Virus record (IMG/VR): IMGVR_UViG_3300025138_012102
Coordinates: 1 to 33,443 of that record
DNA: 33,443 nucleotides
DNA from: a virus
Reading direction: 5' to 3' (one strand)
The first letter of the stretch is position 1. Each line of letters opens with the position of its first letter. The notes beneath the pieces are model-generated. The model was not told where the DNA came from. It ran no database searches and saw only the letters and a list, made by a program, of their open reading frames with translations. The translations under genes and the position numbers were made by a program. Positions 1-33,443 of this stretch are shown piece after piece.

Positions 1-367
1 CTGGTACTGCTTTATTAATAATAGAATCACCACATCTAATTTTAAGATCTTTATCTATAATATCATAAATTAAATCCCAATCAATGTTTTTAGTAGCAAA
101 TCTATTAACTAATTCAATTGCAGCATGACCTGTAACTTCTCTATTAGTTAATTTATCTAGTAACTCAAATAGTGTATGATCAGTGTAGCTAACTTTATCA
201 CTATTTTTCTTACACGTTTTACTTGTAACATGATATTGTTTGTAAGGATTGTAAGTATACTCAAGAACACTATGTATCCACTCAGATTGCTCTTTAATTA
301 TAGCAATTTTTTCCAAGCTACTACTTGTAGCTCTCATTTTATCGATAAATATTTTTAATTCTGTCAT
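1..367 (-). CDS. 30: ATP-dependent DNA ligase, N-terminal part (gp30-like), cut by window edge
   Basis: The gene enters the window with its first 122 codons and runs off the left edge, so the catalytic lysine motif is outside. The visible part resembles the N-terminal DNA-binding region of T4 gp30. A segment with LTNREVTGHAAIEL matches T4 LATRKLTGNAAIEE, and IIDKDLKIRCGDSIINKAVP matches the T4 MRDLECGASVSIANKVWP region. In T4 this enzyme seals Okazaki nicks. The ATG at 367 is preceded by AATAAAGGTT, the start context shared by several genes here. An in-frame ATG at 412, inside the leader, could add 15 residues. The gene has its own promoter at 418-451. Identity rests on remembered family similarity. 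Confidence 0.85.
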   Translation of the reverse strand, partial: MTELKIFIDKMRATSSSLEKIAIIKEQSEWIHSVLEYTYNPYKQYHVTSKTCKKNSDKVSYTDHTLFELLDKLTNREVTGHAAIELVNRFATKNIDWDLIYDIIDKDLKIRCGDSIINKAVP

Positions 368-397
368 AACCTTTATTAATTTTAGTGATAAATACTT

Positions 398-408
398 GGC
401 TTCATGCC
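398..408 (-). promoter_or_regulatory. 5'-leader hairpin of the ligase mRNA
   Basis: On the minus strand GGC-ATGAA-GCC can form a small stem-loop just after the predicted transcription start. Flanking ATAAAT and ATTTAT can extend it with an internal loop. The same element, with GGC or GGT on the 5' side, recurs at 3328-3338, 3077-3086 and 6882-6891. It contains an ATG. Function is unknown; mRNA stability or translational control are possibilities. Confidence 0.45.
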
Positions 409-417
409 TCATTTATG

Positions 418-451
418 CGTAAATATACGAAAGATATCTGGCTAAGCCAAA
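418..451 (-). promoter_or_regulatory. Promoter for the ligase gene (Bacteroidota-type)
   Basis: On the minus strand TTTG (448-451) is followed by exactly 20 bases ending TTTCG, then TATATTTACG (418-427). This fits the Bacteroidota -33 TTTG and -7 TAnnTTTG elements. A short dyad, ATTTGGC-TTA-GCCAGAT (one wobble pair), overlaps the -33 box. The architecture is repeated at eight other intergenic sites. Confidence 0.8.
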
Positions 452-469
452 TGTTTTTGCATATGTCTT

Positions 470-721
470 TTATATACTGTTGAAGAAATGCATCGTCCAA
501 GCAATTAATCCATTCAATTGAAGCGCAACTAAATTCCATTGTCTTCGAGTTATTACTTGAACTAATACACAAATAAAACCAATTACAAATAATATTGGCT
601 CTAAAGTCCATTGACCTGCTATTAAAAAACCCGCTCCCATGTAACCAACTCTTGTTGCTATTCTTTCTAATGGGGTTAAACGTCTATTTCTATTAATTAA
701 ATTAGCTCCTTTTTCCTTCAT
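470..721 (-). CDS. Small two-helix membrane protein
   Basis: 83 residues. A basic N-terminus (MKEKGANLINRNRRLTPLER) is followed by two hydrophobic segments, about residues 28-55 (MGAGFLIAG through FVIGFICVLVQV) and 64-80. An inner-membrane location is likely. It ends a run of short genes starting at the RadA-like ATPase; its start overlaps the 41-residue gene upstream. No family was recognised. A role in envelope or superinfection control would be speculation. Confidence 0.75.
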   Translation of the reverse strand: MKEKGANLINRNRRLTPLERIATRVGYMGAGFLIAGQWTLEPILFVIGFICVLVQVITRRQWNLVALQLNGLIAWTMHFFNSI

Positions 722-827
722 CTAACATATTTTTAACATAATTTCTTTGATTTTGTGATTTCTTGCTTTCAGCTACTTCAGACCAAAACCACTTCTTTAT
801 AAACATATTCCAAATCCAACTTCTCAT
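702..827 (-). CDS. Small Trp-rich basic protein, 41 aa
   Basis: This short frame starts with ATGA overlapping the stop of the upstream gene (824-1138) and ends 20 bases inside the next gene. It begins MRSWIWNMFIKKWFW, which looks like an amphipathic or membrane-associated helix, and continues with a charged, Gln/Asn/Lys-rich tail. The ATGA junction is the packing rule in this genome, which supports it as real. It is nevertheless short and unrecognised. Confidence 0.55.
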   Translation of the reverse strand: MRSWIWNMFIKKWFWSEVAESKKSQNQRNYVKNMLDEGKRS

Positions 828-1138
828 TTATACACTTTCATATTTTTAATCTCATCCATTATACGCTTTACTAAACTACTAGTATGTGTGTTCAAGCGTC
901 TATTTTCATTTATTTGCTTTGTTAATTGACTAATATGATCTACTTTACTAGCAGAATATTGTTTCCAATCTAACCAAAAACCAATAGCAACTAAAACATT
1001 CATACCAAGCGAAGCGAAAAGGATCTTTACATCATCATAAAGTCCCATATTCATCGATAGATGAAAGTGACCAACCATCCAAAATGGTATGGCTAGTTGT
1101 TGACTTATCCAAATTAATACAAATTTAATAAACTTCAT
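824..1138 (-). CDS. Membrane protein with C-terminal coiled-coil-like tail
   Basis: 104 residues. Two hydrophobic stretches (about 5-25 and 38-57) are followed by a polar helical tail of about 45 residues (DHISQLTKQINENRRL...SLVKRIMDEIKNMK) with heptad-like spacing. It overlaps the zinc-ribbon gene upstream by 14 bases. The layout suggests an inner-membrane anchor with a cytoplasmic or periplasmic helix. No family recognised. Confidence 0.75.
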   Translation of the reverse strand: MKFIKFVLIWISQQLAIPFWMVGHFHLSMNMGLYDDVKILFASLGMNVLVAIGFWLDWKQYSASKVDHISQLTKQINENRRLNTHTSSLVKRIMDEIKNMKVYK

Positions 1139-1337
1139 CGTCTTCTTTTAAACCTCTAAAGCGCTTTACAACTCGCTTTGATTTTTTTTCTAATTCATTT
1201 TCTAAAGTTGCTCCACAACTATCGCATTGATATAATCCAGTATCCCAATTCATACTAAATTCAGTTGCTCCACACTTTAAACAAGGATGAAATGGATTCA
1301 TTTCATCATCAAACTCATCATATCTAATTTTACTCAT
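1125..1337 (-). CDS. Zinc-ribbon protein, 70 aa
   Basis: A CxxC pair in HPCLKCGATEF and a second CxxC in YQCDSCGATLE, spaced by about 15 residues, make a classic four-cysteine zinc ribbon. An acidic N-terminus and a Lys/Arg-rich C-terminus (KKSKRVVKRFRGLKED) flank it. I place the start at the ATG at 1337, overlapping the upstream stop by 8 bases; the longer frame to 1343 would need TTG. Nucleic acid or protein binding is likely, with the target unknown. Confidence 0.75.
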   Translation of the reverse strand: MSKIRYDEFDDEMNPFHPCLKCGATEFSMNWDTGLYQCDSCGATLENELEKKSKRVVKRFRGLKEDDEVY

Positions 1338-1548
1338 CTTCAATTACTTCTACATCGGGAATAGTTTCACACATTAAAAAATGGGTTTGTGTTCTTAAAA
1401 CATGATCACATCCAAGGTAATCTCTATATGCTGCTAGTAGCTCCATATTTAATTTATTTTGACCTTTAACTTCAAACATATGAATAGGTGTCTCACGCTT
1501 AACCACATAGGCTTGATCATTTACATATTTTAGGTAATCTGTTATCAT
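1330..1548 (-). CDS. Conserved small phage protein, unknown function
   Basis: 72 residues with no signal peptide or membrane segment. The central part (ETPIHMFEVKGQNKLNMELL, then YRDYLGCDHVLRTQTHFLMC) resembles, from memory, a small uncharacterised protein found in marine T4-like and other phages. The sequence is not low-complexity and looks like a compact folded domain. It overlaps the zinc-ribbon gene by 8 bases, so the two are probably translationally coupled. Confidence 0.75.
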   Translation of the reverse strand: MITDYLKYVNDQAYVVKRETPIHMFEVKGQNKLNMELLAAYRDYLGCDHVLRTQTHFLMCETIPDVEVIEDE

Positions 1549-1587
1549 ATATACGTATTAACTGGATATTAGTTGTAGAAAGAGCTT

Positions 1588-1722
1588 TTAGCTTCTCTTA
1601 CCTCGCTTTGTTTTATATTCATTTATCACTCCTTTATTTTCTTTAGCTTTTTTTTCTGCTATAATTTGTCTATAAATTGGACTTTCCCATTCACAACCCT
1701 TATATTCTCTTACTTTTCTCAT
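1588..1722 (-). CDS. Small basic protein, 44 aa
   Basis: The ATG at 1722 overlaps the upstream stop as ATGA (1719-1722); an in-frame ATG at 1728 is the alternative. The product (MRKVREYKGCEWESPIYRQI...) is rich in Lys/Arg/Glu and ends KTKRGKRS. It fills the otherwise empty stretch between the genes at 1548 and 1719. Coupling and the lack of other content support it. Function unknown. Confidence 0.6.
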   Translation of the reverse strand: MRKVREYKGCEWESPIYRQIIAEKKAKENKGVINEYKTKRGKRS

Positions 1723-2075
1723 TTCCATAATACTTGTATACAAACTAATAATAATGCTAATACTAAACTAACTAATGTTTTTGGTGTTATTCCTTCATCA
1801 AAATGGAACCCAACAAATATAGCATATATAATCATCCCAATTCCAAACCCAATAAATCTAGCAGGCCATAGTAAACCTCCTACACCGGCTACAGTATATT
1901 TTGTTCCCCAAATATAAAAAAATGATAATACCATACCACAAGCTGCTACTATAATTTCATTTTTCCTAAACCAATCTGTTGATTTTAGAAATTGTCCGTT
2001 TAATTGATAAAATGTTAAAATATGAGCTATTAGAAACGCTCCACTCCCAATCAATAAATCCACTACTTTAATCAT
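1719..2075 (-). CDS. Four-helix integral membrane protein
   Basis: 118 residues, mostly hydrophobic, with four predicted transmembrane segments at about 5-22, 42-60, 68-92 and 98-116. Short loops include a charged one around STDWFRKNE. It has no signal peptide cleavage motif. It follows another hydrophobic gene (2080-2250) with a 4-base gap, so two membrane proteins are made in tandem. No family assigned; a holin or envelope modifier cannot be decided from sequence. Confidence 0.75.
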   Translation of the reverse strand: MIKVVDLLIGSGAFLIAHILTFYQLNGQFLKSTDWFRKNEIIVAACGMVLSFFYIWGTKYTVAGVGGLLWPARFIGFGIGMIIYAIFVGFHFDEGITPKTLVSLVLALLLVCIQVLWK

Positions 2076-2079
2076 ACTC

Positions 2080-2250
2080 TTATTTTTTAAATCTTTCTTT
2101 TAAATAACCATGTATAAAACTTATAATAGCTAAAGGCCATAAAAGTAATACAACTAATCTTTCCCAATTATCAAATTTTATTTTTACATGATTTGAAGCT
2201 AAATCCACCAAAAAGGTGAATATAACTCCAAATAATAAATAGTTTATCAT
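2080..2250 (-). CDS. Small membrane protein, 56 aa
   Basis: Reads MINYLLFGVIFTFLVDL..., then a polar middle, then a second hydrophobic segment (LVVLLLWPLAIISFIHGYL) and a basic tail KERFKK. This gives two transmembrane helices with a short linker. The start lies one base after the stop of the RadA-like gene. It ends 4 bases before the next membrane protein gene. Unrecognised, but codon pattern and spacing match its neighbours. Confidence 0.7.
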   Translation of the reverse strand: MINYLLFGVIFTFLVDLASNHVKIKFDNWERLVVLLLWPLAIISFIHGYLKERFKK

Positions 2251-2251
2251 A

Positions 2252-3046
2252 TTATATCATATTTATTGGCTCATCAGATAACCAATTTACTTTATTTTTA
2301 CTGTTTAAGTTAAAAAACAACTTATTACCATTTCCACCTCTACGATTTTTGCTAAAATGAAAAAATCTACTCCCATCACCATCAAATTTTAAATGACCCA
2401 TTGCTGTTGTCATATGCTTTATTTTATTTGATCCAACAAAACCACCGCTTTTAGTAACTTGTTGTATTATTAAAAATGTAGTATTAACATTTCCAAAATT
2501 ATTAGCTTGATTATGTTCATCAAGTAATTGGAGTATTCTATTAGTATTTGATTTAACTGAACCCCCAAAATGATCAACATAACTATCACTTATTTCTGCT
2601 AATGAATCTATTAATACACAATCATATCCTTCTTTAAGTGCTGTTCTTAATACTACATCAGGATTTACTTCAGCATAATCACCCATAAATAATATATCTA
2701 AATCACCAAATTTTGGAAATCTACGAACATATCCTACCATATCGATAGCATTCATTTCCCCACTTATAAACAAACATTTTTTACCCTTCATTTGAAGATC
2801 ACCTAATATATCTAACAATACTGTTGTTTTACCAACACCAGGATCACCAGTAACTACAACATTTGTACCAGGCATAACACCACCTTCAGCACTAAAAAAT
2901 GCATCAACTTTAGTTCCTGTAACCATTGGTTCAAATAATTTTTTATCAAAATTTAAATCATTCATTTTAACGGTTTTCACGTTCATCTTTAATGTTGGTG
3001 TTTCAACTACCTTACTTGGACGACCTCTTTTAACTTCTTTTAACAT
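2252..3046 (-). CDS. RadA/Sms-like RecA-fold ATPase with AT-hook-like N-terminus
   Basis: 264 residues. Walker A GDPGVGKT lies at 67-74, and Walker B-like DCVLIDSLAE has its Asp near 147. Downstream, LIIQQVTKSG and KHMTTAMGHLKFDGD...FHFSKNRRGGN resemble RadA's GHVTKEG, EHMVD and KNR (KNRFG) motifs. It lacks RadA's N-terminal zinc finger and C-terminal Lon-like domain, so it is a core-only version. The N-terminus has KRGRPSK, an AT-hook-like motif. Likely a recombination or replication helicase-type motor. It could fill the role T4 gives to UvsX or gp41, which I did not see in this window. Own promoter at 3096-3129. Confidence 0.8.
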   Translation of the reverse strand: MLKEVKRGRPSKVVETPTLKMNVKTVKMNDLNFDKKLFEPMVTGTKVDAFFSAEGGVMPGTNVVVTGDPGVGKTTVLLDILGDLQMKGKKCLFISGEMNAIDMVGYVRRFPKFGDLDILFMGDYAEVNPDVVLRTALKEGYDCVLIDSLAEISDSYVDHFGGSVKSNTNRILQLLDEHNQANNFGNVNTTFLIIQQVTKSGGFVGSNKIKHMTTAMGHLKFDGDGSRFFHFSKNRRGGNGNKLFFNLNSKNKVNWLSDEPINMI

Positions 3047-3076
3047 AACCTTTATTTATTTAATTTAACAATTTTG

Positions 3077-3086
3077 GGCTCTCACC
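3077..3086 (-). promoter_or_regulatory. 5'-leader hairpin of the RadA-like mRNA
   Basis: Minus-strand GGT-GAGA-GCC gives a 3-bp stem closed by a GNRA-type tetraloop, about 10 bases downstream of the -7 box. It matches leader elements at 398-408, 3328-3338 and 6882-6891. An overlapping ATG-AGG-TGA makes a two-codon upstream reading frame here. Confidence 0.4.
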
Positions 3087-3095
3087 TCATTTATA

Positions 3096-3129
3096 CATAA
3101 ATATACGAACACTTTCTCGCTTCTCCAAA
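3096..3129 (-). promoter_or_regulatory. Promoter for the RadA-like operon
   Basis: Minus-strand TTTG (3126-3129), a 20-base spacer ending GTTCG, and TATATTTATG (3096-3105). It should drive the ATPase and the small membrane and zinc-ribbon genes down to about position 470. Confidence 0.8.
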
Positions 3130-3146
3130 CATTTTCGCATATGTTT

Positions 3147-3302
3147 TTAAATGCTTTCATTAGCCCATTCATTATCTGATTGAGAACCATCATCTAAATT
3201 CTGTAGTTCTATCATTTCTTTATACTCATCGGTTGTTATGTGACCACCATTTAAACCTACCCATAGGTCTATTACTAAATTTACTTTTTCTTGATTATTC
3301 AT
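3147..3302 (-). CDS. Small acidic protein, 51 aa
   Basis: The ATG at 3302 has the AATAAAGGTT context seen before other promoter-proximal genes. The longer frame from 3335 would start inside the leader hairpin, so I reject it as the main start. The product is acidic (...DEYKEMIELQNLDDGSQSDNEW) with a hydrophobic N-terminal helix (VNLVIDLWVGL). It is monocistronic between two copies of the common promoter, which suggests individual regulation. Function unknown. Confidence 0.65.
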   Translation of the reverse strand: MNNQEKVNLVIDLWVGLNGGHITTDEYKEMIELQNLDDGSQSDNEWANESI

Positions 3303-3327
3303 AACCTTTATTTTTAATTTGTTTTCC

Positions 3328-3338
3328 GGCTTCATGCC
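3328..3338 (-). promoter_or_regulatory. 5'-leader hairpin upstream of the 51-aa gene
   Basis: Minus-strand GGC-ATGAA-GCC, identical in its 11 bases to the ligase leader element (398-408), at the same distance after a TATATTTACG box. Its ATG is in frame with the downstream gene. Confidence 0.45.
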
Positions 3339-3347
3339 TTATTTACA

Positions 3348-3381
3348 CGTAAATATACGAAGGGAATCTGGCATAGCCAAA
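3348..3381 (-). promoter_or_regulatory. Promoter for the 51-aa gene
   Basis: Minus-strand TTTG (3378-3381), a 20-base spacer ending CTTCG, then TATATTTACG (3348-3357). The -33 box is embedded in an 11-bp hairpin (3362-3386). Confidence 0.8.
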
Positions 3382-3386
3382 TTCCC
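3362..3386 (-). terminator. Strong hairpin overlapping a promoter; possible terminator or operator
   Basis: On the minus strand GGGAATTTGGC and GCCAGATTCCC flank a 3-base TAT loop. The two arms pair over 11 positions with a single G-U wobble. It lies after the membrane protein gene at 3412-3639 and is followed by CTTCGTATATTT, not a clean T-tract. It may end the OMP transcript, act as an operator over the -33 box, or both. Confidence 0.45.
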
Positions 3387-3411
3387 CCGCATAAGTTTTC
3401 TAGAAATTTTA

Positions 3412-3639
3412 TTATTTTTTATCCATAAAGAATTTTGCTAAAATCACTAGGGCTACTAATCCAACAAATCCCCCCTCACCAAAGCTTGAGATTAAACTTG
3501 TTAAATTCGCTACTACATCCATCCCGAATATAGTTTGACCAGTTAAAACATTCCATAGGATCGCTACTGGAACTACTGCCATCATAATTGACAATAACCC
3601 ACTAAAAAATCCAGTTACATACTTAATTACATTTTCCAT
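3412..3639 (-). CDS. Two-helix membrane protein, holin-like in size
   Basis: 75 residues. Two hydrophobic segments (about 10-34, FFSGLLSIMMAVVPVAILWNV, and 57-71, GFVGLVALVILAKFF) are joined by a Gly/Ser-rich loop, and it ends KFFMDKK. Size and topology resemble class II holins, but no motif proves that. It lies 26 bases after the outer-membrane-type gene and shares its transcript. The lytic transglycosylase at 8.2-8.8 kb is not adjacent. Confidence 0.7.
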   Translation of the reverse strand: MENVIKYVTGFFSGLLSIMMAVVPVAILWNVLTGQTIFGMDVVANLTSLISSFGEGGFVGLVALVILAKFFMDKK

Positions 3640-3665
3640 TTTAATTTAATTTAAGTTAAACAATA

Positions 3666-4088
3666 TTAAAACTTCAACCCAAACCCTAACTGTAAGTTAG
3701 TAGTTTTAGCTGCTGTATCGTATACAACTTTAGGATCTAGGAATACTCCTTTGTGGATAGAAAACATTCTACCAACTCCTAATTTCATACCATCTGTGTC
3801 TAGTCCATCTGTAGCCACATACGCGAAATATCCTTTATAGAAATATCTAGCATGTAGATCAAGAGTTAAGTCCTCTGTTGAATCTGCTTGAGAAACATTT
3901 GCCCCTATCATAAGGTCATCTGTTATAGCATATCCAACTGTTGGGCTTAAAGACCAATCAGTCCATGATACATTTGCAATGTCACCAGTACCAACGTACC
4001 AGTCACCTTTTGTGTTTTGCACTTCTTGTGCGTTAGCTCCAACTGTTAAAAACAAGCCGAGAGCCAATGTTAAAATCATTTTTTTCAT
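3666..4088 (-). CDS. Secreted outer-membrane beta-barrel-like protein (OmpW/OMP type)
   Basis: 140 residues. A textbook signal peptide (MKKMILTLALGLFLTVGANA, cleavage before QEVQ) precedes a mature part of alternating polar and hydrophobic residues. It contains LSPTVGYAITDDLMIGANVS, LDLHARYFYKGYFAYVATDG and a terminal aromatic LQLGFGLKF, the usual signal of an outer-membrane barrel. About six to eight strands would fit. A phage-made outer membrane protein could block receptors or alter permeability; this is inference. The common promoter motif is absent upstream, so it may belong to a different expression class. Confidence 0.75.
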   Translation of the reverse strand: MKKMILTLALGLFLTVGANAQEVQNTKGDWYVGTGDIANVSWTDWSLSPTVGYAITDDLMIGANVSQADSTEDLTLDLHARYFYKGYFAYVATDGLDTDGMKLGVGRMFSIHKGVFLDPKVVYDTAAKTTNLQLGFGLKF

Positions 4089-4123
4089 TTTTTTGATTTT
4101 GGTTAATAAATAGTTTTATTTGA

Positions 4124-4142
4124 AAACGTAGTGGCCAACTAC
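4124..4142 (-). terminator. Weak hairpin at the end of the 4.1-5.8 kb operon
   Basis: Minus-strand GTAGT-TGGCC-ACTAC, followed by GTTTTC, overlaps the stop codon at 4139. The 5-bp stem and short T-run make it a weak terminator candidate. Nothing else was recognised in the 50 bases before the OMP gene. Confidence 0.3.
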
Positions 4143-4264
4143 TTTGGATAACTTATCATTGCCCGTTGTACATCTTCAAATGTCGAACGTGAATGATAAT
4201 AAATTTGACCTGGGGATCCTACCTGTACTATATGTAATTTAGGAATCCATTTTATCAGCTTCAT
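4139..4264 (-). CDS. Possible small coupled protein, 41 aa
   Basis: The frame starting at ATG 4264 overlaps the last 26 bases of the upstream gene and continues 100 bases beyond it. It reads MKLIKWIPKLHIVQVGSPGQ, then IYYHSRSTFEDVQRAMISYPK. The part outside the overlap has a natural-looking composition, with an amphipathic TFEDVQRAMI helix. Without it, 4139-4238 would be empty in a genome with almost no gaps. The longer in-frame version to 4402 is mostly a shadow. Function unknown. Confidence 0.5.
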   Translation of the reverse strand: MKLIKWIPKLHIVQVGSPGQIYYHSRSTFEDVQRAMISYPK

Positions 4265-4922
4265 AGTTTTGGAAATCTTCAACAAAGTCGTCCATTTCAT
4301 AATCACTATAATCACTGTCTCTGCCTGCTGCAAAGTCTCTTTGAAGTGATTCAATGTAAGCATCCAATGCTGGATCTTCTTGATCACCTCTTTGTAAATC
4401 ATCTTGAATGAATTTTCTAATTACATTAAAATCCATTTCTTTGGCTTCGTTTAAAAACTTAGCCCATTTTGCTTCATAACCTTGTTCCATAATATTTTCT
4501 TCTTTAATTTCATCTACTCTAAATATTCCACCTGCATCTGCTGGCATTTCTTTTTCGAATTGATCTGCTATAGAACGAATACCATTATTTTTAAATGACA
4601 TCCATTCGTTATCAAACCATACATATCCATAATCACCACCAAACTCATCTACCTTTTCCCCAATTTGTAATCCTGCTTCTACTATATCATCATCAAGAAT
4701 CATTTTATCAGCAGATTCTTTATATTTTGATTCAATTTCTCCACTATCTGGGTCTATTGATGAAATATATCCTGTATTAGCTACAACTCTTGCTTTTTCA
4801 TCAGTGTTGAAGAATTTCTCTAATGTTTTACCCAAACCATCTGGGTAACCATCATAGTGATTATAAGTAGACACAAACTTTCTGTCTTTATCTAAGTGTC
4901 CTATAAGTGCTCTTGTTGCCAT
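4239..4922 (-). CDS. Conserved phage protein of the MATRxxIG...YNHYDGYPxGLG family
   Basis: 227 residues. The N-terminus (MATRALIGHLDKDRKFVSTY, then NHYDGYPDGLGKTL) matches an uncharacterised but widespread phage family that usually reads MATRxxIG...Y.HWDGYPxGxG. The second half is strongly acidic (DSDYSDYEMDDFVEDFQNYE). No catalytic motif is evident. It follows the 136-aa gene by 24 bases and belongs to the unit driven from 5803-5836. Confidence 0.8.
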   Translation of the reverse strand: MATRALIGHLDKDRKFVSTYNHYDGYPDGLGKTLEKFFNTDEKARVVANTGYISSIDPDSGEIESKYKESADKMILDDDIVEAGLQIGEKVDEFGGDYGYVWFDNEWMSFKNNGIRSIADQFEKEMPADAGGIFRVDEIKEENIMEQGYEAKWAKFLNEAKEMDFNVIRKFIQDDLQRGDQEDPALDAYIESLQRDFAAGRDSDYSDYEMDDFVEDFQNYEADKMDS

Positions 4923-4946
4923 TATCTTGTTCTTTTATTATACATA

Positions 4947-5357
4947 TTAGAGATTATATTCCTGTTTATATTTTTTAATAAAACCTTCACCAACTGACAA
5001 ATGTAATATTACTGCTTTTTCTGGTACTCCTGGAAGTTTGTCGGCAGTTGCAATATAATCTATATTTGTATTCCTCCAAACTTTTATTTTAGTTTTTGCA
5101 TTACTTCTATTGGAGGTTTTAAAAACTAACACAACAGGCATTTTACCATATGTTTTATTTTTTTCAATTTTTACTTTAGGGTATTTAACTCCCTTAGGAA
5201 ATGTAGTTACTACTTTATAAGGACCGTTAGGAGCTTTATCTACATCATAATACCATGTAGTTGTTTCTCCTAATTCTGGTTTTGAAGGAACCTCATAAAA
5301 TACTTGCTCGTATACCTTTTTTACTTCATCCTTTTCAACAGGTCTACCTCTATTCAT
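4947..5357 (-). CDS. Hypothetical protein with AT-hook-like RGRP start
   Basis: 136 residues. It starts MNRGRPVEKDEVKK, an AT-hook-like RGRP in a charged context. The rest is a Lys-rich, beta-looking domain (TTWYYDVDKAPNGPYKVVTTF ... MPVVLVFKTSNRSNAKTKIKV). It overlaps the SWIM-finger gene by 8 bases and is probably translated with it. A DNA-associated role is a guess from RGRP alone; a similar motif begins the RadA-like protein. Confidence 0.7.
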   Translation of the reverse strand: MNRGRPVEKDEVKKVYEQVFYEVPSKPELGETTTWYYDVDKAPNGPYKVVTTFPKGVKYPKVKIEKNKTYGKMPVVLVFKTSNRSNAKTKIKVWRNTNIDYIATADKLPGVPEKAVILHLSVGEGFIKKYKQEYNL

Positions 5358-5781
5358 TTCTTAATTCTTTTACGTGTTTACAATTACCACTTGATCTCCA
5401 ATAACCAGGACATGAACAATGATATTTACCTGAATCTGGGTAAAATTTTGTTGTATATTCACCTAACCCACTTCCACTAATATGTGTTCTAGTAATAGTT
5501 TTTGATTTTTTAACTTTTTTAATCTTAGGTTTAATCCAATTAATATCCTCTAATCTTGTTTCAGGTAAAACTTCATCCCATGTAGGAACAATATACTTTT
5601 TACCACCTATATTAACCAATGAAGGAGGCATATGATGTTCATAATCATATTTAAATAACCTAAATCCAATAAAAGGACCAAATCCTTTAGGATTAATACT
5701 TAAATTGCTTTTTTCTTGCCAAAATCTCCTAGTTCGAAGATTTCCGTATTTATTTAGATTTGAAAATTCTACTATGGGCAT
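5350..5781 (-). CDS. SWIM zinc-finger protein
   Basis: 143 residues. The C-terminus carries C122-x-C124, then C134-x-H136 (HCSCPGYWRSSGNCKHVKEL), the CxC-x(n)-CxH pattern of SWIM domains, which bind nucleic acid or protein. The N-terminal 90 residues are basic and unrecognised, with IKKVKKSKTITRTH before the finger. The ATG at 5781 has the AATAAAGGTT context and lies 22 bases below its own promoter. No recombination mediator or transposase domain accompanies the finger, unlike many cellular SWIM proteins. Confidence 0.75.
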   Translation of the reverse strand: MPIVEFSNLNKYGNLRTRRFWQEKSNLSINPKGFGPFIGFRLFKYDYEHHMPPSLVNIGGKKYIVPTWDEVLPETRLEDINWIKPKIKKVKKSKTITRTHISGSGLGEYTTKFYPDSGKYHCSCPGYWRSSGNCKHVKELRNE

Positions 5782-5802
5782 AACCTTTATTTTTTATTTA
5801 TA

Positions 5803-5836
5803 CGTAAATATACGAAAGATATTTCAGGTAACCAAA
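5803..5836 (-). promoter_or_regulatory. Promoter for the SWIM-finger operon
   Basis: Minus-strand TTTG (5833-5836), a 20-base spacer ending TTTCG, then TATATTTACG (5803-5812). The leader is short and A-rich and lacks the conserved hairpin of its sister promoters. Confidence 0.8.
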
Positions 5837-5837
5837 T

Positions 5838-6389
5838 TTATACCATGGGTTTTCCGAACATCTTTTTTACAAATACTTTACCACCTAACTTTCTTTCATA
5901 TGACCCATCATCATATAATTTTATATCTTTTCCTTTAAGTGCTTTTTTTATTGTTTCTCCATCTTTAACTTGAGAAACATTAGCATTTTGTAATATATCA
6001 GACATTTTACCTGATGCTTCAATATAATTTGACGATTTACCTAATTGGTTAATAGTATGACCTATTGAACCTCTTTTTGCTGGTTTTGTACCATCATGTC
6101 CTAAGCCAACATGCTTTGTTCCTCCTGCTCTATTTTTACTTACAGTAACAGCATCTATTTCTGGGTCATCATCTAAGTCTATAACTTGATAATCTGATCC
6201 TGCTATATCACTAATTGATTTATAATTTGGATGACCACCTATAGGACCATAAGCATTCTGAATTAAATTAAGAATATCATCTTCTAAATCTTTAAGTTCA
6301 TTAGATGATAATGGTTTCCAAGTATTTTTTGGGATTTCTACTTCATTTAAATACTTATTTCTGAAATATTTTGTTAAATTGAAACTCAT
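5838..6389 (-). CDS. Conserved T4-like phage protein, GNAT-like pattern
   Basis: 183 residues. The middle (YGPIGGHPNYKSISDI, DYQVIDLDDDPEIDAVTVSK, GTKHVGLGHDGTKPAKRGSI, then NYIEASGKMSDIL) resembles a protein widespread in marine T4-like phages. I associate it loosely with an acetyltransferase-like fold. No catalytic residue can be named with confidence. It starts with ATGA overlapping the upstream hydrolase stop, so the two form a two-gene unit. Confidence 0.7.
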   Translation of the reverse strand: MSFNLTKYFRNKYLNEVEIPKNTWKPLSSNELKDLEDDILNLIQNAYGPIGGHPNYKSISDIAGSDYQVIDLDDDPEIDAVTVSKNRAGGTKHVGLGHDGTKPAKRGSIGHTINQLGKSSNYIEASGKMSDILQNANVSQVKDGETIKKALKGKDIKLYDDGSYERKLGGKVFVKKMFGKPMV

Positions 6390-6871
6390 ATTTTATTATA
6401 CATATCAGTAAATACTTGAAGTGGGATTCTGTGACCCATTTCTTTAATATGTTCAATTTTATAATTAACTGTTTTATCTTGGATATGATCCTTTAAGTAA
6501 TCTAATGTTCTATTTCCATCAACAATATTATCTTGTTTACCAATAACAATTGTTAATTCACTAGGTATGTGAGATTTAGCAAATTTAGGAAAATTGGGCT
6601 CAATTGTTCTACTATGTAATGCTGGATTAAATGCTAATACTGGTAATTGATAAAGACCTCCTAATACATAAGCTGCATACCCACCCATACTAGAACCAAT
6701 AATTAAATCAGGTTGGAATTCTTCTATTGTTTTAAGTAAAAATGTAAAAATATCATTTCTAGTATAATCTAAAGAAGGTGCATGAACATAACATTTAGTT
6801 GCTAAATAATCAACTTTTTCACCACCTTGTGGACTTTCTAAACCATGTAAATATAATACTTTTTGTTTCAT
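6386..6871 (-). CDS. Alpha/beta-hydrolase, YqiA-like esterase
   Basis: 161 residues from the ATG at 6871 (MKQKVLYLHGLESPQGGEK). LYLHGL at the start provides an oxyanion region, IIGSSMGGYAA has the GxSxGG nucleophile elbow, and a His near the end (EMGHRIP) completes the likely triad, with an Asp in GKQDNIVDG. This is the UPF0227/YqiA-type small esterase layout. The substrate is unknown; de-esterifying host surface polymers is possible. The longer frame to 6895 would begin inside the leader hairpin. Confidence 0.8.
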   Translation of the reverse strand: MKQKVLYLHGLESPQGGEKVDYLATKCYVHAPSLDYTRNDIFTFLLKTIEEFQPDLIIGSSMGGYAAYVLGGLYQLPVLAFNPALHSRTIEPNFPKFAKSHIPSELTIVIGKQDNIVDGNRTLDYLKDHIQDKTVNYKIEHIKEMGHRIPLQVFTDMYNKI

Positions 6872-6881
6872 AACTGTGTTG

Positions 6882-6891
6882 GGCTTGCACC
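6882..6891 (-). promoter_or_regulatory. 5'-leader hairpin of the hydrolase mRNA
   Basis: Minus-strand GGT-GCAA-GCC gives a 3-bp stem with a GNRA tetraloop, positioned as in the other three leaders. An ATG at 6895, just 5' of it, is in frame with the hydrolase. Confidence 0.4.
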
Positions 6892-6900
6892 TCATTTATA

Positions 6901-6934
6901 CGTAAATATACGAACCCTTCTTCAGGTATCCAAA
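6901..6934 (-). promoter_or_regulatory. Promoter for the hydrolase operon
   Basis: Minus-strand TTTG (6931-6934), a 20-base spacer ending GTTCG, then TATATTTACG (6901-6910). It begins 5 bases after the lipoprotein gene ends. Confidence 0.8.
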
Positions 6935-6938
6935 TATT

Positions 6939-7667
6939 TTAGCGGGGATTTCTACCAGATTTTGTATTACTACGCGTAGATCTTGAGTTATTATTTATAA
7001 CTGGTCTACTGTTATTAATTGGTCTATTGTTATTATATACGGGTTTATTGTTATTATATACGGGTTTATTGTTATTACGTATAGGTTTATTATTCCATAC
7101 TGGTTTAGTTGATATAACAGGTTTATTTGGTTTGGGAGGTTTTGGTTGTGTAACTGGTTTATTAGTTACTAATCTTGAATTACCAATTTTTCCAAAAGCT
7201 ATTCTATCTTTTATAGCCATTCTATTATCTGTTATTAAACTATTTCTTCTACCTGAGTTGTAAACAACGTTGTAACCTGAGTTATTATATGGTCCTTGAT
7301 TCCAATTATTGGAGGGCATCCAAGGTCTCATATACCAATCCCAATAATTCCAGGGTCTATTAAAATATGAATAATATGGGCTATGAATAGAATAAAGATT
7401 ACCTTGATAAAAATTAAAATCCATCCATAATGGTCTTGAACCCCAATAACCATAATTATGAAACCAATATAAATCAGAACTTCTATAAAATCCTAGATTG
7501 AAGTCTAGTGTAATAGTGTTAAAATCTAAAGTTGAAAATACTGTAGTTCCTGATTTTATGTCTTCTAAATAAACTACATCAGTTTCACAACATTTATCTA
7601 CTGGGGTGGATTTATATACCCCACATGAGGAGAATATAAGTGCTAGTATTATTAGTAATTTTTTCAT
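6939..7667 (-). CDS. Lipoprotein with Asn/Pro repeat tail
   Basis: 242 residues. The N-terminus MKKLLIILALIFSSCGVYKS is a lipoprotein signal with lipobox FSSC and Cys15 as the lipidation site. The middle is aromatic and Trp/Tyr/Asn-rich (WFHNYGYWGSRPLWMDFNF, SNNWNQGPYNNSGYN). The tail carries NNNKPVY heptads and is basic (SGRNPR end). It is likely exported and anchored in the inner or outer membrane. It looks like a bacterial surface lipoprotein and may act in superinfection exclusion or lysis; this is inference. Confidence 0.75.
   Translation of the reverse strand: MKKLLIILALIFSSCGVYKSTPVDKCCETDVVYLEDIKSGTTVFSTLDFNTITLDFNLGFYRSSDLYWFHNYGYWGSRPLWMDFNFYQGNLYSIHSPYYSYFNRPWNYWDWYMRPWMPSNNWNQGPYNNSGYNVVYNSGRRNSLITDNRMAIKDRIAFGKIGNSRLVTNKPVTQPKPPKPNKPVISTKPVWNNKPIRNNNKPVYNNNKPVYNNNRPINNSRPVINNNSRSTRSNTKSGRNPR
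7020..7082 (-). repeat. 21-bp tandem repeat, three copies
   Basis: On the plus strand GGGTTTATTGTTATTATATA(C) recurs with few changes in three adjacent 21-base units. Each unit encodes NNNKPVY or a variant within the lipoprotein tail. Copy number is likely to vary by slippage. Confidence 0.8.
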
Positions 7668-7670
7668 AAA

Positions 7671-7871
7671 TTAATTCATTTTTTCTATAGGCATGTCTAC
7701 CGATTTTTCTAATCTTAATTGATTATCCAGTGTCAAAAAAATACACATTCTATTTAATTGTTCTGGATTTGTTGATGCTAGCTTTATTAAATATTCTTCA
7801 TCAAATGTTTCAAATATATCTGTAAAGGTTAACTCGTCAAACAAACTTTCTAATTTTGTATTATTACTCAT
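7671..7871 (-). CDS. Hypothetical acidic helical protein, 66 aa
   Basis: 66 residues, acidic and leucine-rich (LFDELTFTDIFETFDEEYLIKL), predicted all-helical, with no signal peptide. It overlaps the upstream gene by 8 bases and lies 3 bases before the lipoprotein gene, so it is co-translated with both. No family recognised. Confidence 0.7.
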   Translation of the reverse strand: MSNNTKLESLFDELTFTDIFETFDEEYLIKLASTNPEQLNRMCIFLTLDNQLRLEKSVDMPIEKMN

Positions 7872-8076
7872 TTTTTAATTGTGTTACAGTCTCAGTATAA
7901 TTTGACTTTGGATTAAATGGTAATAATTCATTTAATTTATTTTTCCTTTTTTGACAATCACATTGACCATATACTCTTTTTACTAAATATTTAATCCCTG
8001 ATTTTTCCATAACCCACTCAACTACATCTCCAGCTCCTCTTAAATGTTCATCTTTATCATTTCCTTTTATACTCAT
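7864..8076 (-). CDS. Conserved small phage protein with CDCQKRKNKLNxLxPF motif
   Basis: 70 residues. GAGDVVEWVMEKSGIKYLVKRV followed by QCDCQKRKNKLNELLPF matches, from memory, a small family frequent in marine phages (GxGDxVexxtkxtGIkkvv...CgCxxRkexLNxxfP). The CxC pair suggests metal binding or a redox pair. Starts with ATGA over the stop of the 45-aa gene. Confidence 0.75.
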   Translation of the reverse strand: MSIKGNDKDEHLRGAGDVVEWVMEKSGIKYLVKRVYGQCDCQKRKNKLNELLPFNPKSNYTETVTQLKNE

Positions 8077-8210
8077 GATTTACCTTGTCCTCTATATGCT
8101 TTTTTATAGTTAACACTATTTTTTGATTTAGATGATTTAGTTTTTGAATGTATGCCTGGTCTTTTTTTCCTTTTTGACTTTGCATAGTTAGATGATATTA
8201 CTCTTGCCAT
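8073..8210 (-). CDS. Small basic phage protein (RPGIHSKTKSSK type), 45 aa
   Basis: Reads MARVISSNYAKSKRKKRPGI, then HSKTKSSKSKNSVNYKKAYRGQGKS. The core KRPGxHxKxKxSKxKxSxNYKKxYxGQG is a recognisable tiny family in many phages. It is strongly basic and probably binds nucleic acid, although its function is unknown. The stop overlaps the next start by ATGA. Confidence 0.8.
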   Translation of the reverse strand: MARVISSNYAKSKRKKRPGIHSKTKSSKSKNSVNYKKAYRGQGKS

Positions 8211-8226
8211 TTTTATTATAAATATA

Positions 8227-8790
8227 TCAACTACTTAACTCCGCTTCAACTTTATTCCAATATTGCACAGTTGTTGATTTATTTATACCTTTAGGACCAC
8301 CATTCCAACCTCTTGCTATTTCTTCAGCTGTATTTAATTTATAATAAGTAACAAATATATTAAACATTTCTATTGATTTTTTTCTATCCCATCTATCACT
8401 GTAGTTAAAATATATTGATGATTTTTTTCTATTTAAAATTCTATTAACATCATCTACCATACATTTTCTAATTTGTAAACACCCTACAGCATCTTCACCG
8501 GCAGCATAAGCATTATTATTATTCCCAGATTCAATAAACATAATAGCTTCTAAAATATCATCTTTATCTATATCATATCTTGATAATTCCCTATTATAAA
8601 TTAAAGTATCAATTTCATTTTCTAAACTGTCTGTTTTTTCAATTAAATCATCTATATAATTTTTATATTCAATAGAATTTGATTTTAGTATTCTATTTTG
8701 ATCACATAAATTTAAAATTAATGTTAAACAAATTGCACCTAAACATAAAAAACTGTAGTTTTTTAATGTTTTTCTTGTAAAAAATTTCAT
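8227..8790 (-). CDS. Membrane-anchored lytic transglycosylase-like protein
   Basis: 187 residues. A basic start and hydrophobic helix (about 11-27, FLCLGAICLTLIL) form a signal anchor. A coiled-coil-like linker follows (DDLIEKTDSLENEIDTL), then a lysozyme-like domain with FIESGNNNNAYA (Glu87 the likely catalytic acid), GCLQIRKCMVDDVNRIL and ARGWNGGPKG. This is the SLT fold layout with ES, GxxQI and a late Asn-Gly-Gly motif. It would cleave peptidoglycan from the periplasmic side, in lysis or virion entry. Confidence 0.8.
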   Translation of the reverse strand: MKFFTRKTLKNYSFLCLGAICLTLILNLCDQNRILKSNSIEYKNYIDDLIEKTDSLENEIDTLIYNRELSRYDIDKDDILEAIMFIESGNNNNAYAAGEDAVGCLQIRKCMVDDVNRILNRKKSSIYFNYSDRWDRKKSIEMFNIFVTYYKLNTAEEIARGWNGGPKGINKSTTVQYWNKVEAELSS

Positions 8791-8791
8791 A

Positions 8792-9091
8792 TTATTCTTC
8801 TTTTAAATATTCGATTGCTTTTTTTATCCCTGAACATGATTCATAATCTTCATGGTAAACATGGATTTGTAAATTTTCTTCTAATGTTTCTATAAAATCA
8901 TCTCTATGACAAGTTACATCTACTATTGAGTCTTCATCTTTTATGTAAATTTCAAGTATATGGATGTGTTTCTTTTTTCCAATTAAATTTTGTAGTATAC
9001 TACTCACAATAAGTTTAGATATTATTATATCTTTATCCTTAATCCTTTGCTCAAATTCTTCAACATTTTCTACATTTACTACTGTTGCCAT
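8792..9091 (-). CDS. UVR-motif-like small protein A
   Basis: 99 residues ending YHEDYESCSGIKKAIEYLKEE, which resembles the UvrB/C interaction (UVR) motif (EDYExAxxlRdxI). The preceding segment (HILEIYIKDEDSIVDVTCHRDDFIETLEENL) aligns by eye with the product of 10785-11105, so the two appear paralogous. No membrane segment. The role is unknown; the terminal helix pair may mediate protein contacts. Confidence 0.7.
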   Translation of the reverse strand: MATVVNVENVEEFEQRIKDKDIIISKLIVSSILQNLIGKKKHIHILEIYIKDEDSIVDVTCHRDDFIETLEENLQIHVYHEDYESCSGIKKAIEYLKEE

Positions 9092-9093
9092 TT

Positions 9094-9273
9094 TTAAAAC
9101 TTATCTAAAAAATTACCTTTTATACTTTTTGATCTTAAATTATCTCTTTTTTCTTCATCTTTTAACATTTTATTTGCTAATTTTTCAAGATGTCTCGATT
9201 TTATCTTATCATAATCATTTACTATTTGATCGTGTTTTTTGTGCTTTTTTATATTTCTTATTTTTTTAACCAT
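9094..9273 (-). CDS. Lys-rich small protein, 59 aa
   Basis: Reads MVKKIRNIKKHKKHDQIVND, then a helical stretch YDKIKSRHLEKLANKMLKDE and a basic tail. About a third of residues are Lys or Arg. It fits exactly between the HNH gene (ends 9275) and the UVR-like gene (starts 9091), with gaps of 1 and 2 bases. That packing argues that it is real. Likely nucleic acid binding by charge alone. Confidence 0.65.
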   Translation of the reverse strand: MVKKIRNIKKHKKHDQIVNDYDKIKSRHLEKLANKMLKDEEKRDNLRSKSIKGNFLDKF

Positions 9274-9274
9274 A

Positions 9275-9901
9275 TTATTTATATGATATTAAATTCAAAC
9301 CATCATCCTCTGGTTTTTCTAATCCTAATTCTATTAATCTTTGTCTTTGATAATCATCTAATTCCCATTCAACTGTACTTTGATTTACAGGAACATGATC
9401 TTCTATACCTTTTATTTGCTTATCTGAAAATATATCCCCAACTGTTAAAAAATAATGATTATAACATAATAATTCAATATTTTCTTTTCTATAATTTTTT
9501 TTGTTATTATCTTTAAAATGTAATAATAGAGGCATTTTATAATCAGATACTCTACGCTCATGAAATTTACATAAAGAACATTCTTCAAGTAAATGACCTT
9601 CTGTTATTAACCTATATTTAATTTTATCAGGAGAAAAAGATGAAACATCTATTCTTCCTTCTATAATATCTAATAAAGCTGGTTCTTTACCTTTACTCCT
9701 AAGAAATTTAGGTATACCTTTCCCAGATTGATTTTTATGTTGCTCAAATAAGTTATCATGCGTATTACTTTCATATAATTTAGCCCATTTTTTATAATGA
9801 ACATATGAACAGTTTAAATAGCGTGCAGCAGCTCTATTAGATTTAGTTTTACCCATAGCTGCTACAATTAACTCCTTATTTAAAGGTTTTGCTTTTGGCA
9901 T
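9275..9901 (-). CDS. HTH plus HNH endonuclease-like protein
   Basis: 208 residues. An N-terminal helix-turn-helix-like region (about 11-43, AAMGKTKSNRAAARYLNCSY then VHYKKWAKLY) precedes a zinc-binding HNH-type domain. That domain has C108-x2-C111, H128 in LLLHFKDNN, N141 in RKENIELLCYNH, C146 and H149. Phages use such proteins as homing endonucleases or in replication and packaging. It is free-standing here; the nearest split gene is the polymerase, some 20 kb away. DNA cleavage is likely but not proven by sequence. Confidence 0.75.
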   Translation of the reverse strand: MPKAKPLNKELIVAAMGKTKSNRAAARYLNCSYVHYKKWAKLYESNTHDNLFEQHKNQSGKGIPKFLRSKGKEPALLDIIEGRIDVSSFSPDKIKYRLITEGHLLEECSLCKFHERRVSDYKMPLLLHFKDNNKKNYRKENIELLCYNHYFLTVGDIFSDKQIKGIEDHVPVNQSTVEWELDDYQRQRLIELGLEKPEDDGLNLISYK

Positions 9902-9903
9902 TT

Positions 9904-10164
9904 TTAATTATCGTATTTATCCCATTTGGGTTTTCGATTATTTACTTCTTCTACCTTTAATGCTTGTTCAGGAGACATAATTTGGATATCATTCCAAGTA
10001 TGATCACCTGTACCATTAACTGTACTTACTGCTTTATATGCTCCTGTGGTTGAACAGTCAACGCAAACTTTATAACCAAATTTAGTTAATCTTAGTTCGG
10101 GCATTTCTTCTTTACATGATACACAGGATATCATCTTCAAATCTTTTGGATATGTTCTTTTCAT
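9904..10164 (-). CDS. Small zinc-finger protein, 86 aa
   Basis: From ATG 10164 it reads MKRTYPKDLKMISCVSCKEE, with CVSC and then CVDC 18 residues later forming a four-cysteine zinc site. The C-terminal half (GDHTWNDIQIMSPEQALKVEE) is unassigned. The longer frame to 10218 would encode the promoter -7 box, so the internal ATG is the true start. The pattern recalls small DksA-like or zinc-ribbon regulators of phages. It is the first gene after the promoter at 10197-10230. Confidence 0.75.
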   Translation of the reverse strand: MKRTYPKDLKMISCVSCKEEMPELRLTKFGYKVCVDCSTTGAYKAVSTVNGTGDHTWNDIQIMSPEQALKVEEVNNRKPKWDKYDN

Positions 10165-10196
10165 AGTTATAATTATACGTAACCTTAATTTATTTA

Positions 10197-10230
10197 CCGA
10201 AATATACGAAGGATACACGCAAAATCCAAA
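10197..10230 (-). promoter_or_regulatory. Promoter for the 10.2-6.9 kb gene run
   Basis: Minus-strand TTTG (10227-10230), a 20-base spacer ending CTTCG, then TATATTTCGG (10197-10206). GGAT and ATCC within the spacer could pair. The leader is 33 bases without the conserved hairpin. Confidence 0.8.
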
Positions 10231-10242
10231 CTATTTATAATA

Positions 10243-10641
10243 TTATTTGGGAAACCTATGCATTAAAAATTGATATAAATCTTTAGCTGTTATAATGGAA
10301 TATGTTTTTCCATCTTCACCTTCAAAAGGAACAACTTTACCATCTGGGTTAAATCTATCTAATAACCACCACATTATCATATCAAATGATGATTCTCCAT
10401 AATGTACTTTTAATAAAGTTTCAATAATTAACCATAATTCACTCTTTGATTTAGTTAAATCAATACCCGATAATTCAAATAAAGCTTCATCATCTTTATG
10501 AGCTTTATCTAATTTATTTATTAATAAACAAAACAAACTTTCATCTGTGGCCACTAAAGTATCTTTAATAGTTACATCTGATCCTAATATTTCCTTAAAT
10601 AGATTTTTTAAATCATCTTTATCTTCAAATCCTTCACTCAT
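10243..10641 (-). CDS. Hypothetical phage protein, 132 aa
   Basis: 132 residues, acidic, soluble and largely helical in its N-terminal two thirds. It has a distinctive YGESSFDMIMWWLLDRFNPD segment followed by a beta-like VVPFEGEDGKTYSIITAKDL. It may be a conserved T4-like marine phage protein, but I cannot name it. It overlaps the small gene upstream by 8 bases, and the next promoter follows within 30 bases of its end. Confidence 0.7.
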   Translation of the reverse strand: MSEGFEDKDDLKNLFKEILGSDVTIKDTLVATDESLFCLLINKLDKAHKDDEALFELSGIDLTKSKSELWLIIETLLKVHYGESSFDMIMWWLLDRFNPDGKVVPFEGEDGKTYSIITAKDLYQFLMHRFPK

Positions 10642-10795
10642 CTACTTCTACTACTTTAAATATTTTTAAAAATTGTTTAGTATCCATTTGTTTAATACCA
10701 CTAGCAAAAGCGATGGCTCTTTCTATACTATCTGCATTAAAAAGCATAATAGCATCCTTTTCTTCACTGTTTTTATTATAAACTTTAAATTTCAT
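10634..10795 (-). CDS. Small protein, 53 aa
   Basis: Reads MKFKVYNKNSEEKDAIMLFN, then ADSIERAIAFASGIKQMDTK and a final strand-like QFLKIFKVVEVDE. The strand-helix-strand pattern suggests a compact alpha/beta fold. It overlaps its upstream neighbour by 11 bases and its downstream neighbour by 8, filling the only gap there. No family recognised. Confidence 0.65.
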   Translation of the reverse strand: MKFKVYNKNSEEKDAIMLFNADSIERAIAFASGIKQMDTKQFLKIFKVVEVDE

Positions 10796-11105
10796 TTATT
10801 AATTTTTTAATTAAATCACAGGTTTCATAATCTTCATCTTTAATATAATGTTGGATAATATTAGATAATACACTTTTATAATTAGATTTATCTAATTCAA
10901 CAACTAAAGATAAATTAAATATGTTAAATAGTTCAACTTTATTTAAATTATTTTTAATAGCATCTTTAATAGTATCTAAAACATCTTCAATAATAAATTG
11001 TCTAAATTCTTCTCTTATTGCTAATTTTTTTAAATCTTCGGCATCATTATAAACAATTTCTATAAGGGTTGTTTTATTTTTGTTCTCTTTGACTTTTTCT
11101 TCCAT
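10785..11105 (-). CDS. UVR-motif-like small protein B
   Basis: 106 residues. The C-terminus (HYIKDEDYETCDLIKKLINEI) carries the same UVR-like helix pair as the product of 8792-9091. The 30 residues before it align by eye (FNIFNLSLVVELDKSNYKSVL). The N-terminal half differs, with a longer charged helix. Two diverged copies about 1.7 kb apart suggest an old duplication. The leader (TATAAATGA) resembles other leaders, but the promoter match is weak. Confidence 0.7.
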   Translation of the reverse strand: MEEKVKENKNKTTLIEIVYNDAEDLKKLAIREEFRQFIIEDVLDTIKDAIKNNLNKVELFNIFNLSLVVELDKSNYKSVLSNIIQHYIKDEDYETCDLIKKLINEI

Positions 11106-11137
11106 AGTGAGGGATTTAAGAGGTTCATTTATAAATA

Positions 11138-12016
11138 TTATATTACTTCTACTTCTATATCAATGTTAAACAATCCCCAATTTTTATTATTTTTAGAAGT
11201 TGTAAAATTTTCTACCCAACTATAAACATCATTATATGCTTTATTATCTCCTTTATATGCTCCTTTATTTTCATTATCATTTACTCTTGTACCATCTTCT
11301 TTTGTAAAATATGCTCCATGTTCCATATGATAAATTGCGGGCTCATATTTAACTTCTAAATTACATCCATTTATTACTGCTTTTTTCTGAATATTAGTAT
11401 CTATAAAACAAGCATATATCATTTCTTCTTCAAATCCTTTAATATTTTCCCAAACACTTTTATGTGCTATTTGAAAATCCCCACAACAATTTATTAAACT
11501 AAAATTATCATTAGGAGAGACTTTAGCTGGAAAATGTCTAGCTGGAATATTAATTAGTGCTTCTCTTAAATTTTTTAATGATTTACCATTTGTTTGTATT
11601 AAATCTTTTGGGGCTTCTCTTCTAGATACTGTGTAAAATGTGTTTTTATTTAATGTTTTAATTAAATTTTTTAATTCTCTTCTTGTAGGTGGGATTACAT
11701 CTATATTAGTTGATACTATCCAATCAGCATCACTTCTTCTTATAGCTATATTTCTACTAATTCCTTCATTGCATTTTTGAGCATTAGCATCAAATATTAT
11801 TTGATTAACAGTACTACTAGGAATACAATAATGTTTAATCCTTCCAGTTTTAGGAAGTTTCTCATCAATTTCCCATATAAAAGACCCATCTGGAGAATTC
11901 CAATCTACATAATTAACTTCATCAAAAGTTTCAACCATTGATTTAAAATGTATAATTCCCCTTTCGAAGTCTTTATAACCATCATTTCTATTTACCGTTA
12001 CGGATGCAATCTTCAT
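11138..12016 (-). CDS. GT-A-type glycosyltransferase
   Basis: 292 residues. It starts MKIASVTVNRNDGYKDFERG, a GT2-like opening strand with a nucleotide-sugar loop. The metal site is likely around SDADWIVSTNIDVIPPTRREL (NID-V in place of DxD). Later, GDFQIAHKSVWENIKGFEEEMIYACFIDTN resembles the acceptor-side G-F-(D/E)E motif of GT2/GT27 enzymes. The sugar is unknown. It overlaps the Fcl-like gene by 29 bases and is the last gene of the glycan cluster. Confidence 0.75.
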   Translation of the reverse strand: MKIASVTVNRNDGYKDFERGIIHFKSMVETFDEVNYVDWNSPDGSFIWEIDEKLPKTGRIKHYCIPSSTVNQIIFDANAQKCNEGISRNIAIRRSDADWIVSTNIDVIPPTRRELKNLIKTLNKNTFYTVSRREAPKDLIQTNGKSLKNLREALINIPARHFPAKVSPNDNFSLINCCGDFQIAHKSVWENIKGFEEEMIYACFIDTNIQKKAVINGCNLEVKYEPAIYHMEHGAYFTKEDGTRVNDNENKGAYKGDNKAYNDVYSWVENFTTSKNNKNWGLFNIDIEVEVI

Positions 12017-12875
12017 AATATTTTATTGTTTTTATTAACCCCTTTTTTAAAGTAGTAAATTTATATTCTTTTAAATGGGTATTAACTAGTTTTTTACTTG
12101 GTGAACCTACAAATTGATCTTCATCCCAAACAATTTTTTTAGAATCAAAATCAACTATATCACATATAGCTTGTGCATATTCTTTTAAAGTATGAGTTTT
12201 ACCTGATGATAAATTAAATATAGTAGGAGATTCAGTATTATCAATACAAGCCATGATTAATTCAATAGCATCATCTATATAAATCAATTCTCTTTCTTGT
12301 GTACCATCCCCCCAAAGTGTAACATTATATCCTAAATCTTTTGCTGCTTTTATTTTTCTTATTAAATCAAATATAAAATGTTTATCATTTAAATTATAAT
12401 CAGGACCATAAAATACAGATGGAATTAAGTAATTATAACTCATAAAAAATTCTTTATTTAAAGCTTTTAACCCTACTAATAAGTTTCTTTTAGCCATCCC
12501 ATATACTTCATAACCTTCTTCAGGTTCTCCTGTTAAATAATTATCTTCAGATTTTATAACATTATTATTATAACCACATGAAGAACCAAAAGTAATCATA
12601 TGGGCTCTTTGTTGGTTATCAGCCCAATAAGCTAACATATCAGCATTAATACTATTATTAATGACCCATTGTTCTCCTGGGTGTTTTTGGCAATATCCTC
12701 CTGCTTCTGTTTTTACAGCTAAATGTACAATAACATCAATTGTATTTTTTTCTAAATTCCACATACTAGTAAAATTAGTAGAATTAATTTCTACAATTTC
12801 ATGTTTTTCTTTTTTTAACTTTTTTACTAAATGTTTACCTACAAATCCTGTAGATCCTGTTACTAATATTTTCAT
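11988..12875 (-). CDS. NAD-dependent epimerase/reductase, GDP-fucose-synthase-like
   Basis: 295 residues. Rossmann motif GSTGFVGKHL at 7-16; catalytic YGMAK (YxxxK); an upstream GSSCGY provides the Ser. RELIYIDDAIELIMACID and IFNLSSGKTHTLKEYA are typical of Fcl-type extended SDRs that act on GDP-4-keto-6-deoxy sugars. It would supply a deoxy sugar donor, possibly fucose-like, for the GT10-like enzyme nearby. The length is a little below cellular Fcl (about 320). Exact substrate is inferred. Confidence 0.8.
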   Translation of the reverse strand: MKILVTGSTGFVGKHLVKKLKKEKHEIVEINSTNFTSMWNLEKNTIDVIVHLAVKTEAGGYCQKHPGEQWVINNSINADMLAYWADNQQRAHMITFGSSCGYNNNVIKSEDNYLTGEPEEGYEVYGMAKRNLLVGLKALNKEFFMSYNYLIPSVFYGPDYNLNDKHFIFDLIRKIKAAKDLGYNVTLWGDGTQERELIYIDDAIELIMACIDNTESPTIFNLSSGKTHTLKEYAQAICDIVDFDSKKIVWDEDQFVGSPSKKLVNTHLKEYKFTTLKKGLIKTIKYYEDCIRNGK

Positions 12876-12877
12876 AC

Positions 12878-13525
12878 TTAATCTTTTAATAATATTATAT
12901 GGAAGGAACCATAATCTTCTCTTACTTTATTTTTAAATGAATAATCATATAGTTTTAAATTTAATCCTTTTAAAATAGTAGGTAAATTAGAATACCATGT
13001 TAATTCATTCCATACAGTTTGGTGCAATCTATACCCTTCTAATACCTCTTCTTTTTGTGATATTGAACCACAAAATAATCCACCAGGATTTAAGTTGTTA
13101 CTAATATGAGTAAAAAATGGTACTAAATCCTTTTCAGCAATATGTTCAATAACTTCCCAAGCTGATATTATATCAAATTTAATGTGTGAGTTATTATTGA
13201 ATAGTTCATATTTTTTGGTTATATCGCATGTAAATAAATTCTTATTATGATATTTAGGCCAATTTGCTCTTTTATTAACTACACTATAATCACTTCCTTC
13301 TAAACCCACAGCTAAATTACCCCTATTAAGAACATCTATCACTAACTGACCCCCAGAACATCCTAAATCCAAAAAATTAAAATTAGACTTACCATTCTGT
13401 TTGCAAAAATTACTAATATCATCTATAAATCCTGCATTAGTTGAATTATCATTTTTAGTTCCCCAAGGATATAAATGATCAGGTGAATCTATAGCTATCG
13501 GGTGTTGAGTTTTTATACTTATCAT
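12878..13525 (-). CDS. SAM-dependent methyltransferase (class I)
   Basis: 215 residues. Motif I NFLDLGCSGGQLVIDVL; a following GLEGSDYS acidic loop; motif II region FDIISAWEVIEHIAEKDLVPFF, like the UbiG/Methyltransf_11 group; then NLNPGGLFCGSIS. Its place between two sugar epimerase genes suggests methylation of a sugar or glycan end, as in O-antigen capping. A small molecule target cannot be excluded. Confidence 0.8.
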   Translation of the reverse strand: MISIKTQHPIAIDSPDHLYPWGTKNDNSTNAGFIDDISNFCKQNGKSNFNFLDLGCSGGQLVIDVLNRGNLAVGLEGSDYSVVNKRANWPKYHNKNLFTCDITKKYELFNNNSHIKFDIISAWEVIEHIAEKDLVPFFTHISNNLNPGGLFCGSISQKEEVLEGYRLHQTVWNELTWYSNLPTILKGLNLKLYDYSFKNKVREDYGSFHIILLKD

Positions 13526-14463
13526 AAATTTGTATACTTTTTATTATTATCTGATATAACCATTTTATATGCTGATACTAATTCGTCAATGCCATCTTCT
13601 ATAGTATATTTAGGCTTCCAACCTGTTGCTTCTAACTTATCATTAGATACTATATAATTTCTATTATCTTTATCTGTTGAAAATTCATTTTCTATTATTA
13701 CTAAGTTTGGGTAATATCTTTTAATTGTTTCAGCTAATTCTTTTTTATTTAAATTAGCATTAGATAATCCAACATTAAATACTTCACCATTTAGTCTATC
13801 ATAGTTTTTAATACAGTGTAAAAAAGTATAAGCTATATCTCTTACGTGTATATAATTTCTTTTAAAATGTGATTGAAATAAAACTAATACACCTTCTGTT
13901 AATGTTTTATACACAAAATCATTTACTAATAAATCAGTACGCATTCTAGGGGATGAACCAAATACAGTAGCTAATCTTAAACATATACCATTCCCCCAAT
14001 CCATTATATATTCTTCAGCATCACATTTAGTAATAGCATAGTGTGATAAAGGGTTAAATGGTGAATCTTCAGTAATTATATTTTTTGAACTGCCATATTG
14101 ACTATTTGTATTAGGCATTAATAATTTTTGGTCCTTTCTTAAGTTATCTACAATAAATTGTATTTGACCATAATTAATGGCTGTTGCTAATTCTTTATTA
14201 GCATCACATGCAGGTGCTCCTACAATAGCAGCTAACGGTATTATAATGTTATTATTAATAATTTGGGGTAATAATTCCTTCTTATTAGTAACATCTCCTT
14301 TAATAAAATTAAATCTTTTTTTATTACATAGATGTAATAATGAAGTTTGTTTATACATTAAATTATCAAATACAGTTACATTATAACCTTCATCTAATAA
14401 AACTTCAGCTAGTACTGATCCTAAATAACCAGCTCCTCCTGTTATTAATACACTTTCTTTCAT
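13522..14463 (-). CDS. NAD-dependent sugar epimerase/dehydratase (extended SDR)
   Basis: 313 residues. GGAGYLGSVLAEVL Rossmann motif near the start; LAAIVGAPACDANKELA; catalytic HYAITKCDAEEYI (YxxxK); RNYIHVRDIAYTFLHCI; and EVFNVGLSNANLNKKELAETI. These are the landmarks of nucleotide-sugar epimerases. It overlaps the methyltransferase and RmlC-like genes by 4 bases each, so all three are translationally coupled. The substrate is unresolved; it may be a GDP- or dTDP-linked keto-deoxy sugar. Confidence 0.8.
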   Translation of the reverse strand: MKESVLITGGAGYLGSVLAEVLLDEGYNVTVFDNLMYKQTSLLHLCNKKRFNFIKGDVTNKKELLPQIINNNIIIPLAAIVGAPACDANKELATAINYGQIQFIVDNLRKDQKLLMPNTNSQYGSSKNIITEDSPFNPLSHYAITKCDAEEYIMDWGNGICLRLATVFGSSPRMRTDLLVNDFVYKTLTEGVLVLFQSHFKRNYIHVRDIAYTFLHCIKNYDRLNGEVFNVGLSNANLNKKELAETIKRYYPNLVIIENEFSTDKDNRNYIVSNDKLEATGWKPKYTIEDGIDELVSAYKMVISDNNKKYTNL

Positions 14464-14996
14464 AGTAGTTTTACATTTTTATCACGTGAAGATAATATAG
14501 GATTATCAATAGGCCAAGGAATATTTAATTTAGGTTCATTCCATTTAACTGTAAATTGAGTTGATGCACCTGTATATAGTGTTGATTGTTTATAGCTAAA
14601 TACCCCAAAATCACTCATTACTAAGTGACCATTAGCAAAACCCGGTGGTACTAATATTTGGTTCCTATTCTTATCATTAATGCTGAACATATCATATTCT
14701 AAATAAGTGTCACTTGATTCTCTCATATCAACTACTACTTGTAACAATGAACCATAAACACATGAAACTAATTTCCATGTTTTATCATCACCATGTAATC
14801 CTCTTAATGTATGTTTTACTGATGTACTAATATCATCTTGTTTGAATATTATAGGTTTATTATTATTAACTAAATGGTCGAATATTTTATAATTTTCTAC
14901 ATTCCAAGTTTCAATATATTCACCTCTATAATCATGATGTATGTCTGGTTGGATAATTGCTACATCTTTTAATTTTTTACTAAATTTATACTTCAT
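14460..14996 (-). CDS. RmlC-like dTDP-4-keto-sugar 3,5-epimerase
   Basis: 178 residues, the usual size of RmlC. DYRGEYIETWN, then KQDDISTSVKHTLRGLHGDD with the conserved His of HxLRGLH, VVVDMRESSDTYLEY, and LVPPGFANGHLVMSDFGVFSYK with the second conserved HxV region. This is the cupin-fold epimerase layout. It likely epimerises C3 and/or C5 of a keto-deoxy sugar made by the neighbouring SDRs. No RmlA or RmlB partner is in the window. Confidence 0.85.
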   Translation of the reverse strand: MKYKFSKKLKDVAIIQPDIHHDYRGEYIETWNVENYKIFDHLVNNNKPIIFKQDDISTSVKHTLRGLHGDDKTWKLVSCVYGSLLQVVVDMRESSDTYLEYDMFSINDKNRNQILVPPGFANGHLVMSDFGVFSYKQSTLYTGASTQFTVKWNEPKLNIPWPIDNPILSSRDKNVKLL

Positions 14997-15762
14997 TATT
15001 TAATTCTTTTAAGTTAACTTTTGCTGTACCTTTTTTCTGTACTATTTGTGTTGAACATTTATTAGCAAATTTAATTGCATCTGGTATTTGTGTGTTATTA
15101 CCGTTTATATATGCGTATACTAAGCCCGCCATAAATGTATCACCAGCTCCGCTAGTATCTCTAACATCTACTTTATCTACGGGATATTTAATTCCTTGAT
15201 ATTGTGCTCCTTTACTTCCTAATGTTGTAATTACTTTTTTAGAAAATTCTTCTTCATTATCATGTAAAAAACCAATACTATGATCTAATTCAACTTCATT
15301 AATTTTTATAAAGTTAATATTTGAAGCCCAATTCCCAATAGATTTTTTAGTATCTAAAAAAGTATTTATATGTTGATTTGAAATATAAGCAATTTCATTT
15401 TCTGTAAGGAATCCCTTACAATAATCACTTATAATAACAGCATCATATTCATTCCATTCAATTTTTTCTAAAGTTTTTTTAGCTATAGGAAATATATCAT
15501 CTTCACCTTCATCAATTCTAACAAACATATGATTTGTCCTTTCATCAACATATCTTGTTTTTTTAATTTGGTTAGCATTCGAAATTAAATCAACCTCAAC
15601 ACCTAAAGCTCTTAAATTATCTGCTACATTACCAGCCATACCTTCAGTTGAAACATATGATTCTGGTTTTAAAACAGGTACGGGTGCATCTGGACAAAAT
15701 CTATCTGTTGTACAGTAAATATATTCATCTAAACAACTATCTCCTATTACTAATATTTTCAT
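14986..15762 (-). CDS. PfkB-family sugar kinase, HldE/RfaE domain I-like
   Basis: 258 residues. MKILVIGDSCLDEYIYCTTDRFCPDAPVPVL matches the start of heptose-7-phosphate kinase (VIGDxMLDRYxxGxxxRISPEAPVPV). GMAGNVADNLRALG follows, and VRDTSGAGDTFMAGLVYAYI holds the PfkB GAGD catalytic motif. It lacks the C-terminal nucleotidyltransferase of full HldE and is about 60 residues shorter than the usual kinase domain. It may phosphorylate heptose-7-phosphate or a related sugar for LPS-like glycan. Cytosolic. Confidence 0.8.
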   Translation of the reverse strand: MKILVIGDSCLDEYIYCTTDRFCPDAPVPVLKPESYVSTEGMAGNVADNLRALGVEVDLISNANQIKKTRYVDERTNHMFVRIDEGEDDIFPIAKKTLEKIEWNEYDAVIISDYCKGFLTENEIAYISNQHINTFLDTKKSIGNWASNINFIKINEVELDHSIGFLHDNEEEFSKKVITTLGSKGAQYQGIKYPVDKVDVRDTSGAGDTFMAGLVYAYINGNNTQIPDAIKFANKCSTQIVQKKGTAKVNLKELNNEV

Positions 15763-16632
15763 TTATAAATTATTTATTTTAACTAATTCATCAATCCACC
15801 CTTCAATTCGTTTGAAGAAATCACTATTTTCTAATGCTCTTTGATAATTAACCTCAATATAAGGTTTCATATCATAATAATCTTGAGGTGTTAATTTATT
15901 TATAATATCTACTAATTCATTTTCATCTTCAAAATGTATAATACCTCTATCATCATAAAAATCACCTATATAAGGAGCACCCCAATAAATTGGAATGGTT
16001 TTAGTGCAAAAACAATCTATAATCTTATCTGTAAAATAATTATTATGTCTTGAGTTTTCTACAGCTACATGAAACATAGCATTTCTATTCCATAATTCTT
16101 TTTTACCTTCACCTTCAATTGGGTTACCATTTGGCAAATCATTACCATCTGGTCTATTATTTTTCTTGTGATCAAAATCACTTAAATGCGGATACCATTT
16201 ATGTGGTATTTTTATTTCTGATTCTTTATCAAATATTCTATGTCTTAAATGGTGCCCTTCAATTTTATTTAGTATACCTCTTAAAAAATTAACTTCAAAT
16301 ACTCTTTCTTTATCTCTCCGAAATTCCATACAATAATCTAAATCAATATTTCGTTCACCATGAGGAAATATTTCAGAATTAGGTAGACTTATATCTGAAT
16401 TCCAACTTAATACAGCTGTGTATAAATGTCCCCACTGTTTAGCATAATCATGAAATCCAAAAAATTCATTTGGTTCATTGATTAATAATATATTAATTGG
16501 ATTAATAGCCAATTCTTCAATTGTAGCTATTTTATCATTAAATATTGTTATAGGTAAATCTTTAAACCTTTCAATATTTCCTAATCTTCTTTCATATCTT
16601 TCTTGAGGGATAAAATGAGAAATTATCTTCAT
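15763..16632 (-). CDS. GT10-like (fucosyltransferase family) glycosyltransferase
   Basis: 289 residues. The C-terminal half has FHVAVENSRHNNYFTDKIID followed by CFCTKTIPIYWGAPYIGDFYDDRGIIHFED. This is the hallmark of alpha-1,3-fucosyltransferase family GT10 (F..AFENS...YVTEK...A..TVPVY.G). The N-terminal half is variable, as expected for the acceptor domain. Next to the Fcl-like reductase it would complete a make-and-attach deoxy sugar route. The donor sugar is inferred, not shown. Confidence 0.75.
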   Translation of the reverse strand: MKIISHFIPQERYERRLGNIERFKDLPITIFNDKIATIEELAINPINILLINEPNEFFGFHDYAKQWGHLYTAVLSWNSDISLPNSEIFPHGERNIDLDYCMEFRRDKERVFEVNFLRGILNKIEGHHLRHRIFDKESEIKIPHKWYPHLSDFDHKKNNRPDGNDLPNGNPIEGEGKKELWNRNAMFHVAVENSRHNNYFTDKIIDCFCTKTIPIYWGAPYIGDFYDDRGIIHFEDENELVDIINKLTPQDYYDMKPYIEVNYQRALENSDFFKRIEGWIDELVKINNL

Positions 16633-16637
16633 ATAGA

Positions 16638-17510
16638 TTATTGTTTAATATTTTCTATTGTATTTTTTACACATAAATTAAAGTTATCATTAGCTATTTT
16701 TTTAAATTCTTCTCTTTTATCTATAGTATGTAAATATTCTTGATATGGGTTAAATCTAAATAGATTATTTTCAATTATAACCTCATTTACCATAATGTAC
16801 TGAGTAGGATTTAATACTCCTAGTTTTTTTAATTCATTATAACAGACCATCAAAAAAGTATCATCTTGATAATAAGGACCCATTTCTTTGGGTATTGTAA
16901 CTTTTTTAACTAATTTTGATGAAATACAAGTAAACCAACCACCAGCCCATTTAAAAGTATTAATAGGTTTTAAATAAACATCACCTTTTAATCCTGTCGT
17001 TATATATGGATCTCTTTTAAAATAGTTATTATGGTTAGCTTCATCCTTTAATGCCTCTTTATTAGTAATAACATCCCACGTACTATCCCATAATCTTGTT
17101 GTTTCTGGGGTTATTATATAATAGTCTTTATCTATACTATCAATAGCTGCTTCTAAATGTCCTAAAATAGTATCACTAAATATTATATCAACATCTAACC
17201 ATATTGTTGCCTCAGTATCATATTGAATACATTTTCTACGTGGATCAGTACAACCCATAGATTCACCTTTTTCACTTACCCAAAAATTAGTTTTAGCCCA
17301 ACTTTTAGTTAATTTTTCTAATTTTGATAATTTATTTATAAAAAAATGTTGAGGAAAAGTACTTTTTTCCCATCTTGTAAGATTATTATTTAATACAACT
17401 TCAACTAAATATTCTTTATTAGTGTAAACACTACACTTTTTTAAAGAAATTAAAGTTTGTTCTAATTGATCAATTTCTTGGGGTAATATGTGAATTATTA
17501 TACTTACCAC
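16638..17510 (-). CDS. GT-A glycosyltransferase-like protein, non-ATG start
   Basis: About 290 residues. No ATG occurs before residue 87 or so. The best start is GTG at 17510, overlapping the upstream stop by 7 bases; TTG at 17522 is the alternative. It begins VVSIIIHILPQEIDQLEQTL, contains TIWLDVDIIFSD (DxD metal site), and later KWAGGWFTCISSKLVKKV and PYYQDDTFLMVCYNEL. Such features occur in GT2/GT32-like enzymes. Fold assignment is reasonable; the sugar is unknown. Confidence 0.7.
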   Translation of the reverse strand: MVSIIIHILPQEIDQLEQTLISLKKCSVYTNKEYLVEVVLNNNLTRWEKSTFPQHFFINKLSKLEKLTKSWAKTNFWVSEKGESMGCTDPRRKCIQYDTEATIWLDVDIIFSDTILGHLEAAIDSIDKDYYIITPETTRLWDSTWDVITNKEALKDEANHNNYFKRDPYITTGLKGDVYLKPINTFKWAGGWFTCISSKLVKKVTIPKEMGPYYQDDTFLMVCYNELKKLGVLNPTQYIMVNEVIIENNLFRFNPYQEYLHTIDKREEFKKIANDNFNLCVKNTIENIKQ

Positions 17511-17899
17511 GATATTTCCCAATCTTTAAATTCTGCTGCTATACAATCAATTTTATAATCTTTTCTACCATCCCCATTTTCTTGTATTTTATTCTTTGCA
17601 GTATTTCTAATACCATTTAAACCATGAGTTAAACCTAAATTACCATCCCCAGTTCCAGCTCTGTATTTAGTTTCATTATGCCAAATGTGTAAATTCATTT
17701 GTGATAGTACTACTATTGCTCTTACATCTTCCCCAGTAAGCTGAATTTTATCTTCTTTAAGTATTTCACCTATATCATAAGTTATTTCTGCTATTTCTTT
17801 AGCATATTCTTCTTTATGATCCGTAATAAATACTTCTTTTAATTGAACAATAGATAATCTATCTACTAATTCTGATAATGTAGGTAAGTATTTTCTCAT
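17504..17899 (-). CDS. Hypothetical helical protein within the glycan cluster
   Basis: 131 residues, mostly alpha-helical: LPTLSELVDRLSIVQLKEVF, KEEYAKEIAEITYDIGEIL, then VVLSQMNLHIWHNETKYRAG. The LxELxDRLSIxQLK opening is reminiscent of small proteins encoded beside glycosyltransferases in phages and capsule loci. I cannot give a function. It overlaps both neighbouring glycosyltransferase genes, which suggests a partner or chaperone role, as inference. Confidence 0.65.
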   Translation of the reverse strand: MRKYLPTLSELVDRLSIVQLKEVFITDHKEEYAKEIAEITYDIGEILKEDKIQLTGEDVRAIVVLSQMNLHIWHNETKYRAGTGDGNLGLTHGLNGIRNTAKNKIQENGDGRKDYKIDCIAAEFKDWEISW

Positions 17900-18519
17900 A
17901 ATGTATTATAATAATTATTTTGTTTAACTTGTCTTTCTATATCTTTAGGATGGTACAATGCAAAACATTCCTCTTCATGAAGATCAGAATATGTACTATA
18001 ACCCTCTAGTACTTCATGTACTTTATTTACCCATTTAATTTTAGGATGATTTTTATATACTCTCCATTGAAAATCAGGCCAATTAACCCAACCTTTATCA
18101 TTTACTCTCCAACTCCATTGTCTTTCATACTCTTCAGTTAAACCATATACTGTATTAATCCTAGGTACTCTAATTACTTCATTATCTGGGTTGCTTAAAA
18201 TGATTTCTGGTAGATATTCAATTAAATCCATATGTGGAATTTCGTCTGCATCTATTTGAAAGATCCAATCTCCACTACACATTGAAGTTAATTTATTTTT
18301 CCAGTCAGCAAAGTGTCCTTTGAATTCACCTGGTACCCAATTAAATTCTCCATTGATAGATTTTGCTCTTAAAAATTGTTCTATACCTTCATGACCATTA
18401 TTAATATCATAAAGTACAACAATTTCATCCTCATATCTTTTGTGTTTTAAAAGGAAAGGGATTAGTTTTTGGATTTCTACAAATTCATTACAGACAGTTA
18501 TCGCATAACTTATTTTCAT
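17896..18519 (-). CDS. Family 2 glycosyltransferase, WaaE/KdtX-like
   Basis: 207 residues. MKISYAITVCNEFVEIQKLI opens a GT2 fold. EIVVLYDINNGHEGIEQFL is followed by NGEFNWVPGEFKGHFADWKN and the metal motif WIFQIDADEIP (DxDE). The region FQWRVYKNHPKIKWVNKVHEVLEGY, with its R-x-F/Y...H...E, is characteristic of WaaE-type LPS core glucosyltransferases. First gene after the promoter at 18539-18569, which should drive the run down to about 11.1 kb. Confidence 0.8.
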   Translation of the reverse strand: MKISYAITVCNEFVEIQKLIPFLLKHKRYEDEIVVLYDINNGHEGIEQFLRAKSINGEFNWVPGEFKGHFADWKNKLTSMCSGDWIFQIDADEIPHMDLIEYLPEIILSNPDNEVIRVPRINTVYGLTEEYERQWSWRVNDKGWVNWPDFQWRVYKNHPKIKWVNKVHEVLEGYSTYSDLHEEECFALYHPKDIERQVKQNNYYNTL

Positions 18520-18538
18520 ATTCTAATTTTGTTTGATT

Positions 18539-18569
18539 AAATATACGAAAGTAATTTTAGGATTCCTAC
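18539..18569 (-). promoter_or_regulatory. Promoter inside the glycan cluster (weak -33 box)
   Basis: Minus-strand TTCG-TATATTT (-7 box at 18539-18545) with a 20-base spacer. The -33 position reads GTAG rather than TTTG and lies in the last codons of the epimerase gene. The -7 element is perfect and is followed by a 19-base leader. It is the weakest intergenic member of the promoter set. Confidence 0.6.
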
Positions 18570-19519
18570 TTTAAATAATCTTTTATTTTAATTTTTGGAA
18601 CCCAACCTAATACTTTTTTGGTTTTTGATATATTAGCTTTAGTGTGTCTACTTTCACCAATTCTTTTTGGTATATGTTTTGCTTTACCCCCCATCATCTT
18701 TACTAGATCTAACACACTATGACTAATTCCCGTACCCACATTATAAACTTCACCAAATCCTTCTTTACAATCCATTGCTAGAAGGTTTGCATTTACAACA
18801 TCTTTAACATTGGTATAATCTCTAGTTTGTAGCCCATCTCCTACAACTGTCATATCTTTACCTGATGCTTTTTGCTTTAAAAATAATCCAATAACAGGAG
18901 CATATTGACCTTTAGTACATTCTCTATCTCCATATACATTAAAATATCTAAATATTATAGTTTTAAAACCAAATAATTTAGTATACATTTTACATAATTC
19001 TTCACCAGCTACTTTAGTTACTGAGTAAGGGTTTAAACAATCATTAGGCATAGTTTCTTCTAAAGGTGGTGAATTTTTTAAACCATAAGCTGATGAGGTA
19101 GAAGAATAAATTACTCTATCACATCCTGCTTCTCTTGCAGCTTGTAGAACATTGCATGTACCTGTTACATTAGTTTTTGCTGCTAATGCTGGGTTTAGAA
19201 TTGCAGGTTGTATTCTAGACTCTGCAGCTAAATGAAAAACTACATCTACATCTTTAAATATATTTTTTATTAAATCATATTCACTAATATCATAACAAAA
19301 ATTTCTTACTTTTGGTGAACCATTAAAATAAAACTGTTCATGTGCCTCTGAAGATTGATTATCTATAATTCTAATTTCATCAAATTTATCGTTATTTACT
19401 AAAGAATCAACTATATGAGATCCAATAAATCCATTTCCCCCAGTTACAATAGCTTTTTTATAATTTTTAACTTTTGGTTTTAGTAATCTATTTATAGCTT
19501 GTTTTATATAATCTACCAT
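18566..19519 (-). CDS. NAD-dependent epimerase, UDP-glucose 4-epimerase family
   Basis: 317 residues from ATG 19519 (MVDYIKQ...), one base after the upstream stop; an ATG at 19540 would add 7 residues. GGNGFIGSHIVDSL dinucleotide motif; VVFHLAAESRIQPAI; YSSTSSAYG with the catalytic Ser/Thr; YSVTKVAGEELC (YxxxK); RYFNVYGDR. This is a canonical GalE/WbpP-like set. It likely interconverts a UDP-sugar for the glycosyltransferases around it. Confidence 0.85.
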   Translation of the reverse strand: MVDYIKQAINRLLKPKVKNYKKAIVTGGNGFIGSHIVDSLVNNDKFDEIRIIDNQSSEAHEQFYFNGSPKVRNFCYDISEYDLIKNIFKDVDVVFHLAAESRIQPAILNPALAAKTNVTGTCNVLQAAREAGCDRVIYSSTSSAYGLKNSPPLEETMPNDCLNPYSVTKVAGEELCKMYTKLFGFKTIIFRYFNVYGDRECTKGQYAPVIGLFLKQKASGKDMTVVGDGLQTRDYTNVKDVVNANLLAMDCKEGFGEVYNVGTGISHSVLDLVKMMGGKAKHIPKRIGESRHTKANISKTKKVLGWVPKIKIKDYLK

Positions 19520-19520
19520 T

Positions 19521-20015
19521 TTATTGTTTTTTAAACACATCTATATAATCTAAAGCATCCACAAAATCATTATGTGCAAATCTTTTTTCAGTTGTCATAT
19601 CCATTCTCCACTCATAATATTCTCCTTTTTTATTTGGGATAGGATATTTTTCTTTATCTTCTTCTTTAATTTCAATTGCTTTAACAGCTGCCCACTCATA
19701 ATTATCTTGTGAAGGTGTTTCATTTTCAACACCAAATTCTTTTGCTACAGCAGCAAATACCATACCTTGTTGTGGTAAATTAACTGTTTGAGGCATCCAA
19801 ACCATTCCTTCATCATCTTCACCTAATAAAGCTTTATACAATTCAGGAAGAATTTCTATTTGTTCTTCAAAGAATTTTTCACCTTTTTTCATTACTGAAG
19901 AAGTACAAAACCCACATCCATAACAAGAATATAATTCTATACCATTTACTTCATGTTTATAGCAAGCATCCCCACTACATCTATTACATTTTACTAATTT
20001 ATCATCTGTTACCAT
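19521..20015 (-). CDS. Cysteine-rich zinc-binding protein, 164 aa
   Basis: Cysteines at 10, 13, 18, 31, 34 and 37 (KCNRCSGDACYKH ... YSCYGCGFCTSS) form one or two metal sites at the N-terminus. The rest is acidic, with MVWMPQTVNLPQQGMVFAAV and PIPNKKGEYYEWRMDM. I believe similar proteins occur in T4-like marine phages, without a known function. It sits between a GT4 and an epimerase gene but has no sugar enzyme motif, so it may not belong to the glycan pathway. Confidence 0.7.
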   Translation of the reverse strand: MVTDDKLVKCNRCSGDACYKHEVNGIELYSCYGCGFCTSSVMKKGEKFFEEQIEILPELYKALLGEDDEGMVWMPQTVNLPQQGMVFAAVAKEFGVENETPSQDNYEWAAVKAIEIKEEDKEKYPIPNKKGEYYEWRMDMTTEKRFAHNDFVDALDYIDVFKKQ

Positions 20016-20017
20016 AT

Positions 20018-21319
20018 CTATACTTTTTTTAATTTTGAGGGTTTTTTAGGCATTTTAATTTTTGAAATTGTTGGAAGTTTTAATTCCATTTTCTTAGGTA
20101 AAGAGGGTAAATTAAAATCTAAAATTTCTAAGATTTGTTTTACCATTCCATCATAACTAAATTCATTTCTAGATATTTTTCCTTGACGCTTAGCTTTTGT
20201 AACCCAATCTTTATAATTTTTAAAAGTATCATTAAATAAGTATTTTACATCACCTAAATTAGGTTTGAACCATTTTGCTTCTTTTAATAACATATTAGGT
20301 GCTTGGGCTGATTTATGTACTTCTTCTAATTCTCCACTTGCGTACCCAACATTACCTTCTTTTAAAAAATCAGTATGACCAGACCATCCTGTAGTGATAA
20401 TAGGTTTGTCAATTAAACTAAATTCTAATAATGGTCTACCAAATCCTTCTCCTTTTGTTAAACATACCATTGTTTTAACTTTAGGATGATTATATAATTC
20501 ATTTATTTCAGTATTTGAAATATCACCATGAATAAGATATACGGTAGGTAATGATTCTGCTTCAACTTGACCCTTAATCATATCAATCCTTCTTAGTATT
20601 TCTGCCCTATCCATATGACTCCCTCCTACTACTGCTGTTTTTAGAATTAAAGCCGGTTTAACTTTTTGATTTTTAAATATTTCATAAAATGCTTTAATTA
20701 AAAGTCCAACATTTTTTCTATCATGACCTAATTCACCCTGCATCCAATGTCCCACAAATAAATAAGCATAATCTTCTGGTATGTTATTTATATGATTGTA
20801 TAAGTCTTTATTTGTAAATTCATCTATAATTTTATAAGTATTAAGATCTGCACCTTCCATTATAACTTTAATAGGTACTTCTAATTTAACAATTTCATTT
20901 TCATCTCCATCTTTAGTAAATTGTGTAGTTTCAAATACTCTTTTTGAATGTTCTGATGATGTAAGTATATAATTCATTCTATTACAACCCTCTAACCAAG
21001 TACCATCACATACTGTAGTTTCAATTCCAGCTGTTAAACCAATATTATATTTTCCAACTGGTTGGAATTCATTTGGCACAGTAATTTGACACCAATAATC
21101 AGGTTTTTCAGTTAATTGAGGAATTATATGATTATTTAAAAACCCCCATTTTTCTTTATTATTATCAATAAATTTTTCAGGTGTATTACCCCACCTTTGC
21201 GGTAATATTTTAATATCATACCTATCAGATTCAATTAAAGCTTTAACAAAATCCCTAGCTCTTGCTCCATAACCACTATATGTGTCAATTGGACAACTTA
21301 TTACAAATGTATTTTTCAT
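20018..21319 (-). CDS. GT4 (GT-B) glycosyltransferase
   Basis: 433 residues. N-terminal Rossmann half with PIDTYSGYGARARDFVKALI, a glycine-rich acceptor loop. C-terminal half with LFVGHWMQGELGHDRKNVGL, VYLIHGDISNTEINELYNH, and VCLTKGEGFGRPLLEFSLIDKPIITTGWSG. That last stretch holds the E(x7)E motif of GT4 retaining enzymes. It ends in a basic, Lys/Pro-rich tail (KLPTISKIKMPKKPSKLKKV) that may bind membrane. It follows the other GT4 gene by 1 base. Confidence 0.8.
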   Translation of the reverse strand: MKNTFVISCPIDTYSGYGARARDFVKALIESDRYDIKILPQRWGNTPEKFIDNNKEKWGFLNNHIIPQLTEKPDYWCQITVPNEFQPVGKYNIGLTAGIETTVCDGTWLEGCNRMNYILTSSEHSKRVFETTQFTKDGDENEIVKLEVPIKVIMEGADLNTYKIIDEFTNKDLYNHINNIPEDYAYLFVGHWMQGELGHDRKNVGLLIKAFYEIFKNQKVKPALILKTAVVGGSHMDRAEILRRIDMIKGQVEAESLPTVYLIHGDISNTEINELYNHPKVKTMVCLTKGEGFGRPLLEFSLIDKPIITTGWSGHTDFLKEGNVGYASGELEEVHKSAQAPNMLLKEAKWFKPNLGDVKYLFNDTFKNYKDWVTKAKRQGKISRNEFSYDGMVKQILEILDFNLPSLPKKMELKLPTISKIKMPKKPSKLKKV

Positions 21320-21320
21320 A

Positions 21321-22757
21321 TTAATATATTAATTTATGGTTTAAAGATCTATTCTTTTGATAATTTTTATCATCACTAAATGTAAAATTTTCTCTAGGTG
21401 TCCAAGTTTGAAACAACTCATCCATTCCTTCAATTACTCTATTAGACATTTTTTCAGACGTAAATCCAGCTTCTTCACTTAATGCCCATTTTAGACCTAA
21501 CTTACCTATTTCTTTTCTTTTTTTATCTCCCATATTGTATAACGCTTTAATTTGTAAAGCAGCATCTTCTGAATTACATCTATCATCATAAATGTACGGA
21601 GTTTTAGGGGATCCAACTAATGATAAATTTGTAGGAAATACAGGTAATGCCCATTTACCACATTTAGTGTATGTTTTTTTATGATTAGATGGAACTTCTG
21701 GATTTGGAGTATACCATTTTCCATTTTCATCTTCAAACCTCATTTGGTCTTGCATTCCCCCGGTTACATTAGCTATAATAGGAGTTCCTGTAAGCAATGC
21801 TTCTGTTAATGATAACCCCCATCCTTCTGCTGATGATAACAAAATAACACCATCAGCTATATTATATAGTAAAGCCATTTGCTCAGTAGCTAATTTATTT
21901 CCTGATATAATTATATTGTGATCATTTTCAGGGAATAAAAAATTAATTACTGCTGGTATATCTGTACCATGTTCATCAATTGGACTTGTATGAAGTATAA
22001 ATTGACAATTTTTCCTTTCTTTTGATGGTAACCCATCTAAAAAATATTTCCATGCTAAAATAGTATCAGGTATACTTTTTCTTCTAATATTTCTGGAATT
22101 AAAAAATAATGTAAACTTATCATCCTCTGAGTTACCTGTTAAATGTTTAAGAATTTCTTTAATATCTTTATTATTTTTATCTATAGGTTTGAATATTTTA
22201 TGATTTAAACCATGAGGAATATATTTTATAATTTTAGATTTACTATCTTTTCCTAAAACCATTTCATTGATGTTTTTAGTTTGTTTTGATATACCAAATA
22301 AAGCATCACATGAGTTATAAAATTCTTTATTATACATAGGAGCTGGTAGATCATCCCAAATATTCAAATATGCTATTGGGATTGATTTTCTAATTTCTGA
22401 TTCAACATGAAATAACCATTCAAAATATCTAGGATCTGTTATCAGAAACAAAGCATCAATTTTTTCTCTTTTAATAACATCCCTTAATACTTTAGGATCA
22501 CCATAACCATCACAAGGGTATAATTTAACATATGAATCATCAATCCCTGCTACTTCATTCGTTGCTTGACTTAAATCTTGTATATTTCCTTTATCTGGGT
22601 GTTTTATAGCTCCTGCTAACTGTACCCAATTATATCTATGACTAGTATTAAGTACAATTTCTCTACCTATTTGAGCTACTCCTGAATGGACTCTAATATC
22701 ATCTGTTAACAATAAGATATTTTTTCTATCTTTTTGCTTAATGTAACCTTCTTTCAT
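21321..22757 (-). CDS. GT4 (GT-B) glycosyltransferase, larger paralogue
   Basis: 478 residues from ATG 22757; a frame to 22763 needs TTG. LLLTDDIRVHSGVAQIGREIV is the N-terminal glycine loop. FTLFFNSRNIRRKSIPDTIL and DGVILLSSAEGWGLSLTEAL with TGTPIIANVTGGMQDQM give the GT4 donor site with the E(x7)E motif. It begins the tight glycan cluster and probably transfers a hexose from a nucleotide donor. Acceptor unknown. Confidence 0.8.
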   Translation of the reverse strand: MKEGYIKQKDRKNILLLTDDIRVHSGVAQIGREIVLNTSHRYNWVQLAGAIKHPDKGNIQDLSQATNEVAGIDDSYVKLYPCDGYGDPKVLRDVIKREKIDALFLITDPRYFEWLFHVESEIRKSIPIAYLNIWDDLPAPMYNKEFYNSCDALFGISKQTKNINEMVLGKDSKSKIIKYIPHGLNHKIFKPIDKNNKDIKEILKHLTGNSEDDKFTLFFNSRNIRRKSIPDTILAWKYFLDGLPSKERKNCQFILHTSPIDEHGTDIPAVINFLFPENDHNIIISGNKLATEQMALLYNIADGVILLSSAEGWGLSLTEALLTGTPIIANVTGGMQDQMRFEDENGKWYTPNPEVPSNHKKTYTKCGKWALPVFPTNLSLVGSPKTPYIYDDRCNSEDAALQIKALYNMGDKKRKEIGKLGLKWALSEEAGFTSEKMSNRVIEGMDELFQTWTPRENFTFSDDKNYQKNRSLNHKLIY

Positions 22758-22780
22758 ATTCAAAAACTATTTTTTAATTG

Positions 22781-22975
22781 TTAATTATCTAACTCTAAAT
22801 TTACTTGAGAATTAATTTTTTTTCTAAAATCTTCATTTGTAAGATATAGAAATAATGATCTATCTGCTAATTTTTGAAAACTAAATTTTCTTTTAACACA
22901 TTCAATTTTAAAATTTTCAAATAAATCACTTTTTACTTTTACACTTGTTAGTGTCATGTCTTTTGCGTTTGCCAT
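22781..22975 (-). CDS. Small ribbon-helix-helix-like protein, 64 aa
   Basis: The sequence MTLTSVKVKSDLFENFKIEC followed by VKRKFSFQKLADRSLFLYL fits a beta-strand (TSVKVKS) then two helices. This is the ribbon-helix-helix plan of Arc/MetJ/CopG-type repressors. The ATG at 22975 has AATAAAGATT before it, close to the AAAGGTT context. A perfect 12-base palindrome lies 31 bases upstream and could be its operator. It may control the glycan cluster that follows; no test of this is possible from sequence alone. Confidence 0.6.
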   Translation of the reverse strand: MANAKDMTLTSVKVKSDLFENFKIECVKRKFSFQKLADRSLFLYLTNEDFRKKINSQVNLELDN

Positions 22976-23005
22976 AATCTTTATTTTTAATGTTATATTT
23001 GTCTA

Positions 23006-23017
23006 TACATATATGTA
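23006..23017. promoter_or_regulatory. 12-bp palindrome, possible operator
   Basis: TACATATATGTA is a perfect dyad in the 44-base gap between the nuclease and RHH-like genes. It overlaps where a promoter for the RHH-like gene would lie, although no TTTG/TATATTT promoter is visible there. AT-rich palindromes arise by chance, so the call is tentative. Confidence 0.4.
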
Positions 23018-23019
23018 GA

Positions 23020-23976
23020 TTAAAAGTTTTTACCAACAGCATTGCATAATTCTATATTTTCTTTATAAGGACAAAATGTGCAATTCCATTTACTTGGTTT
23101 TGCCCCAAATATAGTATCTTTATATGTACCATCCAAGTTAAAAGCCTTAGTTATAAATTCATCTAAATTTCTAGTAGCTTTATTTATTTTATTTTTACCA
23201 GAAGCAGGGACAAATGTTTGTATTCTTTTTTGAGGGTATTCACCATCTAAATATACTTTACGTCTAACAATAAAAAATTCAATATCAATATTTTCAATTG
23301 GTATATTATATTGTTTACTAAAGAAATATTTATAAAGCACTAACTGGAATTGTTTAGATTCATCCTTTTTGGCATATGAACCCCATCCCTTAGTTGATGT
23401 TTTTATGTCGATTATCTTAAATGTATTTGTAGGTTCATGGTACATTACGATATCTAAGTAACCCATGTATTTAACGCGGTTAACACGCATATTAGGCGCA
23501 ATAACTATTGGTATTTCACAACCTACTAAATACCATCCTTTTTTATTAAAATGTCCACCTTTTTTCTTTTTAAAATTATTTAAAATAGCTTTACCATCTT
23601 CAAAAAATTCTCTTAGCTCTTCAGGGGATGAAAAATGCTTGCTTTTATTTTTTTTATAATCATTAGCATAACATTTTCTTAATGTATCTTCAAATAATTC
23701 TTCAATATCAATTCTATCAGCTTCAGCTCCACTTGTTTCATACATTATATCTAAATAATGTTGTAGAACCTCATGTAAAGCTGTTCCAAAAGTCATATGA
23801 ATACTTTGTTCACTTATTTTATGACCATCTCTATATTGTAATGCCCATTTTTTGGGACATTGAGTAAACATTGATAATTGTGAATATGATATATTCTTCT
23901 CAATTGCAAAATTAAGAGGAGTAGGGGGGTTTTCCCTGATATCTCTTACTACTATAGGAAGTTTTTTCTTTGCCAA
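23020..23976 (-). CDS. PD-(D/E)XK nuclease with Cas4/AddB-like Fe-S cysteines
   Basis: 318 residues. SYSQLSMFTQCPKKWALQY (C40), FGTALHEVL (His68), YMGYLDIVMY (Asp175), FKIIDIKTS (D190-I-K192) and QFQLVLYKYFF (Gln211) give the complete RecB-type active site. C299-x2-C302 and C311 with C40 could hold a 4Fe-4S cluster, as in Cas4 and AddB. The start is TTG at 23976, one base after the upstream stop; no ATG precedes residue 36. Likely a single-strand exonuclease in recombination or host DNA degradation. Confidence 0.85.
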   Translation of the reverse strand: MAKKKLPIVVRDIRENPPTPLNFAIEKNISYSQLSMFTQCPKKWALQYRDGHKISEQSIHMTFGTALHEVLQHYLDIMYETSGAEADRIDIEELFEDTLRKCYANDYKKNKSKHFSSPEELREFFEDGKAILNNFKKKKGGHFNKKGWYLVGCEIPIVIAPNMRVNRVKYMGYLDIVMYHEPTNTFKIIDIKTSTKGWGSYAKKDESKQFQLVLYKYFFSKQYNIPIENIDIEFFIVRRKVYLDGEYPQKRIQTFVPASGKNKINKATRNLDEFITKAFNLDGTYKDTIFGAKPSKWNCTFCPYKENIELCNAVGKNF

Positions 23977-23977
23977 T

Positions 23978-24460
23978 TTATTTCTTCCATTTATCTCGCC
24001 CTACTAAAAGACCAATAATGCCATAATTAGCTATATCAAGAAATGTATCTTCCATACCTTCTCCTTTAACGAAATTTTTACCATTAAGTAAAAGATTTTT
24101 TAAACGACTGATTTTATCTGTTAATCTAATAGCTAATCCTGTAAGTGAGAATTTTTTATCAGATATATTATTCAAATCACCACCTAAAGAAATATTATTT
24201 AAACCATAATCCATATGCTTAGCTGCAAACATTTTATACATTTCATGTTGGATATTTTTAAATTCATTCGATAATTCTGGATATTCTGATTCAAAGGCTA
24301 ACACAGCATCTGTAGTTTGTCTTTCAACAATTTTTTTATCATTTATAGGTGAAATAGCGTCTCCCCCTTTAATAAATGTTGGTTTTTGTGGTGGGAATTT
24401 TGCATCCATTATTTCTCTATCACTCATCGATTCTTCGAATTTTTTAATTATATCACTCAT
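23978..24460 (-). CDS. DUF1599 / Nmad1-like protein
   Basis: 160 residues. The C-terminal 100 residues (EMYKMFAAKHMDYGLNNISLGGD, then LTGLAIRLTDKISRLKNLLL and EDTFLDIANYGIIGLLV) match the nucleotide modification-associated domain DUF1599/Nmad1. It has DYG, the RLxDKxxRL helix and the ExxxDxxxY end, an all-alpha pyrophosphatase-like plan. Members occur in phages with modified bases, suggesting a nucleotide-processing role. It overlaps the upstream gene by 8 bases and sits in the replication block. Confidence 0.75.
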   Translation of the reverse strand: MSDIIKKFEESMSDREIMDAKFPPQKPTFIKGGDAISPINDKKIVERQTTDAVLAFESEYPELSNEFKNIQHEMYKMFAAKHMDYGLNNISLGGDLNNISDKKFSLTGLAIRLTDKISRLKNLLLNGKNFVKGEGMEDTFLDIANYGIIGLLVGRDKWKK

Positions 24461-24686
24461 TAATTACTTCTTTAGCAGGTTTTGCAAAATATTTTTCTAA
24501 TGTAGCTAATCTATCATCAGCATCAACTAACATTATAAGTGCTTCTTCTGCATTCTTATAAAAATCTCCAGTTGAATGATCCCCAATACCTACAGCATGA
24601 TTAGATAATAATTCTAAACTAAGAAGAGCTTTTGTTTTATCTGCTTCTGCAGATGTTTTTAACATATTATATACTTGTGTTATCAT
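24453..24686 (-). CDS. Small helical protein, 77 aa
   Basis: 77 residues, all-helical. YNMLKTSAEADKTKALLSLELL, then HAVGIGDHSTGDFYKNAEEALIML and a last helix. The HAVGIGDHSTGDFY loop is distinctive and seems conserved in other phage proteins I recall without a function. It starts with ATGA over the gp62 stop. The candidate promoter inside gp62 (24772-24802) lies 86 bases before it. Confidence 0.75.
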   Translation of the reverse strand: MITQVYNMLKTSAEADKTKALLSLELLSNHAVGIGDHSTGDFYKNAEEALIMLVDADDRLATLEKYFAKPAKEVINE

Positions 24687-25099
24687 ATTGTTTTTAGTAA
24701 TTTTTTAATTTCTTTTTTCTCTAAGCCTATTCCACTTAAAATATCATTAGTTCCTTCTTTTCCTAATATGGGAATATACGAACTAGCTTCATTACATCCA
24801 ACTTCTAAATAATTAGCTACTATCTTAGATAATTCTTTTATATCTTTTTTATTTTGATTTTTAATGTATTTATTCCATACCTTTTTTTTAGGAATTATTT
24901 CTTTATAAAAATTATAAAGACCTTTCTTATCTGTTGGGTGGAATTTTTGTGCTAAATTAACAATATCAATGTATTCTTTACTCATAGATAAAAATCTATG
25001 AACCATGTAAGAATTCCATCCATCCCAATCTTCATCAGAAAATTGAGTAGATGGAGACTTCTTAACAGTTATTTCATTTAGCCACTTAAATACGTTCAT
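24683..25099 (-). CDS. 62: Clamp loader small subunit (gp62-like)
   Basis: 138 residues, shorter than T4 gp62 (187) but close to marine T4-like forms. MNVFKWLNEITVKKSPSTQF, SYMVHRFLSMSKEYIDIVNL, then NFYKEIIPKKKVWNKYIKN match the gp62 pattern of a W/F-rich start, a V(N/H)RxLS motif and IPKKxxxxKYIK. It should pair with gp44 to load the gp45 clamp onto primer ends. It stands two genes from gp44, separated by the 80-aa gene. Confidence 0.8.
   Translation of the reverse strand: MNVFKWLNEITVKKSPSTQFSDEDWDGWNSYMVHRFLSMSKEYIDIVNLAQKFHPTDKKGLYNFYKEIIPKKKVWNKYIKNQNKKDIKELSKIVANYLEVGCNEASSYIPILGKEGTNDILSGIGLEKKEIKKLLKTI
24772..24802 (-). promoter_or_regulatory. Candidate internal promoter inside gp62
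   Basis: Minus-strand TTG (in GTTG, 24799-24802), exactly 20 bases ending TTCG, then TATATTC (24772-24778). Position and spacer equal those of the intergenic promoters, but it lies in coding sequence. It would add transcripts for the 77-aa, DUF1599 and nuclease genes. Confidence 0.55.
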
Positions 25100-25103
25100 T
25101 TTA

Positions 25104-25346
25104 TTATATAATATCTTCTTTATATTCTTCTCTAAGTTCAGGGGGTAATGTTAAACCAACAATCTTTTGAGTTTTAGCATCAAAAAATACTGGAATAGGC
25201 ATTACTGCATCTTCATCAGTGCCTGCTACAAATTTAGATACTTTTCTTAACAATACTCCTTGTTGGAATATTTTTCCTCCTTCTGGAGTTTCAAATGGTG
25301 TAGTACTTTTAAGATCTACTTGGGGGTTTACTTTGTCTTTGTTCAT
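25104..25346 (-). CDS. Hypothetical protein between gp44 and gp62, 80 aa
   Basis: 80 residues: a polar N-terminus (NPQVDLKSTTPFETPEGGKI), then beta-like QGVLLRKVSKFVAG and DAVMPIPVFFDAKTQKIVGLTL, and an acidic end. It looks like a small beta-rich domain. In T4, genes 44 and 62 are adjacent, so this is an insertion relative to T4. No family recognised; a replication accessory role is inference from position. Confidence 0.7.
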   Translation of the reverse strand: MNKDKVNPQVDLKSTTPFETPEGGKIFQQGVLLRKVSKFVAGTDEDAVMPIPVFFDAKTQKIVGLTLPPELREEYKEDII

Positions 25347-25359
25347 TTTATTTATTTAT

Positions 25360-26268
25360 TTAAAGTTTAATTAATTGATTTATTAAGGCCATACAATTTA
25401 TTTCTTTATCGATTCTAAAATTTGATTGATAAGAATATTCATTTATATGAAAGGCAACCATGCCTTCTTTATTATTTGCATATTCTGAGGAATTGTCATA
25501 TAAAAATCTATAAAATTCTTCAAAATCTTTTACATTTGCATCTGCAATTATTTGTCTAATTTCATTAAATTTAGGACTAGATTGTTTTAAACATTCTAAT
25601 ACTTTTGTCATGTAATTAGAGGATACTAATGCTGTTGTATCTAAATTTAATTCATTATCTGTTGTAGATACCTGTATAGTATTAAGCATCTTACGAACAT
25701 CAGGATAATTATTATTAACTATTATTGCTAAATCATTTACAGTCTTGTATTTAATATTTTCTTTTACAATAATTTTTTGTAAATGTTTAACAACATCTAC
25801 TTTACTAGGTGGTATAATTTTTAATGTTTGACATCTTGACTGTAAAGGATCTATAATACGTTCTATAAAATTACAAGTTAAGATAAAGCGTGTAGTTCTA
25901 GAAAATGTTTCAATAACATTTCTTAATGATGCTTGTGCTTGGATTGTAAGGAAATCTGCTTCATCTAGAATAATAACTTTAAGTGGTTTAAAAGACATTG
26001 TACTAGCAAAGCCTGATACTTTATCTCTAATAGTTTCAATACCCCTTTCATCACTTGCATTAATATAAAGATGATCACAGTCAATATTTTTAACAATTAA
26101 TTTTGCTAAAGTTGTTTTTCCAGTTCCCGCTGGTCCATAAAATATTAAATTTTGGATATCATTTTGACCAATATAATTTGATATTGATTTTTTGATATTT
26201 TCATTTCCTACATAATTATCTAAATTTGTAGGACGATATTTTTCTACTAATAATCCGTGATTTTTCAT
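25360..26268 (-). CDS. 44: Clamp loader large subunit ATPase (gp44-like)
   Basis: 302 residues (T4 gp44 is 319). EKYRPTNLDNYVGNENIK start, Walker A GPAGTGKT (45-52), Walker B LDEADF (DEAD at 102-105), sensor 1 FILTCNF, and the SRC motif (144-146) with its arginine finger. The C-terminal helical domain is complete. It forms the AAA+ ring that opens gp45. The promoter box ends 5 bases before the ATG, so the mRNA is probably leaderless. Confidence 0.92.
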   Translation of the reverse strand: MKNHGLLVEKYRPTNLDNYVGNENIKKSISNYIGQNDIQNLIFYGPAGTGKTTLAKLIVKNIDCDHLYINASDERGIETIRDKVSGFASTMSFKPLKVIILDEADFLTIQAQASLRNVIETFSRTTRFILTCNFIERIIDPLQSRCQTLKIIPPSKVDVVKHLQKIIVKENIKYKTVNDLAIIVNNNYPDVRKMLNTIQVSTTDNELNLDTTALVSSNYMTKVLECLKQSSPKFNEIRQIIADANVKDFEEFYRFLYDNSSEYANNKEGMVAFHINEYSYQSNFRIDKEINCMALINQLIKL

Positions 26269-26270
26269 AA

Positions 26271-26304
26271 CCTAAATATACAAAATATTATTTAATAATC
26301 CAAC
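26271..26304 (-). promoter_or_regulatory. 44: Promoter for gp44, giving a probable leaderless mRNA
   Basis: Minus-strand GTTG (26301-26304), a 20-base spacer ending TTTTG, then TATATTTAGG (26271-26280). The start codon follows the TATATTT box after only AGGTT, so transcription should begin at or next to the ATG. Confidence 0.75.
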
Positions 26305-26305
26305 T

Positions 26306-26578
26306 TTAAGCACCCTGTCTAAATTCACCATATAAAGAATACATTTTTTCTTCTTTAGGAGCAACCTCTTCCTCTGTTGAATGGATAGCATATAATTTAC
26401 TTCCCATAGGATCTAATCTATATTCTCCTTTAAACCCCGTTTTATTTAAATATGCTTCCAAAGTTTCTGTTAAAGTAGGATATACTTGTTTTTTAGGATC
26501 TGCAACGAGTTTCCACCTGTCTCCAGGTGGTACTCTTGTTGCGATCAACTCATTATGTTCATTAATTACTGTTTCCAT
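26306..26578 (-). CDS. Hypothetical protein downstream of GroEL, 90 aa
   Basis: 90 residues. VPPGDRWKLVADPKKQVYPTL, LTETLEAYLNKTGFKGEYRL and DPMGSKLYAIHST give an alpha/beta protein with several Lys/Glu patches. It starts one base after the GroEL stop and is the last gene of the chaperonin unit. A chaperonin substrate or cofactor is possible but there is no evidence. Ends just before the gp44 promoter. Confidence 0.7.
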   Translation of the reverse strand: METVINEHNELIATRVPPGDRWKLVADPKKQVYPTLTETLEAYLNKTGFKGEYRLDPMGSKLYAIHSTEEEVAPKEEKMYSLYGEFRQGA

Positions 26579-26579
26579 A

Positions 26580-28211
26580 TTACATTCCCATTCCCATCAT
26601 TTGTGACGGATCCATTTGAGGTTGTTCTTTTTCATCTTTAGGTTCATTTACTACTATACATTCTGTAAGTAATACTGTTCCTGCTACCGCTGCTGCATTT
26701 TCTAAAGCAACTCTTGTTACTTTAGTTGGATCAATAATCCCGGCTTTTTTCATATTAACAACTTCACCTTTTTTAAGATCATATCCTGCCCACGTATCAT
26801 TACCTGAATTAACTAACTGATATTTACCTAACATTTGTGCTCCAACAGAATCATGACCTGCGTTTATAAGAATTTGTTCAAATGGTTTCCCACATGCTTT
26901 ATAAACAATTTCTGAGCCTATTGTATCACATCCTAATTCTTCTCTAGCATATAACAATGCAGCTCCACCTCCAGGAACAATACCTTCTTCAATTGCTGCT
27001 TTAGTAGCATGTAAAGCATCATCTACTCTGTCTTTTTTCTCATTCATTTCAATTTCAGTATAACCACCTACATGAATTATAGAAACACCACCTGCTACTC
27101 TTGCTAATCTACCTTGTAGTTGTTCTTTTTCAAACTCACTTTCGGATGCATCAACTTGAGATGTTAGCTCTTCTATTCTTTGGTTTATTGCATCTTCATT
27201 TCCTTTACCATCAATAATTGTTGTCTTTTCTTTAGTAATAGTAACTGTTCGAGCTTCTCCAAACCAATCGAATTCAAATTTGTCCCATTTATGACCTTTT
27301 TCTTTTGAAAATACAGTCCCTCCGGTCATAGTAGCAATATCTTCTAAAATAAGTTTTCGTCTATCTCCAAAATCAGGTGCTTTAACAGCACATGCTTTAA
27401 TAGTACCCCTACCCTTATTTACAATTAATGTTGCTAATGCTTCATTATCAATATCTTCAGCAATAATTAGTAAAGATTTATTATTAGTTGCACAATTTTC
27501 TAGTAAAGGTAATAAATCCTTAACTGCAGTTAATTTTTGATCTACTATAAGAATTTGTACGTCTTCTAAAGTACAAGTCATTGTATTATTATTAGTAACA
27601 AAGAAATGAGATTTATAACCTCTATCAAATTGCATTCCTTCAACTGTTTCTAAATAAGTATCCCCTGATTTGCTTTCTTCAATATGTACTACTCCTTCAT
27701 GTCCTACTTTTTTCATAGCTGTTGCTATTAATTTCCCTACTTCAGGATCATTATTTGCTGAAATAGTAGCTACTTGCTCTAATTGTTCTTCAGATGAAAT
27801 ATCCTCTGATATGGATTTTCTTAAATTGTTAGTAACATTTTTAACGGCAGAATCAATACTTCTTTTAATTTCTACAGCATTTGCTCCATTAGCTAAATGT
27901 TTAAGACCATCTTTAATCATTTCTCTAGCTAGCAATGTTGATGTTGTAGTACCATCACCTGCTTTATCTGCTGTTTTAATAGATGCTTCTCTAACTAAAT
28001 TAACACCTAAATTTTCAACAGGATCTTTTACAGCTATATGTTTTGCTACTGTTACTCCATCTTTAGTTGATTGGGCTTGTCCATGTTCTTTTTCAATAAC
28101 AACATTTCTACCATTAGGTCCTAAAGTTGATACTACGGCATCTGCTAAAATATCAACTCCCTTTACTAATTTATTTCTTCCTTCTGGGCCAAACTCTATA
28201 ATTTTACTCAT
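26580..28211 (-). CDS. groEL: Chaperonin GroEL (Hsp60)
   Basis: 543 residues, full length. Conserved ATP-site motifs are intact: STLGPNGRNVV, STKDGVTVAKHI (49-60), and GDGTTT (85-90, Asp86 equivalent to E. coli Asp87). RVDDALHATKAAIEEGIVPGGG is the late catalytic region, and ATISANNDPEVG is the hinge region. The tail is Met/Gly-rich (MDPSQMMGMGM), echoing the GGM repeats of bacterial GroEL. It should form a double-ring folding machine for phage proteins, working with the adjacent GroES. Overlaps groES by 8 bases. Its codon and base bias matches the neighbours, so any capture from a host is old. Confidence 0.97.
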   Translation of the reverse strand: MSKIIEFGPEGRNKLVKGVDILADAVVSTLGPNGRNVVIEKEHGQAQSTKDGVTVAKHIAVKDPVENLGVNLVREASIKTADKAGDGTTTSTLLAREMIKDGLKHLANGANAVEIKRSIDSAVKNVTNNLRKSISEDISSEEQLEQVATISANNDPEVGKLIATAMKKVGHEGVVHIEESKSGDTYLETVEGMQFDRGYKSHFFVTNNNTMTCTLEDVQILIVDQKLTAVKDLLPLLENCATNNKSLLIIAEDIDNEALATLIVNKGRGTIKACAVKAPDFGDRRKLILEDIATMTGGTVFSKEKGHKWDKFEFDWFGEARTVTITKEKTTIIDGKGNEDAINQRIEELTSQVDASESEFEKEQLQGRLARVAGGVSIIHVGGYTEIEMNEKKDRVDDALHATKAAIEEGIVPGGGAALLYAREELGCDTIGSEIVYKACGKPFEQILINAGHDSVGAQMLGKYQLVNSGNDTWAGYDLKKGEVVNMKKAGIIDPTKVTRVALENAAAVAGTVLLTECIVVNEPKDEKEQPQMDPSQMMGMGM

Positions 28212-28584
28212 TGTCTTCTATTTTTATATCATTAATATGTGCTTGTTCTTCTTCAGTAACTTCAGTTTCTGATAAAATATCTTCAACATCAACTACTTTT
28301 TTAACTTTGGCTAAAATTTGATTTTCAGGTCCAACATAATAATCTTCACCTTCATGTTCTAATTTTGTAAAACCTTGTGTAGGTAAAACAACAACATCAC
28401 CTATTTTACTAATAGTAGGTATAAATGTTCCTGATATTGTATGCTGACCAGGACCTACTGCTATAACTTCCCCATGTTCGTTTTTATCTTTACCAATATC
28501 TGGAACAACAATTGATCCATACTTTGCTTCCTCTACTTCAAGAGGTTTAACAATAACTGCGTTAAATAATGCTTCTAAATTCAT
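28204..28584 (-). CDS. groES: Co-chaperonin GroES-like, with acidic C-terminal extension
   Basis: 126 residues; GroES is normally about 95. NLEALFNAVIVKPLEVEEAKYGSIVVPDIG has the beta-barrel start and a mobile loop with SIVV in place of the usual IVL. KNEHGEVIAVGPGQ and IGDVVVLPTQG follow the GroES scheme (GEVxAVGxG, GDxVxF). The end, about residues 97-126, is an acidic extension (LSETEVTEEEQAHINDIKIEDNE). It caps GroEL. Overlaps both neighbours (ATGA with the upstream gene). Confidence 0.9.
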   Translation of the reverse strand: MNLEALFNAVIVKPLEVEEAKYGSIVVPDIGKDKNEHGEVIAVGPGQHTISGTFIPTISKIGDVVVLPTQGFTKLEHEGEDYYVGPENQILAKVKKVVDVEDILSETEVTEEEQAHINDIKIEDNE

Positions 28585-28877
28585 AGTCCTTTATAATTTT
28601 GTAATTTTTTTAATTCGATTAATAATTCATCCCATCTTTTTACATATTCTTTAATACTAGTATAATGTTCTTTTTCATTATTAAGTTTTTCTTTTGCTAT
28701 TTTTTGTAAAGCAGCACCAAAAGAAGAATAATGTCCCTGAGGTTTTTCATAATCTTTACCCTCGCTACCCTTTTCTAAATATTTAGCTTGTGGGGTTACG
28801 ACTTCATACACTGTATAACAGTGTGTATCTTTTCCTATAAAATAGGGATTTAAAAGTGGATCTGTAATTCTTGCCAT
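28581..28877 (-). CDS. Hypothetical protein before GroES, 98 aa
   Basis: 98 residues. YFIGKDTHCYTVYEVVTPQAKYL, then GHYSSFGAALQKIAKEKLNN and a terminal helix SIKEYVKRWDELLIELKKL. The strand-helix pattern (FIGKDxHCYTVYE, ...YSSFxxALxxIAxxKLN) resembles the small phage family DUF5405-like proteins; I am unsure of the match. It is the first gene of the chaperonin operon and overlaps groES by 4 bases. Confidence 0.65.
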   Translation of the reverse strand: MARITDPLLNPYFIGKDTHCYTVYEVVTPQAKYLEKGSEGKDYEKPQGHYSSFGAALQKIAKEKLNNEKEHYTSIKEYVKRWDELLIELKKLQNYKGL

Positions 28878-28900
28878 ATAACTTTTTATTTTTTTGTTTA

Positions 28901-28934
28901 CCGTAATATACGAATATTAATTGAATAATCCAAC
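28901..28934 (-). promoter_or_regulatory. Promoter for the chaperonin operon
   Basis: Minus-strand GTTG (28931-28934), a 20-base spacer ending TTCG, then TATATTACGG (28901-28910). The spacer GATTATTCAATTAATATTCG resembles that of the gp44 promoter. It drives 28877 to 26306. Confidence 0.75.
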
Positions 28935-29450
28935 CTAAAGGGCGAACTTCTGTTAAGACTAATTAATTAATTTTTAAAACTTTAGGCGCTGCTTCTTTTG
29001 CAAATGGAACTGTTACTATTAACAATCCATCATTAAAATTAGCTATTGCTTTATTTGGTGTAAATTTTGTTCCTAATTTATAAGCTAAATTAAAAGAACG
29101 TTTAGCAATCCCTCTATGAATATAATTCCTTTCGGGTTCTGGGGTTTTATCCTTATCATATGTAAAGGTAATCATATCTCCTTCTAACCTAACTTCAATG
29201 GCTTCTTTAGGAATGCCAGTGCAAGCTAACTCAAAAGTTAAACCTAGATCATCTTCAAAAATATTAATTGGATATTGTTGTTTGGCTTCTCCAGCCGGTG
29301 TAAATGTTGCTCCTGATTCAAACAGGTTGCGGAATAATAGATCATACGGGTTGTATAATCCTTCTAAAAAATGTGTACTCATATCACTTTGTTTTTGTGC
29401 TGTCGTTAGATCAGCGGTTAATAATAAAATAAATAACTTACGCCCTTAGG
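28934..29450. repeat. Imperfect inverted repeat flanking hsp20
   Basis: Plus-strand CCTAAAGGGCG (28934-28944) and CGCCCTTAGG (29441-29450) are inverted copies differing by one A. They bracket the Hsp20 gene and its upstream gap. Adjacent AACTT/AACTTA extends the similarity. Could be a pair of regulatory sites or a trace of insertion; otherwise the 92-base gap at 29383-29474 shows no clear promoter. Confidence 0.4.
28963..29382 (-). CDS. hsp20: Small heat shock protein Hsp20 (alpha-crystallin)
   Basis: 139 residues. YPINIFEDDLGLTFELACTG, IPKEAIEVRLEGDMITFTYD, then YIHRGIAKRSFNLAYKLGTK and ANFNDGLLIVTVPF. The R-x-F-x-L and the G-x-L (DGLLIVTVP) motifs define the alpha-crystallin domain. T4-like phages of marine hosts commonly carry hsp20. 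It is an ATP-independent holdase that could pass clients to the phage GroEL/ES encoded next. The start lies downstream of a gap without the common promoter motif. Confidence 0.93.
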   Translation of the reverse strand: MSTHFLEGLYNPYDLLFRNLFESGATFTPAGEAKQQYPINIFEDDLGLTFELACTGIPKEAIEVRLEGDMITFTYDKDKTPEPERNYIHRGIAKRSFNLAYKLGTKFTPNKAIANFNDGLLIVTVPFAKEAAPKVLKIN

Positions 29451-29474
29451 TCAGTTTATTCTCTAATACATATA

Positions 29475-30209
29475 CTAAAAATCAGTTTCTGCTTTCCTTA
29501 CCATAAAATATTCTGAGGAAATTGTATCTGTTTTAAATTTCATTTCAATTAATCCCATTGTACTAATATTTAATGTTCCTTCTTCCATATCCTTATTAGC
29601 ATGAAGTATAGTTTTAAATGTATCTGAATTAAATGGAATTTTTAAATCTTGTTCTGTTATGTCACCCATTATCTGATATGTGATCTTATTATTATGTCCA
29701 GATTCATCACCAAATATAAATTCACAAACATTTTCCCCATCTAGATTAGTAGTAGTTGTAATTAACATATTATCTACTTGAGATAATGCACTTTTTGCTT
29801 TAATAAGATTTTCAATATCTTCAGTAGTTAGATTTAATTTAACTACAAATTCGGGCATATTTATTGTTCCTACTTTACCAATTAATAAGGCATCAGATAA
29901 GGCATATGTTAGATTAAAATTTAAATCTGATATTTTTAATTTAGTAAATATCTTATTTGTTTTTTCTAATTCTAGAAGTAAATCACCATTACATATACTA
30001 ACTAAACTGTTTAATTTTTTAGTATCATATATAGCAAGAGTACTATCTTCTATTTGAAAATCATTACAAGTTAATTTTCCTATAATATCTTTAGTAGGTG
30101 ACATAAAATCAATTTGAAGTTTATTATCTTCAACAACCCATTTTACGGCTTCATTAACATTTAAATAATATTTGTTAATTACTGATTGTAATTTTGCTTT
30201 ATTTATCAT
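29475..30209 (-). CDS. 45: Sliding clamp (gp45-like)
   Basis: 244 residues from the ATG at 30209, which overlaps the 43B stop as ATGA; a longer frame to 30254 would add 15 residues. T4 gp45 is 228. The C-terminal FMVRKAETDF resembles gp45's end (IALEADSTHDF), and the beta-rich pattern with KLNLTTEDIENLIKAKSALSQVDNML fits the central linker and second clamp fold. It should form a trimeric ring that tethers the polymerase. Adjacent to polymerase and, after the chaperone genes, to its loader. Confidence 0.85.
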   Translation of the reverse strand: MINKAKLQSVINKYYLNVNEAVKWVVEDNKLQIDFMSPTKDIIGKLTCNDFQIEDSTLAIYDTKKLNSLVSICNGDLLLELEKTNKIFTKLKISDLNFNLTYALSDALLIGKVGTINMPEFVVKLNLTTEDIENLIKAKSALSQVDNMLITTTTNLDGENVCEFIFGDESGHNNKITYQIMGDITEQDLKIPFNSDTFKTILHANKDMEEGTLNISTMGLIEMKFKTDTISSEYFMVRKAETDF

Positions 30210-31138
30210 ATATTGAAAAACATTTGTTGGTAAGGATTTAGATTTAGTGTCCATCCTAAATCATTATAAAATCCTTCTAATTTATTTAATAATATGGACT
30301 CGAATATTTTTTTTCTATCTGCATATTGCTCAATGAATATACGAATTTTTTCTGGTAAATCATAGTCTAAAAAAGCAATAGCATCAATTTGATATGGATT
30401 TGGTTTCATATAAATCCATTTTACTTTACTACCTTGAGTTATATAATTATGTTCTTTATGTAAACCCCAAAATTTTAATAAATCATTATAAACAACTGTT
30501 GCTTTTACTGCTGCAGGTGCTCCTTTAGCCATAATTGAAAACATTTCCCCAGCTCTAGCTTTACGTTCAGTATATTTATTTAATTTTTTAACTGATGTAG
30601 GGTTTCCTAATTTAGTTAAAGGTATAGTTCCATCTAAAATTTGAGTTTTAAATAATTTTAACCTATTATCAATTTCACTTTGTTCTGCTCCTTTTAAGAC
30701 ATCAATTAATGCCTTTCTAAAAAAATCACCTAATACGGGAGGGAAATTAGCTTTTTTAAATTCTAAACCTTTAACGTCTAATGTTTCTTTTGTTATGCCC
30801 TCTTGTTTTGTAATCCACTGTGCATAACGTCTTGTAGCTCTAAAATAAGCTGATCTAATTACACATTCTGTTTTCATTTCTAATCTATGCTTTCCTTTAG
30901 CATTAAAACAATCAGTTGCTAGTGAACTATAGGAATCTGTTATAATATCTTGATATTTTAAGGCAATTTCCTCTAATTTATCATCTTTTTCTTCACTAGG
31001 CATTTCCTCAAATGTTGGGTATAAATGTCTAAGTAAAGGTTCAGCATGAATATAAATAGAATCTGTATCAGAATATGCTACATAATTTTTATCTTCAGGA
31101 TCACAAATCCACCACGGAGTATCTTCTAAATGTTTCAT
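30206..31138 (-). CDS. 43B: Family B DNA polymerase, C-terminal subunit (43B)
   Basis: 310 residues. It opens MKHLEDTPWWICDPEDKNYV, then AYSDTDSIYIH, the motif C YSDTDS at 22-27 holding a catalytic aspartate pair. KFKTECV-like ECVIRSAYFRATRRYAQWI and GLEFKKANFPPVLGDF follow the T4 palm/thumb order. It ends NLNPYQQMFFNI, a plausible clamp-binding (PIP-like) tail. It carries half the catalytic site, so it must associate with 43A. Starts by ATGA overlap with 43A; no frameshift signal at the junction. Confidence 0.9.
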   Translation of the reverse strand: MKHLEDTPWWICDPEDKNYVAYSDTDSIYIHAEPLLRHLYPTFEEMPSEEKDDKLEEIALKYQDIITDSYSSLATDCFNAKGKHRLEMKTECVIRSAYFRATRRYAQWITKQEGITKETLDVKGLEFKKANFPPVLGDFFRKALIDVLKGAEQSEIDNRLKLFKTQILDGTIPLTKLGNPTSVKKLNKYTERKARAGEMFSIMAKGAPAAVKATVVYNDLLKFWGLHKEHNYITQGSKVKWIYMKPNPYQIDAIAFLDYDLPEKIRIFIEQYADRKKIFESILLNKLEGFYNDLGWTLNLNPYQQMFFNI

Positions 31139-32817
31139 AATGTAATTTCTTCTCTTATAACTTTATTCATATGAGTATTTGCGGTTAACGCAGATTCTTG
31201 TATTATACGCTGTCCACTAAGCGTTATAGCTTCAGATAATATAACGTTGCCATATCTGAAACTGCCTAATGCTGTAGCACCATATAACGAATTAAGTAAA
31301 ATTTTCATAGTATATTGTTTCATATAATAAGCTGCACCTAATTCTTTATCTCCTGATTTAAATGCTTTCTGCATTTTACCTTTATATAAAACCCTTTCAT
31401 CAAACCATTTTTTTAATATCGTTGATAGTACTGATTCACGATCTGTATTAAACATAACGCCATTTGCTGATATAGATAAATCATTTTCTTCAATCATTCT
31501 AATTATTCTACCTATATTAACTTTTGTCCTATTTCTTTTAATATTTTCAACAATTAATTCTTCAGCATAATCTCTACATTTTAAATCATTTAATCCTAAA
31601 CGATTATTTCTATCATCAGCATCTATAATTCTACCAACCATGGTTTCTTTACCAATATTAATAGTCATTATAATTGATGGGTATAGTGAAGTTAAATCTT
31701 CATCAAATACATAGTTATAAATTCCTGCTTTAGGACAAAATAAATAACCCCCAGCATATCCTTTTTTAGACATTGGGTTTCTATCTTTAGCAGGTGGTAT
31801 AATTCCTTTACTTAATAAATAAGCTGAAATTGCTCCGTCTTGTGTTTTAGTATTAGCATATACTTCACTATAATTATGTTTTCCTTTATGGGATAGGTTT
31901 TTTACAAGTGCTAAATAATCTAGTTTTTCATCTAATTTTTTAAGAATTTCAACATCGACAAAATTATATTTAATAAATTTGTGAATGTCAGTTTCAAATA
32001 AAGCATCAAGATTACCTTCATATTCTATTTTGTTCATTCCAACATATTTTTCTCCAATAGCATCTAACCTCATTGAGGGTTCATCTGCCCAACTAAACTT
32101 TTTATGCAAACGCATATAATCTAAAGATTCAACTCCACAAATTTGTATGTATTGATCTTTAAACCATGGAGTTTCTCTTACATATCCTATAGGAGATAAA
32201 TGTTTAGCAAAATCTTCACCTAATACATTACACATTCTATAGTATAAATAAGGAACGTCAAAATAATCACTATTCCACCCTACAATTATATCAGGATTAA
32301 TATCTCTAAATCTTTCTAAAAACTTACCTAATAATTCTTCTTCAGTTTTGCAAGGTATAATTTCTTTATTTTTAGCCTTAGTATGATTTAATTGGCCTTT
32401 AGGATCAAGAATTACTATACCCCATAAATCTACTTGTTTATCATACCAAGCTATTGATGTTACTTTTTTAGGTGCAGATTTTATATACTCTTCAGTAAGA
32501 GCATCTCCCATTTCTGTTTCTATATCAAAAAATATTTCTCTATGTGTTGTGGATGGTTCATCATTAACGCCATATTTTTCTACTAGAAATTTTTGATAGG
32601 CAGGCATATCATGAAAATGAAGTTTTGAATTATCTGATCTCCAATTTTTAGTTTTCTTTAAGGGTTCACCATTCAGCCCCATAAATTGAGCATCAGCTTC
32701 ATGACATTCTATGTAAGCTTGATTATCCCATTCTACTTTAGAATAGCCACTATCTTCCCATAAATGTATTAAAAACTTATTATCTTTAAGACGTCGTGCA
32801 AATGCCTTTTTATACAT
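31135..32817 (-). CDS. 43A: Family B DNA polymerase, N-terminal subunit (43A)
   Basis: 560 residues. Exo I FFDIETE (96-102), Exo II PDIIVGWNSDYFDVPYL (about 175-191) and Exo III YNFVDVE (284-290) form the 3'-5' exonuclease. Motif A DEDLTSLYPSI (372-382) and motif B KILLNSLYGA (505-514) form the palm and fingers. Motif C is absent because it sits on the next gene. 560 + 310 = 870, near T4 gp43 (898). The split falls between motifs B and C. Overlaps the pyrophosphohydrolase gene by 8 bases. Confidence 0.93.
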   Translation of the reverse strand: MYKKAFARRLKDNKFLIHLWEDSGYSKVEWDNQAYIECHEADAQFMGLNGEPLKKTKNWRSDNSKLHFHDMPAYQKFLVEKYGVNDEPSTTHREIFFDIETEMGDALTEEYIKSAPKKVTSIAWYDKQVDLWGIVILDPKGQLNHTKAKNKEIIPCKTEEELLGKFLERFRDINPDIIVGWNSDYFDVPYLYYRMCNVLGEDFAKHLSPIGYVRETPWFKDQYIQICGVESLDYMRLHKKFSWADEPSMRLDAIGEKYVGMNKIEYEGNLDALFETDIHKFIKYNFVDVEILKKLDEKLDYLALVKNLSHKGKHNYSEVYANTKTQDGAISAYLLSKGIIPPAKDRNPMSKKGYAGGYLFCPKAGIYNYVFDEDLTSLYPSIIMTINIGKETMVGRIIDADDRNNRLGLNDLKCRDYAEELIVENIKRNRTKVNIGRIIRMIEENDLSISANGVMFNTDRESVLSTILKKWFDERVLYKGKMQKAFKSGDKELGAAYYMKQYTMKILLNSLYGATALGSFRYGNVILSEAITLSGQRIIQESALTANTHMNKVIREEITL

Positions 32818-33307
32818 TTCCTAATTCTTCCTTAGTGAAAAATTGTTTTAGATTTGGTCGGTAATAATTAACATTCTTCATTACTTTTCTATCACGTGTT
32901 CTATAGACAATATAATAGTCGCCAACTTTTTCATAGTGACACGGTTCCTTTTGTTCAGCTGATCTTTTAACCACGGTCGCTTGTGCATCTTCTTCGCTTG
33001 AACAAGCCTTTGACATATTCGACCCTTGTACTTCTTGATATGCTGGCCATATTTTATCCTTAAGACCATGTAACATAGTTCCGTTACCCAATGAAACATA
33101 GGCAATGTCACATAAAGCATCAAGAATCTCAACAATATCTCCTGTCTCACAAGCATGTTTATATTCTTCAAGCTCTTCGAGGATGAAATCATAAACAAAC
33201 TGCCATTCTTTCTTTTCGGGGATTGTTGGTTCATAATTATTTGGTTTACCCATAGTGGAATTAAATTCCTCTACTTCATTTACAAATGGTACATTACTTT
33301 TACTCAT
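32810..33307 (-). CDS. MazG/PRA-PH-like nucleotide pyrophosphohydrolase
   Basis: 165 residues. EEFNSTMGKPNNYEPTIPEK and FILEELEEYKHACETGD, then EILDALCDIAYVSLGN, give the all-alpha EExxE...ExxD metal-binding signature of the MazG superfamily, PRA-PH-like branch. The second half, SNMSKACSSEEDAQATVVKR...CHYEKVGDYYIVYRT, is a conserved tail of this phage-type protein. It may hydrolyse (d)NTPs or alarmone-like nucleotides to tune pools during infection. Upstream of the polymerase with an 8-base overlap. Confidence 0.85.
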   Translation of the reverse strand: MSKSNVPFVNEVEEFNSTMGKPNNYEPTIPEKKEWQFVYDFILEELEEYKHACETGDIVEILDALCDIAYVSLGNGTMLHGLKDKIWPAYQEVQGSNMSKACSSEEDAQATVVKRSAEQKEPCHYEKVGDYYIVYRTRDRKVMKNVNYYRPNLKQFFTKEELGNV

Positions 33308-33320
33308 AACTGTTATTTAT

Positions 33321-33443
33321 TTAAATATTATGTCCTCCGTTATTAATCTTCAGACTGTCAAAAAATTCTTTTCTTGATAAATTATCATTATCTCTAAATA
33401 CTCCTGATGCTTTGGTAGTTACCATAGCAGCTCCTTGATGTTT
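33321..33443 (-). CDS. folE: GTP cyclohydrolase I, C-terminal end only
   Basis: Only the last 40 residues are in the window; the gene begins beyond the right edge. KHQGAAMVTTKASGVFRDND followed by NLSRKEFFDSL matches the FolE C-terminus (xxxSxTxTSxxxGxFxxxxxxRxEFLxxI). The catalytic zinc ligands lie outside. In phages, FolE can feed folate or 7-deazaguanine (queuosine/preQ0) synthesis. The TAA stop is at 33321-33323, 13 bases before the next start. Confidence 0.75.
   Translation of the reverse strand, partial: KHQGAAMVTTKASGVFRDNDNLSRKEFFDSLKINNGGHNI

Follow-up and report, generated by a model that had tools for sequence, protein, structure and literature searches.

Covarying hairpins predicted at a promoter-fixed position in the leaders of uncultured, putatively Bacteroidota-infecting phages

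Several predicted transcripts of an uncultured phage carry, just downstream of their promoters, the same kind of very short stem-loop. The initial annotation had read it as a shared RNA element, which raised the question of whether such small stems are conserved as structure and what they might do. The whole stretch analyzed, hereafter the window, comprises 33,443 bases of a virus record, and its genes suggest a T4-like phage. We obtained matches to a family B DNA polymerase, a sliding clamp and a clamp loader, and our own reading of the translations added a GroEL-like ORF. The closest cultured polymerases shared less than 60% identity with that of the window, and no close cultured relatives were found, the ATPase discussed below giving matches at <60% identity only. 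A DNA search of the hairpin-promoter region against the phage collection returned no meaningful match.

Promoters and hairpins in the window

Pattern scans detected five strong promoter copies of Bacteroidota type, all on the minus strand and with the form TTTGG, 15 nt, TTCGTATATTTA. The Bacteroidota consensus consists of a -33 element, TTTG, and a -7 element, TANNTTTG (PMC6847099). Both sigma-A promoter elements were recognized at a suitable spacing as TTTGG-N15-TTCG-TATATTTA, the final base being A and not G. The promoters carrying a hairpin look readable by a host sigma factor, and because of their Bacteroidota form we infer a host in this phylum for the window phage.

Four of the five strong promoters had a hairpin just downstream, on the minus strand as well, so that the four proposed stems were confirmed in place. 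The DNA ligase promoter (411..452; -33/-7 consensus) continues after TTCGTATATTTA with CGCATAAAT around the predicted start and precedes the pentaloop hairpin GGC-AUGAA-GCC (398..408; fold of -4.0 kcal/mol). The ATPase gene promoter (3089..3130) is followed by GGU-GAGA-GCC (3077..3086), that of a gene encoding a 51-aa protein (3341..3382) by a second GGC-AUGAA-GCC, recognized by sequence and folding (3328..3338), and that of the hydrolase gene (6894..6935) by GGU-GCAA-GCC (6882..6891). The idea that all four loops are of the GNRA type held for the tetraloops GAGA and GCAA and failed for the other two, AUGAA being a five-base loop. All four hairpins were preceded by TATATTTA(C/T)GNNTAAAT(G/A)AGG, with a TAAAT box 2-3 bases ahead of each. 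The fifth promoter (5796..5837, minus strand), of the same type and strength, has the leader TAAATAAAAAATAAAGGTTATG and no hairpin. A 13-bp inverted repeat (3360-3388) encloses the -33 region of the 51-aa gene promoter, and other inverted repeats were seen around the -7 and -33 elements of the same promoters.

The ligase, ATPase and hydrolase genes had been correctly identified. The ATP-dependent DNA ligase gene (2..367, minus strand, as the other three) is represented by its 5' part, cut by the contig end, and a near-identical homologue matched PF01068 (7.8e-18). The 264-aa RadA/RecA-like ATPase (2252..3046) matched PHROG 26214 at 1.5e-17, with weak RecA/KaiC/DnaB matches, and the 161-aa UPF0227 (YqiA-like) alpha/beta hydrolase (6386..6871) matched PF05728 at 2.2e-11. 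The ORF of the 51-aa protein (3147..3302) has no assigned function and gave no Pfam or PHROG match.

Taken alone, the four window leaders have 3-bp stems with energies of -3 to -4 kcal/mol and z-scores of -1.3 to +0.2 against shuffled sequences. Since they fold no better than shuffles, chance could not be excluded from the window alone. These MFE z-scores, not being significant, were kept out of the proof, and single-leader shuffle tests were dropped as too weak for 3-bp stems. An Rfam search of the window gave nothing at or above the gathering threshold, such models serving very short elements poorly.

Stems, loops and position in related phages

We have gathered relatives by an ATPase protein search and by DNA-pattern searches, which yielded many phage contigs, and a promoter scan of these provided several hundred leaders. 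We counted about 51 distinct leaders, distributed over 29 contigs, with a hairpin at the same place, leaving out one unrelated row (L205). At least ten kinds of helix were observed, in which a changed arm was matched by a changed partner arm. The 3-bp stems were GGC/GCC, the commonest of all, GGC/GCU, GGU/GCC, GGU/ACC and GCG/CGC. Those of 4 bp were either G-rich (GGGU/GCCC, GGGU/ACCC, GGGC/GCCC, AGGC/GCCU and AGGU/GCCU) or of other composition (GUGC/GCAC, found in three gene families, GUGA/UCAC, AUGC/GCAU, GACG/CGUC and GGCG/CGUC). Even among orthologous ATPase leaders the helix was GGU/GCC, GGGU/GCCC, GCG/CGC, AUGC/GCAU, GGC/GCC or GGU/ACC, and in other phages there was none.

The significance of this pairing was evaluated on 75 leaders picked solely by the G+C content of the slot, by joining the 5' half of each to the 3' half of another. 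Pairing averaged 7.6 in the real leaders and 5.7 after the swap (z=5.7), and 0 of 1000 swaps were as high as the observed value, so the related leaders reject chance. As a control, 24 arbitrary pairing rules were applied: Watson-Crick pairing was the best (z=5.4), and two others reached 3.9 and 3.7, which indicates that shared ancestry inflates the swap z. A folding-energy swap on hairpin-selected leaders gave z=-6.5, a value that the selection biases upwards. When the tetraloop class was taken by itself, covariation did not exceed that of shuffles (66/500); the strength comes from comparing classes. The further examples and the covariation looked for in related phages were both found, and the comparison supported a conserved, structured RNA element with a covarying hairpin, as the initial annotation had supposed.

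The loops were less free than the stems. GNRA loops capped unrelated stems and made up 24 of the 25 tetraloops; the loop-closing pair was U-G in 14 of 21 tetraloop leaders. The remaining loops were purine-rich, mostly A-ending and five (rarely seven) bases long; the pentaloops varied (AUGAA, GCGAA, GCAAA, AAGAA, GCAGA, GUUAA, AAAAA and others), many fitting GNRNA by sequence. The -7 box and the stem start further downstream were 11.6 +/- 0.8 nt apart, and the next AUG followed the stem at 22.5 +/- 7.6 nt (span of 0-35 nt); by these distances the position of the stem is tied to the predicted promoter and not to the start codon. The mean hairpin energy was marginal (-3.0 kcal/mol). The leaders thus described share a variable, paired stem of 3-4 bp, a GNRA or purine-rich loop and a promoter-fixed place, all as predicted from their sequences. 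Two other readings of the leader start were rejected: an upstream ORF starting AUGAGG, whose AUG is lost in the many leaders with AUAAGG, and a general Shine-Dalgarno role of GAGGUG, as many leaders read AGGC.

For the tetraloop class, a covariance model of 22 positions found both window tetraloop leaders, that of the ATPase at E=3.2e-11 and that of the hydrolase at E=9.4e-11, values obtained by construction because both belong to the training set. It also found promoters outside this set, some of which read TGTGG for TTTGG and had been missed by the first promoter filter. Matches at E<=0.01 occurred in 11 of 24 phage records; the strong ones had the orientation of the genes and lay immediately downstream of promoters, and all six of a 164-kb record fell within 53-68 kb. 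Weak matches, e.g. in L140, lay outside promoters and look like chance.

Other phages have the same promoter without the hairpin. In genome contigs the promoter pattern was present in 25 stretches, and those bearing the hairpin came from a few MAG contigs (L280, L292, L296 and L283, the last being the same contig as L019), which may be phage sequence. Literature searches for a described element of this kind found none, and the kind of hairpin seen here points to an undescribed RNA signal. The phages concerned would form an uncultured, marine, Bacteroidota-infecting group in which many early transcripts probably open with the same kind of tiny hairpin.

What the hairpin may do

The initial annotation had offered mRNA stability or the binding of a phage regulator as the possible function. 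We tentatively favor, at somewhat less than even confidence, a cis-acting 5'-leader hairpin coupled to one phage promoter class, whose folded loop is recognized by an RNA-binding factor. The transcript would start within the UAAAU box or slightly ahead of it. The start sites of Flavobacterium johnsoniae lie 4-5 nt beyond the -7 element (PMC6847099), a spacing that would leave some 6-9 nt between the 5' end and the hairpin, which would act as RNA behind an unpaired tail. A phage or host factor would bind the loop, either while the early transcript is being made or once it is complete, and thereby alter how this transcript is elongated, degraded or used. Two features favor loop recognition: a narrow family of loops caps stems that are unrelated to one another, and the position is fixed relative to the predicted transcript start. 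In addition, proteins are known to bind loops of this shape, GNRA-like with four or five bases, in phage leaders, e.g. boxB (PMC12550061). The variety of the pentaloops is wide for one binder, which disfavors a single specific one. Also counted against loop recognition were the many orthologous leaders without a hairpin, the marginal free energies and the transcript starts being predicted ones.

The main rival, which we regard as possible but doubtful, is a passive 5' stabilizer that, needing no specific binder, hinders RNase E/RppH-type attack at the 5' end and prolongs the survival of early mRNAs; its GNRA loops would be favored for stability only. A hairpin near the 5' end, tied to the promoter rather than the start codon, with a free stem sequence and serving unrelated genes, would suit such a role, and 5' secondary structures do stabilize bacterial mRNAs (PMC3997798). 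The ompA/papA-type stem-loop stabilizers likewise depend on structure, not sequence, near the mRNA 5' end; the hairpins described here differ from them by their marginal stability and by the predicted tail. This tail weakens passive stabilization, because single-stranded 5' termini are where RppH and RNase E act, and 2-3 unpaired bases suffice for B. subtilis RppH (PMC3997798). The stems are weak too, and stable loops of other types, such as UNCG, were absent from the hairpin leaders.

Alternatively, the hairpin could act in translation, keeping the G/C-rich leader start clear of the initiation region or providing a standby site for host ribosomes that ignore Shine-Dalgarno sequences. Initiation in flavobacteria responds sensitively to structure around the start codon (PMC6847099), and a AAAGGTTATG box is usually also present in the hairpin leaders; yet leaders without a hairpin have the same box, the distance to the start codon is loose and the gene for bS21, a possible ribosome-altering partner, occurred in only 3 of 27 records, neither in the window nor in the 164-kb relative, so that we consider this role unlikely. 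Common descent of the promoter cassette, with a functionless hairpin, would explain why leaders are alike within a phage and why two arbitrary rules scored well in the swap control. It appears very unlikely in view of the independent helices, in which both arms differ while the place is the same, the superiority of Watson-Crick pairing over the other rules and the pairing kept in orthologous leaders of differing sequence. Least probable of all is a DNA-level operator or extended promoter, in which a DNA-binding regulator reads an inverted repeat. The hairpin always accompanies a promoter, and the inverted repeats at the -7 and -33 elements would fit such a regulator, but the GNRA loops, the shifts in loop length (four, five or seven bases) and the frequent G-U pairs, which break a DNA palindrome and favor RNA, speak against it.

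Among the closest known systems is the lambdoid boxB (nut)/N peptide system, likewise a small early-leader hairpin with tetra- and pentaloop types of the GNRA fold (PMC12550061), the likeness here being one of sequence. By comparison with boxB, the present stems are of 3-4 bp, variable and found on many short early units. We identified no boxA-like box or N-like protein, short arginine-rich peptides not being reliably recognizable. The dfn element of LoaP, a NusG-type antitermination system, is also a small 5' leader hairpin common to several operons of one genome, with a UNCG-type hairpin in a 417-nt leader containing a terminator (PMC12691694). In contrast, our loops are GNRA or purine-rich in leaders of about 30-60 nt, and no NusG paralog accompanied them, as none of 18 phage records, mostly fragments, contained the NusG-type family (PF02357). 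The RegA-type family was absent from the same number of records, again mostly fragments. RegA, NusG and bS21 were all rejected as partners, since the window lacked them and few, if any, of the searched records contained them.

A broader version would have T4-like phages of Bacteroidota use phage-wide RNA recruitment, a phage or host factor binding the GNRA-capped early hairpin and modifying the polymerase or the mRNA; such a system, which we judge rather unlikely, would be analogous but unrelated to N/boxB and LoaP/dfn. Little is known about the control of early genes in marine Bacteroidota phages, and a compact, portable, promoter-attached RNA signal offers a concrete element for reporter testing in Flavobacterium. 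If a binder exists, the two would constitute a new phage RNA-protein pair.

Genes behind the hairpin

The ligase, ATPase, 51-aa protein and hydrolase genes had been suggested to form a sub-regulon marked by the hairpin, and the relatives spoke against it. Orthologous leaders gain and lose the element: 6 of 9 hydrolase leaders and about 8 of 15 ATPase leaders had it. Because its presence varies between orthologues, the hairpin behaves as a portable leader module and not as the sign of a fixed regulon. In genomes of uncultured phages it can also serve as a marker of early transcription units. The genes behind it are of many unrelated kinds and, in relatives, include one for a DUF932 protein and many small unknowns.

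A conserved box at the leader end

The leaders are closed by a strongly conserved box, TAAAGGTTATG, both in the window (leaders within 360-470, 3040-3130, 3295-3390 and 5780-5840, all on the minus strand) and at many related loci. Just two bases separate the AAAGG of this box from the AUG, a spacing that is too short for a normal Shine-Dalgarno helix. Ribosomes of the host phylum (Bacteroidota, the inferred host) ignore Shine-Dalgarno-type sequences. In some leaders of the related contigs L010, L011 and L059, the box was found several bases upstream of the AUG.

Repeats and motifs around the promoter

The -7 element and the predicted start together form an inverted repeat, ATTTAC-N2/3-GTAAAT (for example, window 411-427), which was present in all promoters of the class and was kept in hairpin-less leaders too. 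In a subset of promoters, a longer inverted repeat encloses the -33 element. It occurs in the window at 3360-3388 (minus strand) and, among relatives, in promoters of L008, L012, L013, L019 and L157, among others, with GGGGATTTGGC-TTA-GCCAGATCCCC and AGATATTTGG-AGAAG-CCAAATATCT as examples. Its arms covary (z = 4.0 against arms swapped between leaders). This repeat may serve as an operator, or it may terminate the preceding transcription unit and overlap the promoter that follows.

Immediately 5' of TTTGG, a TATGC(G/A)AAAA-like stretch is frequent in the window (upstream of the minus-strand promoters at 411, 3089 and 3341) and in relatives, and could possibly represent an activator site.

Binned contigs and bS21 genes among relatives

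The promoter-hairpin module was also observed on contigs binned as bacterial, namely L280 and L292 (MAG labelled Candidatus Pelagibacter) and L296 (MAG labelled Winogradskyella), which are probably phage sequence. Three related phage records, L297, L298 and L299 (G026, G011 and G010), carry a gene for the ribosomal protein bS21, as reported for other Bacteroidota phages.
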